From assembly GCF_000746825.1 (NCBI RefSeq), contig NZ_JQIV01000003.1:1-64000 (forward strand): a DNA stretch of 64,000 bases. Reading direction: 5' to 3'. The first letter of the stretch is position 1. The number at the start of each line of letters is the position of its first letter. Both the position numbers and the translations under genes were made by a program. Origin of the DNA: Carnobacterium inhibens subsp. inhibens DSM 13024. GTDB taxonomy: Bacteria; Bacillota; Bacilli; Lactobacillales; Carnobacteriaceae. The notes under the pieces were generated by a model. That model saw only the letters and a list, made by a program, of their open reading frames with translations. It searched no databases and was not told the origin of the DNA. Below are positions 1 to 64,000 of this stretch, piece by piece.

Positions 1-1971
1 TGAACAATTTTTTTAACAAAGTAAAAAAGAAACTTGTTTGGTTTCTCGTTAGTTTTATCCTTTCGGTGTGTTGCTTGGTAGTGTTGACTCAATTGATACT
101 GACCTTATCCGAGTTTAAATTGTCTTTAACGACCACTATCTTACTCGAAACAGTAAAAGAGACACTTCTTCATCCTTTTCAAACAATCCAAACGTTAATC
201 GAAACAAACAATCCATTATTTCTAATGGGAACCATTGGTCTCTTCCTTTATTGTGCCTTTGTTCAAATCAAATTAGCGTCTAAAGAAAAGAAAGAGGGAT
301 GGGAAGCCGATGAACGAAACCAATACCATGGTTCAGCACGCTGGGCACGCGAAAAAGAAATTTTTGACGGTAAAAATTACCTGGCACAATCTAAACAAGA
401 GATACTGAAAAACTTTACCGCTTCGCTTGATCAACCAACTGAAGGGGAGGGAAACAAATGACAGGAACCATTTTAGGTATTTTAAATAATAAGGTCATTA
501 TTCAACCCACTGAATCGAAACCCAATCGAAATATAATGGATGGGAGGACCAGGGTCTTTTAAAACCCAAAGTTTTGTGATTACAAATGTCTATAATGAAA
601 CGGAAAATAGCATCGTTGTGACGGATCCAAAAGGAGAAGTTTATGAGCAAACAGCTGCCGTTAAACAGCAGCAAGGATACGACGTCCGGGTCTTGAATTT
701 TTCAAATATGTTGGCCTCTGACCGACACAACCCTATTGATTACGTTAAAAAGATATTCATGCCACCACAGTGGCGACTAAAATTGTGGACAGTGCTAACA
801 AAGACAGTAAAAGAGACGTTTGGTATTACTCACAACGAGCACTGTTAAAGGCTCTTATTTTGTTCGTAAAGTATGAATTGCCTCCTGAAAGACGAAATAT
901 GGAGGGCATCTTAGACTTTTTACAAGAGTTCGACCCTGAATCAGATGAGGATGGCGAAAGTGGCTTAGATGAAGAGTTTTTAAAACTTGAACGCAAGCAC
1001 CCAGCTAGACGAGCGTATGAATTAGGCTATAAAAAAGCCAAAGGAGACATGCAAGGAAGTATCATTATGTCCCTTCTAACAACAATATCCGACTTTGTGG
1101 ATGATGAAGTCGCCGAATTCACACGATTTAGCGATTTTAATTTACGAGACATTGGACGCAAAAAGATGGTGCTTTACGTGATTATTCCGGTGATGGATCA
1201 ATCATGGGAAGGGCTAATCAATATCTTTTTTAGCCAGTTATTTAACGAACTCTATGATTTTGCGTCTGAGAACCACTCAAAATTGCCGAAATCAGTGAAC
1301 TTTATTTTAGATGAATTTGTAAACTTAGGTAAGTTTCCAGGATATGAAGAATTTTTAGCTACTTGTCGAGGGTATGGAATTGGAGTGGCCACTATTATTC
1401 AAACTTTGACGCAATTGCAGGATAAATATGGCGATAAAAAAGCGGAAAGTATTTTAGGAAACTGTGCCGTGAAAACGTGCTTAAACGCTGCGAATTCGAC
1501 TACTGCAGAGTACTTTAAACGCTTATTGGATAAAGCTACCGTAAAGGTTGAAACCGAGTCTGAGAGCACACAACATGGTAAAGAGAACAATTCTAGCAGT
1601 TCCAGCGAAAATCAAAGCTACACGGGAAGAGATTTAATGACGGCTGGTGAAATTATGCAAATGGCAGATGATACGAGTTTAATTGTCTTTCAGAACAAAC
1701 GCCCCATTCAAGCGAAAAAAGCTTTTCAATTCGAGTTGTTTCCGCAACCCAAATTCTTATTGAATCAAAGTGACTACACACACATTCTACAGCTGAACAA
1801 CTAGAAAAATTCGAACAAGATAAAGAAAACTATCAAGCCTACATGAAAACAGACGCTGAGAATCGAACCGAACGAGAAAAGGAACAGTCTGAAGAACGTG
1901 AAAAAGCAAAAGAGCAAAAAGAACAAGAAATAATAACTGAAGCGGCCGGATTTTTTAAGTCAATGAACTAA
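1..1971 (+). pseudogene. VirD4/TraG-type coupling ATPase, frameshifted
   Basis: The type IV coupling protein brings the relaxase-DNA complex to the conjugation channel. Reading is open from base 3, so the start codon probably lies at the window edge. The first part has two membrane segments and an HGSARWA motif typical of the N-terminus of VirD4 proteins. A P-loop (GGPGSFKT, with F where G is usual) is at about 542-565 and a Walker B-like ILDEFVNLG at about 1306-1332; the tail is charged and rich in E, K and Q. Coding continuity needs frame changes near 455, 538, 750 (in an A5 run) and 1785. Only some of these are in homopolymers, so decay is as likely as sequence error. The reassembled length suits the family. 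Confidence 0.8.
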
Positions 1972-1987
1972 GGAAGGTAGTGACAAA

Positions 1988-2487
1988 ATGATTAAAGGAA
2001 CGAAAGGGTTAATGTTATTGAGTGTTTCATTCTTTTTATCCGGATGCGGATTTAACGAAGAAGAAGCAATAGAAAAGAGCACAAACCAGCTAGAAATTTT
2101 TTTGACGCTACACGAAGAGCGAGAACGTTTTTCGGACTTAGATAATGATGATTTACAAGCTCGTTTAGAAGAGGATGTTTTTCCTTATTTAACAGAAAGC
2201 TACCAAGAAAAAATTACTGAAGAGATTGAAGAATATGAATTTAATACAGATTCTGTATTTAGTAAAAATTTGTTTTTTTAAGAGAAAGTGAAGAAAGTTA
2301 TGATAATGGTGTTTTTTGGCAAGAATTTAGCATTGAGGAAAGTAACGTAAATCCTGAATTGGAGACAGTAAATCACAGTGCTTCAATTGAAAGTATTTCT
2401 ACAATTACACCAAGTTTGGTAGAGATTGAAATGAATATAGAAGATGGAGAGTGGAAACTGAATTCTGTTGAAGAAGGTGAGTGGTAA
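1988..2487 (+). pseudogene. transfer-locus lipoprotein, frameshifted
   Basis: A lipoprotein signal with lipobox LSGC is at residues 17-20, followed by an acidic domain. The frame stops at 2281, but the -1 frame continues without interruption to 2487, ending 2 bp before the next gene. The break is in a T7 run at 2273-2279. About 166 residues if repaired. I do not recognise the family. Its place between the VirD4-like and VirB6-like genes suggests a surface component of the conjugation apparatus. Confidence 0.6.
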
Positions 2488-2489
2488 AT

Positions 2490-3347
2490 ATGGGAGAAAG
2501 GATTTCCAAAATGTTTTCAGACTGGATTACAGATTTGCTAGAAACAACCTTTAACCTTTTAGGAAAGCTTATTTTTGATCACAATGCACTGAGTGGTTTT
2601 TTCTCTCAATTGTATGGAATATTCATAGCATTTGGTGGTGTTATGCTAGTTACCATCGCTTTAGCTAAAGTATTGATTTTTTTATTATCTGAAGCGGAAG
2701 GCAGTCGAGACGCTTCTGTATGGGGATTGATTGTCGATTCCTTTAAGGCTAGTGCAATGGTACTAATTCTACCGTTAATTTTAATTTTTTCGCTCGATAT
2801 GATTGTCTATCCATTAGGAGAATGGATGTTTAGTTCAATTGGTGGTATGACTGCAGAAAAAATCAATTCTTTTATTAACATAGAAGACGTCTCGCAAGTC
2901 GCTCCTAATGTTATTAGTACTCTTATCTTACTATTATTCGTACTTATTGTATTTGCGACCTTCTTAATCAAAATCTGTATCTATCATGCGGATCTTGTCT
3001 TGTTGGAGTTATTGAGTGTATGGGCAGCGATATCTATTATTAATGAGGAATACAATTATATGTCTGTATGGTGGCGCGAATTTCTAAGCCAAATTGTGAG
3101 TATTATTGTCCAAATGGGCTTAATGGTAGGGATTGTAGAAGTATTATCTAGTACAACCTTCGAATGGTACAGTTTTATGTTGCTAATTGGTTTTGGCGTA
3201 CTGATTATTCGTGGGCCAAGTGTTTTAAGAAGCATGTGGTATGGAACAGGGTCTGGTAAAGCCACTATGCAAGGTGGAAAAGTGGCTACTAGAATATATA
3301 TGATGCGAGCAAGAAGTGTTACCAGTGCGGTTTCAGCAACAAAATAA
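2490..3347 (+). CDS. VirB6/TrbL-like conjugation membrane protein
   Basis: About 286 residues with roughly six hydrophobic helices and a basic C-terminus containing GSGKATMQGGKVATRIYMMRA. This layout is typical of the polytopic VirB6/TrbL proteins of Gram-positive type IV secretion systems, which form part of the inner channel. An in-frame GTG lies at 2481, but the ATG at 2490 is better placed after the GAAGGTGAG ribosome-binding sequence. The 3' end has a degenerate second copy at 14712-14815. Assigned by topology and context; motif evidence is weak. Confidence 0.65.
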   Translation: MGERISKMFSDWITDLLETTFNLLGKLIFDHNALSGFFSQLYGIFIAFGGVMLVTIALAKVLIFLLSEAEGSRDASVWGLIVDSFKASAMVLILPLILIFSLDMIVYPLGEWMFSSIGGMTAEKINSFINIEDVSQVAPNVISTLILLLFVLIVFATFLIKICIYHADLVLLELLSVWAAISIINEEYNYMSVWWREFLSQIVSIIVQMGLMVGIVEVLSSTTFEWYSFMLLIGFGVLIIRGPSVLRSMWYGTGSGKATMQGGKVATRIYMMRARSVTSAVSATK

Positions 3348-3421
3348 ATAATTAAAGGAACAGAAATATATAATAATAAATTAAAAGTTAATTTTTCAGA
3401 TAGTAAATAGATCATAAAAAA

Positions 3422-3456
3422 ACGTATCTCCATAAAAATATTGGAGATACATTTTT
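3422..3456 (+). terminator. rho-independent terminator
   Basis: The stem GTATCTCC / GGAGATAC is followed by a T-rich tract. It closes the transfer segment before the lanthipeptide-like locus. Confidence 0.7.
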
Positions 3457-3693
3457 CTACATTTCTGGAATCAAAAATAATCGATTCTAAGACCATTTCA
3501 ACTTTAAAACAGGATAATTATCCACGAAATAAACTCAAATGTCATATTATTTCACTAACATTTGATATTGCTACTAACATAACTTCACGGTAATTAAAGT
3601 ATATAAATTATACTATTAATTTATTGGACACAAAGATAGCCAATCTATATTCATTATATTAAGTAATCTAACACTAACTATAAAAATGAAATT

Positions 3694-3783
3694 TTAGCTA
3701 ATTATAATTGGGCAATAAGCTGTGACAATTACTTTTCCATATGGTTCGGCTTTTAACTCTTGTAATTTTTGTAAGTTACTCAT
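3694..3783 (-). CDS. candidate class III lanthipeptide precursor (29 aa)
   Basis: A 29-codon ORF with a strong ribosome-binding site (GAGGAGAT, 9 nt before ATG). The N-terminal half contains LQKLQELKAEP, resembling the amphipathic LxLQ-type leader motif recognised by class III LanKC enzymes. The C-terminal half, GKVIVTAYCPIIIS, holds one Thr-x-x-Cys spacing able to form a methyllanthionine and a terminal Ser. It lies 66 bp after the Rgg gene on the same strand and faces away from the LanKC gene. The core is unusually short, so a signalling peptide for the Rgg regulator is an alternative. No other ORF in the locus looks more like a precursor. Confidence 0.5.
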   Translation of the reverse strand: MSNLQKLQELKAEPYGKVIVTAYCPIIIS

Positions 3784-3849
3784 ATTATTTTATCTCCTCT
3801 CATTTTTAATTGAATACAAAAAAAGTATATATTAAAAAAAAGAGATTAT

Positions 3850-4706
3850 TTAATTTGTTTCATTTTTGAAATCTTCAAAAATTTTACTATATGCAATAAA
3901 AAGATTATCTGAATCCAAAATTTTTAAAATATTTAGAAGGTTTAAGTTTTTTTCTTCGTTAATTTTTACTGGATCTCTTACATAGTCGTACAATGCTTTC
4001 GCGTATTCTTTTAAGAATCTCTCACCTAATTGGATATCTAAAAATTCATTGGAAGATAACGTTCTTATAAAGTAATCTACTTGAGTATAATTTTTTGCCT
4101 CTAAATTTAAAATCACTGTGTTAAATAATAAATTAATAATAATACTTAAATTTATTTTTTATATAATGTTGTTTTATAAGAAATTTCTTTTGTCAATAAA
4201 TTTATAGATTCTAAGGGAATAGAAGTCATTGTATTACCATACAGAATTAATTCATATCTAGTCCAATTAGAAACCTTAAAAAGGTAATCTATCAGAAAGG
4301 CCAAGCTATCTGTATCTAATTTTTTATCTTCTATCTGTAATCTCATGGCTTTGATCATGATGTAATTCAATTTTGCATATATCGAAGAATTTTCTGTATG
4401 AAATTTCCAAACATCTGATTCTATTAAATTAGCTTGATTTAGATTTCCAGAAATTAAAGCCTGAGTCATCTTGAGGAGATAAATATTTTCTGGGGAAGTA
4501 GATATATCTTTATATAATAAATTAAATTCACTGAATGTTATATGTAACTTATCTAAAAGTTTTAAAAATTTTGTAGCAGAAATATCAGAAAGGCCACGCT
4601 CTACTTTTGAGAGTTGACTTTTAGATAAAATACCACTAGCCAAATTTTCTAAAGATAGATCTTTATCTTCTCTTAAACTAAAAATAATAGTTCCAATGTT
4701 TTCCAT
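3850..4706 (-). pseudogene. Rgg/RRNPP-type transcriptional regulator, frameshifted
   Basis: Residues 5-60 form an XRE-type helix-turn-helix with the Rgg hallmark ILSKSQLSKVERGLSDIS. The rest is the all-helical peptide-binding repeat region. The first frame stops at 4152 after LYKK; the next frame continues immediately (INLSIIINLLF...) to 3850. The break is at a T6 run, 4155-4160. Repaired length is about 284 residues, normal for Rgg. Rgg proteins bind short peptides and control adjacent peptide operons. Divergent from the LanKC gene, with CGGAGG before its ATG. Either a homopolymer error or inactivation. Confidence 0.8.
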
Positions 4707-4791
4707 AAATATTCCTCCGTTTCTTATATGAAACTTATTTCTTTTTTACTATTATATATGATTAAATTATCATTAGAAAGAAGGGTTTTAT

Positions 4792-6794
4792 ATGGAAAGC
4801 ATTTTTAACTACTATATTACTTCTAAATCTGAAAAATTACCTGAACAAGGATGGAAAATTCATATTTCAGCGTATTATGATAACTACCATAACATTTTAA
4901 AAAAAATCGCAACTTATTGTTATAGTTATGAAATTCCTTTTAAATACACACAAAAAAAGCATCTACAAATGTTTTTAGGCAAAAATGCTAATAGAATTAG
5001 CTCAGGGAAATTAATTACTATTTATCCCAGCACGGAAATAGAATTTATAAAAATAGTAAGGGATTTATATAGCAAACTGAAAAAAGAAAAAGGTCCTAGA
5101 ATATTAACAGATATTAGATATAAGGATTGTAAAGTTATTTATTATAGATATGGCACTATTTCTAGAAAAGAAAGAGTAATAATTTCACCAAATAATGAAA
5201 TTACTGCAGATGCAAACAAAGTAGGATATCTAAAACCTAATTTTATTGAAGATCCTCTAGAGAAGTATCAAAGTAATGAAGTAATAAGTAGTTACTTATT
5301 AGACAATTATGAAATAGAAAAAAGTATTCAATTTTCAAATTATGGAGGTGTATATGAAGCTGTTAATAAAAATAGTTTAGAAAAAGTTATAATCAAAGAG
5401 TTTAGATATAAAACAGGTGAATCAACTACTTTCCAAAGTGTTGATTTAGCGGAAAATGAAACTAAAAATTTATTATTTCTGAAAGGAAAAAATTATGTGC
5501 CTCAATTAATTGAGACAATTGTTGAAGAAGATAACTTTTATTTAATTAGGTCATATATACAAGGAAAAAGTTTATCTAATTTAAAAGAAGAGCTGACATT
5601 GGCAGTAATCCCTATAGAAAATAAAAAAGAGATACATAACAGGAAAAAAAATTATATAGTCTTGTAGATAAATTATTCATTAAGTTTGTAGAAATGCATG
5701 ATTTAGGCTTTTATCATAATGATATATCTCTGAATAATTTCTTAATAGACGATAATTCAAATATATTTTTCATAGATACAGACTCTTCTTTTTTAAGTAC
5801 TGGGAATTTAAAGTATGTTGTAAGTACAACATACTTTACAGATTCTACTCTTTTAAAAGAACAAACTGGCATTACAATAGATAAAAAAAGGCTAGGGTAC
5901 TTGATTATCGATTTGACTTGCAGCGCTAACGACTTGTTAGTAATCGATCCTACGGGCCAACAAACAAAGCATTTATTCCTTAAATTTTGTTATCTATATA
6001 ATTTTATAGAACTATATAGTTTTGTTTCAGAATTGCTTTCTTGGAAAGAACTCCAAATAGAAGAAGGTGCTCATATAATTAAAAGTTTGAGGGATGAGAT
6101 TAATTTTATTAATAACTACATGAATTGTTCAAGTAACATTACTACAAGTGTAAAAAAATATAAACCAGAAAATATTAATAAAATTTTTCGAAATATTGAA
6201 AATAATTTGAAAGGTGACTTACCTAAATTATCTGAGTCAGATTTAAATTATATACAAGCACACCTAACTACATTTAACAGTGAAAAAAAATATAGAAAAT
6301 CATTTCACTTACTTTTAGAAAAAATGTATATCAAAGTACTAGAATCTGAAAAAAAACTATTTTTAAATGACCAAAATAATCTTTCGCCCTATGTAAATTG
6401 CACAGCAGGTTTAATACAAGTTACTATAAAATACTTAGATTATTATTATGATGAAAAAATTGCTTTGTTTTGTAAAGAACTTATAGAAAGTATCGATATG
6501 ACTTTTGTTAGAAATCCTTCATATAAATATGGATTATCAGGAATTGCTGACACATTTTTATTAGCATACTCTTTCTATAATGAGGATATTTATTTAAAAA
6601 AAGCAGTTTCTAAATATACTATTATAAGAGAATTTAAAAATGTATCTACTAATGGTTGGTTATACCCTGATTACCATTTGAAAAGTGATGATGGTAACTT
6701 TAATACAGGCATTGAAGGAATCCTTTATTTTTATAAGCAACTTTACAATATATTAGAAAAGAAAGTAGCTGATAAAAATGTACAATTATATTAG
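4792..6794 (+). pseudogene. class III lanthionine synthetase LanKC-like, frameshifted
   Basis: The N-terminal lyase-type domain has GWKIHISA (20-27) and GPRILTDIRYKD...YYRYG (101-121), hallmarks of LanKC enzymes. A kinase-like domain follows: glycine loop NYGGVYEA, VIIKEFR lysine, then HNDISLNNFLI as catalytic loop and FIDTDSS as metal-binding motif. The C-terminal LanC-like region is short, about 110 residues with GLSGIAD and TGIEGILYF and no obvious zinc ligands. The two halves are separated by one base at an A8 run (5644-5651); the shifted frame reads KKLYSLVDKLFIKFVEMHDLGFYHND without a gap. At about 668 residues it is shorter than usual (about 850). Overlaps the exporter by 17 bp. Confidence 0.8.
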
Positions 6795-8361
6795 TAAACA
6801 TAAACAATTAAACATATTAATTTTTATAATCACAATTAGTACTTCTTTAGGACAAGTATTAGGTTCGATGTCTTTATCTCCTATATTAAACAATTTAGTA
6901 AATCGAAATATTCAAGGAATCGTTAAATGGAGCTTTATTAGCTTACTTATCTGGATAGCAACATTGTTATTAGGTTATATCAGTTCTGTATTAGAAGAAC
7001 ATACTATAAAGTTAATGAGCAATGATATTAGAACAGATTTTGCAAAAAATATCAGTCGAATGTCTATCACTGACTATGAAAAAAATGATAAAAGCCATTA
7101 TGTCTCTTGGATGAATAATGACGTGCAAATTATTCAAGACAATGGATTTAGAAGTCTCTATAATTTAACAGGAAATATGACAACAATCATTTTCGCTATA
7201 GGATCTTTAATCTACTATCATTATAGTTTAGCCATTGTCGCCCTTATTTTTAGTTTGTTTTTGGTAGTTTTGCCAAAGGGATTTAGTACGATAATGGAAA
7301 AACAAACCTTGCGTATAAAAAGTACAAATAGTACGTTTTTAGAGAAAATTGATGATATTTTAGGTGGCTTTTCAGTTTTTTCCTATCACAATTGCTTAAC
7401 TATTATGACTCAAAAAGTGAATGATGAATCAGAGATTTTGGGTACTCAAAAAGTTAATTATATCAAAACGATTGGTGCTTTGAATACCTTGATTTCTTTT
7501 GTTAGTGTACTTTCACAAATTTTCATGATGTTTTTTACAGCTACTCTAGCCTATTTAGGGGTTATTACAATCGGAGTAATTACTACCTCTGGAAATTTAT
7601 CTGGTCTTATTTTTACTAATCTCTCTCAAGTATCGACTAATTTATTTTCCATAAAATCTGTTAAGCCAATATTAAAACAAAATTTAACTACATCTCGTTT
7701 AAAGAAAGGAAACCAAACACAAAAAATAGACCATTTTACAGATACTATCAGACTAGAAAATGTTTCCTTTAGTTACGGAAATAAACCCGTATTAAGGAAC
7801 GTAAGTTACATTTTTGAAAAAGGAAAAAAGTATGCGATAATCGGAGATAGTGGTTCAGGAAAATCTACACTTTTGAAAATATTATTAAAAAGATTAAACC
7901 CAGACACGGGAACTGTTTATATTGATCAAAAAAATTACACAGAGCTATCTGAATCTAGTATCACAAATTTAATGGAATATGTTGAACAACGACCATATCT
8001 TTTTAATGAGACTATTAAAAATAATATATCTTTAAATACAAAAACTACGAATGAACATCTCTTGCCTATTTTAACTAAACTAGGAATTCATGATTTTGCC
8101 AAACTATCCGATAAAATTATAGGACACGGAAATAATTTTTCGGGAGGTCAACGTCAGAGAATAGCTTTAGCGAGAGCATTAAACTTTAGTAAAAATATAA
8201 TCTTTTTAGATGAAGTCACATCTGGATTAGACAAACAAAGCTCCCAAGAAATTGAAACCATTTTATTATCCAATCCAAGTGTCACTGTTGTCATGATTAC
8301 TCATCACCTAAGTGATGAAACAAAAAATAAACTAGACGGAATATTGGAGGTTGGAATATGA
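6778..8361 (+). CDS. ABC exporter (fused membrane and ATPase domains)
   Basis: A 527-residue half-transporter: about five to six membrane helices in residues 1-300, then an ATP-binding domain with Walker A GDSGSGKST, signature FSGGQRQRIALARAL, Walker B IIFLDEVTSGLD and switch MITHH. No N-terminal C39 peptidase, so leader removal would need another protease. It starts inside the LanKC gene, so the two are co-translated; the likely role is export of the modified peptide (LanT-like). Intact despite the frameshifts around it. Confidence 0.85.
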   Translation: MYNYISKHKQLNILIFIITISTSLGQVLGSMSLSPILNNLVNRNIQGIVKWSFISLLIWIATLLLGYISSVLEEHTIKLMSNDIRTDFAKNISRMSITDYEKNDKSHYVSWMNNDVQIIQDNGFRSLYNLTGNMTTIIFAIGSLIYYHYSLAIVALIFSLFLVVLPKGFSTIMEKQTLRIKSTNSTFLEKIDDILGGFSVFSYHNCLTIMTQKVNDESEILGTQKVNYIKTIGALNTLISFVSVLSQIFMMFFTATLAYLGVITIGVITTSGNLSGLIFTNLSQVSTNLFSIKSVKPILKQNLTTSRLKKGNQTQKIDHFTDTIRLENVSFSYGNKPVLRNVSYIFEKGKKYAIIGDSGSGKSTLLKILLKRLNPDTGTVYIDQKNYTELSESSITNLMEYVEQRPYLFNETIKNNISLNTKTTNEHLLPILTKLGIHDFAKLSDKIIGHGNNFSGGQRQRIALARALNFSKNIIFLDEVTSGLDKQSSQEIETILLSNPSVTVVMITHHLSDETKNKLDGILEVGI

Positions 8362-8498
8362 TTGATTTTTATAAATACAAAATAATTGATCTAAGTGATA
8401 AAAAAGAAGACAATGAAGAAGAAAATAAGGATGAAAAGTTTACTAAAAAAGATATATATGCTTGTATTAACTATTTACAAAAACGCTGGAGAAAATAA
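8358..8498 (+). CDS. small charged protein after the exporter
   Basis: A 46-residue ORF whose ATG overlaps the exporter stop (ATGA), so it is translationally coupled. Very acidic middle (KKEDNEEENKDEKF) and basic end (YLQKRWRK), one Cys, few Ser/Thr. Not recognised. Could be an accessory or immunity peptide; it lacks the composition expected of a lanthipeptide core. Confidence 0.5.
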   Translation: MIDFYKYKIIDLSDKKEDNEEENKDEKFTKKDIYACINYLQKRWRK

Positions 8499-8547
8499 TT
8501 TAATAGCTCAAAAAAAGATACTTAGATATGAGTTCTTAACAAAATAA

Positions 8548-8582
8548 AAAAAGATGATTTTTAAAAAAAACATCTTTTTATT
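8548..8582 (+). terminator. terminator of the lanthipeptide operon
   Basis: AAAAAGATG / CATCTTTTT stem followed by T residues, just after the 46-aa ORF. Confidence 0.6.
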
Positions 8583-8622
8583 CCTTTCTATATTGTTTCA
8601 TTACAGAAAAAAATTTTTTCTT

Positions 8623-8665
8623 AAAGTGCCCCTAACTGCTTCAGCAGTTAGGGGCACTTTTTTTT
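8623..8665. terminator. strong terminator hairpin
   Basis: A 17-bp perfect stem (AAAGTGCCCCTAACTGC and its complement) with a four-base loop and T8. Symmetric A/T tails allow use in both directions. From here to 8903 I see no gene. Confidence 0.85.
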
Positions 8666-8903
8666 GACTTCTTTTTAACTTTACGATCACTGGTTAGCCA
8701 ACATAATAGATGAATTTTAGCTTTTAGATCTGAAAATTAATTACACAAGAAAGAATAATAAAAACTGAAGAAGAGAGAAAGAAATAATATTATACATAAA
8801 TGATGCCAATATTATTTATGGCAAAAAAATCAAACTGTATATATTTGAAAAAAGATATTTATTCCATAGCTATTATTTAAAACAGTGAAAAAGTATAATC
8901 ACT

Positions 8904-9419
8904 TTAATCATTATTATTAATTAAGGTTTTGAATGAATTAATATCAATGTTATTTTTAAAGAAATTTTTAGGTATCACAATAGCTCTTGTTGGAGAAAGA
9001 AACAAGAAAAACATCTCTTTACTTTCTTTTATTTTTATAAAATCATTCCAAGTATAATTAGCTGTTACAGTTCGATTTACTTGGCTAACACCATTATTAG
9101 TTATAATGTATGTTACTTCTTTTTTTATTAACGGATCATTTTTATATGCTTTATAATTTCTAATGAATATCCCCAAAAGTATCAATAGTGTATAGATTAA
9201 AGAGCTGAATAAGATTAGTAAATAATCAATCATTGATAAGTTTGAAAAATCTATAATATGTAAGCCACTATAAATAATTGCGAAAAGTGGTAAACTAGTT
9301 ATGCTCACAACAGAAAAAAGATTTCTCTGTCGATAAATATTAAATTTTATATAATGGGAAAAATCTAGGCTACCTACTGCTACAATTTTGCTGTTTTCAT
9401 CTTGGTTCATCTTGTACAC
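8904..9419 (-). CDS. YcxB-like membrane protein
   Basis: 171 residues: two hydrophobic helices at about 40-85, then a soluble domain with the pattern TYIITNNGVSQ...YTWNDFIKIKESKEMFFLFLSPTRAIVIPKNFF, typical of the YcxB-like C-terminal domain (ITxxGI, W-x-D/x-I-x-E, IPKxxF). Function of the family is unknown. A second member lies at 26180-26698. Ribosome-binding site GAGGTG before the ATG. Confidence 0.7.
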   Translation of the reverse strand: MYKMNQDENSKIVAVGSLDFSHYIKFNIYRQRNLFSVVSITSLPLFAIIYSGLHIIDFSNLSMIDYLLILFSSLIYTLLILLGIFIRNYKAYKNDPLIKKEVTYIITNNGVSQVNRTVTANYTWNDFIKIKESKEMFFLFLSPTRAIVIPKNFFKNNIDINSFKTLINNND

Positions 9420-9511
9420 CTCTTAATAGTTATTTTAAAGTTACATAGTTAAGAATATACTATTCAGAAATATCTGTAATTATAGTTATTTGAATTTCTA
9501 AGTAGAAAAAC

Positions 9512-9547
9512 ATTCTATCATTGATTCACTTAAATCAATGATAGAAT
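9512..9547. terminator. hairpin, probable terminator
   Basis: ATTCTATCATTGATT / AATCAATGATAGAAT inverted repeat in the space before the DUF4062 gene. A second hairpin, TTCCTC-GTG-GAGGAA, is at about 9599-9613 and may lie in that gene's 5' leader. Confidence 0.5.
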
Positions 9548-9664
9548 GAAATATTACTATTGTTAACTAAAAAAAAGATATGCTTAAAATGCGGAATATT
9601 TCCTCGTGGAGGAATCCATTTTATACTCGACTAAATAAACTAACTGAAGGAGAAAAAGAATAGA

Positions 9665-12439
9665 ATGAGAAATCCTAGGAATAAATTAAAAGTTTTCATC
9701 AGCTCGAAGACTGGGGAAACACTTACTGATCAAAAATATATGCTAGCTCGTATTGCTGTAAAAGAGACATTAGAATCAACAGGTCTGTTTGAGGTGTATT
9801 CTTTTGAATCTGAAGGACCATCGGTAAATTCCGCACTGGACCATTACACTGGAGGCCTAGAAGATAGTGATGTATGTATATTTCTGATTGATAATAAAGA
9901 TGGCGTGCCTCCAGGTGTACAAAATGAAATTGATATTGTAAATAAGTACCAGATTCCTTCGCTCTATTATTTTTGTCAAGGTGACGAAAAAGAAAAAACG
10001 CAAACACAGATTGAATTACTTAGAGCAACGCAACCCAAGCATGCAAATATTAACTCTTTTAGTGAATTTATTGAGAAGTGTGCAATACATTTAGTAGACG
10101 ATGTATTACTAACATATAAACGTATGGTTAAATCCAAGAGTGGACAGGATGATATATCTGAAACAAGTAAATCTTTTGACGGAAAATCAGAGATTTTGAA
10201 TACGAACTCTGGAGCAGTTGAATCAAGTAATAATTTTATTTTTAGTAAAGAAAAATTGATTAATGAGTCATGTCGAAATTTCTTTGGAAATTTCATTTTT
10301 GGTAATGAAATTAAACAATTTGACAAGAAAGACTTTGATTTTTATTGTTCAAAATACTTGTTGACTATGTTTGGACAAGCAACTATTGAAGAATTTAATA
10401 TGAGTCTTTTTCTGGAATCTTTAGGTAAAATTCTGCCACAACCTTATTATGAAGTAGTCGAGAAAAGATGGATCTCAAATCAGAAGTATTATTTGGAAGA
10501 GTATGATGAATCGCTAACACTTTTACAAGAAGCATTAGCGCTTGCTGAGTCTTACAACGGAACGGTTGCGGAATGGGTTGTTCAAGACATTCTAATAGAT
10601 TTGAGAAATAGAGAAATTAATATAGCGGAAACAAAAAATGAATACTTTCGAGAGACAACAGGTCAAAAGGGAATGAATAGTCGCCGCGAAAAGCTATATT
10701 ACCCATTAATTGATCGAAATGAGAAAAACTTACTTGAATGGATTGAAAAAGAAAGGCAAAAAAATGAGATGAGAAGCTATTCTAGCTGGAGTTCTTACGG
10801 TGACATCTCATTTTTAAGTGATTATATAGCTGATATATATTATCAAGCCATGATGTTTGGTTCTCTTACCCACTTAAATAGAATATATACTTTAATTCAG
10901 AGGCTAACGTACCAATTGAGCAAATTTACAGATTACTGGCCATGGGTAATGACACTTTTAAGTACCACAATAGTTACACTGGATCGTAAAAAAACAACTC
11001 AGATAACACACCATTTTGATAAACTGCTTGAAAAAATGAACCCGGAAGATGCCAGAAAAGTTTATCAATTCTCAAACAACGCTAAACCAAGTCATAATAA
11101 ATTTAGTGCAAATCTTATTGCGATGTCTGAAATTGGTTACTACTTAAACGACGATGATTTTGAACAATATTGGAATATTCTCAAATTGGAAATTGATTCA
11201 TGGGTTAAAGATGAAAATAGTATGGTATCTTTACAAGCTTATATTTTTCAGTGTTTAAAAAATATAAGTAATCGTGTTGATGATAACTATATATTGGAAT
11301 TTGGTTTAAATCTTCTAGAATCACCTAAGAGACGTTATTACCTTGATGTTCTGAAGTTATTATCCGGGAATTACACTGATTATAAATTAGTTAGTGTTGA
11401 CAATTCCAACAGAACAGTTGATACCCTTATTAAGTATTCACAAGAAAGTATTGATTTCAATGAACTTAAAAGTGTCCAAACTATTTTTTTGCTATTGAAA
11501 AATATAGATAATGAAAGTCAAAAAGAAATGGAAACATTTATTCAAAATAAGTGGCCTGAATTCTATTCTAATGAATATAGGCTTGAAAAAAATAAATATA
11601 TAGAATCTGGAAATATTCTTATTAAATTGAAAACTGAAGACATACACAATAGAAATCTCACTCAAGGGAAAAATGGTATCTATGCTGGATACGGAACAAA
11701 TCCGTATCATGAAGCGAAGAATATACTGACTATGTTGGATGAAAAACCAGAAGAAAACATGCTTGGTGAATTGTTTATAGCAACATCAGCTACGATTCTT
11801 TCTAGTAATCAATTTGTAGAAGACAAACTGAGTGCTTATCACCTCATGATTTTCTTATTGAGGTATGACATATCTCTTATAGAAAGAGAAAAAGAAGTGG
11901 TTACTCGACTCATTCAATTTCAAGATTATGAGATTGCAAGCGAATCAATGATGAGTTATGTTGACAGTACAATGCTGATATTAAGCCATTTGTTGTTGTT
12001 GGAATGCTTAGGAAAGAACCAGTTTGCTGAGATTGCTAAAATCCTATTAGTATTCACTAACCCAGGAAATCAAGTGGAGGCTTGTAAGATGCTTCAAACC
12101 TTCCTTTATAATTATCAAAATTACAAAATTAGAACAAGTTTAGAAAGTTTATTAATGCAATGTACACTTTTATGGACCAACTCAGATAATCTTAATGTTA
12201 GATGGAACAACACTCATTTACAACTTAAACTGATAGAAAAGAAGAAATATAGAAAAATAATCGGTCAAAATCTTCAGAGCATTATGGAGTCAGACAACGC
12301 AATCGTTAAAAGTCAGATTGTTCATAAAATAGATTTAATTAATAGTTTAGATAAAAAACTAGGTCAAACTATCTTTGAAAGTGCAAAGAATGATAATAAC
12401 TTCGTGATCCGGAAAATAGTTGATATTAAAAATATATAA
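9665..12439 (+). CDS. DUF4062 (TIR-like) protein with long helical C-terminus, candidate defence gene
   Basis: 924 residues. Residues 8-130 fit the DUF4062/TIR-like fold: KVFISSKTGETLTDQKYMLARIAVKETLE, EGPSVNSALDHYTGGLEDSDVCIFLID and PGVQNEID. The remaining ~750 residues are helix-rich without a P-loop and look like TPR/HEAT-like solenoid repeats (YDESLTLLQEALALAES at about 280-297 is TPR-like). Such architecture, a TIR-family effector on a repeat sensor, is common in bacterial immune proteins, but here no NTPase module is visible. Own ribosome-binding site (GAAGGAGA) and no operon partner. Neighbouring ApeA-like and helicase genes support a defence role; this is inference. Confidence 0.6.
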   Translation: MRNPRNKLKVFISSKTGETLTDQKYMLARIAVKETLESTGLFEVYSFESEGPSVNSALDHYTGGLEDSDVCIFLIDNKDGVPPGVQNEIDIVNKYQIPSLYYFCQGDEKEKTQTQIELLRATQPKHANINSFSEFIEKCAIHLVDDVLLTYKRMVKSKSGQDDISETSKSFDGKSEILNTNSGAVESSNNFIFSKEKLINESCRNFFGNFIFGNEIKQFDKKDFDFYCSKYLLTMFGQATIEEFNMSLFLESLGKILPQPYYEVVEKRWISNQKYYLEEYDESLTLLQEALALAESYNGTVAEWVVQDILIDLRNREINIAETKNEYFRETTGQKGMNSRREKLYYPLIDRNEKNLLEWIEKERQKNEMRSYSSWSSYGDISFLSDYIADIYYQAMMFGSLTHLNRIYTLIQRLTYQLSKFTDYWPWVMTLLSTTIVTLDRKKTTQITHHFDKLLEKMNPEDARKVYQFSNNAKPSHNKFSANLIAMSEIGYYLNDDDFEQYWNILKLEIDSWVKDENSMVSLQAYIFQCLKNISNRVDDNYILEFGLNLLESPKRRYYLDVLKLLSGNYTDYKLVSVDNSNRTVDTLIKYSQESIDFNELKSVQTIFLLLKNIDNESQKEMETFIQNKWPEFYSNEYRLEKNKYIESGNILIKLKTEDIHNRNLTQGKNGIYAGYGTNPYHEAKNILTMLDEKPEENMLGELFIATSATILSSNQFVEDKLSAYHLMIFLLRYDISLIEREKEVVTRLIQFQDYEIASESMMSYVDSTMLILSHLLLLECLGKNQFAEIAKILLVFTNPGNQVEACKMLQTFLYNYQNYKIRTSLESLLMQCTLLWTNSDNLNVRWNNTHLQLKLIEKKKYRKIIGQNLQSIMESDNAIVKSQIVHKIDLINSLDKKLGQTIFESAKNDNNFVIRKIVDIKNI

Positions 12440-13075
12440 TTTTATTTACCTAGTAAAAGTAAATTTTACGGGAGTATCATCTTATTTCAACGAAGTTATA
12501 CCTCACCTATAATCATCTGTTGGTATTTAAGTGGTTTGCTCCCTACCTACATCTCTATTTTTTGAAATTTAGGTATGGGGTAAAAGCACGTTCTATATTT
12601 CATACTTGTTCCATATTCTGTTTTTTACCATCTTTGGCTTTATTATAACTCTCAACCATAGTCAATACTTAAGAGTAATAAATATGGGTTTCAGCTGCAG
12701 TAAAATCAAAGAGTACGTGGTGTCATAACTCATAGTCAATAAAAAAGGATGAACACTATGAAATATGGATATACGGGTGAATAGTAATCACTAACTAAAT
12801 TATTAACCTCTTCATTTAAAAGTCAGACCTTAAATTTAACTGTTTCTTTTTTATTTTAATGTAGATTTAGGGTGTACCCATAATAGTCACGAGAAGAGAC
12901 CGTATTTATTAGCTTTTTGAATGTAGATTGTAATTGTCTATTAAACATATAAAGAACAATCTTCGATTTTTACATAAGAAAGATAGATTAGTCGTTGTGT
13001 TGATAAAACTTTAGGTCTTGATTATGATAAAATTATCTACACTTTACCATTAGTTAAATCGAAAGGAGATTTAAT
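12440..13075. other. intergenic region with a resolvase start remnant
   Basis: No intact gene. At 12758-12784 a ribosome-binding site and ATG open a frame MKYGYTGE-stop that matches only the first residues of serine resolvases (MKYGYxRVST). This suggests the stub of a deleted recombinase. The promoter and ribosome-binding site (AAAGGAGA) of the next gene lie at the right end. Confidence 0.4.
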
Positions 13076-14497
13076 TTGAAATTAACAGATAGATTGTTAA
13101 CAGATGAATTTATTATTGGAGGAGTTTGGTCCGATAACGCCGATTTTAAAGATTCTTTACCAGGAAATTTGACTTATAGCTATTCTAACAACCAACTTTA
13201 TGTAGAATTTATAGATACTGATTTTAATGTTGGAGAGGTATGGGGAACTTTTTATGGTTTGGTAAATAGAACGGAAATTGTAACCTTAACCAATGTCCGT
13301 GTTTCACACACGAAAGGGGGTAGTGTGCAGTATACAAAGATAGTTGCAGATAGTATGATTATTGACTCGAAACCTATAACAGATGTAGATAGTTTTTTTC
13401 ATAGAGAAATTAGTTTTACATATAATAATTTAAAAGATTGGTCTTGGGTAAATCCATGGAATTCTGATGACCTTAATAAAAGTTACTACTATGAAGAACC
13501 TGCTTTAAAAAAATATAAATTAGAATCAATTGGTGGACTATTAGAAGAAAAGGTAGCGCCAATAGAAAAATTAAAAGGTATTTGTGTGCAAGAGATTAAT
13601 TTATCATATACCCCCTACTATAAAATTACACTAAATCAGGATAAAACGATTAAAGAACTCCATGAATTAATTTATAGAATTAGCCTATTATTCAACTTAT
13701 TTTTGGGTAAAAAAATTAATATTCAATTTTTAGATTTTCCTTCTGAAATAGAGGATATATCAGGAAATAAAATTAGAAGTAGTGGGAGGTTTTATACACT
13801 ACAACAGAAAGAAAGAAGCAGTTCTTATCAACCATATCCTCCATATTCATATGATATTATTGCTGATGCATTAGGAAAATATCTAAATATATTCTTATTA
13901 AATTTTGAAAAAATAAAAGTAATTATTCAAAATTTTTCCGTAACTTTTACAGGTGGTAACTATGTTGAAAATTCCTTTTTAGATGCTTCTCTTAATTTAG
14001 AAGTATTACATAGAGAATTTTTTAGTGGAAAAAAAGAAGTAAATGACGAATTAATTGAAGCAAAAGAGTTAATAAAAAGTGCATTGAAGCAAATCAGAGG
14101 TGAATTAAAGGAAAAAATTCTATCCAATTTAAATAACTTAGATGACACTACTCTTAGAAAAAAAACACTTGAACTGTTGAGAGATATGCCAGATGATTTA
14201 CTTAATAAGTTGAATTTAGAAGGATACAATTTTAATAATAGTAAGGGAAAAAAAGATTTTGCAATAATGTGCTCAAATACTAGAAACTTTATTACTCATG
14301 GAAGCTCAAATGATCAACTAAAGATTTTCTCTTCAGTTGATCTAATTAAAGTAGCAAAAATTCTTAATATAGTATCAGAATATCATGTTATGAAAATAAT
14401 CGGTTTAGAAGACAAAGATATTATCGAGGCAATTTCTCATAAAAACTACTACCAAAAAGTTTTAACTAATCTATATGAATTTCAGGACTTAAATTAA
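13076..14497 (+). CDS. ApeA-like HEPN abortive-infection protein
   Basis: 473 residues starting at TTG after AAAGGAGA. The N-terminal ~200 residues (FIIGGVW, NLTYSYSNNQLYVEF, VWGTFYGLVNRTEIVTLTNV) resemble the ApeA N-terminal domain. The C-terminal half is helical and has the HEPN nuclease signature R-x4-H at R403-H408 (RNFITH) followed by G. HEPN proteins of this type cleave RNA on phage infection and stop growth. Monocistronic. Adjacent to the DUF4062 protein and a helicase. Confidence 0.7.
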   Translation: MKLTDRLLTDEFIIGGVWSDNADFKDSLPGNLTYSYSNNQLYVEFIDTDFNVGEVWGTFYGLVNRTEIVTLTNVRVSHTKGGSVQYTKIVADSMIIDSKPITDVDSFFHREISFTYNNLKDWSWVNPWNSDDLNKSYYYEEPALKKYKLESIGGLLEEKVAPIEKLKGICVQEINLSYTPYYKITLNQDKTIKELHELIYRISLLFNLFLGKKINIQFLDFPSEIEDISGNKIRSSGRFYTLQQKERSSSYQPYPPYSYDIIADALGKYLNIFLLNFEKIKVIIQNFSVTFTGGNYVENSFLDASLNLEVLHREFFSGKKEVNDELIEAKELIKSALKQIRGELKEKILSNLNNLDDTTLRKKTLELLRDMPDDLLNKLNLEGYNFNNSKGKKDFAIMCSNTRNFITHGSSNDQLKIFSSVDLIKVAKILNIVSEYHVMKIIGLEDKDIIEAISHKNYYQKVLTNLYEFQDLN

Positions 14498-14711
14498 TTA
14501 TGTTCTTCCTATCAATAGATAAGAGAAATCATAGTTTTAATCCGTTAAGCAAGGTATTCTAACTTAGTTTAAATAATAGAACTTTAAAGTCGTAATCGAC
14601 TCCTAATTTCCTTAATCTTTGATATTTACAGCGAAAACAGAGTCATAACTTAAGGTTAATGACTATAATTTTATGAAAAACTAAAATTGTGTAAAGATGA
14701 GAATCCAGTGT

Positions 14712-14815
14712 ATTAAGAAGTATGTGGTATAGAACAGGATCTAGTAAAACAGCTATGCAAGGTGGACAACTGGTAATATAATACACCTGATGTGAGCTAG
14801 GAGTATGACAAATAA
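14712..14815 (+). pseudogene. degenerate copy of the VirB6-like gene 3' end
   Basis: The bases encode RSMWYRTGSSKTAMQGGQLV and then stop. They align with the C-terminal part of the VirB6-like gene at about 3225-3330 (SMWYGTGSGKATMQGGKVA), including the following ATGATGCGAGC-like stretch. A leftover from a duplication or recombination that placed transfer DNA on both sides of the lanthipeptide and defence genes. Confidence 0.75.
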
Positions 14816-14826
14816 AGCTTCAACAT

Positions 14827-14872
14827 AAAAATCTATACAACAATCAATAATGGTTGTTGTATAGATTTTTTG
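14827..14872. terminator. terminator hairpin
   Basis: AAAATCTATACAACA / TGTTGTATAGATTTTTT with a 13-nt loop, directly after the VirB6 remnant. The rest of 14498-15007 shows no gene. Confidence 0.75.
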
Positions 14873-15007
14873 CTTACTCCTATTTCATATTAAATTGGAT
14901 AATAATATAAAGACACGCAGAGATATTTTCGTTTAGAACTCAGTGTGTCTCTTGCCTAACAATTTATTAAAGGCACCTTAGCAGTTAAAGAATATTGAGA
15001 GTCAAAC

Positions 15008-15706
15008 TTATAGAGACGGACTGTTTTCATTAGTCTCTAATGTACAACCGGCATAGTAGTATTTAACATCCTCTAGATAAAGAAAAATTTGCTTTTTATT
15101 TGAATAAGTTGATGTTCTGATTATAGGCATAACCATGATAAGTAGTGCTATTACAGTAATCATAATAATCAATAATGATACAATAAAGAGGAATAAATCT
15201 TTCTCATATAGAATTTCATTTTGTTGAGAGAAAAATAGGTTTAAAAGGAAGCCTGCAGGAACCCAAAATAAAAAGAAAAAAACTTTTGATATAAAATTAA
15301 AAGAAGTAAGAATAGCATTTTTTTCTTCAATTAAATTTTTTTCAATTTGATTTTGTAGCATTTCTATATCTTCTTTGTGTTTAAATCCTTGTTTTTCTAA
15401 TAATTGTTTAAAAAGAATAAGTTCATTATGAGGGGTAATCAAATTTCTTTCTAATTTATTAGTTTTATAATATAGAAATGATAAACAAATTATTACTAAA
15501 AGAGGAACCCCCCAGCTAAAATTGCCTAATTTCTTGTCAAGGATTATTAATACAAACACTATTATTACTGACAGTTCCATAAGGATAAAAGTAATAGAAA
15601 CTAATTTATTATTTTTTATAAAATAAGTAAACTTATTTAATGTTAATTTGTTACTTTGAAAAGTTTGTTTAGCAATTTTTTCAACTAAGTAGTAATAATT
15701 AATAAT
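15008..15706 (-). CDS. four-helix membrane protein, unknown; possible ATT start
   Basis: The first in-frame ATG is at 15580, within a continuous open frame and without a ribosome-binding site. A clear GGAGG (complement of 15715-15719) sits 8 nt before an in-frame ATT at 15706, giving about 232 residues beginning INYYYLVEKIAKQTF. Four hydrophobic segments in two pairs are separated by a charged helix (LLEKQGFKHKEDIEMLQNQIEK). Not recognised. An ATT start, or an ATG lost by mutation or sequencing error, are both possible. Confidence 0.55.
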   Translation of the reverse strand: MINYYYLVEKIAKQTFQSNKLTLNKFTYFIKNNKLVSITFILMELSVIIVFVLIILDKKLGNFSWGVPLLVIICLSFLYYKTNKLERNLITPHNELILFKQLLEKQGFKHKEDIEMLQNQIEKNLIEEKNAILTSFNFISKVFFFLFWVPAGFLLNLFFSQQNEILYEKDLFLFIVSLLIIMITVIALLIMVMPIIRTSTYSNKKQIFLYLEDVKYYYAGCTLETNENSPSL

Positions 15707-15961
15707 ACTTAAAACCTCCGTTTAACTTAAGATAATTAATAACTATATAGATGCGATAAGATTAACTGATATGTAAATAAGCAGTATACAATCTGAGTAA
15801 TAACCATATATTTCTTATTAAAGTAAGTATAATGCGATAATAATTTTATTGGTAATAACGTTGCTTTATTTAATAATTAAATAGGGGATTCAATTTTTTG
15901 TGTGACTAAATTGTTCCTTTTTTAAAGGAATGAAATTTTCGTCTATAAAAAAAACGATATA

Positions 15962-15995
15962 TTCAGCGTTTAAAATTCTTTCTTTAAACGCTGAA
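15962..15995. terminator. hairpin, possible terminator of the helicase gene
   Basis: TTCAGCGTTTAAA / TTTAAACGCTGAA stem with an AT-rich loop, in the space downstream of the helicase gene. 15721-16095 is otherwise empty. Confidence 0.45.
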
Positions 15996-16095
15996 CTTCT
16001 ACTGGTAGTACTTTTGACATGTTAGACATTGACTGTTGAGTATGGTACTGACGTATATTTTTTCAATAAAATTGTCATATAATGAATTGTTGTAT

Positions 16096-18411
16096 CTATT
16101 CTATGATTTTACTCTTTTTTATTTTTACAGATGCAGCTATAGTGGGTATAATTCTGTTGAAATTATTTCTTTGTCTATCTGATGAATAAGGAAAAGAGTT
16201 TCTAACTAAGTCTAAAGGTAATTCTTTTCGATAGCAGAAATTAATAGCAATTTGGTAAATATCTTTTGGATATTTGATTCTTGAATATGAAATACGAGGA
16301 TTGGGATTATTATTCTTTATTTTGTTTTCTTGTACGAAGTTTCTTAACCATCCAATCAAATCTGAATTATCCTTGTTTGAATTACTAAGCGTATTTAATT
16401 TGTTTTTTTCAAAATTTGTTTTACTTTCTTCTGAAAAATTATTTGTAGCTCTTGATAGTGAAAATGAAGGAATATTTAAATCAGAACGTTTATATTCCAT
16501 ATGCTCTATTTGAACACCATTAGAAGTGGACTCTCTCATAAAATCAAATATATCATCTAAATATGGTGTTAACTTATAATTACGTTCTTCAAAAAAATGA
16601 AGAGTATCGGAGTTTCCCCATATTCGTGAATCAAATATTGTAAGTATTCCATAGTCGTTCCTGCTTCTAATTAGTCTACCTAGGCCCTGCTCCAATTTTT
16701 TAAACATCATTGGCCTTATGAAAGTATTAAAAACATCCTTCTCATCACATCCTGAAGATATAAGGTTTATATAGGGATCTGTAGGAACAGGGTAGGGAAG
16801 TTTAGTTAGTATTACTTTATCTAATGAGCGCCCTTCAACAGAAAATCCAGAAAAAAAACTACCAGATCCCACTAGAATACTACTTTCGTCTTTCTTAAAT
16901 TTATCGCTAATGAGTGAGACACTACTTTCTCCCTGGGTGTAGACCATATTGTTGTTTATTGGATTTTTTTTGAGATTATTAGATATAGTCGCTACATGTT
17001 CATTAGATGTGCATAAAATAAGAGCCCCACCAGATGATAAATTAAGTAGTTCAGGTAGACAGTCTTCTAGTTCCGCTAAATGGTTTTTAGCGTCTTTGCT
17101 GGGATGTGGAAAAATTTTTGGTACATATACGAGTGTCTGCTTTTTTAAATTAAAAGCACTAGAGTACTTTTTATATATATATTGATTCTCGTTTAAACCC
17201 CAATTAATTTTGAACTCATTCGTATGCTCTCCAGAGGTCAAGGTACCAGACATAAATATAATTTTATTAAATTGTGATACGTTTGTTATGAATTTTTTAA
17301 ATTCCTTATTGAAATGATTTGATACATAATGTAGTTCAATATTACCATCAAACTGTAACCAGGAAGTATTTTTTTCGTTATCAATAAAAGCTATTAAATG
17401 ATTTAAAATGATTTCTAATTCATCATGAGTATTTGAAGAATTAGAAAATCGTTTAGACATAATCATTTGAGCTATATTTGATTCAATAATACTTTTAATA
17501 GATTTTACGATTTCCAAAATATCATCAGATACTTGGTATCTCATACTACTTTCAAAATTTGAATTGACATATTTTATCTTTTCATTTTTTAACTTATTTA
17601 CAAGCGCATTATATTTAGTAGAGTCTCTTTTTAATTTTATTTTTTTAAGTTTGCTATACGTAAGAGATTGTTCAAGTCGTCCTAAAAAATTTTCTTTTAA
17701 ACTATGAGCTTCATCAAAAACTATTATACCAGGATTGCTAGGTATAATTTCTTTATATCCATATTTAAGATTGAGATACGTTTGTATTTGCTGATCATGA
17801 TTTGTAATAGTTAATTTGTTTCTATTGTCTTTATACTTATATCTGTGTTCATGACTAGGACAACTTCCAAAGCACTTTCCACTTAAGTTACTCATTAATA
17901 AATATTTTTTTATTTTATATCTATTAAACCCTGGGTACATTTTTTCTAATTCTGAAACATATCCGTATAAACAATTATCAAAGTAATTATTTAACTGTTC
18001 TATTTCAGATTCTAAAAATTTATCCCTATAATTTAGATAAGCTGCTCTACAAATATAATTTGATTTTCCTAGAGCGAGTATTTTTTCATTAGGTTTTATT
18101 AGTTCTAACTTTTCAAGAGTAACTGAATCTGAATCAAATATTTGATTTTGAAGGTTTATTGTGGAAGTAGCATAGGTTATGGAATTTTGTTGATTTGTTG
18201 AGTATAATATTGAAGGGACTAAAGTTCCTAGAGATTTCCCAGTGCCTACGGGAGCTTCTAAAAACAATATGTTTTTAGAAGAATTATATAAGAATTCGGT
18301 AATATCAAGACTCATTTGTACTTGAGATGATCTTATAGATGTTTTCTTATTAAAAAGCAAAGGTATTTTATCTTCAAATATAGCTAGATTTTTCTCGATT
18401 TCTTTATTCAA
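16096..18411 (-). CDS. DinG/XPD-like superfamily 2 helicase
   Basis: 771 residues. Q-motif-like RSSQVQM (28-33), Walker A EAPVGTGKS (52-60), DEAH box FDEAHSLKENF at about residue 235, MSGTLTSGE in the middle, and motif VI QGLGRLIRS near 570. Cysteines in YICRAAY, NCLYGY and GKCFGSCPSHE fit the four ligands of the XPD/DinG iron-sulphur cluster. These enzymes unwind DNA 5'-3'. No exonuclease domain. Monocistronic on the minus strand beside the HEPN and DUF4062 genes. It could act in defence or plasmid maintenance; the sequence does not decide. Confidence 0.8.
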   Translation of the reverse strand: MNKEIEKNLAIFEDKIPLLFNKKTSIRSSQVQMSLDITEFLYNSSKNILFLEAPVGTGKSLGTLVPSILYSTNQQNSITYATSTINLQNQIFDSDSVTLEKLELIKPNEKILALGKSNYICRAAYLNYRDKFLESEIEQLNNYFDNCLYGYVSELEKMYPGFNRYKIKKYLLMSNLSGKCFGSCPSHEHRYKYKDNRNKLTITNHDQQIQTYLNLKYGYKEIIPSNPGIIVFDEAHSLKENFLGRLEQSLTYSKLKKIKLKRDSTKYNALVNKLKNEKIKYVNSNFESSMRYQVSDDILEIVKSIKSIIESNIAQMIMSKRFSNSSNTHDELEIILNHLIAFIDNEKNTSWLQFDGNIELHYVSNHFNKEFKKFITNVSQFNKIIFMSGTLTSGEHTNEFKINWGLNENQYIYKKYSSAFNLKKQTLVYVPKIFPHPSKDAKNHLAELEDCLPELLNLSSGGALILCTSNEHVATISNNLKKNPINNNMVYTQGESSVSLISDKFKKDESSILVGSGSFFSGFSVEGRSLDKVILTKLPYPVPTDPYINLISSGCDEKDVFNTFIRPMMFKKLEQGLGRLIRSRNDYGILTIFDSRIWGNSDTLHFFEERNYKLTPYLDDIFDFMRESTSNGVQIEHMEYKRSDLNIPSFSLSRATNNFSEESKTNFEKNKLNTLSNSNKDNSDLIGWLRNFVQENKIKNNNPNPRISYSRIKYPKDIYQIAINFCYRKELPLDLVRNSFPYSSDRQRNNFNRIIPTIAASVKIKKSKIIE

Positions 18412-18865
18412 GTAACCATCCTTACTATTAAGTTATATAAATATTATAACACAATATATAGCGTGTCGTTTGATTTTGTTGCACATCATATAGATGCTTT
18501 AACGTGATTAGTTTAAATGAATCACTATAACTTGAATACCAATCTTAATAAAAAATAATAAATAAAGGAACTATATAAGGTTATTGAAAGAGATGTGAAA
18601 TACTTTTATGTGTCCTCAGAGATCAATAATGTCAGTTACCTACTTTAATTTGTCGGTTAGATGTTATTAAATAAATACTAATAGTTGAAATTATAAAAAA
18701 GAATACAGTCGTTTTCGCCTTGTCTCCTAGATGACTTGGTTTATGAATCAGCGTGTAACGAGTATACTAACTGACAACCTCCTACGGTTTTTCCTATAGA
18801 TTAAAAATATCATCGTTTACCTTACGGGTAGAATTTAGTTTGATTATTTCTTATGTGATAAAAGC
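18412..18865. other. intergenic, nothing recognised
   Basis: AT-rich, with stops in all frames and no repeat I can identify, apart from the promoter region of the helicase gene at the left end. Confidence 0.5.
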
Positions 18866-18900
18866 AAAAAAAGACGGAAAATTAACTCCGTCTTTTTTTT
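18866..18900. terminator. terminator
   Basis: AAAAAAGACGGA / TCCGTCTTTTTTTT hairpin, downstream of the following minus-strand gene. Confidence 0.8.
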
Positions 18901-18922
18901 ATGTTCAGCTAAATATTATTAT

Positions 18923-19351
18923 CTATATGCTTTGTATACTATTGAAAACATTTTCTAAATTAGTTAGGTTGCCATCCTTCCAAGCATATAATGATTGAAG
19001 GTAAAATGTTTCATTTTCGAAATCAACATGATTTAAAACTTCAATCATTGAATCAATGATTGAAACGGTTTTTTGTATTTCTACTTTATTGGTATTTTCT
19101 TGTGTTGTATTCAATGTAGTGGCTAATCCGTAGAAAGCTTCAATGTAATCTTCCTCATAAAGAAACCCTGCGCTATCTGGAACTGATGAATATGGGCTTA
19201 CAGAAGCTTCCGACAACGCTGTAACAATTCTAAGGTCTTCCGGTTTTTCGTTGGCTTGTGCATTGTTTTTTTCAGATGTTCTAGTAAACCCAAATAAACC
19301 CCCAACAATTAAAAGTACAACTCCTAGTGAAATCATTATCTTTTTAGTCAT
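18923..19351 (-). CDS. small membrane-anchored or secreted protein, unknown
   Basis: 142 residues with an N-terminal hydrophobic anchor or signal (KKIMISLGVVLLIVGGLFGF) and an acidic, helical extracellular part with no Cys. Resembles short uncharacterised exported proteins of Firmicutes. Function not recognised. Confidence 0.6.
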   Translation of the reverse strand: MTKKIMISLGVVLLIVGGLFGFTRTSEKNNAQANEKPEDLRIVTALSEASVSPYSSVPDSAGFLYEEDYIEAFYGLATTLNTTQENTNKVEIQKTVSIIDSMIEVLNHVDFENETFYLQSLYAWKDGNLTNLENVFNSIQSI

Positions 19352-19645
19352 AACCCTAACCCCTTTCCATTTCTATAGTAAATACTTATGGTATAACTAT
19401 ACGAAGAGTTTTGGTAATTTGCAAGTGTTCTATATAATTCTATTAAAATTGATAAATTAATTTGCACTCATATATTATGTAAAAGATGTGAATTTTCGAT
19501 TGAAATCTAATTCTTTAGTTGATAAATCTTCTCTGCTACTACTTCTTTTAATTTTAAAAACATAAGAAATCTTATGTTTTCATATCAATAACTTTTGCGC
19601 TTGACATTACCAGATTTTTTAATTGATAATATTATGAGAAAACAA

Positions 19646-19684
19646 AAAAATACGCAATCCTCGAAAGGATTGCGTATTTTTTTA
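19646..19684. terminator. terminator
   Basis: AAATACGCAATCC / GGATTGCGTATTTTTTT hairpin; ends just before the stop codon of the minus-strand gene at 19690. Confidence 0.8.
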
Positions 19685-19689
19685 TGATA

Positions 19690-20007
19690 TTAACGACTGA
19701 TTACATCCGAAGTATAAACTTCTCCATTAGTTGCTCGTACTTGGATATGGTATTCTCCAGAACCAACATCTGTAAACGTTCTTGATGATGGACTGGTCAC
19801 GGAAGTATATCCTGTTCTCGATCCACGGTCCATCCAACCGCCACGAGTAGCACCAGAATAATCTCTCTTTTGTAAGTACATTGTCCAGTTTAGTGTTTCT
19901 GGTAAGTGGAAGTGCAACTCACGTAAAGTAAAATCTCCAATCACATTATTTCCAGAACTTGTAATACAAAGTTTTTGTGCACCGTAATAAAATTCGTTAC
20001 AAGGCAT
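19690..20007 (-). CDS. small beta-rich protein, unknown
   Basis: 105 residues after a good AGGAGG. Two Cys (MPCNEFYYGAQKLCITSS) and many Gly, Ser, Thr and aromatic residues, ending VRATNGEVYTSDVISR, as in small beta-sandwich domains. No signal peptide. Not recognised. Its position beside the lysis module suggests it belongs to a phage- or bacteriocin-like unit. Confidence 0.55.
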   Translation of the reverse strand: MPCNEFYYGAQKLCITSSGNNVIGDFTLRELHFHLPETLNWTMYLQKRDYSGATRGGWMDRGSRTGYTSVTSPSSRTFTDVGSGEYHIQVRATNGEVYTSDVISR

Positions 20008-20567
20008 ATTTATTTTCCTCCTTTCTATAGTTATTCCGGTATTTACCGGTTATACATATTAATTAAGCTATGGGTTGTTTTGACAACTATTAAAAATAAA
20101 AATTATTGAAATAAAATAGTTTAATTTAAAAATAATCAGGAAAAATGAGTCATCACACGATTATCTTCATTTTTAAAATGTACCTAACTAATAATCTTAT
20201 TTGGTAGCTTTCAGCATGTCTGTAATTTTTCTCGATGAAGAACTGAGAAAAAAGCTCAATCGTTATCCAAATTAGAACTATTTATTTAGAAGTATATTAA
20301 TTACCATAGATAAGGACGTGGTCAATGGAATTTAAGGAGGTAAATTCCAGTTGTTTACCTACTTAACTTCTTTATTAATTTTTTTAGAAATTTACTTTTT
20401 CTTGTCAGTATATTGTTTAGTTTAATTATATAAGTATGAAGGGTACTGAGTAATACTAATTGATTTAAAATAGATGAGGAAAACTATAAAAGAAGAATAA
20501 CAATAGAATAGAAGATAAAGATAATTAGCAAACAATTGAAATATTTATCAAGTAGAGGGGCTGCAAA
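20008..20567. other. intergenic, promoter region of the lysis module
   Basis: 560 bp with no plausible gene. A TTGTTT...TATAAG-like promoter may lie near 20413-20450, and a ribosome-binding site (GAGGGG) precedes the holin gene. Confidence 0.35.
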
Positions 20568-20789
20568 ATGGAATTTACAATAATAGTAGCAATGATTACT
20601 GGATTATCTCAATTTATAAAAAAATATATACCAAGTAAGTTTATACCGGTAGTAACAATAATATTAGGAATATTAGCTGGAATATTTTATTTAGATGAAA
20701 CTTTAAAGATGCGTCTTTTTTTAGGAACAGCGTTGGGATTATCTGCTATGGGAATGTTTGATATTACTAAAGTTACAACAAAGAAATAG
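20568..20789 (+). CDS. phage-type holin
   Basis: 73 residues with two to three closely spaced hydrophobic helices (FTIIVAMITGLSQFI, VTIILGILAGIFYL, LFLGTALGLSAMGMF) and a basic tail, the form of small holins similar to the Listeria phage A118 type. Holins open the membrane so that an endolysin reaches the wall. First gene of a module with the amidase at 21256. Confidence 0.65.
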   Translation: MEFTIIVAMITGLSQFIKKYIPSKFIPVVTIILGILAGIFYLDETLKMRLFLGTALGLSAMGMFDITKVTTKK

Positions 20790-20882
20790 CTTTTGTTTAC
20801 TTGTTTACAAATTATCTTTTTCGTAGTATAATAGAATAAAGAAATAATGCTCATTAGATTAATATAAAGGAGAAAAATAATT

Positions 20883-21074
20883 ATGGTAAAAAGACCTTTT
20901 GCGATACGTGTAGAAGAAAATGTAAGTACCAGATATAAAGCCTTAGCTTCAGTTTTAAATATAGATAGTGCACATTTATTAGAAAAGCTTATAAATGATC
21001 AAGAAAAAATATTAAGCAATGAGGAAAAAGAAGCTTATATTGCATTATTAAAAGTTTGGAAAAAAAGTAATTAA
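20883..21074 (+). CDS. small ribbon-helix-helix-like protein
   Basis: 63 residues beginning MVKRPFAIRVEENVSTRYKALASVLNIDSAHLLEKLIND, which fits a beta-strand followed by two helices (ribbon-helix-helix type DNA binding). Good ribosome-binding site (AAAGGAGA). It may regulate the lysis module. A hairpin at about 21105-21137 follows it. Confidence 0.5.
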   Translation: MVKRPFAIRVEENVSTRYKALASVLNIDSAHLLEKLINDQEKILSNEEKEAYIALLKVWKKSN

Positions 21075-21255
21075 AAAGATATATGTACTAGTAGATAGAG
21101 AAACCAGCCCTGTTAGAGGTCTAGTTTCTTTTTTTGTTTACAAGTTTACAAGTTTTTGTTATGATGTATTTATAAAAATAAACAGATAGTAATTTTTATA
21201 TTTTTTTAGTTTTTTCGTAAACAAGTTTACTTGTTTTTTTGAAAGGAGAGTTTAA

Positions 21256-22206
21256 ATGTTCATAATTGAAAGGCAGTACATTACTGGATTGTTTAAAAGA
21301 GAATTAAAAGATACAAATCTAATAATCGTGCATGAATCTGGAAATGAAAATAATACTAGTCTTGATTCTTTAGAAAACGAAGTGAACCATATGTCAACTA
21401 ATCATACAGCAGCTTTTACAAGCCATTGGGTAGGAAGTGGAGGTAGAATCATTCAAATTGCGCCAACTGGACTAGAACAATGGGGAGCTGGTAAACCAGC
21501 TAATTTCTATGCGTATGCCCAAGTAGAATTAGCAAGAACGAAAGACTTAGAGATTTTTAAAAAAGATTATAAAGCTTATATTTGGCTTATAAGGCAATTA
21601 GCAGATGAATCTAATATACCCAAAATTCTTAATAAGGGTTTTAAAGTAACAGACAAAGGAGTAAAAACCCATAGCTGGGTTACTCATAATTTAGGTGGTA
21701 CAACTCATTTAGACCCCGATAGTTACTTAAATAGTTGGGGGATTTCAATTAACCAGTTTAAAAAAGATATAGAGGAAGGTATAAATACTCCTAATGAAAC
21801 TTTGCATACTGTGACTAAAGGCGAAACACTATGGTCTATCTCTAATCAATATAAAATTCCTGTAACAGAAATAAAATCAATTAATAACCTAAAAGCTGAT
21901 CTTATTTATCCTGGAGACAAATTGATAATAAATAAAGAATTTAAAGATAATGAAAAAAGCAAAAGTCAAACTAAGATAGATAATAAATTGAGTTTACCTC
22001 AATCTGTTCAAACTTGGAGAGTTTATAATATCAAAGGACCTTACATTAGAGGAAAAGAGATTGGTATTTTATCTCCGGCTAAATTTGGAGGTTTAGAATA
22101 TGAAATTTTAGGCACATTATCTCCGGATGTATACAAAATTAAAACCAAAGATTTTGGAGAAGTAGCTATATACGCGGGAAGTGATACTAATGCTAGAATT
22201 AAATAA
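21256..22206 (+). CDS. N-acetylmuramoyl-L-alanine amidase with LysM and SH3 domains
   Basis: 316 residues. Residues 15-170 are an Amidase_2 (type 2 amidase) domain: NLIIVHESGNENN supplies the first zinc His, THSWVTHNLGGTTHLDPD the later ligands. Residues about 178-225 are a LysM domain (HTVTKGETLWSISNQYKIPVTEI). The C-terminal ~80 residues look like a bacterial SH3 wall-binding domain. No signal peptide, so release would depend on the holin two genes upstream, as in phage endolysins. Overlaps the next gene. Confidence 0.8.
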   Translation: MFIIERQYITGLFKRELKDTNLIIVHESGNENNTSLDSLENEVNHMSTNHTAAFTSHWVGSGGRIIQIAPTGLEQWGAGKPANFYAYAQVELARTKDLEIFKKDYKAYIWLIRQLADESNIPKILNKGFKVTDKGVKTHSWVTHNLGGTTHLDPDSYLNSWGISINQFKKDIEEGINTPNETLHTVTKGETLWSISNQYKIPVTEIKSINNLKADLIYPGDKLIINKEFKDNEKSKSQTKIDNKLSLPQSVQTWRVYNIKGPYIRGKEIGILSPAKFGGLEYEILGTLSPDVYKIKTKDFGEVAIYAGSDTNARIK

Positions 22207-22561
22207 AAGAAGTAACGAGGATAATACTATTTTTGATACACCTTTTATGACGGCGAAGGGAGTGGCTAGTTTTCTTGCCAATTACCATTACTTTCATACG
22301 GCTGCGTTAGATAAGGGAGATATGGATGCCGTAATACTTATGTCAGATTTCAATGAAATTTTTTCTAAAGTAATAATAACAACAAAACAATATGAAGCCC
22401 TTTATTTGGTTTTTTATAAAGGACTTAATCAAAGAGAAGCGAGTGAAGAAATGAATTGTTCTAAGCAAGCTGTACAACAGTTAATTCATTCTAGTACAAC
22501 TAAAATTTCTGAGTCTTATAAAATACAAATGAAGAATATAAGAAAGGAAGATACAATATGA
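22190..22561 (+). CDS. ArpU/sigma-70 region 4-like regulator
   Basis: About 123 residues starting inside the amidase gene; ATG at 22181 is an alternative. The C-terminal half has the sigma-like helix-turn-helix pattern TTKQYEALYLVFYKGLNQREASEEMNCSKQAVQQLI. Phage late-gene activators of the ArpU type have this form. Stop overlaps the ATG of the next gene. Confidence 0.6.
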   Translation: MLELNKRSNEDNTIFDTPFMTAKGVASFLANYHYFHTAALDKGDMDAVILMSDFNEIFSKVIITTKQYEALYLVFYKGLNQREASEEMNCSKQAVQQLIHSSTTKISESYKIQMKNIRKEDTI

Positions 22562-22965
22562 ACTTACTAATTGAAAATAAAAGAGCCATTAATATAAGTT
22601 ATGTTATTACTTCTCCAGACCAATTAGATAATGAAATTACTAAAATTTTGAAGATGGAAAAAAAATCAGGAGAAATTTTGACTATTAAAGAGAGAATTTT
22701 CGTTATTAATTGGTTGATGGATACGTATATTATAAAATTTGGAGAAGTTCCTAAAGGTAATCAAATTCAACGGCTAGCTAATTGGTTACTGTTAGAAAAC
22801 TTAAAGAATACACATCCAGACAAAGTAACTAGAGAGGAGTATCCTATTATGACGAAGAGACAGCTTAGGGCGCGTTACCGTCGTGAGATGGCAAATGAAA
22901 ATATTCCCGATACTTACACAACTTTAAGTTATTTAAGTAGTAAAAAAAATTCCATTGCAAAATAA
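22558..22965 (+). CDS. phage-like protein, unknown
   Basis: 135 residues, translationally coupled to the sigma-like gene (ATGA). Mixed alpha/beta with a basic C-terminal stretch (TKRQLRARYRREMANENIPDTY). Not recognised; probably part of the same regulatory or lysis operon, which ends at the following terminator. Confidence 0.5.
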   Translation: MNLLIENKRAINISYVITSPDQLDNEITKILKMEKKSGEILTIKERIFVINWLMDTYIIKFGEVPKGNQIQRLANWLLLENLKNTHPDKVTREEYPIMTKRQLRARYRREMANENIPDTYTTLSYLSSKKNSIAK

Positions 22966-22980
22966 AATATCAAACTATTT

Positions 22981-23024
22981 AAAAATGCCATTAGCTCATA
23001 TCATATAAGCTAATGGCATTTTTG
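22981..23024. terminator. terminator of the lysis operon
   Basis: AAAAATGCCATTAGCT / AGCTAATGGCATTTTT hairpin. Confidence 0.85.
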
Positions 23025-23179
23025 TTTGTAGAATAATTTAAACCATAATATATAACCAACCTACAGATATTTTAACTAAAAAATTTGAAGTTTTTTTATA
23101 ACTTTACTTAATTAGTCTGATGAAGTCCATTAATACAGAGTAGTCAGTAATTTTAAAATACTAAAAAAAGAAATCCGCT

Positions 23180-23461
23180 TTATAAAGCGGATTTCCATCG
23201 AACTTCACACTCGGTTTTTGCTTTAGAATAGAGTACCTCGCCATATTTATTGACGGAATCCATATCCTGTTTTTCATATAGTATCCCAATATACTCAGAT
23301 ATTTCTTCTTCAAGGGACCACAGAGTGAAATCAGCGCTGAATTTATCAATAAGACCTGATATATATAATTTGGTTACGGTTTCTTTTGCTAATAAGACAG
23401 CATAAAGCTCACTAATGATTTGAGAATTTGTAGAGCAAAAAGCTGGGTCGATATTTTCCAT
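23180..23461 (-). CDS. small acidic protein, unknown
   Basis: 93 residues, helical (IISELYAVLLAKETVTKLYIS, LEEEISEYIGILYEKQDMDSV). Ribosome-binding site AGGAG. The stem AAATCCGCTT / AAGCGGATTT at its 3' end (about 23168-23197) overlaps the coding end and probably terminates it. Not recognised. Confidence 0.5.
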   Translation of the reverse strand: MENIDPAFCSTNSQIISELYAVLLAKETVTKLYISGLIDKFSADFTLWSLEEEISEYIGILYEKQDMDSVNKYGEVLYSKAKTECEVRWKSAL

Positions 23462-23553
23462 AAGATTAAACTCCTTTCACTACTCGTACGAACGTTTGTT
23501 CTTGTTTAAATCATAACAGGCTGTCGAAAACAAGTCAACAAGTTATCCTTTTA

Positions 23554-23593
23554 TTTACAATCTATTTTAATTAATTAAATAGATTGTAAATAA
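23554..23593. repeat. palindrome in the promoter region of the DUF1906 gene
   Basis: TTTACAATCTATTT and its complement meet around TTAATTAATT. Further out, CAAGT and ACTTG copies extend the symmetry. It lies between two divergent genes, so an operator is likely. Confidence 0.5.
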
Positions 23594-23627
23594 AACTTGT
23601 CAACAGTACCCTCAGCCTAATTAATAG

Positions 23628-23714
23628 ATGACGGATGATAAACGTCAATTAATACTAGAAGAACAGGAACTAAAGAATTTAGAAATAGAATTAATAAAAA
23701 ATAGGAGGAATTAG
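23628..23714 (+). CDS. leader peptide coupled to the DUF1906 protein
   Basis: 28-codon ORF (MTDDKRQLILEEQELKNLEI...) whose last codons (AGG AGG AAT TAG) contain the ribosome-binding site of the next gene, 2 bp away. Such overlap suggests translational coupling. Very short, so moderate confidence. Confidence 0.4.
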   Translation: MTDDKRQLILEEQELKNLEIELIKNRRN

Positions 23715-23716
23715 TA

Positions 23717-25906
23717 ATGGCAGATGAAGCGGTTAAGGCAGCACAAGTATGGGTAAATAAGACCTATTCAGGTAGATCTGGTTATACTACAGTAAATGAG
23801 GATGGAATTACTGGATGGTCAACGATGTATGCTCTAACAAAAGCATTACAATTAGAATTAGGAATTACTGCTACATCCAATAATTTTGGATCTGGGACAT
23901 TATCAGAACTAGAACGCCAATACAATACTATTAGTATGGGAGTGAATGATAAGAACACTAATATTGTTAAGATTATTCAAAGTGCATTATTTTCTAAGGG
24001 ATATAGTCCGGGGTCTATTAGCGGGACTTTTGGACCAGAGACTGAATCTGCAATTTCAAAAATGAAAGGTAATATGGGATTATCAGAAGATGGAAAAGTA
24101 ACACCAAAAGTTTTTAAGGCACTTTTAACAATGGATGCATATGTTACATTAGAAAACTATGGTGGTACTGAAAAAATTAGAACAATTCAACAATGGTTAA
24201 ACAAACGATATATTAATCGGAAAAACTTTTATATTCAACCAGCTGATGGAGTGTACTCTAGAGGAACGCAACAAGCTTTAATTTATGCTATTCAATATGA
24301 AGAAGGTTTATCGGATAGTGTAGCAAATGGTAATTTTGGACCTACAACAAAAAATAATTTGCCAACTTTACAGGTAGGCAGTCAAGATGGGACGACTCAG
24401 TTTGTTCACTTGTTACAAGCAGCGTTAATTTTCAACAATTTTGAAGTTGATTTTGATGGTATTTTTGGAAATGGTACTAAAGAAAAAGTTAGTGCGTTTC
24501 AAACTTTCTCTGGTCTTATGGGTGATGGAATTGTTGGTGCACAATCGTGGTCTTCTCTTCTTGTTAGTACTGGTGACCCAAATAGAAAGGGAACAGCATT
24601 AGATTGTGTTACAGAAATCACTCCGGCTAGAGCACAAACACTTGTTAATGCAGGATATGAAACAGTTGGCCGTTATTTAACAAATGTTAAGGGAACACTA
24701 TTGAATAAAAAAATTCAATCTGGAGAACTTGCAACAATTTTTAACGCAGGATTAACAGTATTTCCTATTTATCAAACGTATGGAGGATCTGCAACCTATT
24801 TTAATGCTACACAAGGTAGTGAAGATGCTAAGATGGCTTACACAGCAGCAAAAAGTTATGGATTTGAAGAGGGAACTATTATCTATTTTGCTGTAGATTA
24901 TGATTCAACTGATGATGAAATTAGTAGTAAAATATTACCCCATTTTCAAGCGATTTATTCGACTATGCAAACACTTGGTTCTTATAAAATTGGTATTTAT
25001 GGCACGCGTAATGCTTGCTCTAGGGTATCTAAGGCAGGGTATGCTGTAACTAGTTTTGTTAGTGACATGTCAACAGGATTTAGTGGTAATTTAGGTTTTG
25101 CATTGCCAGAAAATTGGGCATTTGATCAAATTTCGACTATTAGTCTAGGTAGTGGAGAAGGTAAAATTGAAATTGATAATAACATTAAATCAGGCAGAGA
25201 TAACGGAGTTAATAAGGTTATAAAAACAGATGAATCTATAATCGAACAAGAGTTGAGAACTGTAGCTGCAGGTATCTTCCCATTTAGCGAAATTTCCAAT
25301 TATCGTGTAGAAATGGATAGTGAACCCCACATTATAGTTAATGATCGATACTATAAATTAGAATATAAAGCTTCATTAGATACTGATATTGGGGAAAGTA
25401 ATTCATTAAATAGTATTGTTATATCAGAAGGAAAACCTAAAATAACTACATCATTGTTAACTACATTAACATCGGGAGAATCTATTGCCAGCGAATTAGA
25501 ATTAGATATTGATACAAATAAATTAATTTATAGTTTTGCTTCAAATATTAACAATGGTTTTATATCAACGTATATAACTTTATCCTCAGATTTAGAAGTA
25601 GAATATAACTACGAAATTTCAAAAGCTGTAACTTTGACAAGCGGGCTAGTCACTACTCCAAAAATAATATTCACCTTAACTTTAAGAAATCCCGATGATC
25701 CTATTAATCCAAATGTTGTTCCTGTAGAGGTAGTAGAACCATATTTAGTTCGACAAGATGCAACATTCGGTAACGTTGTTACTAGTGTAGGTGTAGTGCT
25801 TATTTTAGCTTCTATGCTGTTTACTATAGCAAGCACAGGTGGTACGTCAACTCCAATTGTTATTAGTACTGGTGGAGTAGTTATATCGAGATTATTGAGT
25901 AATTAA
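23717..25906 (+). CDS. DUF1906 glycoside-hydrolase-like protein with peptidoglycan-binding repeats
   Basis: 729 residues. Residues 1-290 hold three to four degenerate peptidoglycan-binding repeats (NIVKIIQSALFSKGYSPGSISGTFGPET; HLLQAALIFNNFEVDFDGIFGNGT). Residues 295-495 match the DUF1906/Rv2525c-like glycoside-hydrolase fold: GTALDCVTEITPARAQTLVNAGY, VGRYLTN, FPIYQTYG, IIYFAVDYDST, IGIYGT, WAFDQIS. About 200 residues of beta-rich sequence follow, then a hydrophobic C-terminal helix (VVTSVGVVLILASMLFTIAS). No signal peptide. Likely a wall-active protein. Confidence 0.7.
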   Translation: MADEAVKAAQVWVNKTYSGRSGYTTVNEDGITGWSTMYALTKALQLELGITATSNNFGSGTLSELERQYNTISMGVNDKNTNIVKIIQSALFSKGYSPGSISGTFGPETESAISKMKGNMGLSEDGKVTPKVFKALLTMDAYVTLENYGGTEKIRTIQQWLNKRYINRKNFYIQPADGVYSRGTQQALIYAIQYEEGLSDSVANGNFGPTTKNNLPTLQVGSQDGTTQFVHLLQAALIFNNFEVDFDGIFGNGTKEKVSAFQTFSGLMGDGIVGAQSWSSLLVSTGDPNRKGTALDCVTEITPARAQTLVNAGYETVGRYLTNVKGTLLNKKIQSGELATIFNAGLTVFPIYQTYGGSATYFNATQGSEDAKMAYTAAKSYGFEEGTIIYFAVDYDSTDDEISSKILPHFQAIYSTMQTLGSYKIGIYGTRNACSRVSKAGYAVTSFVSDMSTGFSGNLGFALPENWAFDQISTISLGSGEGKIEIDNNIKSGRDNGVNKVIKTDESIIEQELRTVAAGIFPFSEISNYRVEMDSEPHIIVNDRYYKLEYKASLDTDIGESNSLNSIVISEGKPKITTSLLTTLTSGESIASELELDIDTNKLIYSFASNINNGFISTYITLSSDLEVEYNYEISKAVTLTSGLVTTPKIIFTLTLRNPDDPINPNVVPVEVVEPYLVRQDATFGNVVTSVGVVLILASMLFTIASTGGTSTPIVISTGGVVISRLLSN

Positions 25907-25958
25907 TTTTAAATAAACATATAATAAAAATTACGTTTTTAATTTATTTATAAAGTAA

Positions 25959-26006
25959 TATCCACACCTTTATTTTAGAATACTTATAAAATAAAGATGT
26001 GGATAT
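25959..26006. terminator. terminator hairpin
   Basis: TATCCACATC-like stem pairing with a GATGTGGATA arm, with a matched TTTATTTT / AAAATAAA extension. Confidence 0.65.
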
Positions 26007-26010
26007 ATGA

Positions 26011-26042
26011 GAGGAGCTAGGAATTTATCCTAGCTCCTTTAA
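26011..26042 (+). terminator. terminator hairpin
   Basis: GAGGAGCTAGGA / TCCTAGCTCCTTT stem; the second of a tandem pair after the DUF1906 gene. No gene between here and 26180. Confidence 0.75.
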
Positions 26043-26179
26043 ATTTTATAATTAAAAAGAAATCAATATACTATTATACATATTGATTTAAAACAAGTAA
26101 TTCTTTTGATAATTAATTAAACTAAGAGTATTGAAAAAGAACACTCATTAAAATAAGGAATATTTTCAGATAAAATTAT

Positions 26180-26698
26180 TTATTTTTTTAAATGTATTCT
26201 ATCAGGATTTAAATATTTTGATATTAATTCCTTGAACCGATAAATATCTTCTTTAGAATTAAAGTAGCACTTAGGTAAAGAAAATGCTAGAGATTCAGAA
26301 AAATAAACAATAAAATCATGTCTGATTTCTCGAACTGAGTAAATATGTTCCCAGTCACGATGACTATGCTCATTCGAAGCAATTAAATTAAGTCCTAAAT
26401 CATTTGCTTCAACAGTAAGTTCTTCTCTTAAACCATAGTTACTTCTAAATTCTTTTTTTGCTTTATAAATTACAGCAAAATAAGAGAGTGGAACAACAAT
26501 TAAAAGGACACATAATGCAGAAATAATAAAATTCGTTAGCAACGAAAGATCCGTTAAAGTAAATAAATAGATCATTAATATTAAAAAACCGCTAATTAAA
26601 ATTTTTATAGCATATTTTATTCTCATATATAAGAAAATACGAGAATAATCTTTTTCTGTTAAAGAAAATTTAATTAGAACATCATTATTTTTATTCAT
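26180..26698 (-). CDS. YcxB-like membrane protein
   Basis: 172 residues with two hydrophobic helices at about 30-80 and a C-terminal domain ending REDWxHI-like HRDWEHIYSVREIRHDFIVYFSESLAFSLPKCYF. Same family and layout as the protein at 8904-9419, though divergent in sequence. Function unknown. The 328 bp upstream (26699-27026) hold no gene. Confidence 0.65.
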   Translation of the reverse strand: MNKNNDVLIKFSLTEKDYSRIFLYMRIKYAIKILISGFLILMIYLFTLTDLSLLTNFIISALCVLLIVVPLSYFAVIYKAKKEFRSNYGLREELTVEANDLGLNLIASNEHSHRDWEHIYSVREIRHDFIVYFSESLAFSLPKCYFNSKEDIYRFKELISKYLNPDRIHLKK

Positions 26699-27026
26699 AC
26701 ATACCTCCTGTTTAAAAAACTATTGTGAAATATAGTTTCCTGTAATTACAATATTACTATATTTGATTGAGTTAATACTAAGTTAAATCGGGTTTTTGTT
26801 GACCATGTACATTATATTATGTTTATAAAGTTATATTGTATATTTGTGTAGAGGAATGCATATTGGTTTATGGATAAAATAAATGTAATAGTCTGTGGTG
26901 CATTGCTCTCTTCAATTCCAAGTGATGTTCTACAAAAATAGTTACTTTTGGTAATATTTTTGGTTCAATTCTCCCTATTTAGCATTCAATTTTTTAACGT
27001 TTTTTGACAGGGATGATTAATATAGT

Positions 27027-27500
27027 TCACACATTAAAATGATCTTCAATATAACTTCTTAAATAATTTTGATACATCGAACCCCAAATTGGTGTACCCT
27101 TGTAATAATATAATTTACTGCGACTTATATCATAAATAATTGGCATTTCAAATAAAGAAAAATGTTTTTTAGGTCTTGAAAGAACAAAGTCTATTGCTGC
27201 GTCTGTAACAGTTTCTGATATCAATACATTAAAAGAAACTACTCCATTTTGGAAACCACGTGGTAAACCTCTGTGTTTTTTTGAAGCATATTTTGTACAA
27301 ATAGATGAATAATTTTCGATAGTATCTATATCAATTTTATCAATATAATGAATAAATGAAAAAATCTTTAGTTTTGTTGCCAACCATTGAATTTTAAATT
27401 TTTCTTCGTATGAGACTGTTATTAGAGATTGGTCAATTTTAATTTTTTCCAAATTAGAAAATTGGTTTGAACACCTATTTAAATAGTCATTATTATCCAT
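27027..27500 (-). CDS. uncharacterised cytoplasmic protein
   Basis: 157 residues after AGGAGGAAG. Mostly helical with a Gly-rich turn (KKHRGLPRGFQNGVVSFNVLIS) and an aromatic C-terminus. Looks like small stress- or phage-response proteins of Firmicutes but I cannot name a family. Confidence 0.5.
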   Translation of the reverse strand: MDNNDYLNRCSNQFSNLEKIKIDQSLITVSYEEKFKIQWLATKLKIFSFIHYIDKIDIDTIENYSSICTKYASKKHRGLPRGFQNGVVSFNVLISETVTDAAIDFVLSRPKKHFSLFEMPIIYDISRSKLYYYKGTPIWGSMYQNYLRSYIEDHFNV

Positions 27501-27718
27501 TTTGCTTCCTCCTATTTTAAAGCTTTTCTAGCCCTATAATACTTAAATTTGCTATATACTAAATTCAAGTACTTTTAAAACCTTTGTTATAAATTATAAT
27601 ATAAACTTTAATCTTAGATTTTGCTATTGGTAAATTATAACATTTAAAAAATAAATCGATAGGTAAGTATTATTTAAAATAATTATCATGATAAAAAATG
27701 CCTTCTATTTATTTTTGA

Positions 27719-28306
27719 TTAAGTTGTTTTTATTGCTTTATTTAAAATTTGTTTTGAGTCTCTCAATTGTAACTTTCGATATAATGATCCTTGAGAGATA
27801 CCAGTGATTCGTATAATGTCTTTAACCGAATAATGTCCTGAATCATATAAGCGTAAAGCATCTTTCACCTTTTGTTTATCCAATATAGGTCTACCAAGTT
27901 TCACTCCACGTGCTTTCGCTGATGTTAAACCTTCATTTACTCGTTGTACCGTCAAATCACGTTCCAACTGAGCAATTACAGCCATCATTTGAAACATAGC
28001 TTGTCCAGTAGGGGTAGAGGTATCTAAATTCTCTTTTAACGAAATTACTTCTACTCCTAGATTTTTAAGTTCTTCAACCGTTGATAAGATGTCTAGTGTT
28101 CTTCTACCTAAACGACTGATTGATTCAATAATAACGATGTCTCCTGATCGAACAGTCATAAATAGTGTATCTAGTCCGGCACGTTTTTTTTGTGTACCTG
28201 TAAATTTCTCTTGAATGAGTTTATCATATCCAACTTTTTCTAATGCGTCTAATTGGCGGTAAAGTTCTTGGTTGTCAGTTGATACTCGTGCATAAGCAAT
28301 CTTCAT
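27719..28306 (-). CDS. serine resolvase/invertase
   Basis: 195 residues. Catalytic domain begins MKIAYARVSTDNQ with nucleophile Ser9; ISRLGRRTLDIL and AVIAQLERDLTVQRVNEGL are standard motifs. The C-terminal helix-turn-helix (YSVKDIIRITGISQGSLYRKL) binds the res site. Such enzymes resolve plasmid multimers or transposition cointegrates. The upstream region (28307-28634) is AT-rich and probably contains the recombination site. Confidence 0.9.
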   Translation of the reverse strand: MKIAYARVSTDNQELYRQLDALEKVGYDKLIQEKFTGTQKKRAGLDTLFMTVRSGDIVIIESISRLGRRTLDILSTVEELKNLGVEVISLKENLDTSTPTGQAMFQMMAVIAQLERDLTVQRVNEGLTSAKARGVKLGRPILDKQKVKDALRLYDSGHYSVKDIIRITGISQGSLYRKLQLRDSKQILNKAIKTT

Positions 28307-28634
28307 GATTTCACCTCATTATAAGTTTCTTCTTATTATATATAAGTATATTTGTTGAATTTTTTAATATTGCTTCTTTTTATATTGTATCATTATTTTC
28401 ATTAAATGTAATGGTATTTGGTAATGATTATGGGAATAGAATTTGGTAATTATGAAAAAGCTGATTTTATAAGGATTTTTGTGTTTTGTTTTAGTATAAA
28501 AACCAATTCCCAAAAACACTTGTTTTTGGGAACGGTATTGCGAAAATTTTAATAAAATGGAAGACGTCAAGTTATGATATTATTAATAGAGTAAAATCCA
28601 ATTTATTCATTATAGATTTAAGGAGATGATTATT
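28307..28634. other. AT-rich space, probable res site
   Basis: No gene on either strand apart from improbable frames. Position in front of the resolvase is where res sites usually lie, but I cannot delimit the subsites by eye. A hairpin with AAACACTTG-type arms lies near 28505-28535. Confidence 0.3.
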
Positions 28635-28805
28635 ATGTTTGGTGTGATAAAAGAAATAATAATTAACCACTACAATAATGGTACTTTGCAAGGCCGCATG
28701 GAATCTCTAAATAGACTACTAGAAAAAAATATGGAAGAAACCACTATATCGATATCAGAATATGAACTACTAAAAGAAACAATAGATGATTTAAGTACAA
28801 AATAA
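28635..28805 (+). CDS. 56-residue unknown protein
   Basis: Strong ribosome-binding site (AAGGAGATG) before ATG. Sequence begins MFGVIKEIIINHYNNG and continues with charged helices (MESLNRLLEKNMEE). Looks like small plasmid-borne proteins of Lactobacillales; function unknown. Confidence 0.6.
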   Translation: MFGVIKEIIINHYNNGTLQGRMESLNRLLEKNMEETTISISEYELLKETIDDLSTK

Positions 28806-28948
28806 AAAATATAATAAATTTTTCTATAGGAATACTTAATTAGGTATAGGTTAGGTATGTCGCTTACTACACTAGTAACCTAAAGTAAGAAAAGTTGAAT
28901 TGGATATAAATAAGTTAATACTGTCATGTAAAGCAGAATAAGAGTCGA

Positions 28949-29001
28949 GAGCACAAAAAACGAAGTAGTATGAACTACACCGTTTTTTGTGTTCTTTTTT
29001 T
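28949..29001. terminator. terminator hairpin
   Basis: GAGCACAAAAAACG / CGTTTTTTGTGTTC stem with an inner GTAGT/ACTAC hairpin and a T7 tail. Confidence 0.8.
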
Positions 29002-29032
29002 GCACTACAAGGTTATATTTTTTATTTGGAAT

Positions 29033-30334
29033 TTAGTACTGCAATTTTTCTATATAGGTTTTGAGTACGTGTATGGTCTGGATGCAGTCATTTAAGTCTG
29101 ACCATTCTGCCGGGTTATGGCTGATGCCATCTTTACTCTTAACAAACAGCATGACTATCGGAATTTGTTCTCCGAGAACCATTGCATCGTGTCCTGCTCC
29201 GCTTGGCAAACGATAAGGACGAATGCTGTTTACTTTCATAGCCTCTTCAAGTAGCTCTTGCCGGTCTTCAGAAATTGGCACAGGTGGGCTCTTTAAGGTT
29301 TCTTTATACGTAACAGACAATTTGTGTGATACTCCAATTTCTTCTCCAAGCTGAATAATGCGATTGACTAAGGTATCTCTTGATTCTTCATAGATATCTC
29401 TACTATCGACATACAAGGTAACTTTCCCAGGGATGACATTAACTCCATTAGGTTCTACATGAAGTTTTCCTACTGTGGCTACAGCGGTATCATTAATTTG
29501 CTGTGGAATTTGAGTGAGTTTGACTATAAACTCACTGGCAGCAAGTAAGGCATCTTTCCGGTCATTCATCGGTGTATTCCCTGCATGACCCGCTTCTCCT
29601 TGAAAGGTGTATTCCAGCCAGTGAGGTCCGGCAATTCCTGTCACAATTCCACATGGAAGGCCTTCTTTTTCTAAACGTTTTCCTTGCTCGATATGTATTT
29701 CAATAAAGGTTTCGATATCATCCAAATCCCGTTTGGCAGTAGAGTAACTTTCTAGACTTAACCCCACATCTTGCAATACTTCTTCAAAACTTTCCCCATT
29801 AGTGTCTTTCTTTTTTATCTTCTCGTCTAAGTCGCCTGATCCCATAAAAGCTTCACTTCCATTCAAGCCACCATGGAATCTCGATCCTTCTTCATCAGAA
29901 AAAATAACGACTTCAAAAGGTTTTTCTGGTGTGAATTCTGCCTCTCTCCAAGCTTCTGCAACTTCCAAAGCAGATAATACTCCCAATGGACCATCGAAGT
30001 GTCCACCATTTGGGACACTGTCGACATGAGAACCACTTAATACGGCAGGTACACCTGGGCGTTTGCCTTCCAGCCGACCAAATACATTGCCTGCTCCATC
30101 CTGATGTACAGAAAGTCCGGCTTCTTTCATCCATTTCATGACCAGTTCTTTTGCTTCTTTTTCTTCAAATGAAAAACCAGTACGATAAGAACCATTCTGT
30201 TCTGTTAATCCAATTTTTGACAAAGCTCCTAACCGTTCGGCTAATCGCTTACCGGAGACACCATTGTAATCAAGTGAAACGTCATACGTTTCAAGTAAAT
30301 TTTCTTTTAAATTAAAAATTGTTTTTTGGCTCAT
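29033..30334 (-). CDS. M20-family amidase (N-carbamoyl amino acid hydrolase / allantoate amidohydrolase type)
   Basis: 433 residues. Zinc-binding motifs SGSHVDSVPNGGHFDGPLG, DEEGSRF and GHAGNTPM, with a C-terminal SGAGHDAMVLG...SHNPAEW, mark the hydantoinase/carbamoylase branch of peptidase family M20. These enzymes hydrolyse N-carbamoyl amino acids or allantoate, releasing ammonia. Exact substrate cannot be read from sequence. Base composition is richer in GC than the neighbours, suggesting recent arrival from another genome. Ribosome-binding site GGAGGG. Not part of an operon. Confidence 0.85.
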   Translation of the reverse strand: MSQKTIFNLKENLLETYDVSLDYNGVSGKRLAERLGALSKIGLTEQNGSYRTGFSFEEKEAKELVMKWMKEAGLSVHQDGAGNVFGRLEGKRPGVPAVLSGSHVDSVPNGGHFDGPLGVLSALEVAEAWREAEFTPEKPFEVVIFSDEEGSRFHGGLNGSEAFMGSGDLDEKIKKKDTNGESFEEVLQDVGLSLESYSTAKRDLDDIETFIEIHIEQGKRLEKEGLPCGIVTGIAGPHWLEYTFQGEAGHAGNTPMNDRKDALLAASEFIVKLTQIPQQINDTAVATVGKLHVEPNGVNVIPGKVTLYVDSRDIYEESRDTLVNRIIQLGEEIGVSHKLSVTYKETLKSPPVPISEDRQELLEEAMKVNSIRPYRLPSGAGHDAMVLGEQIPIVMLFVKSKDGISHNPAEWSDLNDCIQTIHVLKTYIEKLQY

Positions 30335-30668
30335 AAAAATCCCTCCTACTCATAATTATAACAGACGACTCACTATAAAATAGCTCATCTATAAAGGACA
30401 CTTTTTCGAGTGTCTAATTTTTGGTTCATACACTAATGATTATTTTCAGGAAATCTTTATTTAGATTAAGTAGAGAACCCCACGAGTTAAGAAACACCAA
30501 TAGGGCTATCGATATAACAAATAGCAAAAAAAATTTGAAATACATTATATAGGTAAAAATTAATGTAACTTAGGCAACTATATAGATACATACAAATTAA
30601 AACGTTCTTAAAATGCTTCTGAGAGACACTTGAAATCAAAAAAAATGAAGAATAAAAGCCTAAAAAGC
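30335..30668. other. intergenic, nothing recognised
   Basis: No gene or clear repeat; it separates the M20 hydrolase from the Fic gene. Confidence 0.4.
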
Positions 30669-31394
30669 TTATTCTTCAATTTCTTTGATTTTTTCTTGAT
30701 CCATATTTTGAAATGCTATCATTCGTTTAGTTTCTTTATCTAAGGTAGATTTAGCAAAAGTTACAAAAGAATCTACGTCTTGAGTTGCTAAAATTTCAAC
30801 ATACTGTGCTTTTGTATCCTTTTCAATAATTAATGGAGGAAATCCTTCCTGTAATAAAGAATAGTTCATCATCATCCGACCAGTTCGGCCATTCCCATCT
30901 GAGAATGGATGAATCCGTTCAAACTGAATATGAGTATCCAAAATAGCCATTAATTTAGCTTCCCTATCTTTAGATATACTTAAACGATAATTTAAATTAT
31001 CAATTAATTGAGAAACGAACAAAGGTGTTTCTGATGGTGAAGATGTTTGAAATTCAGCACCTAAAATCATATTTTCATTCTTTTTAAATTGACCTTTATC
31101 GTATTGTAATCGATCTGTTAAATCAGCGTGTATTTCTTTAATAATGGTGGTAGAAAGGGTCTCTTCATTTATTAAATGATTTATCATATGATCAAAAGCT
31201 TGCTTGTGGTTCTCAATCTCATAAAATTCTCTAACTGTAGCGCCGGAACTAATGGGTAAAGTACCATTTACAATGATAGAAACGGTAGCAGGTAAAGAAA
31301 TCGTATTTCCTTCAATTCCTGCTGAATGATGAGCTAATCGTACTAAAATATCTTCAAAGTAGTCGCTAGTTATGGATTTGAAAAATTTATTCAC
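30669..31394 (-). CDS. Fic-family protein
   Basis: 241 residues. Catalytic motif HPFSDGNGRTGR at about 167-178 with the flap upstream (FQTSSPSETP). An inhibitory-helix-like SAGIEGN is present at about 24-30, as in self-inhibited Fic proteins. Fic enzymes transfer AMP or other groups to target proteins. Located directly downstream of the ParA genes across a palindrome that shares the centromere motif, so it may be co-regulated with partition or act as a maintenance factor. Confidence 0.85.
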   Translation of the reverse strand: MNKFFKSITSDYFEDILVRLAHHSAGIEGNTISLPATVSIIVNGTLPISSGATVREFYEIENHKQAFDHMINHLINEETLSTTIIKEIHADLTDRLQYDKGQFKKNENMILGAEFQTSSPSETPLFVSQLIDNLNYRLSISKDREAKLMAILDTHIQFERIHPFSDGNGRTGRMMMNYSLLQEGFPPLIIEKDTKAQYVEILATQDVDSFVTFAKSTLDKETKRMIAFQNMDQEKIKEIEE

Positions 31395-31519
31395 TTGAAG
31401 GCCTCCTACATTTAATATCTACACAAAAGTATACTTACGCAAGTTATTCAACAGTGTCTGTGTGAGTATTTTTAAAATTATAAGCTTAAAAAGTCTTTTG
31501 TTATCTACGGGTCTTTAAA

Positions 31520-31563
31520 GTTAACTATACAAAAGTATACTAGTATACTTTTGTATAGTTAAC
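31520..31563. repeat. 44-bp perfect palindrome containing the partition motif
   Basis: Symmetric about 31541/31542; the arms run GTTAACTATACAAAAG then the core GTATACTAGTATAC. The core is the same as in the array upstream of parA, so it is probably a binding site for the partition protein as well as a possible terminator between parB-like and fic. Confidence 0.7.
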
Positions 31564-31578
31564 TTATTTTCTCCAAAC

Positions 31579-31989
31579 TTATTTTTTTGAATGCTCGTAA
31601 AGATGTTCGTACATTTGATTGTAACCCTCTCTTTGACGGTTAGTTAAGCGTGCGTTTACATAACTTTCAATTAGCATTTGCATCATATCGTTTACAGTTG
31701 ATTTATCCATTTCTTCTAACTCTTCAATAAAAGGTTTTAATGTGTTTAATCTTAGTAATACATCAGGAGATAATTTAGCTGTTTTTGTAGCTTTAAAAAA
31801 GTTTTCGGGTACCTTTTTCTCTTGTACTTTAAATTGTTTTTGAATTTGTGTTTTTTTGATTTCAATTGGAAGATCATTTGGTGAATGGATAGGTGATCTA
31901 CCAAAGTCATTAGTTCCTTTTATGGATACATTTTTTTCTTGGAGACTACTTTTTTGTCTTTTGATAATTGGTTCAAATGACTTACTCAT
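31579..31989 (-). CDS. small partition partner protein (ParB-like)
   Basis: 136 residues. Basic N-terminal half, and a C-terminal half (LSPDVLLRLNTLKPFIEELEEMDKSTVNDMMQMLIESYVNARL) that fits a ribbon-helix-helix dimer domain. It follows parA by 29 bp, as in type Ib partition operons where the small second protein binds the centromere and represses the operon. No classical ParB helix-turn-helix. Confidence 0.65.
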   Translation of the reverse strand: MSKSFEPIIKRQKSSLQEKNVSIKGTNDFGRSPIHSPNDLPIEIKKTQIQKQFKVQEKKVPENFFKATKTAKLSPDVLLRLNTLKPFIEELEEMDKSTVNDMMQMLIESYVNARLTNRQREGYNQMYEHLYEHSKK

Positions 31990-32018
31990 AAAATACTCCC
32001 TTCTCCCATTCTAAGCAG

Positions 32019-32837
32019 TTAAATATTTTCTAAATACGATTCATGGTCGTTCAATTCATTTAAAACATCTATGAAAATTTGGTGAGCTTTTCCATCCCAC
32101 ATTTCTACTTTTCCATTTGCATTAGTGTTCATGTGAACACCTTCTACATCATATACTTTTAAACGTTCTTGGTAATTTACAATAGTGTCAATAACATTGC
32201 TGCCATACATTTCTCTTGCTTGATCTAAAACTCTAGTATCCACTCGTCCACCTTGTCTTAACATCATAGGAATAATTCCAACAACTTGTAAGTGGGCATT
32301 ATAGTTTTCTGATAAAAATTGCATGTAAGCAATATATGTTTGGGCACCATCTAATGAGAGTTCTTGGGTTTGAAGAACAATAATACAATAATCGGCAGCT
32401 ATCATAGCATTGTCTGAGTAATCAGATATCGTGGGTGGAACATCTATATAAATACGATCATAACTATTTTTGAAGGGCTCAATTAATTCTTTTAAATAAG
32501 AAATTTGAGCTATTTCATTATCTGGGTATTTATCAAAAAGAATCTTTGATAAATTTCTAAATGATGTATTTGCTGGTATCATATCTAAATTATCCATGAC
32601 ATGAACGATTTCATCGGTAAGGTTTCCGTTTCGAAAACCATCAGTAATTGATTTTGATATGTTATCAAGATTTCCAGTTTTAGCAAGCACTCTAGTAGCA
32701 TTGCCTTGAGGGTCCATATCAATAACTAAGATCCGTTCCTTTAAATATGTAGCTGCTTCATATGCCAGCATAGTTACGGTTTTTGTTTTGCCAACCCCGC
32801 CCTTAAAGTTTCCAACAACATAAACTTTTCCGTTCAT
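32019..32837 (-). CDS. parA: ParA-type partition ATPase
   Basis: 272 residues from the ATG at 32837, which has AGGAGG upstream; an in-frame upstream start at 32861 lacks one. Deviant Walker A KGGVGKTKT (13-21), Walker A' DMDPQGNAT and switch DVPPTISDYSDNAMIAAD. Segregates plasmid copies together with the small downstream protein and the palindrome array upstream. Confidence 0.9.
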   Translation of the reverse strand: MNGKVYVVGNFKGGVGKTKTVTMLAYEAATYLKERILVIDMDPQGNATRVLAKTGNLDNISKSITDGFRNGNLTDEIVHVMDNLDMIPANTSFRNLSKILFDKYPDNEIAQISYLKELIEPFKNSYDRIYIDVPPTISDYSDNAMIAADYCIIVLQTQELSLDGAQTYIAYMQFLSENYNAHLQVVGIIPMMLRQGGRVDTRVLDQAREMYGSNVIDTIVNYQERLKVYDVEGVHMNTNANGKVEMWDGKAHQIFIDVLNELNDHESYLENI

Positions 32838-32865
32838 TTGTTTACCTCCTAATTTATACATAAGT

Positions 32866-33290
32866 ATACTTATGTATAAATTTTAACATTTACAAACATA
32901 ATATGCAACGGTATACTACTGCAAAAGTTACTTATGTGTAGATGTAACAAAAATGAAATATAAGCATAAGTATACCAGTATACTTATGCTTAAGTTAAAA
33001 AGTATACCAGTATACCAGTATACTACGCACAAGTATACTGGTATACCAACGCATAAGTATACTAGTGTACTTGTGCGTTATCCTTATAATTCAGTACGAT
33101 CACTGACAAAGTAACATTTTCCTATAAATTTTTTTCATTTATATCCAATGAAAACTATACAATAGTATACCAGTATACCGTTGAATAGTTGTTTTCACAT
33201 GTAAAAATCTCTACACAAACTACGCGTTAGTATACCAGTATACTAACGTTTGTTTCATGCAGTATACTAGTATACTGTTGTATAGTTTGT
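32866..33290. repeat. array of GTATACYAGTATAC palindromes (probable centromere)
   Basis: At least seven copies of the core AGTATACCAGTATAC or close variants, for example at 32969, near 33002, 33030, 33050, 33163, 33230 and 33261. They are embedded in longer inverted repeats whose flanks differ (GCATAAGTATAC, GCGTTAGTATAC). The array lies directly upstream of parA and is the likely parC/parS and operon operator. The repeats are palindromic and irregularly spaced, not CRISPR-like. Confidence 0.75.
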
Positions 33291-33352
33291 TAATGGAAAA
33301 AAGCATTTACATCACAATTCAAGTGCGTTAGGCTCGATACAACACTAAAATT

Positions 33353-33414
33353 AAATAAAAAAAAGCCCCACGAATTGGCGTTCGTAGGACAACAAATTAT
33401 TCTGATTTATGTAT
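33353..33414 (-). ncRNA. candidate short antisense/regulatory RNA
   Basis: A consensus promoter on the minus strand would start an RNA near 33414 that runs into a strong terminator 60 nt later (stem CCTACGAACGCC / GGCGTTCGTAGG variant CCCACGAATTGG, then T8). Such short RNAs commonly control plasmid replication or addiction modules. Target unknown; no Rep or Fst toxin is visible here. Confidence 0.45.
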
Positions 33415-33418
33415 TGTC

Positions 33419-33447
33419 ATTATACCAAGCACCTGGACAAATGGCAA
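33419..33447 (-). promoter_or_regulatory. consensus sigma-A promoter of the small RNA
   Basis: On the minus strand: -35 TTGCCA (33447-33442), 17-bp spacer, -10 TATAAT (33424-33419). Confidence 0.6.
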
Positions 33448-33900
33448 TTGGCTTTTTTACCAACACAGGAGCCAAGCTGTGTGCGTGACAGCATTTAAGT
33501 AGACAGGTTAAGCATACGCCGCTGCAATAAGGAATGCTAGGAACAATCAAATAGGGTCGCTATATCCTCTATTGTTCTGAATGGTGACCACGACCGATTT
33601 GAACTGGTGGGGGCGGTAATCCAGGTCTGATTTAGACTGGTAGCTTAAAACAATACTCTTAGGGTGGATTTTAAGAGTGTTTTAAGCGTGTTGAGACAAC
33701 AACACCGACGATATAGCATGTGAAGCAGGCTCCGACTCGATCCGAGGCTAGAACATACATAATAGACACATTCGTACTCTAGTTCAGCTTAAATCTATTT
33801 TAGGCTTTGCTAGGGTACAACTATGCTCATCTCACCACTTTCTCTCACCTCGGCTAGCAAATGAGAAACCGTAGGTCAACCCTTTATTTACTATATAACT
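33430..33900. other. structured non-coding region
   Basis: About 470 bp with no ORF but with higher GC than the surroundings and many short inverted repeats: CCAGGTCT/AGACTGG near 33620, ACTCTTA/TAAGAGT near 33650, GTGTTG/CAACAC near 33690, and TTTGCTAG/CTAGCAAA pairing across about 33804 and 33855. It could be a replication origin, a long leader or a structured RNA. I cannot assign it to a known RNA family. Confidence 0.4.
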
Positions 33901-34105
33901 TAAATAAAAGGAACGATATCTTATGGAGGTCGCGAATAAATGAGTAATAAAATAATGTATGGAAATTGAGTTTGATTATAGCTTAGATAACTATTAAGAC
34001 TGTTTAAAATAGATTACTGAGAAACAAAAAATACAAAGAAACATAATTGGTTAATAAAAAAGCTTTATGGAAAACTGAACTATTATAGTTAGTAAGGAGG
34101 GTAGT

Positions 34106-34771
34106 ATGAATATACATATTATTCAACATGTTTCATTTGAAAAACCTGGTCGAATTATGGACTGGATACAAGAGAATAATCATACAGTCGAAATGATTAA
34201 AGTATTTAACAGAGAGCCTTTTCCGAAAGCGGAAGAAGTGTCTTTTTTAATTGTTTTAGGTGGACCGATGAGTGCGAATGATACAGAACATTGGATACAA
34301 AATGAACGACATTTGATAAAAGAAGTCGTCGATAGTGGGAAACCGATGATAGGAATTTGTTTAGGTGCACAACAATTAGCTAAAGCTTATGGAAGCGACA
34401 TTATTTCTACTCCTAAAGAAGTTGGTTGGCACTCGGTGACCTCTTTAACGCAAATCTTTCATCCGAGTAAAGAATATACTGTCCTTCATTGGCATGGTGA
34501 AGGATTTACAAAACCTTGCAATGCTACGCTTTTATATTCTACTGAAAAGTGGGAAAACCAAGGGTTTCGCCTGTTCAATGCGATAGGATTACAATTTCAT
34601 TTTGAAGCGACCAAAGAAACTGTGAAAGAGATTATAGAAGCTGATTCACAGTTTCTTAGTCAGTCAGTTTTCTCTGTGACAAAAGGAGAAACAATAGATT
34701 TTCCCGTCCCTGATGAGAATAAAGACATTCTATTTTCGATCCTAAATACATTGGAACGTGAAGTGAAATAA
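34106..34771 (+). CDS. class I glutamine amidotransferase-like protein
   Basis: 221 residues. Nucleophile elbow GICLGAQQLAKAYG (Cys at about 92) and later catalytic QFHFEA with His and Glu complete the GATase triad. No synthetase domain, so it belongs to the stand-alone GMP-synthase-like amidotransferases, often of uncertain substrate (peptidase/hydrolase-like). Ribosome-binding site AAGGAGGG. The next gene follows by 59 bp and may be in the same operon. Confidence 0.8.
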   Translation: MNIHIIQHVSFEKPGRIMDWIQENNHTVEMIKVFNREPFPKAEEVSFLIVLGGPMSANDTEHWIQNERHLIKEVVDSGKPMIGICLGAQQLAKAYGSDIISTPKEVGWHSVTSLTQIFHPSKEYTVLHWHGEGFTKPCNATLLYSTEKWENQGFRLFNAIGLQFHFEATKETVKEIIEADSQFLSQSVFSVTKGETIDFPVPDENKDILFSILNTLEREVK

Positions 34772-34830
34772 GTACATTGTATTTATTTCATGGATTGGGC
34801 TTGAAATAAAAGAATGGAGGAAGACAAAGG

Positions 34831-35580
34831 ATGATCTTAAAAGAGGTTGTAACAAACTATTTATTTAACGATGAAATAATACAGACTATCGCTAACTACT
34901 GGAAGAAACACTATTACCAAGAGGAAGAGGTTACTGTTGGTAATATCGAAAAAAAGTTAGTTCAGTTGAGAGAAGAATTGGATAGAGCAGACACAACGGA
35001 TGCTGTTTCTAGGGGTGGATATACTTTTACCGCTAAATGGATTGAAGATGCTTTTACAGACGAAATAGTGATGGATATTTTTTGTACCTTTAATGAAGAT
35101 GGAAAGCACTACTCAGTTGATTATCTTTCTTTTAAAGAGATGCTCCATTATAACGTTATATTTCCATTGGATATACCTAAAATCGATTTTTTAAGCGAAT
35201 TACTATGGGAGATTACTTTCGAGGGGTTTACTGAGGAAAGTAAGACTGAAAGTCGCAGGGAGTTAGAAAATAGAATTCAAGAATCTGATGAAGTTCAAAA
35301 ATCAATGGCTGATGTTAAAGCGTTCATTGTCTTTTTTAAAGAAGAATGTTCAACTGATAAACGCATATCAATAATTGACCACTTCCAACCACTGACGGAT
35401 TCTGTTATTGAAGACTGGTCAGACATTTTTGATGAAACCGAGGATGAATCAAGTGAAGTATCTTTTTGGTCAAATGTAGCTGTGCAAAAGCAAGATGAAC
35501 AGCTATTAGAAGAATTTCTTCAAGTTTTCAAAGAGGAATATGACTCTTTTGTTGATCAGAAGTCACAAAAGAAATTATAA
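34831..35580 (+). CDS. uncharacterised acidic protein
   Basis: 249 residues with strong ribosome-binding site (ATGGAGG). The first ~110 residues (LKEVVTNYLFNDEIIQTIANYWKKHYYQEEE...YSVDYLSFKEMLHYNV) recall the DUF6557-type domain; the rest is acidic and helical. No catalytic motif seen. Not recognised with certainty. Confidence 0.55.
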   Translation: MILKEVVTNYLFNDEIIQTIANYWKKHYYQEEEVTVGNIEKKLVQLREELDRADTTDAVSRGGYTFTAKWIEDAFTDEIVMDIFCTFNEDGKHYSVDYLSFKEMLHYNVIFPLDIPKIDFLSELLWEITFEGFTEESKTESRRELENRIQESDEVQKSMADVKAFIVFFKEECSTDKRISIIDHFQPLTDSVIEDWSDIFDETEDESSEVSFWSNVAVQKQDEQLLEEFLQVFKEEYDSFVDQKSQKKL

Positions 35581-35789
35581 GATACAAATGCATATAGATT
35601 AGTTTAAAAATTTCAGCGGTGATTTTTCGATCAATTTTTGTTCTAAGTGATGAATAGGATTACCAATAATTTTAGCTGTAGAATCTATACTTTTAATATT
35701 TTGAAGCAGAATTGTACCATTTAGAACATTAAAAGAATTACAATCCCATCATTGGTTAGAAGCATATAGCGACAGATAAATTTATTATT
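35581..35789 (-). other. coding remnant at the left edge of the cassette region
   Basis: On the minus strand a frame without its start reads ILLQNIKSIDSTAKIIGN and continues to a stop near 35608. It looks like the 3' end of a lost gene. It abuts the first 30-bp site. Confidence 0.3.
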
Positions 35790-35819
35790 GATACATGAAA
35801 TTGGTATTTAATATAGAAT
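35790..35819 (+). repeat. 30-bp site 1 (right arm degenerate)
   Basis: Left arm GATACATGAAATT matches the other sites; the right arm is diverged (ATTTAATATAGAA). Marks the left boundary of the cassette region. Confidence 0.55.
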
Positions 35820-35843
35820 AAAATCATAAAGGAGGGAAAAAAA

Positions 35844-36134
35844 TTGGATAATATAAAATTAAATAATGATAAGACACACACCATGGCATTTTTATCGTAT
35901 TCTTTAGCTGCCGTGTTTGGATGTACTGGATTATATAAATTATGGGTGTATACACCCATGGAAGAAGATATATATGGTGATATGATAGGTGGAGCAAATG
36001 CTATTGTAGGAGGAGATGCATATAACTACATAATCAATGGTACACATGCAGTTGCGTATATTTTATTAGCTCTTATATTTGTAATTGTTGGATCGGTTAT
36101 TGTGCTTAACAATAATTCAAAAACATCTTATTAA
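35844..36134 (+). CDS. small two-helix membrane protein
   Basis: 96 residues from TTG after GGAGGG. Helices at about 14-34 (MAFLSYSLAAVFGCTGLYKLW) and 68-88 separated by an acidic, Gly-rich loop. Occupies one module between sites 1 and 2. Not recognised. Confidence 0.55.
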   Translation: MDNIKLNNDKTHTMAFLSYSLAAVFGCTGLYKLWVYTPMEEDIYGDMIGGANAIVGGDAYNYIINGTHAVAYILLALIFVIVGSVIVLNNNSKTSY

Positions 36135-36153
36135 TACATGAAATCGTTGTATC
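36133..36153 (+). repeat. 30-bp site 2 (9 bp shorter in the centre)
   Basis: AATACATGAAATCGTTGTATC: both arm ends are present but the middle is missing. Directly followed by a terminator. Confidence 0.6.
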
Positions 36154-36207
36154 AAAAGAAGCTCTCTCAGTACTCCTAATTCGAGTGTTGAGAGAGCTTC
36201 TTTTGAT
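36152..36207. terminator. terminator hairpin
   Basis: CAAAAGAAGCTCTCTCA / TGAGAGAGCTTCTTTTG, a 17-bp stem usable in both directions, between the membrane protein and the toxin-antitoxin pair. Confidence 0.8.
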
Positions 36208-36236
36208 TTTAGAACAACAAAATTTCGTCGTATAAT

Positions 36237-36512
36237 TTAATTTTTCACCAGTTCTTTAGTTGTTTTGTCAATGAATGTGAGTTCTAAGTTTAAACCATCT
36301 GCAATTTTTGTAATGGTCTTTAGAGAAGGAGCGTAAGAAAAGTTTTCTACACGAGCTATTTGAGCCTGAGAGACATGTACTTTTTCAGCTAATTCTTTTT
36401 GAGTTATATTCTTTTCTCTACGGAGACTGGCTAATAAAGCAGTCAACTCAATAAGATTTTTGTCTTCTTGAGAGATACTACTAATGTCTTTTTTTACATT
36501 TGTCCATTTCAT
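36237..36512 (-). CDS. HigA-type antitoxin (XRE helix-turn-helix)
   Basis: About 91 residues from MKWTNVKKD, 5 bp after the toxin stop. Helix-turn-helix LASLRREKNITQKELAEKVHVSQAQIARVENFSYAPSLKTI. Antitoxins of this type neutralise the RelE-like partner and repress the operon. Second gene of the pair, as in higBA. Confidence 0.8.
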   Translation of the reverse strand: MKWTNVKKDISSISQEDKNLIELTALLASLRREKNITQKELAEKVHVSQAQIARVENFSYAPSLKTITKIADGLNLELTFIDKTTKELVKN

Positions 36513-36517
36513 GCTAA

Positions 36518-36883
36518 TCATCCTTTCTTGCGTTCTAACCAATCAGCTAATTCACGTTTAGCTTGTTCAATTTCTCTTTTAGTTTTTTTTTGGGATTTTT
36601 TTCTAAACTGGTGTAATAAAATTAAGGGATTAACTTCTAAGGTTGCAAAAAACACGCGATTAGATATTGGGCGTAATTTCCAAATTTTACCCTCAATCTG
36701 TTTAACAACAAGAGGCTCCCCTATAAAAGTTCTGTCATACTCCAGACGTTCCATTTGATAATAGAGCTTTTTTATGGTGGATTTATTTTCTTTAGTCGGG
36801 TTACTATCTAGTTCTTTGATCCAATCTACTATTTGGCTTTGGCCTTTCTTATCTTCATAGAACTCTATTTCGTATTTTTTCAT
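36518..36883 (-). CDS. HigB/RelE-family toxin
   Basis: About 121 residues from ATG 36883 (GGAG upstream). Pattern KKYEIEFYEDKKGQSQIVDWIKEL, KQIEGKIWKLRPISNRVFFATL and LLHQFRKKSQKKTKREIEQAKRELADW is that of the phage-derived Gp49/HigB ribosome-dependent mRNA endonucleases. Forms one cassette with its antitoxin. Confidence 0.8.
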   Translation of the reverse strand: MKKYEIEFYEDKKGQSQIVDWIKELDSNPTKENKSTIKKLYYQMERLEYDRTFIGEPLVVKQIEGKIWKLRPISNRVFFATLEVNPLILLHQFRKKSQKKTKREIEQAKRELADWLERKKG

Positions 36884-36960
36884 AGAAACTCCTATCAATC
36901 TCTGTATATCTCTATAATATATCAAAAATGATATATTATAGAGTTCGATAATTGCTTTTC

Positions 36961-36990
36961 AATACATGAAATTGCTTAGAATAGTGTATC
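36961..36990 (+). repeat. 30-bp site 3
   Basis: AATACATGAAATT-GCTT-AGAATAGTGTATC. Followed by a decayed terminator (AACCTTAT...AAAGTTGTTTTTTT). Confidence 0.8.
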
Positions 36991-37057
36991 TATAACCTTA
37001 TCAGATCAAAGTTGTTTTTTTAAAATAATTATACAAAAGACCTATAACCGGAGGGTT

Positions 37058-37314
37058 ATTTGTTTCCCAGTACCAAAGGTGGACATGTAGAAGTCAATAC
37101 GGTCTATCAGATGTTTCAAATGGTCGCTAAGCTATTGGGAAGAGACGATATTGGCACGCAACCGCTGCGTAAGACGTTTGGTTACCACTTTACAAAAAGA
37201 CCAAAGACGTGGCTACGTTTTTGGTCTTAGCAGCGAGAAAATCGCGAAGCGCTATATTGGGATTAATGAAGATGAAATTAGTGAGACATTATTAAATTTC
37301 CGTTTGGGATTTTA
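37058..37314 (+). pseudogene. decayed copy of the tyrosine recombinase
   Basis: About 255 bp align closely with 51384-51640 of the intact recombinase (FPSTKGGHVEVNTVYQMFQ, RKTFGYH, SSEKI.KRYIGINEDEISETLLNFRLG). The 5' half is gone, the catalytic HTLR reads QPLR, and there are frame breaks. Its natural stop after FRLGF shows where the gene family normally ends. Confidence 0.85.
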
Positions 37315-37364
37315 ATTCATACCATTGTATTTTTTTTCTGATAAATTAGGACAGTCAAACTTTA

Positions 37365-37661
37365 TTAGAAGAGGTTAGAACCCCACATACTAACAGAAGA
37401 AGCTCCTCTGTAATTCGCAACTTCTTTGCCAACAATCGCGTTTAAATCAGTTAATGTCTGAGGAGATTTAAATTCGTTAGCCATTAAGTAAGAGTTGATT
37501 TTTCTACTTAACTTTACACAAACAAGTCTATAATCATCACCATCAGAAATCTTTTTAGCATAGTCAAATAATGATTGAGAAAATTCACTGTCTTTTTTTA
37601 TTTCTGGATCTGAATAGGCTTTGCTAATGGCATCTATAATTTTTCCTTCATTATTATTCAT
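37365..37661 (-). CDS. class IIa bacteriocin immunity protein
   Basis: 98 residues, helical, with the EntA/PedB immunity-like pattern ...FSQSLFDYAKKISDGDDYRLVCVKLSRKINSYLMAN.... It follows the class IIa bacteriocin gene at 37682-37893 in the same direction by 20 bp, the usual bacteriocin-immunity order. Such proteins bind the mannose PTS-bacteriocin complex in the producer membrane. Confidence 0.75.
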   Translation of the reverse strand: MNNNEGKIIDAISKAYSDPEIKKDSEFSQSLFDYAKKISDGDDYRLVCVKLSRKINSYLMANEFKSPQTLTDLNAIVGKEVANYRGASSVSMWGSNLF

Positions 37662-37681
37662 AAATTAGTTCCTTTCTAGTT

Positions 37682-37893
37682 TTAAGACCATGGACCACTT
37701 TGAACCCAACCATTAACTATGATTTTGCCAATTTCACTCTGTGCTTTATTCCAGTCTACCCAACATTTGGTTTTATTACAATAAACACCATTTGGATAAG
37801 CCGTTGCAGCTTCTACATTTATAGAACTGAATAACAATCCTAGTCCACTTACCAAAATAAAAACTGTTGCAAACTTAATTAATTTTTTTTCAT
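37682..37893 (-). pseudogene. class IIa (pediocin-like) bacteriocin, frame broken in A8 after the start
   Basis: After repair of an A run (A8, 37883-37890) directly behind the ATG, the gene encodes 70 residues: a Sec signal peptide of about 29 ([21 protein letters not shown]...VEA) and a mature peptide with [16 protein letters not shown]. This matches the pediocin box YGNGVxCxxxxCxV with Pro in place of the first Gly. The tail ends [12 protein letters not shown] and no second disulphide is present. The Sec-type leader resembles enterocin P. Ribosome-binding site AGGGGG 7 nt before ATG supports this start. Too short and broken for a simple ORF scan. Confidence 0.8.
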
Positions 37894-38134
37894 AACGAAC
37901 CCCCTATGTATTTTTTTAGGTATTATATAAACAAAATTATTTTAACTATTTTTCCCCAAACGGATAAAGTTAATTTCATCTTCTATAAGCATAGCTATCT
38001 ATGTTTATAGGGTCTTTTTGAAACGAACGAGATGATTAGACAATCAACACTTATAAACGACATAGAAAAAGCAACCAAATCCATGCCTACTAACTGTCGA
38101 TTTTGGGTGATTATTATCAGACATTTGATTATTT

Positions 38135-38419
38135 TTAATCATGTTTTTTTAGTTCTAAAAGTATCGGAATTGTATTTAATAATATTGATATAATCGTTAA
38201 AACCCATAGGACTGTTGTCATAGTAGGTACTACATCTAATAAAGCAGCCCAATCTTTTACCTTTACCCAATCGGATATTATGCTGTGCTCTGCAACAAGC
38301 GTCAGTGCTGTGAATGACAATCCCATTGACATTGCTACTTTATAATCTTTGCCTACTTTATATAAATAAAGATTTAAAACAGTTGCTACTATAGCAATAA
38401 TTCCTAATACTAGAAACAT
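38135..38419 (-). CDS. small three-helix membrane protein
   Basis: 94 residues, hydrophobic stretches at about 2-19, 29-45 and 70-88 (TTVLWVLTIISILLNTIPILLEL). Ribosome-binding site GGAGG. Same strand as the bacteriocin genes and in the same module; it may be accessory immunity or regulation. Not recognised. Confidence 0.5.
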   Translation of the reverse strand: MFLVLGIIAIVATVLNLYLYKVGKDYKVAMSMGLSFTALTLVAEHSIISDWVKVKDWAALLDVVPTMTTVLWVLTIISILLNTIPILLELKKHD

Positions 38420-38490
38420 AATTATTCCTCCAATTTTTTTAAATTGTGTTCAGTGTTATAAGTATCTTATTCTAAGTATTATGACTTATC

Positions 38491-38520
38491 AATACATGGA
38501 ATTGCATATAATCGTGTATC
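38491..38520 (+). repeat. 30-bp site 4
   Basis: AATACATGGAATT-GCAT-ATAATCGTGTATC. A terminator begins 8 bp to the right. Confidence 0.85.
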
Positions 38521-38527
38521 GAAAAGG

Positions 38528-38578
38528 AAAGGGTCACAAAACTCACATAAAACATATGTGAGTTTTGTGACCCTTTTT
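38528..38578. terminator. terminator hairpin
   Basis: AAAGGGTCACAAAACTCACAT pairs with ATGTGAGTTTTGTGACCCTTT (20+ bp stem), T-rich both ways. Confidence 0.85.
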
Positions 38579-38662
38579 ATTGTGTTTATCTACTACTAGT
38601 CTTATTTAATTACATATCAGATTAAACTTTTTGTAGGTGTTATTTTAGGAATCGTGACAAAG

Positions 38663-38950
38663 TTAAACGACTACTTCCATTTTTAGTTTTCCGCCTACAG
38701 ATTCCACGATGTCACTTAATGTTTGTACACTAATGTTTTGTGACCCTTTTTCTACTCGAGAAATATAAGATTGTTTTTTTCCAGTTAGAGTAGCTAATTC
38801 AGATTGAGTTAGATGTTTTTCTTCTCTAATTCTTAAAAGAATGTTTGCAGCTTGATAGCTAGCTTCAGTTTCTTTCCACGCTTCAGCAAACTCTGGTGTT
38901 TCCATTTGGGTGTCGAAGTAACTTTTTAGTTTATTTTCCATCATTTTCAC
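38663..38950 (-). CDS. XRE-family antitoxin
   Basis: 95 residues with helix-turn-helix ILLRIREEKHLTQSELATLTGKKQSYISRVEKGSQNISVQTL. Its start overlaps the end of the toxin gene, so the pair is coupled. Likely a higBA-type addiction module. Confidence 0.8.
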   Translation of the reverse strand: MKMMENKLKSYFDTQMETPEFAEAWKETEASYQAANILLRIREEKHLTQSELATLTGKKQSYISRVEKGSQNISVQTLSDIVESVGGKLKMEVVV

Positions 38951-39295
38951 CCTTTCTTTCTAGATAGTCTTTACGATACTCTTTGGATTTAGTAATTTCT
39001 CTTGAAGGAGTTTTTTGTGTTTTTTTCGTGAAACCATGTGTGATAATATATTTATTATGACTAAAATGAAAATATAAACACCTAAAAATGTTGCTTGAGA
39101 ATTTTACTCGAAGTTCGTAAATGCCATCATCTAAGTGATCGATATATCCTGGTGGAGAATGGACTCCAAAATCTTCCACAATAGTTATTGCTCTTAATAC
39201 TTTAGCTCTAGATTTTACATCTAAACTATCTAAATACTCCAAAAAGGGAGCTTCACCGTTTTCTTTTCATAGACATCGAAATTATATTTTTTCAT
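38931..39295 (-). pseudogene. HigB/RelE-family toxin with a frame break near its start
   Basis: The conserved frame from 39242 reads LEYLDSLDVKSRAKVLRAITIVEDFG...IYELRVKFSSNIFRCLYFHF...THGFTKKTQKTPSREI, a typical Gp49-like toxin. The proper start MKKYNFDVYEK lies at 39295 in another frame; a one-base change near the AAAAGAAAAC at about 39265-39275 restores it. A later start would lose the first beta-strand. Confidence 0.7.
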
Positions 39296-39377
39296 ACTTT
39301 TAGTATAACTTATAAGTGATAATGTGTAAACAATCTTATTTAGGAAATCGAATACTAGGTACTATTGATTTTATGAG

Positions 39378-39407
39378 AATACATAAAATTGTTTGAAAAC
39401 GTGTATT
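39378..39407 (+). repeat. 30-bp site 5
   Basis: AATACATAAAATT-GTTT-GAAAACGTGTATT. The ~207 bp to site 6 contain only a strong ribosome-binding site (AAGGAGG at about 39554) followed by ATGATTTAA, a vestigial start. Confidence 0.8.
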
Positions 39408-39614
39408 GATAAAACTACAGTTTCATTTAAAAATTTATAACTGAAGTACTTTTTTATTTGATTTTTAGTGTATGTAAACCAGTGGTTGCTAACTGTAAAC
39501 GAATAGGTGCGTTACTTTTTAAGCGGAAATTGAGAGAATATAGTTATTAAGTTAAGGAGGATAGTAATGATTTAAACTTGTGTTTAAGAGTTAGACATCC
39601 AATTTCATGTTATG

Positions 39615-39644
39615 AATACATGAGATTCTATAAAATCATATATT
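39615..39644 (+). repeat. 30-bp site 6
   Basis: AATACATGAGATT-CTAT-AAAATCATATATT. Preceded at 39601-39613 by an inverted copy of the left arm (AATTTCATGTTAT). Confidence 0.7.
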
Positions 39645-39737
39645 GAAGAAAATAGGTAGCTGCTAAAAACAAGCGAGCGACTCTCTTAAAATTAGATCTG
39701 TAAAAGATTTTTTATTTCAATTTCAGAGATACTTTTT

Positions 39738-39935
39738 TTAGCGGTTAAAAATACTTTTTTCTTCTCTTTTACCAATGGTAACAATCTCAATAATTTCTAT
39801 CTGATTATCTGTTGGTGGTTTAAAGATGAGACAAATGCCTAATTTTTGGTTCTTTAACAAAAAATTAGGACTTAAAATATCAATCTGCAATCGCTTAAAG
39901 TGATTGCTATTCGAAGATAATAGCTGTACTAACAA
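39738..39935 (-). pseudogene. RelE-type toxin fragment
   Basis: Only the C-terminal ~55 residues are toxin-like (GICLIFKPPTDNQIEIIEIVTIGKRE), matching the end of RelE/YoeB-like toxins where IxVxxIGKRE is common. No start with a ribosome-binding site and no antitoxin. A relic inside the asnB module. The remainder of 39645-40105 holds no other gene. Confidence 0.45.
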
Positions 39936-40105
39936 TTGGGAATTTAAAAATACTAGACTTTTAATAGTGCTTAATTAAAATCTATTTTTCACTAATCAAA
40001 ATAAAAATACATAAATTCGAAAATGTCGCTAGTTTAAAAGTCTTTAAAAAATTTTAACTAGAAGAACTAATCAATAAAAAGGAACTCAAAAAGAGGAGAA
40101 TTGAT

Positions 40106-41997
40106 ATGTGCGGATTTGTTGGGTATATTTCCAATGTGGAAAATGCAATACAAAAAACAATAGAGAACAATATTAATGAGATGAATAAAATGATTGTACA
40201 TAGAGGACCAGATGAAGAAGGGTATTATAAAGATAATACGATTGCTTTAGGTTTTAGAAGATTAAGTATTATCGATATTGAAAAAGGGCACCAACCATTA
40301 TCTTATGAAAATGAACGGTATTGGATTATTTTTAATGGGGAAATTTATAATTATATAGAGTTAAGAAAAAACTAAGTGGTCAAGGGTATTTATTTAAAAC
40401 GGATAGTGATACCGAAGTTATCATTGCAGCTTATTCAGCCTATAAAGAAGAAGTAGTGGATAAATTAAGAGGAATGTTTGCATTTGTGATTTGGGACAAA
40501 GTAGAAAAAACATTCTTTGGAGCTCGTGATCATTTTGGGATTAAACCTTTTTATTATGCAGTAGAAGAACAAGGCCTATATGTGGCTTCTGAAAAGAAAG
40601 CTATTCTAAAAGTGGTTCAAGACCGACAATTAGATCAAATTGCTTTACAAAATTATTTAACTTTTCAATATGTTCCAGGATCAGAAACGATGCACCAATC
40701 AATTAAGGAACTACTTCCTGGTCATTTTATGACAAAGAAATTAAATGAGACAGTAAAAATTACGAGATATTGGCAGGCTGATTTTTCACCCATTAACAAA
40801 TCAGAAGATTTTTTTACAAAAGAAATTCGAACAAGCTTATGGGATTCCGTTGAAAAACATATGAGGTCAGACGTTACAGTTGGTTCCTTCTTATCAGGAG
40901 GAATTGATTCGTCAATCATTGTAGCAATGGCACGCGAGTTTAATCCTAAGCTTAAGACATTATCCGTTGGATTTGAAAGAGACGGATACAATGAAATTAA
41001 TTTAGCTGAAGAGACGGCAGAAGAGTTAAAAGTAGAAAACTTTAGTCATACGATTACTGTAGAAGAATTCATGGCTGAATTTCCACGTTTTGTTTGGCAT
41101 ATGGACGATCCTTTAGCTGACCCTGCAGCAATGCCGCAATTCTTTTTGTCAGCATTAGCTCGAAAGCATGTAAAAGTTGCGTTATCTGGTGAAGGAGCTG
41201 ATGAATTATTTGGAGGGTATGGTATTTATAATGAACCACATGCGTTGAGAATGTTTAATCTTACTGGTAAGTATACCAACCAAGCTATCCATCAGTTAGC
41301 TCAGCTGATGCCTGATGGAGTAAAAGGGAAGAGTTTTCTTCTTAGAGGAACCGTTCCTTTAGAACATCGGTACGTTGGAAATGCAAAGATTTTTGAAGAG
41401 CTTGAAAAGAAAAAATTGTTAACCAATTATAATGCTAACTACCCGTTCAAAAATGTGACTGATTCATTTTATCAGCAAACAGTAGGGCGTAATCCAGTGG
41501 ATCGCATGCAATTAATTGATATTAATACTTGGCTAAATGGAGATCTACTTTTAAATGCAGATAGAACTACAATGGCCCATTCATTAGAATTAAGAACACC
41601 ATTTTTAGATAAAGAAGTATTTAATGTTGCTAGAGAAATACCTGCACATTTAAGGCTTGCTCATGGGACTACTAAATATATTTTAAGAAAAGCCGTAGAA
41701 GGCATTGTTCCAGAAAATGTTATTTACCGTAAAAAATTAGGTTTTCCAGTTCCAATCCGTCATTGGTTAAAAGATGAAATGTATGATTGGGCATTGACGA
41801 TTATACGGGAATCTCAAACAGAGCATTTATTAAATAAAGGTTATATTGAAGACCTCTTAATTAATCATCGCATAGGTAAGATAGATTATTCGCGTAAAAT
41901 ATGGACAGCTTTAACTTTTATGGTTTGGCACCGTATTTATGTCGAAGAATCACAAGAATTTTTAACAGAACCGCTACAATCTTCTGTACAGCAATAA
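40106..41997 (+). pseudogene. asnB: asparagine synthetase B, one frameshift
   Basis: The glutaminase domain starts MCGFVGY with catalytic Cys2 and HRGPDEEGYY; the synthetase domain has the ATP motif SGGIDSS and GEGADELFGGY. The frame breaks at an A6 run (40366-40371); with one extra base it reads ELRKKLSGQGYLFKTDSDTEVIIAAY and joins the second part. Full length about 631 residues, normal for AsnB, which makes asparagine from aspartate with glutamine nitrogen. Alone in its module; site 7 starts 2 bp after the stop. Its role on a plasmid is unclear: wall-modifying amidation is possible. Confidence 0.85.
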
Positions 41998-41999
41998 TT

Positions 42000-42029
42000 A
42001 ATATATGAAATTAGATAAAAATTTGTATT
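42000..42029 (+). repeat. 30-bp site 7
   Basis: AATATATGAAATT-AGAT-AAAAATTTGTATT. Confidence 0.75.
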
Positions 42030-42037
42030 GATAAATA

Positions 42038-42079
42038 TAGACCATAAGTACACAAGTATCCTGTGTACTTATGGTCTAA
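42038..42079. terminator. terminator of asnB, bounded by two sites
   Basis: TAGACCATAAGTACAC / GTGTACTTATGGTCTA stem. It fills the whole 50 bp between sites 7 and 8. Confidence 0.75.
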
Positions 42080-42109
42080 AATACATTATTTTACATAGAA
42101 ATATGTATC
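42080..42109 (+). repeat. 30-bp site 8
   Basis: AATACATTATTTT-ACAT-AGAAATATGTATC; then AGAACCTTGTTAATACAGGG and a T run, the recurrent hairpin seen behind other sites. Confidence 0.7.
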
Positions 42110-42402
42110 TAGAACCTTGTTAATACAGGGTTACTTTTTTACAATCATTATTTTTCTTATAGAAAGAAATAATAACTAAAATAGCAGTAGCAACCACTGG
42201 TTGCTACTATGGAAACCAATAAGTTCTATTAAATTAGGACTATTTGGTAGATAATAAGGTGTCGATTAGAAGGGGGTTAGAAAGGTTATTCTTGAATGGT
42301 ACACATAATAGATAACTTATTTTCTTCGAAATAATATTTTATACCTACTATTATTTCAATCTAAACAGATAGGTAAAAACAAGTAGCGAGAGGAATGGTT
42401 TT

Positions 42403-43140
42403 TTGGAAAGATATAAGAGTCGAAAAGAATTAAAAGCGGAGGTGAAAGAGGTATTACGTGGCAGATGGAAAGAAGCCATTTTATTAAGTGCTATACCAAT
42501 AATTTTAACAATAATAGGGGTAGCGATTACTTTATTATCCTATTCCTTTATTCAGCAAAGAATCGGTTTATTTTCTGATATAGGGACGAATATTAACAGT
42601 TATGAGTCATCATATACTGAAGACTTTTTGTCTACTATCATTGGAGCCTTATCTACGTTTATTGCTATTGGTATTTCATATACTTTTTTAGATTGGTTAA
42701 GAAACCCAACTATGCGTATTGAACCAGTTAAACAAGCTTTTCAAATATTCACTAAAAAATACTTTTTAGGTACGTTTTTAATTTATATTTTCACCGGATT
42801 TTTTACCTTATTATGGGCATTTCTTTTTATCGTACCAGGAATTATAAAAACAATATCTTATTCTCAAGCCTATTTCATTTATAAAGATCAAAAAATACTA
42901 ACTGAAAATGGAAAAGTATCTGCTCTCGATTGCATAACAGAAAGTAGAAAAATGATGGATGGCCATAAGTGGGAATACTTTGTATTACAGTTAAGCTTTA
43001 TTGGCTGGGGCATTTTAAGCATTCTATCTCTAGGAATCGGATTTCTATGGTTAAAACCATATGTATATTGTATATATGCAGCATTTTATAACAATCTGAC
43101 TGAAAATAGTCATTTTGACGAGTCATTAGATGACTTTTAA
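42403..43140 (+). CDS. DUF975 family membrane protein
   Basis: 245 residues from TTG with GAGAGG upstream. N-terminal signature RKELKAEVKEVLRGRWKEAILLSAIPIIL, four to five helices and a C-terminal FLWLKPYVYCIYAAFYNNL, typical of DUF975. Such proteins occur beside bacteriocin and lanthipeptide loci; function unknown. Same module as the immunity gene at 43380. The 290 bp upstream contain a short hairpin (AGTAGCAACC / GGTTGCTACT) and no gene. Confidence 0.75.
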   Translation: MERYKSRKELKAEVKEVLRGRWKEAILLSAIPIILTIIGVAITLLSYSFIQQRIGLFSDIGTNINSYESSYTEDFLSTIIGALSTFIAIGISYTFLDWLRNPTMRIEPVKQAFQIFTKKYFLGTFLIYIFTGFFTLLWAFLFIVPGIIKTISYSQAYFIYKDQKILTENGKVSALDCITESRKMMDGHKWEYFVLQLSFIGWGILSILSLGIGFLWLKPYVYCIYAAFYNNLTENSHFDESLDDF

Positions 43141-43379
43141 TCTACTTAAGTTATGTATAAATAGCTAGACTAAAAAAAAGAGTAGTTCTAAATTGTTTAT
43201 TATCAATAAATAAGTTTATTGAAGGGACAATTAATACAGAACTATAATAGAGTATGCTTACCATTTAAGGTGTCGACAATTGCGCTATATTAGCAAAAAT
43301 AGTTTAACTTCAATAGACTATAAAGAAAGTACAATAGCAACTAAACTCACGTGTGACTATAATTAAGGAGCGATATTTT

Positions 43380-43676
43380 ATGGGCAAAACAAAATGGTAT
43401 TCCGGAGGAAATGAACGAGCAAAACAAGCAGCAAATATTATTACTGATCTATTAGATGATTTAAAAACAAACTTAGAAAACGAGTCGCTACAAAATGTAT
43501 TAGAGAATTATTTTGAAGAATTAGAACAAAAGGGCGCTTCTATTCCTATGATTTTAAGTCGTATGAACTTAGATATTTCTAAAGCAATCAGAAATGATGG
43601 AATTACTCTATCAGACTATCAATCTAAAAAACTAAAAGAATTGACTTCCATATCCAATATTAGATATGGATATTAA
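43380..43676 (+). CDS. orphan class IIa bacteriocin immunity protein
   Basis: 98 residues after AAGGAG; an upstream in-frame start at 43353 has no ribosome-binding site. IITDLLDDLKTNLENES, FEELEQKGASIPMILSRMNLDISKAIR and QSKKLKELTSISNIRYGY are hallmarks of PedB/carnobacteriocin-type immunity proteins (four-helix bundle with a C-terminal recognition tail). No bacteriocin gene in the module, so it may protect against competitors. Confidence 0.85.
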   Translation: MGKTKWYSGGNERAKQAANIITDLLDDLKTNLENESLQNVLENYFEELEQKGASIPMILSRMNLDISKAIRNDGITLSDYQSKKLKELTSISNIRYGY

Positions 43677-43724
43677 CAGTGTACAAAAATAGATAAATTC
43701 AATTATTCCTAATTAAATTAATTT

Positions 43725-43757
43725 ATAAGGTCACAGTAGTTATAGTGACCTTATTTT
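43725..43757. terminator. terminator
   Basis: ATAAGGTCACAGTAG... pairs as AAGGTCAC / GTGACCTT, followed by ATTTT. Confidence 0.65.
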
Positions 43758-43837
43758 GTTTAGTCAATATGGAAAGATCAATTAAATTATATAGCCAATC
43801 GTTCCTTTAAGTTATCTAATGCTTTTTATAAATATTA

Positions 43838-43867
43838 AATACATGAAATTAGATAAAGTCGTGTATA
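43838..43867 (+). repeat. 30-bp site 9
   Basis: AATACATGAAATT-AGAT-AAAGTCGTGTATA, then a decayed AACCTTATTAAATCAAGGG hairpin. Confidence 0.85.
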
Positions 43868-44024
43868 TAAAACCTTATTAAATCAAGGGTATATATACAT
43901 GATTTTTTAAGTTAGGAAATCTAAATATTTTAATCGACACTTATAATAGACAGCGAAAAATTAATCAGATCAATACCTGGTAAGTGTCAATTTTAGATAG
44001 GAGCTAAACAGCCCTGTATAAAAA

Positions 44025-44441
44025 TTATAAACTGCGTTCTCCAAGATGTTCTGAGAAGCGTAAAAGATAACCATCTGGATCTTGAACTAAAAATTGTCGA
44101 ACCCCCACTTCTCTGTCTCCTTTTTGATACCATTTTTCTTCTGGATCCATATAAAGCGGCCACTTTTGTTGTTGCAATCGATTGACGATAAGATCAACAG
44201 ACTCAATCGATATCTGAAAATTAATTCCTCTGCCATAAGGGACATCCAAGTCTCCTGTTATCCAATTTCTTGAAAAACCTCTCTGCTCTAGCATAATATG
44301 GGTGTTACCTGACACGAGGTAAGCAAACCCTTCTTCTCTTCGCTCGTATTGGATTGAGAAATCGCATAGAGTACACCAAAAATTTATGCTAGATTCTATA
44401 TCGGTAATTAGTAATTCTGGGACAAGGGATGGTTCGCTCAT
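44025..44441 (-). CDS. VOC-superfamily (glyoxalase/bleomycin-resistance-like) protein
   Basis: 138 residues with the two beta-alpha-beta-beta-beta modules: SLVPELLITDIESSINFWCTLCDFSIQYERR, YLVSGNTHIMLEQRG, and VGVRQFLVQDPDGYLLRFSEHLG. Resembles bleomycin-binding proteins or glyoxalase-like enzymes. Single gene of its module. Substrate not predictable; metal or drug binding is possible. Confidence 0.8.
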   Translation of the reverse strand: MSEPSLVPELLITDIESSINFWCTLCDFSIQYERREEGFAYLVSGNTHIMLEQRGFSRNWITGDLDVPYGRGINFQISIESVDLIVNRLQQQKWPLYMDPEEKWYQKGDREVGVRQFLVQDPDGYLLRFSEHLGERSL

Positions 44442-44483
44442 AATTATTAACCTCCATTTAATTTATTAGGGTTATTTTGAATA

Positions 44484-44513
44484 AATACATGAAATTGCTT
44501 AAAAACGTGTATC
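44484..44513 (+). repeat. 30-bp site 10
   Basis: AATACATGAAATT-GCTT-AAAAACGTGTATC, closest to the consensus together with site 13. A GACCTTTATAAAATAGGGATTC hairpin-like stretch follows. Confidence 0.9.
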
Positions 44514-44538
44514 TAAGACCTTTATAAAATAGGGATTC

Positions 44539-44814
44539 TTATTTGCTCAAATGATCAATATACTGTTTAGCTTCAAGTAACCCAGCTCCAGTAGCCAATC
44601 TATATTCTTTAATAGCCTTAATTTTTTCTCCCTTTGAGATAAGCTCTAAAACAATTATTTTTAGTTCATTATTTGTTGGATCGGGTAAATCAACATGCTT
44701 ACTGATAGTAGTCAATTTCATTTTTATAAGATCAACTTCTGTCTTTAACTGTCTAATGCTTGAAGTAAGGGATATTATTATTGCAATAAGTAAAAAAATA
44801 ACTATATTATTCAT
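44539..44814 (-). CDS. membrane-anchored protein with an L7/L12 C-terminal-like fold
   Basis: 91 residues. Residues 3-20 are a membrane anchor (IVIFLLIAIIISLTSSI), then a coiled stretch, then ELKIIVLELISKGEKIKAIKEYRLATGAGLLEAKQYIDHL, which fits the ribosomal L7/L12 C-terminal motif (KIxVIKxVRxxTGLGLKEAK). Several small bacterial proteins share this domain without being ribosomal. Sole gene of its module. Confidence 0.65.
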   Translation of the reverse strand: MNNIVIFLLIAIIISLTSSIRQLKTEVDLIKMKLTTISKHVDLPDPTNNELKIIVLELISKGEKIKAIKEYRLATGAGLLEAKQYIDHLSK

Positions 44815-44934
44815 TTTTTAAACTCCTTATAATTATTATTTTTATGTAACTTTATAGATATTGATATTGTCGCTAATTTTTTTACTTTATTCAAGAGACC
44901 ATGTTTGATTAAATTTCGTTATTTAGTAAATGTC

Positions 44935-44950
44935 ATACATGAAATTACGG
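44935..44950 (+). repeat. 30-bp site 11 (left arm only)
   Basis: ATACATGAAATTACGG; the right arm is replaced by unrelated sequence. It marks the left edge of the mer module. Confidence 0.55.
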
Positions 44951-45111
44951 GTCTTCGGAATATATAGTGGAATTACTTTCTTAATAGTTTAAAAACAACT
45001 GGTGTTTAAATCGGATTTTCTAGTGGGATGTTAGGACAATCAATAGTATTATAAAAGTATCAATCACATACGAGTGATACGTTGGGAAAAAAATAAAATA
45101 GTCCAATTTAC

Positions 45112-45143
45112 TTGACCGTGTACTATGGTACACGGTTTATAAT
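45112..45143 (+). promoter_or_regulatory. mer promoter/operator
   Basis: -35 TTGACC and -10 TATAAT are separated by 20 bp, the long spacer typical of MerR-controlled promoters. Inside lies a perfect dyad, ACCGTGTAC-4-GTACACGGT (45115-45136). MerR would bind here, repress without Hg(II) and untwist the DNA when it binds mercury. Confidence 0.9.
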
Positions 45144-45162
45144 ATTCATGGGGTGAAATAAG

Positions 45163-45564
45163 ATGATTTACCGCATTAGTGAGTTTGCAGAAAAATGTGG
45201 CGTTAATAAAGAAACGATTAGATATTACGAGCGAAAAAATTTACTACAAGAACCTCACCGAACGGAAGCTGGTTATCGGATATATTCATATGATGACGTT
45301 AAGCGTGTTGGGTTTATTAAACGAATACAGGAACTTGGATTTTCTTTAAACGAGATTTATAAATTATTTGGTGTTGTAGATAAAGATGAAGTTCGTTGTC
45401 AAGATATGTTCGAATTTGTTTCTAAAAAACAAAAGGAAGTTCAAAAACAAATAGAGGATTTAAAACGAATTGAAACTATGTTAGACGACTTAAAACAACG
45501 ATGTCCAGATGAAAAAAGTTTACATGCTTGTCCGATAATTGAAACCCTAATTGAGGAAGAATGA
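45163..45564 (+). CDS. merR: mercury-responsive regulator MerR
   Basis: 133 residues. MerR helix-turn-helix ISEFAEKCGVNKETIRYYERKNLL, then a dimer helix. The three mercury-binding cysteines are present (RCQDMF, QRCPDEKSLHACPII). First gene of the operon; it uses a TGA stop, which shows TGA also serves as an ordinary stop here. Confidence 0.92.
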   Translation: MIYRISEFAEKCGVNKETIRYYERKNLLQEPHRTEAGYRIYSYDDVKRVGFIKRIQELGFSLNEIYKLFGVVDKDEVRCQDMFEFVSKKQKEVQKQIEDLKRIETMLDDLKQRCPDEKSLHACPIIETLIEEE

Positions 45565-45577
45565 AAGGAATTTTGAA

Positions 45578-45799
45578 ATGAAACATAAAAAGACCTTTAT
45601 TGCAGGGCTTATAGGTACATTTTTGGTTTTGTTATGTTGTGCTACACCTATTTTAGTTATTTTATTAGGTACGCTTGGATTAGGTGCAATAACAGGCTAT
45701 TTAGATTTTGTTCTGATTCCTGTTTTAGCTGTTTTTCTTGGTTTAACTTTTTATGCTTATTCTAAATATGAAAAATCACATAAAAATAAGAAGATGTAA
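45578..45799 (+). CDS. MerF-like small mercury transporter
   Basis: 73 residues, two membrane helices. The vicinal cysteine motif LLCCATPILVILLG in helix 1 is that of MerF/MerT-type Hg(II) importers. Here both Cys are encoded normally. Start at ATG 45578 after AAAGGAA. Confidence 0.8.
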   Translation: MKHKKTFIAGLIGTFLVLLCCATPILVILLGTLGLGAITGYLDFVLIPVLAVFLGLTFYAYSKYEKSHKNKKM

Positions 45800-45802
45800 A
45801 AA

Positions 45803-46102
45803 ATGAAAGAAAGAGTTGTTGCAATTGCTTCGATGTTTTCAGCTTTTTTAGCAAGTCTTTGTTGAATTGGCTTAGCGATCTTAATACCACTTGGTCTAAG
45901 TGGTTTAGCTGGAACACTTGCCGTTACGTTTGCGCCATATCGAATTTGGTTTATTGTTATCACTGTTGTTATGCTTTCTTTTGCTCATTTACTTGTATGG
46001 AAACAAAAAAATAGTTCAAAGAAAACGAAGAAGTTGTTATGGGTTAGTACAATCGTTTCTGGGGTAATGCTTATCTATACATTGTTCAGTCAGGGGATAT
46101 AA
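45803..46102 (+). CDS. MerT-like mercury transporter with in-frame TGA (candidate selenocysteine 21)
   Basis: 100 codons with one in-frame TGA at 45863-45865. The product reads FLASLC-U-IGLAILIPLGLSG, aligning with the MerT helix-1 motif (A-S-x-C-C-x-G-P-L): TGA replaces the second Cys of the essential CC pair. The frame after the TGA is conserved (APYRIWF and two more helices) and ends at TAA. A hairpin with a GGTC loop follows 20 nt downstream. If the host decodes Sec this is a full MerT; otherwise translation stops after 20 residues. No alternative start downstream has a good ribosome-binding site. Confidence 0.75.
45886..45904 (+). promoter_or_regulatory. candidate bacterial SECIS hairpin in merT
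   Basis: Perfect 7-bp stem ACCACTT / AAGTGGT enclosing GGTCT. The loop G is 28 nt after the TGA, within the spacing known for bacterial SECIS elements, and the GGTC loop is the same as in Escherichia coli fdhF. It lies in the conserved LIPLGLSG codons, so part of it is constrained by protein sequence. Confidence 0.6.
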
Positions 46103-46105
46103 GGC

Positions 46106-46429
46106 ATGATGAAATATTTAATATATCTATTCATTATATTTGGATTGGTTGTTGTCCTTTCTGGGTGTGGTCAAAAAGCAGTTGAAGAAGGTTCAAAAAC
46201 AAGTGAGGTTCCATCAGAAAACTTAGAATCTGTTTCGTTTAAAATAGATGGTTTTACTTGAGTATCTTGCGCTCTTACGGTGAGTTCCGCCGTTTCTAAT
46301 TTAGAGGGTATTCAAGATATAGAAGTTGAAGGATCAGGAGAAACCCAACTTACATTTGATAAATCGAAAACTAGTTTAGAAGAAATTGAAGAAATAATTA
46401 CTGATTTAGGGTATGAAATAAGGAAATAG
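46106..46429 (+). CDS. MerP-like lipoprotein with in-frame TGA (candidate selenocysteine 52)
   Basis: 108 codons. Lipoprotein signal with lipobox LSGC, then a heavy-metal-associated domain: FKIDGFT-U-VSCALTV...LEGIQDIEV...[24 protein letters not shown]. In-frame TGA at 46259-46261 stands for the first Cys of the GMTCxxC mercury-binding motif; the second Cys is TGC. A hairpin follows (46277-46293). MerP-type domains collect Hg(II) outside the membrane and pass it to MerT. Starts 3 bp after the merT-like stop. Confidence 0.75.
46277..46293 (+). promoter_or_regulatory. candidate bacterial SECIS hairpin in merP
   Basis: Stem ACGGTG / CGCCGT (one G-T pair) with loop AGTTC; the loop G is 23 nt after the TGA. 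It meets the general rule of a G in the first two loop bases, but the loop is not the canonical GGTC. Confidence 0.45.
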
Positions 46430-46461
46430 GAAAATTTAAGATAAAACAGGAGGTTGAGGTA

Positions 46462-48102
46462 ATGAATAAATTTAAGATAAATATTCAAGGAATGACTTGT
46501 ACAGGTTGTGAAGAACATGTAGCCGTAGCACTTGAAAATGTGGGAGCTAAGAACGTTGAAGCTAGTTTTCGTCGTGGTGAAGCAGTATTTGAATTACCCG
46601 ATGATATTGGGGTGGAAAGTGCAAAAAAGGCAATTGATGAAGCAAAATACCAGCCTGGAGAAATAGAAGAAGTACAATCTGAAGAAAAAATAGTTTTAGG
46701 TGATGAGGGAGACTATGACTTACTTATCATTGGTTCTGGCGGGGCTGCTTTTTCGGCTGCGATTAAATCGGTTGAATATGGGGCAAAAGTAGCTATGATT
46801 GAGCGTGGAACCGTTGGGGGAACATGTGTAAATATTGGTTGTGTGCCATCAAAAACACTTCTTAGAGCTGGGGAAATCAATCATTTGGCAAAAGTCAACC
46901 CATTTATAGGTTTACAAACATCTGCTGGAAAAGTGGAATTAGCTCCTTTAGTAAAGCATAAAGATGAGTTAGTAAGCGAACTTCGGAATCAAAAATATGT
47001 CAATTTAATTGATGAATATGGCTTTGAGTTAATTGAAGGTGAAGCAATATTTGTTGATGAAAATACAGTTGAAGTTAACGGGAAGAAACTTTCTGCAAAG
47101 CGTTTCTTAATTGCAACGGGCGTTTCTCCTTCCTTACCGCCGATTTCAGGACTTGAAAAAGTGGATTATCTAACAAGTACAACATTACTTGAATTAAAAA
47201 CGGTACCAAAACGATTAACGGTTATTGGTTCAGGATATATCGGAATGGAACTTGGGCAATTGTTTCATAATTTAGGTTCAGAAGTCACGCTTATGCAAAG
47301 AAGTGAGCGACTTTTAAAAGAATATGATCAAGAAATTTCAGAAGCCGTAGAAAAAGCGTTAATTGAACAAGGTATTAACCTTGTAAAAGGGGCAACTTTT
47401 GAGCGTGTAGAACAAGAGGGGCAAATCAAAAAGGTTCATGTAACAGTAGATGGTAAGAAAAAAGTGGTGGAATCAGAGCAGTTACTTGTTGCAACAGGAA
47501 GAAAACCAAATACAGATGCTTTGAAATTAAGTGCCGCAGGGGTTGAAGTTGGAAAACGAAAAGAAATCCTGATAAATGACTACGCTAGGACAAGTAATGA
47601 AAAGATTTATGCTGCAGGCGATGTAACATTAGGACCTCAATTCGTTTATGTAGCAGCATATGAAGGTGGAATTGTTGCCGATAATGCGATTGGCGGATTA
47701 AATAAAAAATTAGATTTATCCGTTGTTCCTGGCGTAATTTTTACAAATCCTTCGATTGCAACGGTTGGTTTAACAGAAGAACAAGCAAAAGAAAAAGGCT
47801 ATGAAGTAAAAAAATCTGTATTGCCTTTAGATGCAGTTCCAAGAGCAATAGTAAATCGTGAAACAACAGGCGTTTTTAAGCTTGTTGCCGATGCAAAAAC
47901 TTCAAAATTACTAGGGGTTCATATCGTATCTGAAAATGCAGGAGATGTGATATATGCGGCGACATTAGCCGTTAAGTTTGGATTAACAGTCGAGGATTTA
48001 AAAGACAGCCTTGCACCATATTTAACAATGGCAGAAGGATTAAAATTAGCTGCTCTTACCTTTGATAAGGATGTTTCGAAATTATCTTGTTGTGCAGGCT
48101 AA
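46462..48102 (+). CDS. merA: mercuric reductase MerA
   Basis: 546 residues. N-terminal heavy-metal domain with GMTCTGC (10-16), FAD site [12 protein letters not shown], redox-active [18 protein letters not shown] site [15 protein letters not shown], and the C-terminal cysteine pair LSCCAG that delivers Hg(II) to the active site. Reduces Hg(II) to volatile Hg(0) with NADPH. All cysteines are encoded by TGT/TGC. Ribosome-binding site GGAGG; last gene of the operon. Confidence 0.95.
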
Positions 48103-48221
48103 GGGAACTTTTTTTACAATTCCCTATTCAAGTGAACCAGCTAATACTGTACTAAAGTGTGCAGTAGTTTAGCAAAGTCTACAAAAGGATTTCATACACT
48201 ATTTTGCGATCACCCATTATA

Positions 48222-48268
48222 TAAATGCTTTAAGGGATTTTCTAAGTGCATTTGTGGTCACAAAAATA
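48222..48268. repeat. ISL3-type terminal inverted repeat
   Basis: On the minus strand it reads TTTTTGTGACCACAAATGC and continues, the form of ISL3-family ends. Its outward face is towards the transposase at 48335 rather than away from it, so it may belong to a second, older element left of it. Confidence 0.4.
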
Positions 48269-48334
48269 ATTTAACACTGATGATTTCGACATCAAATCTA
48301 TATTTGATACCTTAACACCGCAGAGTAATAAAGG

Positions 48335-49393
48335 ATGAACAATATGTCAGACTTATTATCCCTACCAGACATTAAAACAATAGAATCACCACAAGAAAAT
48401 GAAACCGATATGATGTTTAAAGTTGAAGCAGCCGGACCACCTGAACGTTGTCCTGAATGTGGTTTTGACAAGTTGTACAAACACAGTTCAAGAAATCAAC
48501 TAATTATGGATTTGCCCATTCGTTTAAAGCGAGTGGGCTTACAATTGAACCGTAGACGATACAAGTGTCGTGAACGCAGGACTATTTATGACATCAAGCC
48601 TAACCGTAACAAGGAAACAGGCATCCAACGTCTTTCAGAAATCAGTGACAGGACTTATATTGAGTACGTCACAATGGATATGTGGAAGCCCTACAAAGAC
48701 GCAGTGAACACTATCCTTCCACACGCTAAAGTGGTCGTAGATAAGTTTCATGTAGTTAGAATGGCTAATCAAGCCTTAGATAACGTCAGAAAGTCTTTGA
48801 AAGCTCATATGAGCCAAAAAGAAAGACGTACCCTTATGCGTGAAAGGTTTATCCTTCTAAAGCGTAAACACGATCTAAATGAACGTGAATCATTCCTCTT
48901 AGAGACTTGGTTAGGTAATCTTCCTGCCTTAAAAGAAGCCTATGAACTCAAAGAAGAGTTTTACTGGATATGGGATACTCCTGATCCAGATGAAGGTCGT
49001 CTTCGTTATAGTCAATGGAGACACCGTTGTATGTCCAGTAACTCTAAAGACGCATATAAAGACCTCGTGAGAGCCGTAGACAACTGGCATGTCGAAATAT
49101 TCAACTACTTTGATAAAAGGCTCACTAACGCTTATACGGAGTCAATTAACAGCATTATTAGGCAGGTAGAGCGAATGGGTAGAGGTTACTCGTTTGATGC
49201 CTTACGAGCCAAAATCCTTTTCAATGAGAAGCTCCATAAAAAGCGTAAGCCACGATTTAATTCAAGTGCTTTCAATAAAGCTATGTTATACGATACTTTC
49301 AATTGGTATGAAGTGAATGATCACGACATTACAGACAACTTTGGTGTCGATTTTTCCACACTTATTAAGAATTTGGAGAAGGGTGATTTATAA
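48335..49393 (+). pseudogene. ISL3-family transposase with internal deletion
   Basis: 352 residues. N-terminal zinc finger RCPECGFDKLYKH and DDE-domain motifs VTMDMWKPYKDAVNTILPHAKVVVDKFHVVRMANQALDNVRK and ...TNAYTESINSIIRQVERMGRGYSFDALR are present. Directly after RRRYKCRERRTIY the helix-turn-helix region (roughly 80 residues in full-length relatives) is missing, so TYIEYVTMDMW follows too early. Probably inactive. The downstream end is cut by site 12. Confidence 0.75.
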
Positions 49394-49416
49394 GCCCTTT
49401 TCCACCATGAAATCCG

Positions 49417-49446
49417 AATACCCGAAATTACATAAAGTCATGTATG
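49417..49446 (+). repeat. 30-bp site 12
   Basis: AATACCCGAAATT-ACAT-AAAGTCATGTATG. Confidence 0.8.
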
Positions 49447-49448
49447 TA

Positions 49449-49478
49449 GAACCTTGTTAAACCAAGGTTCTTTTTTTG
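49449..49478 (+). terminator. site-associated terminator
   Basis: GAACCTTG-TTAAAC-CAAGGTTC followed by T7, 2 bp after site 12. This is the best-preserved copy of the hairpin that accompanies the sites. Confidence 0.85.
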
Positions 49479-49488
49479 TTATTATAAT

Positions 49489-49905
49489 TTAATCTTGCTG
49501 TTTGGTACGTAGGTAATAAAGATAAATATATGGTATAAGAACAACAATAAATAATACTCCTCCTACGATTAATCCGTTTATTGAATCAGATTTACTAGAA
49601 AACGGCACAAAAATTCCAACTGCAATAGAGATAAGTGCAATAATAACAGTGGAGATACCGAGGCTTTTTTTAGGAGTTCTCTTAGGAGTTTCATGAGATA
49701 CACTAATATCCATAGAGAAGAATAAACCGGCAGTAGTTGAAACAATAAAAATAAACCATAAGGGGCTTTCGAATACTGCTTCTGATCCTCTAGTAATCCA
49801 GTCATAGCCTAAGATGCCTAAGATACCTAAAGTTTGAATAGTATATGCACCTCTGATACTCTTTAAATTCTTTAATATTAAACGCTCATCTGTAATTTTT
49901 TTCAT
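49489..49905 (-). CDS. four-helix membrane protein of an HTH/membrane pair
   Basis: 138 residues with helices at about 20-37, 48-65, 85-103 and 110-130; resembles DUF6773-type proteins. Starts 6 bp after its HTH partner. In such pairs the XRE regulator and the membrane protein are co-expressed; function unknown. Confidence 0.6.
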   Translation of the reverse strand: MKKITDERLILKNLKSIRGAYTIQTLGILGILGYDWITRGSEAVFESPLWFIFIVSTTAGLFFSMDISVSHETPKRTPKKSLGISTVIIALISIAVGIFVPFSSKSDSINGLIVGGVLFIVVLIPYIYLYYLRTKQQD

Positions 49906-49911
49906 TTTATA

Positions 49912-50109
49912 TTAGTCCCTTTCTTTCCAGAATAGTTCATCTAGTGTTTTATTGACGGCATAACATATTTTAAGACATAAATTTAAAGAGGGATTGTATT
50001 TACCTTTTTCAATTAAACTAATGGTTTGACGAGTGACATTTACTTTTTCAGCCAATTGTTGTTGTGTTAAATTTACCTGCACACGTGCAATTTTCACTCT
50101 ATTATCCAC
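49912..50109 (-). CDS. small XRE-type regulator
   Basis: 65 residues, nearly all helix-turn-helix: KIARVQVNLTQQQLAEKVNVTRQTISLIEKGKYNPSLNLCLKI. Divergent from the regulator at 50293 across a region with strong dyads. Confidence 0.8.
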   Translation of the reverse strand: MDNRVKIARVQVNLTQQQLAEKVNVTRQTISLIEKGKYNPSLNLCLKICYAVNKTLDELFWKERD

Positions 50110-50193
50110 AGATATAATGGACCTCCTTTGCTGTATCTTATAAAATATAGTAACATATATAAAACAATATTCAATATATATATTACAAAAACA

Positions 50194-50271
50194 ACAAAAC
50201 GCTAAATAAGCGTAAAGATATCTTTACGCTTATTTAGCGTTTTGTTATTATATATGTAAAGACATCTTTAC
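50194..50271. promoter_or_regulatory. dyad operators between divergent HTH genes
   Basis: A perfect 52-bp palindrome (50194-50245, arms ACAAAACGCTAAATAAGCG...) has GTAAAGATATCTTTAC at its centre (50212-50227). A second GTAAAGACATCTTTAC is at 50256-50271, 22 bp before the 50293 start. The repeated 16-bp dyad is a likely operator for one of the two XRE regulators. Confidence 0.65.
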
Positions 50272-50292
50272 TCTAATTGGGAGGTTTGATTA

Positions 50293-50502
50293 ATGAAGGT
50301 GATTAATTATATACGAGAAATCCGAAAGGAAAAGGGAATAACTCAAATAAAAATGGCTGAAGATCTGCAAGTTACGCGTCAGACAATAAACGCAATTGAA
50401 AAAAATAAGTATAATCCTAGTCTAGAGTTAGCGTTAAAATTGATAGCCTATTTTGATTTACCAATCGACGATATATTTATTTTAGAGGAGGACAATAAAT
50501 GA
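50293..50502 (+). CDS. small XRE-type regulator
   Basis: 69 residues, helix-turn-helix YIREIRKEKGITQIKMAEDLQVTRQTINAIEKNKYNPSLELALKL. GGGAGG ribosome-binding site. Stop overlaps the next start (ATGA). Confidence 0.8.
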   Translation: MKVINYIREIRKEKGITQIKMAEDLQVTRQTINAIEKNKYNPSLELALKLIAYFDLPIDDIFILEEDNK

Positions 50503-50921
50503 ATACAAAAGATAAAAAAACAAGCAATAAACGATTAGCAAAATGGGGACCATACTTTATTATTAGCTGTACACTTATAGGTGCCATTTTGGGTTCGTTC
50601 CTTGTTTACTATTTTAAAGGCGAGTTTCCATATGAAGTTCTTACTGGTGGAATAGTAGCAACTCTCTTTTTGACAGTCATTGAAGTAATAAAGCAAAAGA
50701 AAAAGAAAAATAATGTCCCTGAAGCAGACGAACGTGTTATTAAAAACATTTCTCGTTTTTTTGCATATGCGTCACATATTTTTTTAGGTATTTTATTTAT
50801 ATCCCTAGGTGTTTTTACACTTTTAGGTAAAGAGTCTATTTCAATCTTTTATTTATGGATTCTTTTCTTCTCTTATATCTGGATTTCAGGAATAGGAGCA
50901 CTCATTATTAAAAGAAAGTAG
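50499..50921 (+). CDS. four-helix membrane protein of an HTH/membrane pair
   Basis: 140 residues with helices at about 18-38, 43-60, 85-105 and 110-135 and a central PEADERVIKNISRFFAYA motif seen in DUF2178/DUF3796-like membrane partners of XRE regulators. Function unknown. Confidence 0.6.
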   Translation: MNTKDKKTSNKRLAKWGPYFIISCTLIGAILGSFLVYYFKGEFPYEVLTGGIVATLFLTVIEVIKQKKKKNNVPEADERVIKNISRFFAYASHIFLGILFISLGVFTLLGKESISIFYLWILFFSYIWISGIGALIIKRK

Positions 50922-50951
50922 TCGAGTTTAAAATAATAATTAATTTTCATT

Positions 50952-50981
50952 GATACATGAAATTGTATAAAAACGTGTATC
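50952..50981 (+). repeat. 30-bp site 13
   Basis: GATACATGAAATT-GTAT-AAAAACGTGTATC, the most symmetric copy, with GATACA and TGTATC as outer ends. Confidence 0.9.
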
Positions 50982-50983
50982 GG

Positions 50984-51012
50984 GAATCCTATTCCAATAG
51001 GGTTCTTTTTTT
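50984..51012 (+). terminator. site-associated terminator
   Basis: GAATCCTATT-CC-AATAGGGTTC followed by T7, 2 bp after site 13. Confidence 0.8.
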
Positions 51013-51034
51013 ATATCACCCTCCAACACACGAT

Positions 51035-51064
51035 TATGTGGTATAAAAAGCAAAATCATGTATC
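51035..51064 (+). repeat. site 14, half-site in front of the recombinase
   Basis: The right arm AAAATCATGTATC matches; the left half does not. It lies 27 bp before the recombinase start, the position an attI-like site would take. Confidence 0.45.
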
Positions 51065-51091
51065 GCTTTTGTGAGAGGAGAGGGCTTTTAA

Positions 51092-51742
51092 ATGAGTTAC
51101 AACGTCCAGCCATTAAGAACACAACAAGAAATAAACGACTTTTTATTCTGTTTAAGGCGCAATAAAAACGCAGATAGAGACGTCTTTCTGTTTTTGATCG
51201 GCATTAATAGCGGTTTGCGCATGTCCGATATCGTTAAATTAAAGAAACAAGACCTGATTTCTTCCAAAAATCCTCGTATTGTCGAGAAAAAAACAGGGAA
51301 AACCCGCATTTTATATTTGAGTAATCTGCAGGACTTGATCCAAGACTATACAAAAGACTTAGAACCAGAGGATTATTTATTTCCAAGCACCAAAGGTGGC
51401 CATGTGGAAGTGAATACGGTCTATCAAATGTTTCAAAAGGTCGCTAAGCTGTTAGGAAGAGACGATATTGGGACGCACACGCTTCGTAAGACGTTTGGTT
51501 ACCACTATTACAAGAAAACCAAAGACGTGGCGACACTGATGGAAATCTTCGGTCATAGCAGCGAGAAAATAACGAAGCGCTACATTGGAATCAATGAAGA
51601 TGAAATTAGTGAAACCTTGCTTAACTTCAGATTAGGATTGTATAAATATTTGTTTTATACTTATTTATTTTTAAACATACGATTAAATATATTTGTTTTT
51701 TCTGAGTATATTTGTTCTGATTCAATAGATTTATTAGTATGA
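51092..51742 (+). CDS. compact tyrosine recombinase
   Basis: About 185 residues of catalytic domain, no N-terminal core-binding domain. Catalytic residues: R43 (SGLRMSD), K70 (EKKTGKTR), H129 and R132 (HTLRKTFGYH), H155 (GHSSEK) and nucleophile Y164 (KRYIGI). The related remnant at 37058-37314 stops after FRLGF, whereas here the frame runs about 30 residues further into AT-rich sequence, probably after loss of the stop. Strong ribosome-binding site (GAGAGGAGA). Expected to act on the 30-bp sites to its left. Confidence 0.85.
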   Translation: MSYNVQPLRTQQEINDFLFCLRRNKNADRDVFLFLIGINSGLRMSDIVKLKKQDLISSKNPRIVEKKTGKTRILYLSNLQDLIQDYTKDLEPEDYLFPSTKGGHVEVNTVYQMFQKVAKLLGRDDIGTHTLRKTFGYHYYKKTKDVATLMEIFGHSSEKITKRYIGINEDEISETLLNFRLGLYKYLFYTYLFLNIRLNIFVFSEYICSDSIDLLV

Positions 51743-51924
51743 TTTTCTAATTTTTCAATTGCAACTTTTAATTGACCGGATAATCTCATATTATACGAAG
51801 TAGTGACTTTTTTATTGAATTAGTTGGTTGCTTATTGCAAAAATTAATCCAAGTTATAAAGATAACAATTTTAATTTATTAATACTATGATAAACTGAAG
51901 GAAAAGTATTGTGAGGAAAACAAC

Positions 51925-54283
51925 ATGATAGAAAAAATAGATATTGGAAACTTCGGATCGTATTCCCAATTTAAGCATGACTCGAATATTGATTCTGTTT
52001 ATAAAAAATTAAATGTTTTCTACGGGAAAAATTATTCAGGGAAAAGTACTTTTTCAAAAATAATTCAGTCATTTGAAAGAAATGAATTACCTGCTCATTA
52101 TGAAGATATCCAATTTAAAATTACTACAGACGATATAACAAATAAAACTTTAACTGAAAAAAATGTGAATTCACATAATTTGAAAGTTAAAGTTTTTAAT
52201 GCTCAATATATCCATAAAAATTTAAATTTCTTTTCAAATGAAGGTATAAATACTTTTACTCTATTAGGTGAACAGAATTTAGAGAACCAAAAAGAGATAA
52301 ATGAACTAAACAAAATAAAGAGTGAAATACAAAATAACGATGTAAAAAAAAAAGATGATTTTACAATTTTAGAAGAAGAATTAAGAAAAAAAGAAAAATA
52401 TTTGCATAGTAAAAAAGTAAAAATTGCTACAGAGATCAGACAAGACAATAATTTATTCATTGGTCATTATGACATCCGAAATTTGAATGAGGAAATAGAA
52501 AAAGAAAAAATAGTTGGTATACATAATAAATCAATTTTAAGTCCAGAAGTTATAAATGAATATAAAAAAAGATAAAAGAAGAAGAAAAAAATCTTTCCCA
52601 AAAATAATATTTCCAAATATCAATTATCAGGAATTGCTGAATGAAACTAATGGAATAATTAAAGAAACTATTATACCAAGCGTGATTATAAAAGAATTTC
52701 AAGATAATCCTCAAAAGCAACAATGGGCAAAAAATGGTATGGAGCTTCATAAAGAAACAGATATTTGTTCTTTTTGTGGTAATGAACTCACAAATAATCG
52801 TTACGAAGAACTAGATAATTTTTTTTCTGATAGTGTTACAATACTTGAAAAAAAGATATTAAAATTTAAAGAAAAACTGGTAAATGAGAAAGAGAAACTT
52901 TTATCTTTGGAGCCCTTATCAGAAAAAGATTTCTATATTGAATATCAAAGAAATATAAAAGAATTAAATTATAATATTCAACAAGAAAAAACTATAGGAA
53001 TACTATTTATAGAAAAACTTATTACTGTAATTGATAAAAAAAGTAACTCTCTTTTTCAAAAAATTGAAGAAATTGAAGAAGACTTACCTAATGGTTTTTA
53101 TCTAGAAACTGAGGGAATTAATGATATTTATAAAAAAATATATTTGAAAAATAACCAATCAGCTCAAAATTTAGACGAAAAAAAAGATGAGTGCAGAAAA
53201 GAACTTAGAAAAGATGTTATTAATGATAAACTTTCTCAGATTGAGTATGAAGATAATAATTATTATGACTTAAACCAAAGGATAGATGTATTGAAGGAAC
53301 AATTAGTAGAAGAGAAGAAAATTCTTCAAGAATCAGATGAGAAAATTGAAACTCTAAGTAAAAAGATAGAAAAATTAGGAAAAAATCAAAAAAATGAAAA
53401 AAATGCTGCAAACCAAATAAATACGTACTTAAATAATAGGTTAGGGCAGGATGAACTTCATTTAGATATAAATAAAGATAAAAATAACCAGTATTCATTT
53501 GCTATTTTTAGACAAGGAAATCCAGCTTATAATTTAAGTGAAGGTGAAATGACACTTATTTCATTTGCTTATTATTTAGCTAGTTTAAAGACGTTGTCAG
53601 AAGACGAGAGAAAAAAAGTAATAATAGTTATTGACGATCCAATTTCTAGCTTAGACGAAAATAATATATTTTATATATACAGTCTTATTTCTGGCGAAAT
53701 TATTTCAAAAGATTCTGACCAAATATTTATAACCACCCATAATTTAGATTTTTTAAAATATGTTATGAGATATAAAATTAATGCAAAACAAACTAAATAT
53801 TTAATTATAAATAAAAGTAAAGAAGAAAATGGAAATTGGAGAAGTTCCATTACTCAAATGCCTAAATATATGTCTAGTAAAGTAACAGAATTTAATTTTC
53901 TTTTTGAGCAAATATATACAGTAGCTAAAGATGATATAAACGATAAAAATTACAATGTATATTATAATTTCCCTAATAATGCTAGAAAATTTTTAGAAGC
54001 ACTATTATTTTTTAAATATCCAAGCTATATAGATGAAAAAAATGATAGCCTATGGAGATTTAAAAAATTCTTTGGAGAAGGTATAGAAGAGACTTTTATA
54101 AACAGAATTAATAATGAGTATTCACATGGCATGGATAGATTTGATAGAGTATCTCAAAAGCTTAATTCATCAGAATTTAGTAAAGATGCAACTCTGATTT
54201 TGAGAACTATAAAATCAAAAGATTACGATCAATATGAAAGTTTTCTTAACAATTCTAAGTTATCAGATTGTAATTGGAATTAG
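51925..54283 (+). pseudogene. RloC/PrrC-like AAA ATPase with zinc hook, one frameshift
   Basis: The first frame has an SMC-like P-loop YGKNYSGKST (about 34-43) and coiled coil. It stops after INEYKKR, but one extra base in the A7 run at 52564-52570 continues YKKKIKEEEKNLSQKIIFPN into the second frame. That part has a zinc hook CSFCGNEL, more coiled coil, signature YNLSEGEM, Walker B VIIVIDDPISSLDENN and H-loop TTHN. The C-terminus (RKFLEALLFF, INRINNEYSHG) is where RloC/PrrC carry the tRNA anticodon nuclease. About 780 residues repaired, right for AAA_13 proteins. Phage defence is likely if intact. Confidence 0.75.
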
Positions 54284-54368
54284 TTGTTTAACTCATTAGT
54301 TAACATAATCACCATTAACAAAAGTACTCATAACCCTAATTAATTTTATAACTAATATTTTCTGAATC

Positions 54369-54417
54369 ATAAAAGCTAGTTGTAGGCATATTTTTAGCCC
54401 TATAACTAGCTTTTATT
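54369..54417. terminator. terminator
   Basis: TAAAAGCTAGTT / AACTAGCTTTTA stem with an inner TAGGCATA loop; bidirectional. Confidence 0.75.
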
Positions 54418-54456
54418 TATGCTTAAAGAAGAATAAACAAGAAAGGTGGGATGATT

Positions 54457-54663
54457 ATGTCTGATCGTTTAGCGTTAGCTTTAAGAGTTTTAGAAGGGAA
54501 TAAAGTTCTTGTTTACCTTCCTGAAGAGAAAAAAGAAGTAGAAATTCTGGTAGAAGAGTATATTTTTGCAGATCTGAAAGAAAATATAAGTAATGAAGAA
54601 GGCTATTATTTACTTTTAGAAACAGAATCTGATGGAGTTGTTGAGCATGGAGAACTCATCTAA
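54457..54663 (+). CDS. small plasmid protein, unknown
   Basis: 68 residues from the ATG at 54457 (GGTGGG 7 nt upstream); an ATG at 54451 is too close to that site. Acidic, beta-rich (NKVLVYLPEEKKEVEILVEEY). Typical of small genes ahead of the ArdC/LtrC gene in conjugative plasmids. Function unknown. Confidence 0.6.
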   Translation: MSDRLALALRVLEGNKVLVYLPEEKKEVEILVEEYIFADLKENISNEEGYYLLLETESDGVVEHGELI

Positions 54664-54763
54664 TACATTTCATAAATGGTTATTGAAAACACTACACGAG
54701 AATGAGTTAATGTTGGAATTAAAGGATATAACGCTAAAAAATGAGCTTCAGCATAGTTCATAA
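54647..54763 (+). CDS. 38-residue overlapping ORF
   Basis: MENSSNTFHKWLLKTLHENELMLELKDI...; overlaps the preceding gene by 17 bp and ends 3 bp before the ArdC-like TTG start, so it would couple their translation. No independent evidence. Confidence 0.4.
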   Translation: MENSSNTFHKWLLKTLHENELMLELKDITLKNELQHSS

Positions 54764-54766
54764 TTT

Positions 54767-56503
54767 TTGAACGATTTCTTAGTCGATGATTGGTTTAGTA
54801 GCGAAGAGGGTACTACTATTGCCGATCAAGTTGAAATTAATTTAGACAGACAAAGGGAAAATCATCTTCAGAAAGATTTTCCGTTATTTATAGCAGGAAA
54901 TCTTGAATTAACGGTTTCAAAAAGTACAAAGAATAAAATGTATCAAGTTACAACGTTTAATCATACAGGAGCATTATCAGATCATCAGGAGAATTCATTA
55001 AAAGGCTGTTTGAAGTATTTAAAAGAATTAAATACCTATCCTTTAGATAAACACCTGTCAAGCTACTTTAGCCAAGAGGGGAGTATAGCAATGGCCAACC
55101 AGTATAAAAAAAGTTCAGAAGCTGAAAAGAAGAAAGAAATTGACCAACTAACCGAAAAAATGACTACACAAGTTCAAACTTATACAGAAACACCTGAACA
55201 GATGACGGAATTACTTGATTTTATGAGCCAGTTCAGAGATTACTCTATCCGGAATCAATTCATGATTCGCTCGCAGCATAAAGGAGCAAATGGAGTAGCA
55301 TCCTATCAACGATTTAAAGAATTAGGCTTTCCAGTTCAAAAAGGAGAAAAAGGGATTAAAATTTGGGTTCCAATGACTGTTACCCAGTTTAAAACTAAAG
55401 ATGGTGAATGGAAAAATCAAACGAAAGCAACGATAGAAGAAAAGGAATGGATAAAGAAAAATCAGTCTACAGATAACGTCAAAACATTTACGCGTTTTAA
55501 GTTAGGGACGGTTTTTGACGTGACACAAACACACGCGAAACCAGAAGATTATCCAGCTATTTTCCCAAATAAAAAGAATCAGTTTGATTTTGGAGGGAAA
55601 GACTTAGATTTATTGAATCAATCACTACTGGAGTATTCAAATAGCACTAATATTCCAATAATTAAAGAGCCGTTTCGTGATTCGGCTGCTAAGGGGTATT
55701 ATATGCCGTCTACACATTCTATTACCCTTAATACTAAAAATACAGAAACCGAGAATGTACACACGTTAATTCATGAATTAGCACATGCTGAGATGCATAA
55801 TAATAAAAAAATGAAAAATAAAGAGTTAACTATGCAGGCAGCTCCTGTTCTTGAATACCAAGCAGAAATGACAGCGTATGTAGTAGGGAAATATTACGGA
55901 CTAGATACAGAAAATCATTCCTTACGGTACATATCCAATTGGACGGATAATTTAGAAAAAGTTGAGGATAAAATAACCTCTTTATCAGAAGTGAAAAAAG
56001 CTTCTGGAAAATTAATTGATCAACTAGATTTGATTATTGAACAAACAACCGAAAGTAAACAAGTACTGATCCCCGACAAGGACGAAGTGATTGCTAAAAA
56101 GTTAGGATTTTTGACAGATCAAAACAATCAAAATCAATACAATCAATTGAAAGATACAACTCTTAAAATAAACACCATTCAACCGTTAAAAAATAACCCT
56201 AACGGTAAGTTAACTCTTTATTCGATTGAACTCGTCTCTAAGGAACAGACATTTGATTATGTTATGGCTACGGGTAAAGATAAAAAAGAGATTGCAACCA
56301 CTTGGGTAGGAGAAAAGACAGCTGATGAATGGTTAAAAGAAGACGTTAAATATCGCGTGTTAGATAAGGATCTGAATCAAGAATTGAATACGGAAAAAAT
56401 AAAGGATTTAATTAAACTAGCCGAAAATGAAAAAGTACCGATGAATATTTTTTCAACTCAATTTAACACTGATACTAAGAAAGTATCTTCTCCATCATTA
56501 TGA
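54767..56503 (+). CDS. ArdC/LtrC-like antirestriction protein
   Basis: 578 residues. Residues about 110-200 fit the ArdC N-terminal single-strand DNA-binding domain (DYSIRNQFMIRSQHKGANGVASYQRFKELGFPVQKGEKGIKIWVP). Zinc metallopeptidase motif HELAHAEMH at about 332-340, with the second Glu in LEYQAEMTAYVVGKYYG. ArdC-type proteins protect incoming plasmid DNA from restriction during conjugation; LtrC is the lactococcal relative. C-terminal ~130 residues unassigned. TTG start, translationally coupled. Confidence 0.8.
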   Translation: MNDFLVDDWFSSEEGTTIADQVEINLDRQRENHLQKDFPLFIAGNLELTVSKSTKNKMYQVTTFNHTGALSDHQENSLKGCLKYLKELNTYPLDKHLSSYFSQEGSIAMANQYKKSSEAEKKKEIDQLTEKMTTQVQTYTETPEQMTELLDFMSQFRDYSIRNQFMIRSQHKGANGVASYQRFKELGFPVQKGEKGIKIWVPMTVTQFKTKDGEWKNQTKATIEEKEWIKKNQSTDNVKTFTRFKLGTVFDVTQTHAKPEDYPAIFPNKKNQFDFGGKDLDLLNQSLLEYSNSTNIPIIKEPFRDSAAKGYYMPSTHSITLNTKNTETENVHTLIHELAHAEMHNNKKMKNKELTMQAAPVLEYQAEMTAYVVGKYYGLDTENHSLRYISNWTDNLEKVEDKITSLSEVKKASGKLIDQLDLIIEQTTESKQVLIPDKDEVIAKKLGFLTDQNNQNQYNQLKDTTLKINTIQPLKNNPNGKLTLYSIELVSKEQTFDYVMATGKDKKEIATTWVGEKTADEWLKEDVKYRVLDKDLNQELNTEKIKDLIKLAENEKVPMNIFSTQFNTDTKKVSSPSL

Positions 56504-56540
56504 AAATAATGATTAATTTAAAATTAAATGAGTAAGGTTA

Positions 56541-56590
56541 AAAGGATGGAATAACTGTTACCAATCAGTTATTCCATCCTTTATTTTTTT
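56541..56590 (+). terminator. terminator
   Basis: AAAGGATGGAATAACTG / CAGTTATTCCATCCTTT, followed by ATTTTTTTT. Confidence 0.9.
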
Positions 56591-56741
56591 TATTGCTATC
56601 AAAGGATTGAAAAAAACTGAATGTATCCTTTTATAACTATATGTAAAATTTTAGATGGGTTTCGCGTATTCATTGTGTAGTAGTAAGTTAATTGTCCGAC
56701 TTACTACTACCATCTAATGAATGTATTTAAACGTATACTAA

Positions 56742-56906
56742 TTAATGAGAATTTAACCATTCATGCCCTTTTTCTTGAGCTTCTTCTTCAGTAAATTCAT
56801 CCATATTTTGAAACATAGCATCCCATAATTTATCAGCTTGATCTTTATCTCATTTAAGATCTTTTCAAGCCAATAACATATAACCTAAAGCTTGTTTATT
56901 AGTCAT
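56742..56906 (-). pseudogene. small plasmid protein interrupted by two in-frame TGA codons
   Basis: 54 codons: MTNKQALGYMLLA-x-KDLK-x-DKDQADKLWDAMFQNMDEFTEEEAQEKG.... The TGAs are at 56867-56865 and 56852-56850 (minus strand); the frame is otherwise sound and ends at TAA. The family resembles short Gram-positive plasmid proteins beginning MTNKxxxGYMxLA. Two TGG-to-TGA or TGT-to-TGA changes would explain it. The good match on both sides argues for a recent change. Confidence 0.5.
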
Positions 56907-56997
56907 TCTTAATCATCAATTCTTGTTTTTTTAAATACCTTTCTTCTACATTATAACTTTTAAAATTAATTTTCTTAATTTTTTAAAGAGTAGTTAA

Positions 56998-57225
56998 CTA
57001 TTTAAATTTATTAGTCTTATTCGCATTCACATAACTTGAAAACATCTTTAATAATTCTTCTGTTTCTGCAACTGATAACTGTTCACATTCAAAATAATTT
57101 TCTAGTAAAGCGCCTTTTTGAATGAGTCTTCTCGTTCGTTCTTTTCGTTCCTTTTGAGAGTCTAATTGAATGGATCGTTCGACTCGATTGATTTCTTGTT
57201 GCAGTTGTTTAAAGTGATTACTCAT
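56998..57225 (-). CDS. mobilisation accessory protein
   Basis: 75 residues: a charged coiled coil followed by RKERTRRLIQKGALLENYFECEQLSVAETEELLKMFSSYV, a pattern found in small MobC-like relaxosome proteins encoded opposite MobA/MobL relaxases. Lies 5 bp after the next gene on the same strand. Confidence 0.6.
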   Translation of the reverse strand: MSNHFKQLQQEINRVERSIQLDSQKERKERTRRLIQKGALLENYFECEQLSVAETEELLKMFSSYVNANKTNKFK

Positions 57226-57229
57226 AGGT

Positions 57230-57475
57230 TTAACCTACTGTAGGTGAATCAACTGAATTACTAGAATTTAAAGATTGATCTTCATTCATTAAATCATAGC
57301 TATCTTTTAAATTACTTACAAATTCTTTTATTTCATTTTTTGTTAAAGATTCGTAGTTTAAATCAAATTGGCTAATCAATTCTTTTCCTAAAGTATTTTC
57401 AATTTTTTCTTTTTCCTCTAATAACTCTTTTTTTAATTTTTCAATTTGTTCTAATTTTTTTGAAATGTTTGTCAT
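57230..57475 (-). CDS. coiled-coil mobilisation protein
   Basis: 81 residues, N-terminal coiled coil (LEQIEKLKKELLEEKEKIENTLGKEL). First gene of the two-gene minus-strand operon divergent from the relaxase across oriT. GGAGG ribosome-binding site. Probable relaxosome component by position. Confidence 0.55.
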   Translation of the reverse strand: MTNISKKLEQIEKLKKELLEEKEKIENTLGKELISQFDLNYESLTKNEIKEFVSNLKDSYDLMNEDQSLNSSNSVDSPTVG

Positions 57476-57570
57476 GGTGTGTTTCCTCCCTTAATCTTTA
57501 AATAACTATACAAACTAGTATGACAGAAAGATAAATAATTGTAAAAGAAAAAGCAAGGTGGTAAAATAGT

Positions 57571-57622
57571 CCCTGTAAAGGGCGCACTTATACACGATTA
57601 TTTCCGAAGGAAATAATCGTGT
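57571..57622 (-). other. oriT: oriT of MobQ type
   Basis: On the minus strand TATAAGTGCGCCCTTTACAGG matches the nick region of the pSK41/pMRC01/RSF1010-type oriT (TAAGTGCGCCCT). Next to it is a perfect 14-bp inverted repeat, ACACGATTATTTCC-GAA-GGAAATAATCGTGT (57592-57622), as expected beside nic. Divergent mob genes flank it. Confidence 0.85.
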
Positions 57623-57742
57623 TATGCTCGAATTCCAATGGATTACTTATTCGCTTATTGCTCCCATCTAATTCATTGGGTGTGTGATAAAATTCGCTCT
57701 CGCTCATGTTAAGAAAGTAAGACCAGAAAGGAGATAATTTTT

Positions 57743-59764
57743 ATGGCTATTTATCATTTATCTGCTCAATTGATATCAAGAGGAAAAGGACAGTCTGCTA
57801 TTTCAAGTGCAGCTTATCGGTCTGGTGAAAAATTGTACAGTGAGCGCTATGGGGAAACAAAGTATTACCGCAGAGATGTTCAACCCGTAACTTTTCTATT
57901 GAAGCCTAATTATGCTCCTGAATGGTGTTTGAATCGTGAACAATTGTGGAATGAAGTAGAAAAAATTGAGAAGTCTAGTCGTGCTCAGTTGTCTAGAGAA
58001 TTTAATGTAGCTTTACCCATTGAATTATCAAATTCAGAACAAGAAAAATTAACATTGAATTATTGTCAGAAAAACTTTGTTGATCATGGAATGGTGGCGG
58101 ATATTTCAATTCATAGAGACGATGAAGTGAATCCTCATTTTCATGTCATGTTAACGACAAGACCTTTCACTAATGACGGAGAGTGGGCAGCAAAATCTAA
58201 AAGAGAAATATTGACTGATGAAGAAGGTAATGTACTGTATTATCCTAGTGGAGATAAAAAGAGCCGAAAGATTCGATCAACGGATTGGGATACAAAAGAA
58301 CGGATGCAAATATGGAGAGAAAGTTGGGCTACTATGGCTAATCATTCTCTAAAAGAAAATGGAATTAATCAAAAGATCTCCGAAAAATCTTACGCTGATT
58401 TAGGTGAAGAAAAACAGCCTACCATTCATGAAGGATTTGTTGCTAGAGAGATGGAAGCCAAAGGAAAAAATAGCGACCGTATTCAAATCAATAAAGAAAT
58501 TAAAGAGTCTAATGCAAAGGCAGCCATTGTTTATACGTTAAAAAAAGACGCTGAAGAAATAAAAGATACGGAGACGATTGTTCGTTCTCTTAGTCCAACA
58601 GAAAAGAAAGAAATTACTCGTTTATCAAAAGAACTGAAGACGTATATTTCATTTGATCAGATCGAAGATAAGAAGCGAATGCTGAACAATTGGTCAAATT
58701 CTGCGAGAGTAAACAATCTCTTTAAAGAAGACACGAAGACGTTGAATTTGATTGAGTCTCAAATGGAATTAGTAGAGAAAGCAGATAGCCTCATTTTAAA
58801 AGAATCTGAGCGATTACTTAAAAACTACTATCCAACCATAGATCAAAAGAACTTATCTGATTATCAGGTGAAAACTTTAGCGAATCGAACGGTAAAAGAG
58901 GACCGCGTGATCCAACCAGAAGAAGTAGAAAAGATACTGGAACATTCTAACCAACAAGAACTGTATCATGAAGTATCAAAGGTTGTTAAACGTCCTTATG
59001 ATTCCTATTCAGTCTATGAAGAAAAAAACAAGCTGTTGAATCAAACGGTAGTGTCCATTGTAGAAAAATACCAGGTGGATTTCAAGGATGCAAAAACAGT
59101 AGAAAATCTTCCGGATACGGTTTACACGACATTAAAAAATAGTATCAAAGAGCAAGAAAGAAATAAGATTGCTATGAAAGTGATTCAAAACTATTATGAT
59201 GACAAAATTTCTCGAATATTTCCTTCTTTAGAACTGGATGATCAAGATATTCCGACTAAAGAACTCTTTTCTAAAGCCATTGATTACTATGGAGATCAAT
59301 TGACAGTTGACAATTTAATTCACTTAAAAGAAAGACCGCTGATTAAGTTTACACTAGAAGAACAACACATCGCAGTCGCGTACTTTACCGACTATGGAAA
59401 AGCTGGAAATCTCAACAACGATGAATCTATAGACGTTTCTTCTTTAACTATGAGTGAGGAATTGAAGACTATCCTAATAGATAGACCAGATTTGCACGAT
59501 TTATTGCTCAATGAGTGTATCGAAACGGGAGTACTGACTGTAGAGCAAGCTGATACATTAAAAGAACAAAAAACGAGTGAATTTTCTTTTTCTCAACAAA
59601 AATCTATGCCTTCCAGTCAATTGTTGAACTATTTATTTAGACCTCAACAGTTAGATCAAATTCTGGCTTCATTAGATTACGAAGAAAGAGAAAAATTACG
59701 AGCGCTAGAAAAAGAACTGAAGAAAAAGAAACCTAAACGTTCTTTTAAAGGTCCAAAGCGTTGA
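57743..59764 (+). CDS. MobA/MobL-family relaxase (MobQ)
   Basis: 673 residues. N-terminal relaxase domain: AIYHLSAQLISRGKGQSAISSAAYRSGEKL and the metal-binding HxH motif DDEVNPHFHVMLTTRP. The rest is helical with a very basic end (KKKKPKRSFKGPKR). It nicks the adjacent oriT and leads the strand into the recipient. GGAGA ribosome-binding site. Confidence 0.92.
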   Translation: MAIYHLSAQLISRGKGQSAISSAAYRSGEKLYSERYGETKYYRRDVQPVTFLLKPNYAPEWCLNREQLWNEVEKIEKSSRAQLSREFNVALPIELSNSEQEKLTLNYCQKNFVDHGMVADISIHRDDEVNPHFHVMLTTRPFTNDGEWAAKSKREILTDEEGNVLYYPSGDKKSRKIRSTDWDTKERMQIWRESWATMANHSLKENGINQKISEKSYADLGEEKQPTIHEGFVAREMEAKGKNSDRIQINKEIKESNAKAAIVYTLKKDAEEIKDTETIVRSLSPTEKKEITRLSKELKTYISFDQIEDKKRMLNNWSNSARVNNLFKEDTKTLNLIESQMELVEKADSLILKESERLLKNYYPTIDQKNLSDYQVKTLANRTVKEDRVIQPEEVEKILEHSNQQELYHEVSKVVKRPYDSYSVYEEKNKLLNQTVVSIVEKYQVDFKDAKTVENLPDTVYTTLKNSIKEQERNKIAMKVIQNYYDDKISRIFPSLELDDQDIPTKELFSKAIDYYGDQLTVDNLIHLKERPLIKFTLEEQHIAVAYFTDYGKAGNLNNDESIDVSSLTMSEELKTILIDRPDLHDLLLNECIETGVLTVEQADTLKEQKTSEFSFSQQKSMPSSQLLNYLFRPQQLDQILASLDYEEREKLRALEKELKKKKPKRSFKGPKR

Positions 59765-59784
59765 AATAAAAGAATAAGGCAAAA

Positions 59785-59816
59785 ATAGAGTACCTACACA
59801 AGGTAGATACTCTATT
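59785..59816. terminator. bidirectional terminator
   Basis: ATAGAGTACCTAC / GTAGATACTCTAT hairpin between the convergent relaxase and AbiE genes. Confidence 0.75.
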
Positions 59817-60660
59817 CAATAGAATTATTTATTGGAGGATTAGTGTACACAAAGGTTAACAAATGATGTAAGGCGTCACATGCCTCGTCAAAACTTAAGT
59901 TATTCGTATAATCCGTCTTATTTTGATAATTAGACCAGATTTGTCTCATTTCATCATTGGTTCGTATAAACTCCAACGTTTTTATATAATCTCGCATAAT
60001 ATTAGGTGTATTTCTCTTGTTACAAGTGGCGGTTAGGGCTTTTCTTAATAAATCATAGTCAATTCGACTAGGTTCTAATTTACTTAACATATAGACATCA
60101 TAGAAATCTCTAGCTCGGGTATTGAACACACCACGATAGTAAATTGTTTGGATTTTTTCTGCTAAAATTGTTTCTATAGGGTAAGAAAGGATAGAAATTT
60201 CTTCTTCCTCAAACATTAATTTATGTTTATAGTGAATTTCTTTTGGAATAATGATGTCACCGGTTGTAATGTCTACTTTTATCGGAATAGCCATTGTTTG
60301 CAAACTGGCAACTATAGCTACTCTATAACCCGGATAGTCATCTTCTTCACGAATTTCTTGAATAGTTTGGAACTCGAATTGAATGTGATCTCCTATATCT
60401 AACTCACATAGCTCTAAGAATATCGTTTTTAGCACATCGGATGAAACAGTTGTACCGGTAATAGTCGTATCAATGTCCATAGTGGTCCGTTTGTCTACTC
60501 CAATAAGAGAACCAATCAAAAATCCACCTTTTAAAATAAAGGAATGCCTATATTTTGATTTACTGATTCTGACTAACATGCGTTCCAACATATAATTTCT
60601 CATAAGCATTTGTGCGTCTATTTGTTCTTTTTGAGCTTTATTTTTAATCTTAGTTTTCAA
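59812..60660 (-). CDS. AbiEii-type toxin (nucleotidyltransferase)
   Basis: 282 residues. FILKGGFLIGSLIGVDKRTTMDIDTTI is the AbiEii/AbiGii nucleotidyltransferase signature (KGG, then R-x-T-x-D-I-D); ETILAEKIQTI and RARDFYDVYML are the conserved second block. Toxin of type IV toxin-antitoxin systems that also abort phage infection. Follows its antitoxin by 14 bp. Confidence 0.88.
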   Translation of the reverse strand: MKTKIKNKAQKEQIDAQMLMRNYMLERMLVRISKSKYRHSFILKGGFLIGSLIGVDKRTTMDIDTTITGTTVSSDVLKTIFLELCELDIGDHIQFEFQTIQEIREEDDYPGYRVAIVASLQTMAIPIKVDITTGDIIIPKEIHYKHKLMFEEEEISILSYPIETILAEKIQTIYYRGVFNTRARDFYDVYMLSKLEPSRIDYDLLRKALTATCNKRNTPNIMRDYIKTLEFIRTNDEMRQIWSNYQNKTDYTNNLSFDEACDALHHLLTFVYTNPPINNSIE

Positions 60661-60674
60661 CTGAATAGGGGTTT

Positions 60675-61295
60675 TTATACTAACACCTCCATATATTTTC
60701 TTAAGTCACGATCTACTTTAAATAGTTGTGCGTATTGCATTAATTTGATAAGATCTTTATCTTCTGTTGTTAAATAACGTTTAAGGGCATTAATTTGAAC
60801 ATCTTTATCAGTCCGATTGTTTTTTGAAAAGATGTCACAAATGGTTCTTTCCCTATCATAGACACGAATTGAGTTTCCATGTGGACTTTTCATAGTCATT
60901 AATCCAATTAAATAGTTGTCTCTTCTACTATGTTTAGCTAAGATATTATTTTCCTTTAAAGAAGGATTATTGTATCCCCTTGGAAAGGTCATATGGTAAT
61001 CGAAAGGGGTCACATCAGTTAAATCATGAAGATAGAGAGCTGTTTCATGAGAATAAATGCCTTTTTTAAATCTTTTTTGCAAAATATAGTATTCATCAGG
61101 AAATTGATCAATCGCAACGTAAGAACCTGGACCAACTTTTTCTAAAATATTTTCATGGAATAATTTGAGTACATATTCTTTATGAATACCAGCCTTTTTA
61201 GCGTCTTGAAAAGTAACGGTCCCATTTTGCTCTTTTATCAATTGCAACAATAGTTTTGTTTTTGAATGTTCTTCTTTGTCTTTTATTTGCGTCAT
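60675..61295 (-). CDS. AbiEi-type antitoxin
   Basis: 206 residues. N-terminal winged helix (KLLLQLIKEQNGTVTFQDAKKAGIHKEYVLKLFHENILEKVGPGSYVAI) and AbiEi block YSHETALYLHDLTDVTPFDYHMTFPRGYN...RTICDIF. Represses its own operon through inverted repeats upstream. Confidence 0.88.
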   Translation of the reverse strand: MTQIKDKEEHSKTKLLLQLIKEQNGTVTFQDAKKAGIHKEYVLKLFHENILEKVGPGSYVAIDQFPDEYYILQKRFKKGIYSHETALYLHDLTDVTPFDYHMTFPRGYNNPSLKENNILAKHSRRDNYLIGLMTMKSPHGNSIRVYDRERTICDIFSKNNRTDKDVQINALKRYLTTEDKDLIKLMQYAQLFKVDRDLRKYMEVLV

Positions 61296-61310
61296 AAGCT
61301 CACCTCTTTT

Positions 61311-61354
61311 TGACGATTATACTACAATTATAACTTTTTGTAGTATAATCGTCA
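61311..61354 (-). promoter_or_regulatory. AbiEi operator
   Basis: Perfect inverted repeat TGACGATTATACTACA-12-TGTAGTATAATCGTCA, 16 bp upstream of the abiEi start; AbiEi is known to bind such repeats. The right arm contains TATAAT. Confidence 0.7.
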
Positions 61355-61447
61355 AACTAAGGATTTTAAATAGAATTTATCAATAAAAAGACCTGAGTTC
61401 AATGGTATAATGATGCGACTACTATCATTTGGAAAAGAGGTGTACTA

Positions 61448-62068
61448 TTGAAAATTGGTTTGTTGCTTACCCGCGAGATTTATCAAGAATTAGAGAGACG
61501 CGGCCATTATCTAGGAATTTCTAAGACTTCTACTGTACTGTTGCATTTAGTCCTCTATGCAACTCAATTTAAAGAGGTGACCAAAGAAGAACTAGAAAAT
61601 GAATTAGACAAGATTGAGGTAAGTCATCAGCAATTACAAGTCGAAATAAGTGACGTTATCCTTTTGAAGTATGACAATAGAAAAATGTATCTTTTAACCG
61701 TCAGAAAGTATTTATCCGCTTATTTAAGTTATGTTGTCAATCATACTAATTGGAAAAGTGAAGAAAAATCAGTTTTTAAAGCAGTCTCCACAACTTGTCT
61801 GTCACAAGAAACAGTCAATCAGTTAGCTTTATTTAAAGAACAAACGGGAATCCCGAATACAGCTCTTTTAAATTATGCTTTTACTTTAGATTATAGTGCA
61901 CCTTCTGCTGAATGGGTTAGTAAAGAAAGTGATCGTGTTCAGCAAGGGATACAACTGACTAAATCAAGTTCTAAAAGGATTCAAGAACTATCAGATGAAA
62001 CAGGTTATCCTAGAAATATCGTGCTTGAACAGCAATTAATAAAATTATTAGAGAATATAGTTAAATGA
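61448..62068 (+). CDS. conjugation-region protein with RHH-like repeats
   Basis: 206 residues from TTG (GAGGTG upstream). Two or three similar segments (LLTREIYQELERRGHYLGISKTSTVLLHLVLY; TCLSQETVNQLALFKEQTGIPNTALLNYAF; QLTKSSSKRIQELSDETGYPRNIVLEQQLI) look like repeated ribbon-helix-helix units. Such proteins occur at the start of transfer operons and may act in relaxosome formation or regulation. Confidence 0.6.
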   Translation: MKIGLLLTREIYQELERRGHYLGISKTSTVLLHLVLYATQFKEVTKEELENELDKIEVSHQQLQVEISDVILLKYDNRKMYLLTVRKYLSAYLSYVVNHTNWKSEEKSVFKAVSTTCLSQETVNQLALFKEQTGIPNTALLNYAFTLDYSAPSAEWVSKESDRVQQGIQLTKSSSKRIQELSDETGYPRNIVLEQQLIKLLENIVK

Positions 62069-62101
62069 ATGAGCAGAAGATTAGAAAAATTGATGTATGA
62101 A

Positions 62102-62155
62102 AGTTATCATATAAAGATAGATGAAAAAATCTATTTTTATATAATAACTTTTTTT
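62102..62155. terminator. hairpin before the transfer operon
   Basis: AGTTATCATATAAAGATAG pairs imperfectly with CTATTTTTATATAATAACT, followed by T8. Terminator or attenuator. Confidence 0.55.
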
Positions 62156-62162
62156 GTTTTTT

Positions 62163-62798
62163 ATGAAGGGAGGAAAAGGTATTTATATTGAAAAATGGTC
62201 TGGTATGAAAGAGAATTCTTCTATTTTACACAATCGACAAAAGGGAGTGATCCTAGACAAACAGTCCGTAACTCTTAGTCATTCAAAGAAAGAAGAACTG
62301 TTGAGAGAACAAGGAAAACCACTGGAAGCACTCAGAAAAGAAATCATTAAAAAGGAACTTTCACCAAATGTTGAGACGCGTTCTTATCTATTTGAACGAT
62401 TTTTACAGCAGAATGGAAAGCCAGAACTTGTTGAAGAAGCAAGAACAGTAAAGATAGAAGAGTACGCCACTAAGCCTAATCAAGTCATGAGTGAACTTTC
62501 CTTTATTGGAGCGAGTCTTGCAGAAGGCTTTTTAGATTTTTATGGCATCCAATTAAGTAATGTAGTTGAAAAATATGAAAAGAGGCTACATATTATTGAG
62601 CTTGAGTCATTGGATCAAAATGAAAGTGGATTTTATATTGGGAAATTTACTGAAGGAAGTCTTGCTATCGTTTCTCCTCGTTTAGATTCTGAAGAACAAG
62701 CACAACAAAAATTATCGGATTTTTTAACTATGAAACAAAAACGACAAAAAGACTACTCACAATTAGAACTTGAACAACATTCAACCGACAAAGACTAA
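62163..62798 (+). CDS. transfer-operon protein, unknown
   Basis: About 211 residues; the start is uncertain. ATG 62163 lacks a ribosome-binding site, a GGAGG lies at about 62168-62172, and ATG 62205 (MKENSS) is possible. Central block MSELSFIGASLAEGFLDFYGIQLSNVVEKYEK. Hydrophilic, no membrane segment. Precedes the VirB2-like gene by 18 bp. Confidence 0.6.
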   Translation: MKGGKGIYIEKWSGMKENSSILHNRQKGVILDKQSVTLSHSKKEELLREQGKPLEALRKEIIKKELSPNVETRSYLFERFLQQNGKPELVEEARTVKIEEYATKPNQVMSELSFIGASLAEGFLDFYGIQLSNVVEKYEKRLHIIELESLDQNESGFYIGKFTEGSLAIVSPRLDSEEQAQQKLSDFLTMKQKRQKDYSQLELEQHSTDKD

Positions 62799-62816
62799 AG
62801 TGAAAGAAGGGTTTTT

Positions 62817-63152
62817 ATGTTTAAGAAAAGAAAATCAAAAGTTGTTTCGGCAATCATGGCAACAGGATTAACGGTGATGAGTCACCCAGCTATTGTTTAT
62901 GGGGCATCAGCTGGACAAGTAGAAGCTAAATTGCAAAATGCGGGAGATATTGTACAAGGCATATTAACAGGGTTAGTGGTACTTGTAGGAACAGTCGTTG
63001 GATTATTCATTATTATCAAACGGATGCCTGCAGCGGACAATCCGCATGAAAAAAACGAAGTTTATCAAGCTGTTGGTCGAGTAGCGGGCTTAGTTGCTTT
63101 AGCTGCAGCCATTATTTGGTTGTTGCCATGGGTTTATAGTTTATTTGTATAG
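62817..63152 (+). CDS. VirB2/TrbC-like transfer protein
   Basis: 111 residues with an N-terminal signal (VVSAIMATGLTVMSHPAIVYGA) and two further membrane helices (IVQGILTGLVVLVGTVVGLFIIIKRM; VAGLVALAAAIIWLLPWVYSLF). This is the small pilin-like protein of Gram-positive type IV secretion systems, next to a PrgI/VirB3-type gene as usual. Confidence 0.75.
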   Translation: MFKKRKSKVVSAIMATGLTVMSHPAIVYGASAGQVEAKLQNAGDIVQGILTGLVVLVGTVVGLFIIIKRMPAADNPHEKNEVYQAVGRVAGLVALAAAIIWLLPWVYSLFV

Positions 63153-63168
63153 AAAAGAAGGGATTTAA

Positions 63169-63504
63169 ATGGCTAAAAAAGGGAAGGAATTTATTTTTCC
63201 AGATAACGTCAATTCAACTTATGGGGCTTTTCTAGGACTGTCATTAAAGGAACTTGCGACTTATGTCTTACCCATTAGTGTCTTTGGGTTAGTGTTGTTG
63301 GCTATCCCACCCTATAATTTATGGTTATTGGGTGTAAAGCTGATCATTATCCTATTACTGTTAACTTTAGCATTCGCACTGATTAGTGCAAAACCGGTTA
63401 AGCACCGCCAAAATATTACTATGCAGGATTATTTAACGCATAAAAAAAGTTATCGCTTTAGACAAAAGCGATTTTATATCAAAAAAAGAAAACCAATGGA
63501 TTAG
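63169..63504 (+). CDS. PrgI/VirB3-family transfer protein
   Basis: 111 residues. IFPDNVNSTYGAFLGLSLKELATYVLPISVFGLVLL and a second helix pair, then a basic C-terminus (KKSYRFRQKRFYIKKRKPMD). Matches the PrgI family (VirB3-like membrane proteins). Good AAGGG ribosome-binding site, 16 bp after the previous stop. Confidence 0.8.
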   Translation: MAKKGKEFIFPDNVNSTYGAFLGLSLKELATYVLPISVFGLVLLAIPPYNLWLLGVKLIIILLLLTLAFALISAKPVKHRQNITMQDYLTHKKSYRFRQKRFYIKKRKPMD

Positions 63505-63515
63505 GAGGGCGAAAC

Positions 63516-64000
63516 GTGTTTCCTTTCAAAATAAACCAACGTAAAAAACCAATAGACGATTACATCTTTCGCTATGAACCAAAAAAATTGGACACAGGAA
63601 AGCAAACGTTACAAGATATGTCGTTGATTCAGGCACAATATCAAGACTTTTTAATTACAAAAACAGGTTATCTAGTCGCTTTGATTGAAGGTTCCGGGGT
63701 TAATCTGGATTTGCTAAATGAACTTGAACAAGAAGATGTTTTTGACGAATTCAATGCCTTTTTAATGTCAACTATTGGTGAAGGCGATACGGGAGAAGTG
63801 CAACAGTATTTAGATATGACGACGCCAGTCGCTTTTGACGACTATGTGTTGTATTGGAAGAAACGCTATTTAAAAGTAAAGGAAGAACAACCGATCAATC
63901 AAGCAAAGATTACCTTAATCGCAAGTTATGTGGATTACTATCAAAACTTACAATTGACGAATCAAATGAGTACAAAAAAGCATTTAATCGTGATACGACA
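63516..64000 (+). CDS. TrsD-like transfer protein, 5' part
   Basis: GTG start after AGGAGGG, open to the window end (161 codons). MFPFKINQRKKPIDDYIFRYEPKKLDTGKQTLQDMSLI... resembles the soluble proteins (TrsD type) encoded just before VirB4-type ATPases in staphylococcal and lactococcal conjugative plasmids. Runs off the window. Confidence 0.7.
   Translation, partial: MFPFKINQRKKPIDDYIFRYEPKKLDTGKQTLQDMSLIQAQYQDFLITKTGYLVALIEGSGVNLDLLNELEQEDVFDEFNAFLMSTIGEGDTGEVQQYLDMTTPVAFDDYVLYWKKRYLKVKEEQPINQAKITLIASYVDYYQNLQLTNQMSTKKHLIVIR

Follow-up and report, generated by a model that had tools for sequence, protein, structure and literature searches.

We analyzed a stretch of 64,000 nucleotides from Carnobacterium inhibens subsp. 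inhibens DSM 13024 (the window), which is contig C3 of the assembly. Positions 3694-8498 hold rgg and then a 29-codon ORF on the minus strand, and lanKC, an ABC exporter gene and a 46-aa ORF on the plus strand. The features are:

3694..3783, minus strand: precursor peptide of 29 aa, MSNLQKLQELKAEPYGKVIVTAYCPIIIS; identical in plasmid pWNCR47, with [T/S]xxC kept across 25-27 related loci
3850..4706, minus strand: rgg, broken in the window; Rgg_C and HTH_3 domains; 285 aa and intact in contig C4 and pWNCR47
3857..3872: GTTTCATTTTTGAAAT, one mismatch to the palindromic pattern and also a putative operator; at the rgg end, 73 bp ahead of the precursor start
4719..4734: GTTTCTTATATGAAAC, a palindrome and putative Rgg operator in the rgg-lanKC gap; 57 bp upstream of lanKC and 12 bp upstream of the rgg start
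4792..6794, plus strand: lanKC-like gene (lyase, kinase, shortened cyclase), broken in the window; RamC_N, Pkinase and weak LANC_like matches; 667 aa and intact in C4 and pWNCR47
6778..8361, plus strand: ABC exporter of 527 aa with ABC_membrane and ABC_tran domains; its start overlaps the lanKC end
8358..8498, plus strand: 46-aa ORF overlapping the exporter end; annotated in pWNCR47

These domain matches confirmed the preliminary description, in which a LanKC-like enzyme, an exporter and an Rgg regulator surround a small peptide ORF. Rgg_C and HTH_3 were found in the two window fragments of rgg (4152-4706 and 3850-4116, minus strand), the larger of which was also over the cut-off of TIGR01716, and ORFs 4792-5667 and 5694-6794 matched RamC_N (E 8.6e-40), a protein kinase domain and, weakly, LANC_like. 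Exporters 32-35% identical to that of the window adjoin related lanKC genes in S. cuniculipharyngis and E. gallinarum and lie nearby in P. globulus. No protease ORF was found within the locus, in agreement with the earlier statement that a dedicated protease is absent. In the other loci compared, no homologue of the 46-aa ORF was found, which rules it out as a second conserved precursor; it is possibly an immunity or accessory protein, or spurious. Farther along the window, a 924-aa ORF starting MRNPRNKLKVFISSKTGE (9665-12439, plus strand) had no Pfam match and is perhaps a TIR-like or DUF4062-like defence protein.

The best plasmid match of the window is C. inhibens pWNCR47, 99.6% identical over the locus, in which Rgg and LanKC are intact and the peptide is letter-identical. 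Within the assembly, contig C4 ends in 8533 bp (10504-19036) that equal window positions 1-8525 with eight one-base gaps and 0 substitutions, and the genes for Rgg, LanKC and a conjugation ATPase are all open in C4. Frameshifts in the window affect rgg and lanKC as well as the genes for a VirD4-like ATPase and a lipoprotein; rgg and lanKC are each broken by the loss of a single base, in a run of T near 4155-4160 and a run of A near 5643-5651, respectively. Because the C4 and pWNCR47 copies are intact, the rgg and lanKC frameshifts are artefacts, and the window frameshifts are assembly errors at an error-prone contig end that overlaps C4, not true decay. The two assembly copies are not a duplication either, since the end of C4 equals the opening of C3 with one-base gaps only. 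In pWNCR47, an inserted IS21 element (L006 4360-6589) separates the conjugation genes from the gene for the peptide, immediately downstream of the latter.

The intact Carnobacterium enzyme matched RamC_N (E 2.3e-38) and Pkinase (43.7 bits vs a cut-off of 31.7). Its LANC_like match was weak (15.2 bits, below the 23.2 cut-off), whereas the P. globulus and pMRC01 homologues scored above this cut-off. The best NCBIfam match was lanthi_synth_III (NF038151), with 281 bits against an equivalog cut-off of 575, and the class IV model reached 190 bits. Six short homologues scanned gave 229-356 bits, all below 575 and all preferring class III over class IV. By mutation, K65, H67, K94, K117, D152 and R163 of ThurKC are needed for dehydration (PMC10604976). 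They correspond to K22, H24, K51, K73, D107 and R119 of the Carnobacterium enzyme when counted by hand along the alignment, and they are invariant in our alignment A2, as are the kinase residues K202, D311, N316 and D329; R191 of ThurKC is replaced by N or Q in the short enzymes. The cyclase region spans about 217-240 aa in the short enzymes vs 372 aa in ThurKC (domain limits from PMC10604976), such that about a third of the usual cyclase length is missing, and within the residual cyclase the motifs SPY..G.AG and G..G are nearly invariant. The S. suis homologue (648 aa) has about 217 aa after the kinase, and its structure model (pLDDT 80.5) aligned along its length with CuvL (Z 29.5) and ThurKC (Z 23); the match list of this model was dominated by kinases and therefore says little on the cyclase alone. 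The model of the window's own C-terminal half was weaker (pLDDT 68), and the cyclase was shortened in the models. The shortening, already noted in the preliminary description, is a property of the whole short-LanKC group and not of a damaged gene.

We searched 395 Lactobacillales genomes, 284 Streptococcus species and a named genome collection for relatives of this enzyme. Short LanKC relatives are roughly 600-800 aa long, and complete ones scored at least 684 bits vs at most 403 bits for general LanKCs. They occurred in about 23 of the 284 Streptococcus species and on plasmids of Lactococcus, among them pMRC01, and no relative was found in phages. We compared 27 short-LanKC loci from Streptococcus, Lactococcus (including pMRC01), Enterococcus, Paucisalibacillus and Carnobacterium. 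A neighboring Rgg was present at 25 of them, mostly no more than 3 kb away, and most also have a transporter gene, ABC or MFS, beside lanKC, so that the arrangement of Rgg beside LanKC with small ORFs is recurrent and syntenic. The group is not confined to plasmids of Lactobacillales, the setting named in the preliminary description: it is also chromosomal in streptococci and is present in Paucisalibacillus (Bacillaceae). In a lyase-kinase tree, 20 of the 21 short enzymes grouped in one clade with four other lactobacillal-type LanKCs (UFBoot 96); strict monophyly of the short enzymes is unsupported, as those four are nested among them and the E. gallinarum enzyme falls outside. Some loci hold further genes. 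In P. globulus (L067 1473-4690), two identical TWKC precursors have beyond them another Rgg and an ABC exporter that shares 35% identity with that of the window. Cys-containing ORFs of 44-62 aa, possibly for an accessory protein, lie directly upstream of streptococcal lanKC (L186 4286-4420, L047 6115-6303 and L046 4764-4937).

The 29-codon ORF has a Shine-Dalgarno sequence, AGAGGAG, before its ATG, and, as described earlier, encodes an LxxLQELK-type leader, here LQKLQELK, and a TAYC end (T21-A22-Y23-C24) with a single Cys. Besides T21, which is the sole Ser/Thr between leader and Cys, the only other Ser/Thr residues are S2 and S29, and therefore at most one thioether can form, as the preliminary description had concluded. 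A Cys and a dehydratable Ser/Thr are thus encoded beside the enzyme gene, as in class III systems, and the peptide has one T before its single Cys (T-x-x-C) instead of the S-x2-S-x(2-5)-C core typical of labionin/class III peptides. We predict a methyllanthionine between T21 and C24, forming a four-residue ring.

We looked at the related loci for a different conserved precursor, or for a lack of conservation of the 29-aa ORF, and found neither: [T/S]xxC peptides were present there. A blind search for small ORFs recovered a 27-32-aa ORF with [T/S]-x-x-C near the C-terminal end at 25 of the 27 loci, where Markov resampling of intergenic DNA gave a chance expectation of 0.16 on average; kinship among the species inflates this count, and the enrichment is not circular because the loci had been selected on LanKC similarity, not on the peptide. 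Small ORFs farther from lanKC carried the motif in none of 24 cases (near vs far, Fisher p = 2.6e-9), and the two loci missed by the search carry TFKC and TRKC slightly farther from the end. Aligned on the motif, all 26 precursors have Cys exactly three positions after Thr (20 sequences) or Ser (6 sequences), and an LQ-L leader helix is frequent. The precursors end in ..NITIGCPIIS in S. intermedius, ..TITIYCPSK in S. cuniculipharyngis (two copies), ..IVITFMCPVTGS in Lactococcus pMRC01, ..PIFTWKCPDVPEK in P. globulus (two copies) and ..IFTFKCQISLKVPATK in E. gallinarum. Eight precursor pairs, two of them near-duplicates, gave pooled values of pS 0.32 and pN 0.08 (pN/pS about 0.24), and the two P. 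globulus copies differ by 4 silent and 0 replacement changes. Judged from these substitution patterns, the precursor peptides are under purifying selection. Among individual precursors, the TFMC precursor of pMRC01 (L147 4334-4432, plus strand; also L146) has no annotation and is flanked by Rgg and by a LanKC-like protein labelled 'hypothetical protein', with an MFS transporter also present, and two loci (L123 5686-5781 and L186 4119-4214) encode precursors with SPGC, similar to nisin ring B, and a second C-terminal Cys.

Upstream of lanKC lies the palindrome GTTTC-N6-GAAAC, which also precedes the precursor gene with one mismatch. Genome-wide there are four exact matches to GTTTCWN4WGAAAC, two of which are the lanKC-rgg site in the two overlapping contigs. 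The P. globulus locus, with a LanKC 34% identical, has only two such boxes in 14 kb, at the same two relative places, and the box before its precursor genes is letter-identical over 16 bases to GTTTCTTATATGAAAC. This is good comparative evidence for GTTTC-N6-GAAAC as a candidate operator common to the Carnobacterium and P. globulus loci. A role as operator of the whole group was rejected: the box was not found in the streptococcal loci, where other palindromes such as GAATATATTC are present. A peptide pheromone may control the locus, as the preliminary description supposed, but a short-hydrophobic-peptide (SHP) gene was found near rgg at only 3 of the 24 rgg loci scanned (streptococcal), and none was found near rgg in the window or pWNCR47. 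The ORF at 4728-4808 was ruled out as an SHP gene, being without a Shine-Dalgarno sequence and situated in the promoter. The three SHP-like peptides beside Rgg of LanKC loci (L188 6232-6309, ..EIIIIFPFLTNR; L189 3561-3641, ..EWVIIIPFLTNR; L198 3135-3197, ..YIIVGGV) are candidate pheromones.

We consider it likely that these genes form a minimal class III-type lanthipeptide pathway under Rgg control, with a single four-residue methyllanthionine ring in the precursor. Rgg, probably together with a pheromone peptide, would act at the GTTTC-N6-GAAAC boxes before lanKC-abc and the precursor gene, and LanKC would recognize the 29-aa precursor via its short leader helix. The kinase domain would phosphorylate T21, the RamC-like lyase domain would remove the phosphate to give dehydrobutyrine, and the C24 thiol would add to it to close one methyllanthionine ring, Thr-Ala-Tyr-Cys. 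The ABC protein may export the peptide and a protease encoded elsewhere may trim the leader, presumably yielding a hydrophobic peptide of roughly 10-15 residues, which would most likely be a narrow-spectrum antimicrobial or an intercellular signal.

With its cyclase about a third short and the LANC_like match below cut-off, the enzyme might only dehydrate Thr to give a linear dehydrobutyrine peptide, or the ring might close non-enzymatically beside a degenerate cyclase. We regard this as rather unlikely, as a linear dehydrated product would not need the Cys that is kept in register in every aligned precursor, and the residual cyclase keeps its nearly invariant motifs. It is quite improbable that the locus is a decaying remnant without a product: the broken genes of the window and the IS21 element next to the peptide in pWNCR47 would fit decay, but the overlapping contig and pWNCR47 are free of frameshifts, the peptide is intact in all copies, and the gene set is held under purifying selection in other species.

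The 29-aa ORF could also encode the precursor of an SHP-like Rgg pheromone and not a LanKC substrate. It directly adjoins rgg, has an I/V-rich end as SHPs do, and no other SHP-like gene lies beside the Carnobacterium rgg. However, the conserved positions of the peptides are Thr and Cys, not hydrophobic residues, and similar peptides accompany LanKC at loci where no Rgg was found nearby (EWTGIC in L. gasseri, FSYKC in L. kefiranofaciens, and S. suis-like loci), so the TxxC peptides are probably LanKC substrates. At three Rgg-linked loci (L188, L189 and L198), an SHP-like gene exists in addition to the TxxC peptide, which likewise favors the peptide as substrate, and we consider the pheromone reading very unlikely. 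Combining both roles, the ring-closed modified peptide might itself be the ligand of the neighboring Rgg in an autoinduced system, and an intracellular RRNPP pheromone would then be a lanthipeptide. This would explain the absence of an SHP gene at most loci, including that of Carnobacterium; we consider it an unlikely, speculative extension of the lanthipeptide pathway.

Mutacins depend on class I or II enzymes, not on LanKC. Like the pathway proposed here, their clusters lie beside an Rgg-family regulator, but the products are larger and have multiple rings, and the pheromone MutS is known there, whereas none was found in the Carnobacterium locus. Control of mutacins by a MutR/Rgg-family regulator is on record, as cited in two articles (Wyllie and Jensen 2025, cited in PMC12445099; Qi 1999, cited in PMC8092268). 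Because such control is known, only the combination of LanKC with Rgg looks new. We found no prior description of LanKC/Rgg one-ring loci in the open literature, most subscription journals being outside the search. The SHP/Rgg-controlled RaS-RiPPs streptide and tryglysin (PMC8092268, PMC12445099) resemble the locus in their very short precursors beside Rgg and in a compact operon that pairs a single modifying enzyme with a transporter. They differ in having radical SAM chemistry and an SHP gene, where the locus has kinase, lyase and cyclase domains.

The enzyme shares with class III synthetases (ThurKC, 8sao/8sap; PneKC, 8w7j; SalKC, 9ugq; CurKC kinase domain, 7wj6) an N-terminal RamC-type pThr/pSer lyase, a central Ser/Thr kinase and, here in shortened form, a C-terminal LanC-like domain, with lyase and kinase catalytic residues kept and a leader with an LQ-containing helix. 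Those synthetases have about 865-875 aa, in contrast to the 600-800 aa with shortened cyclase here, and their precursors are longer, with S-x2-S-x(2-5)-C or several Ser/Cys, in contrast to 27-36 aa with one TxxC. The pneumococcal family III_3 is likewise a class III lanthipeptide of a Lactobacillales species, but has an Sx2Sx3C core and a prolyl oligopeptidase in its cluster and is not defined by Rgg (PMC7268733). Walker et al. 2020 (PMC7268733) left ORFs of fewer than 30 aa out of their survey, and many members, including the 29-aa Carnobacterium precursor, could for this reason not enter it.

Overall, our analysis suggests that a group of very small lanthipeptide pathways has been overlooked, each made up of one enzyme, an exporter, a regulator and a precursor close to the minimum size for lanthipeptides. 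The same set with Thr-x-x-Cys recurs in many streptococci and their relatives, mostly unannotated. Standard mining misses the group: the enzymes fall under the NCBIfam cut-off, the weaker ones miss the Pfam LANC threshold as well, and ORFs this short were dropped from the largest lanthipeptide survey. If confirmed, the pathway would provide a simple single-ring substrate for studying how a LanKC with a reduced cyclase chooses and closes a ring, and would be an Rgg-linked counterpart to the RaS-RiPPs.
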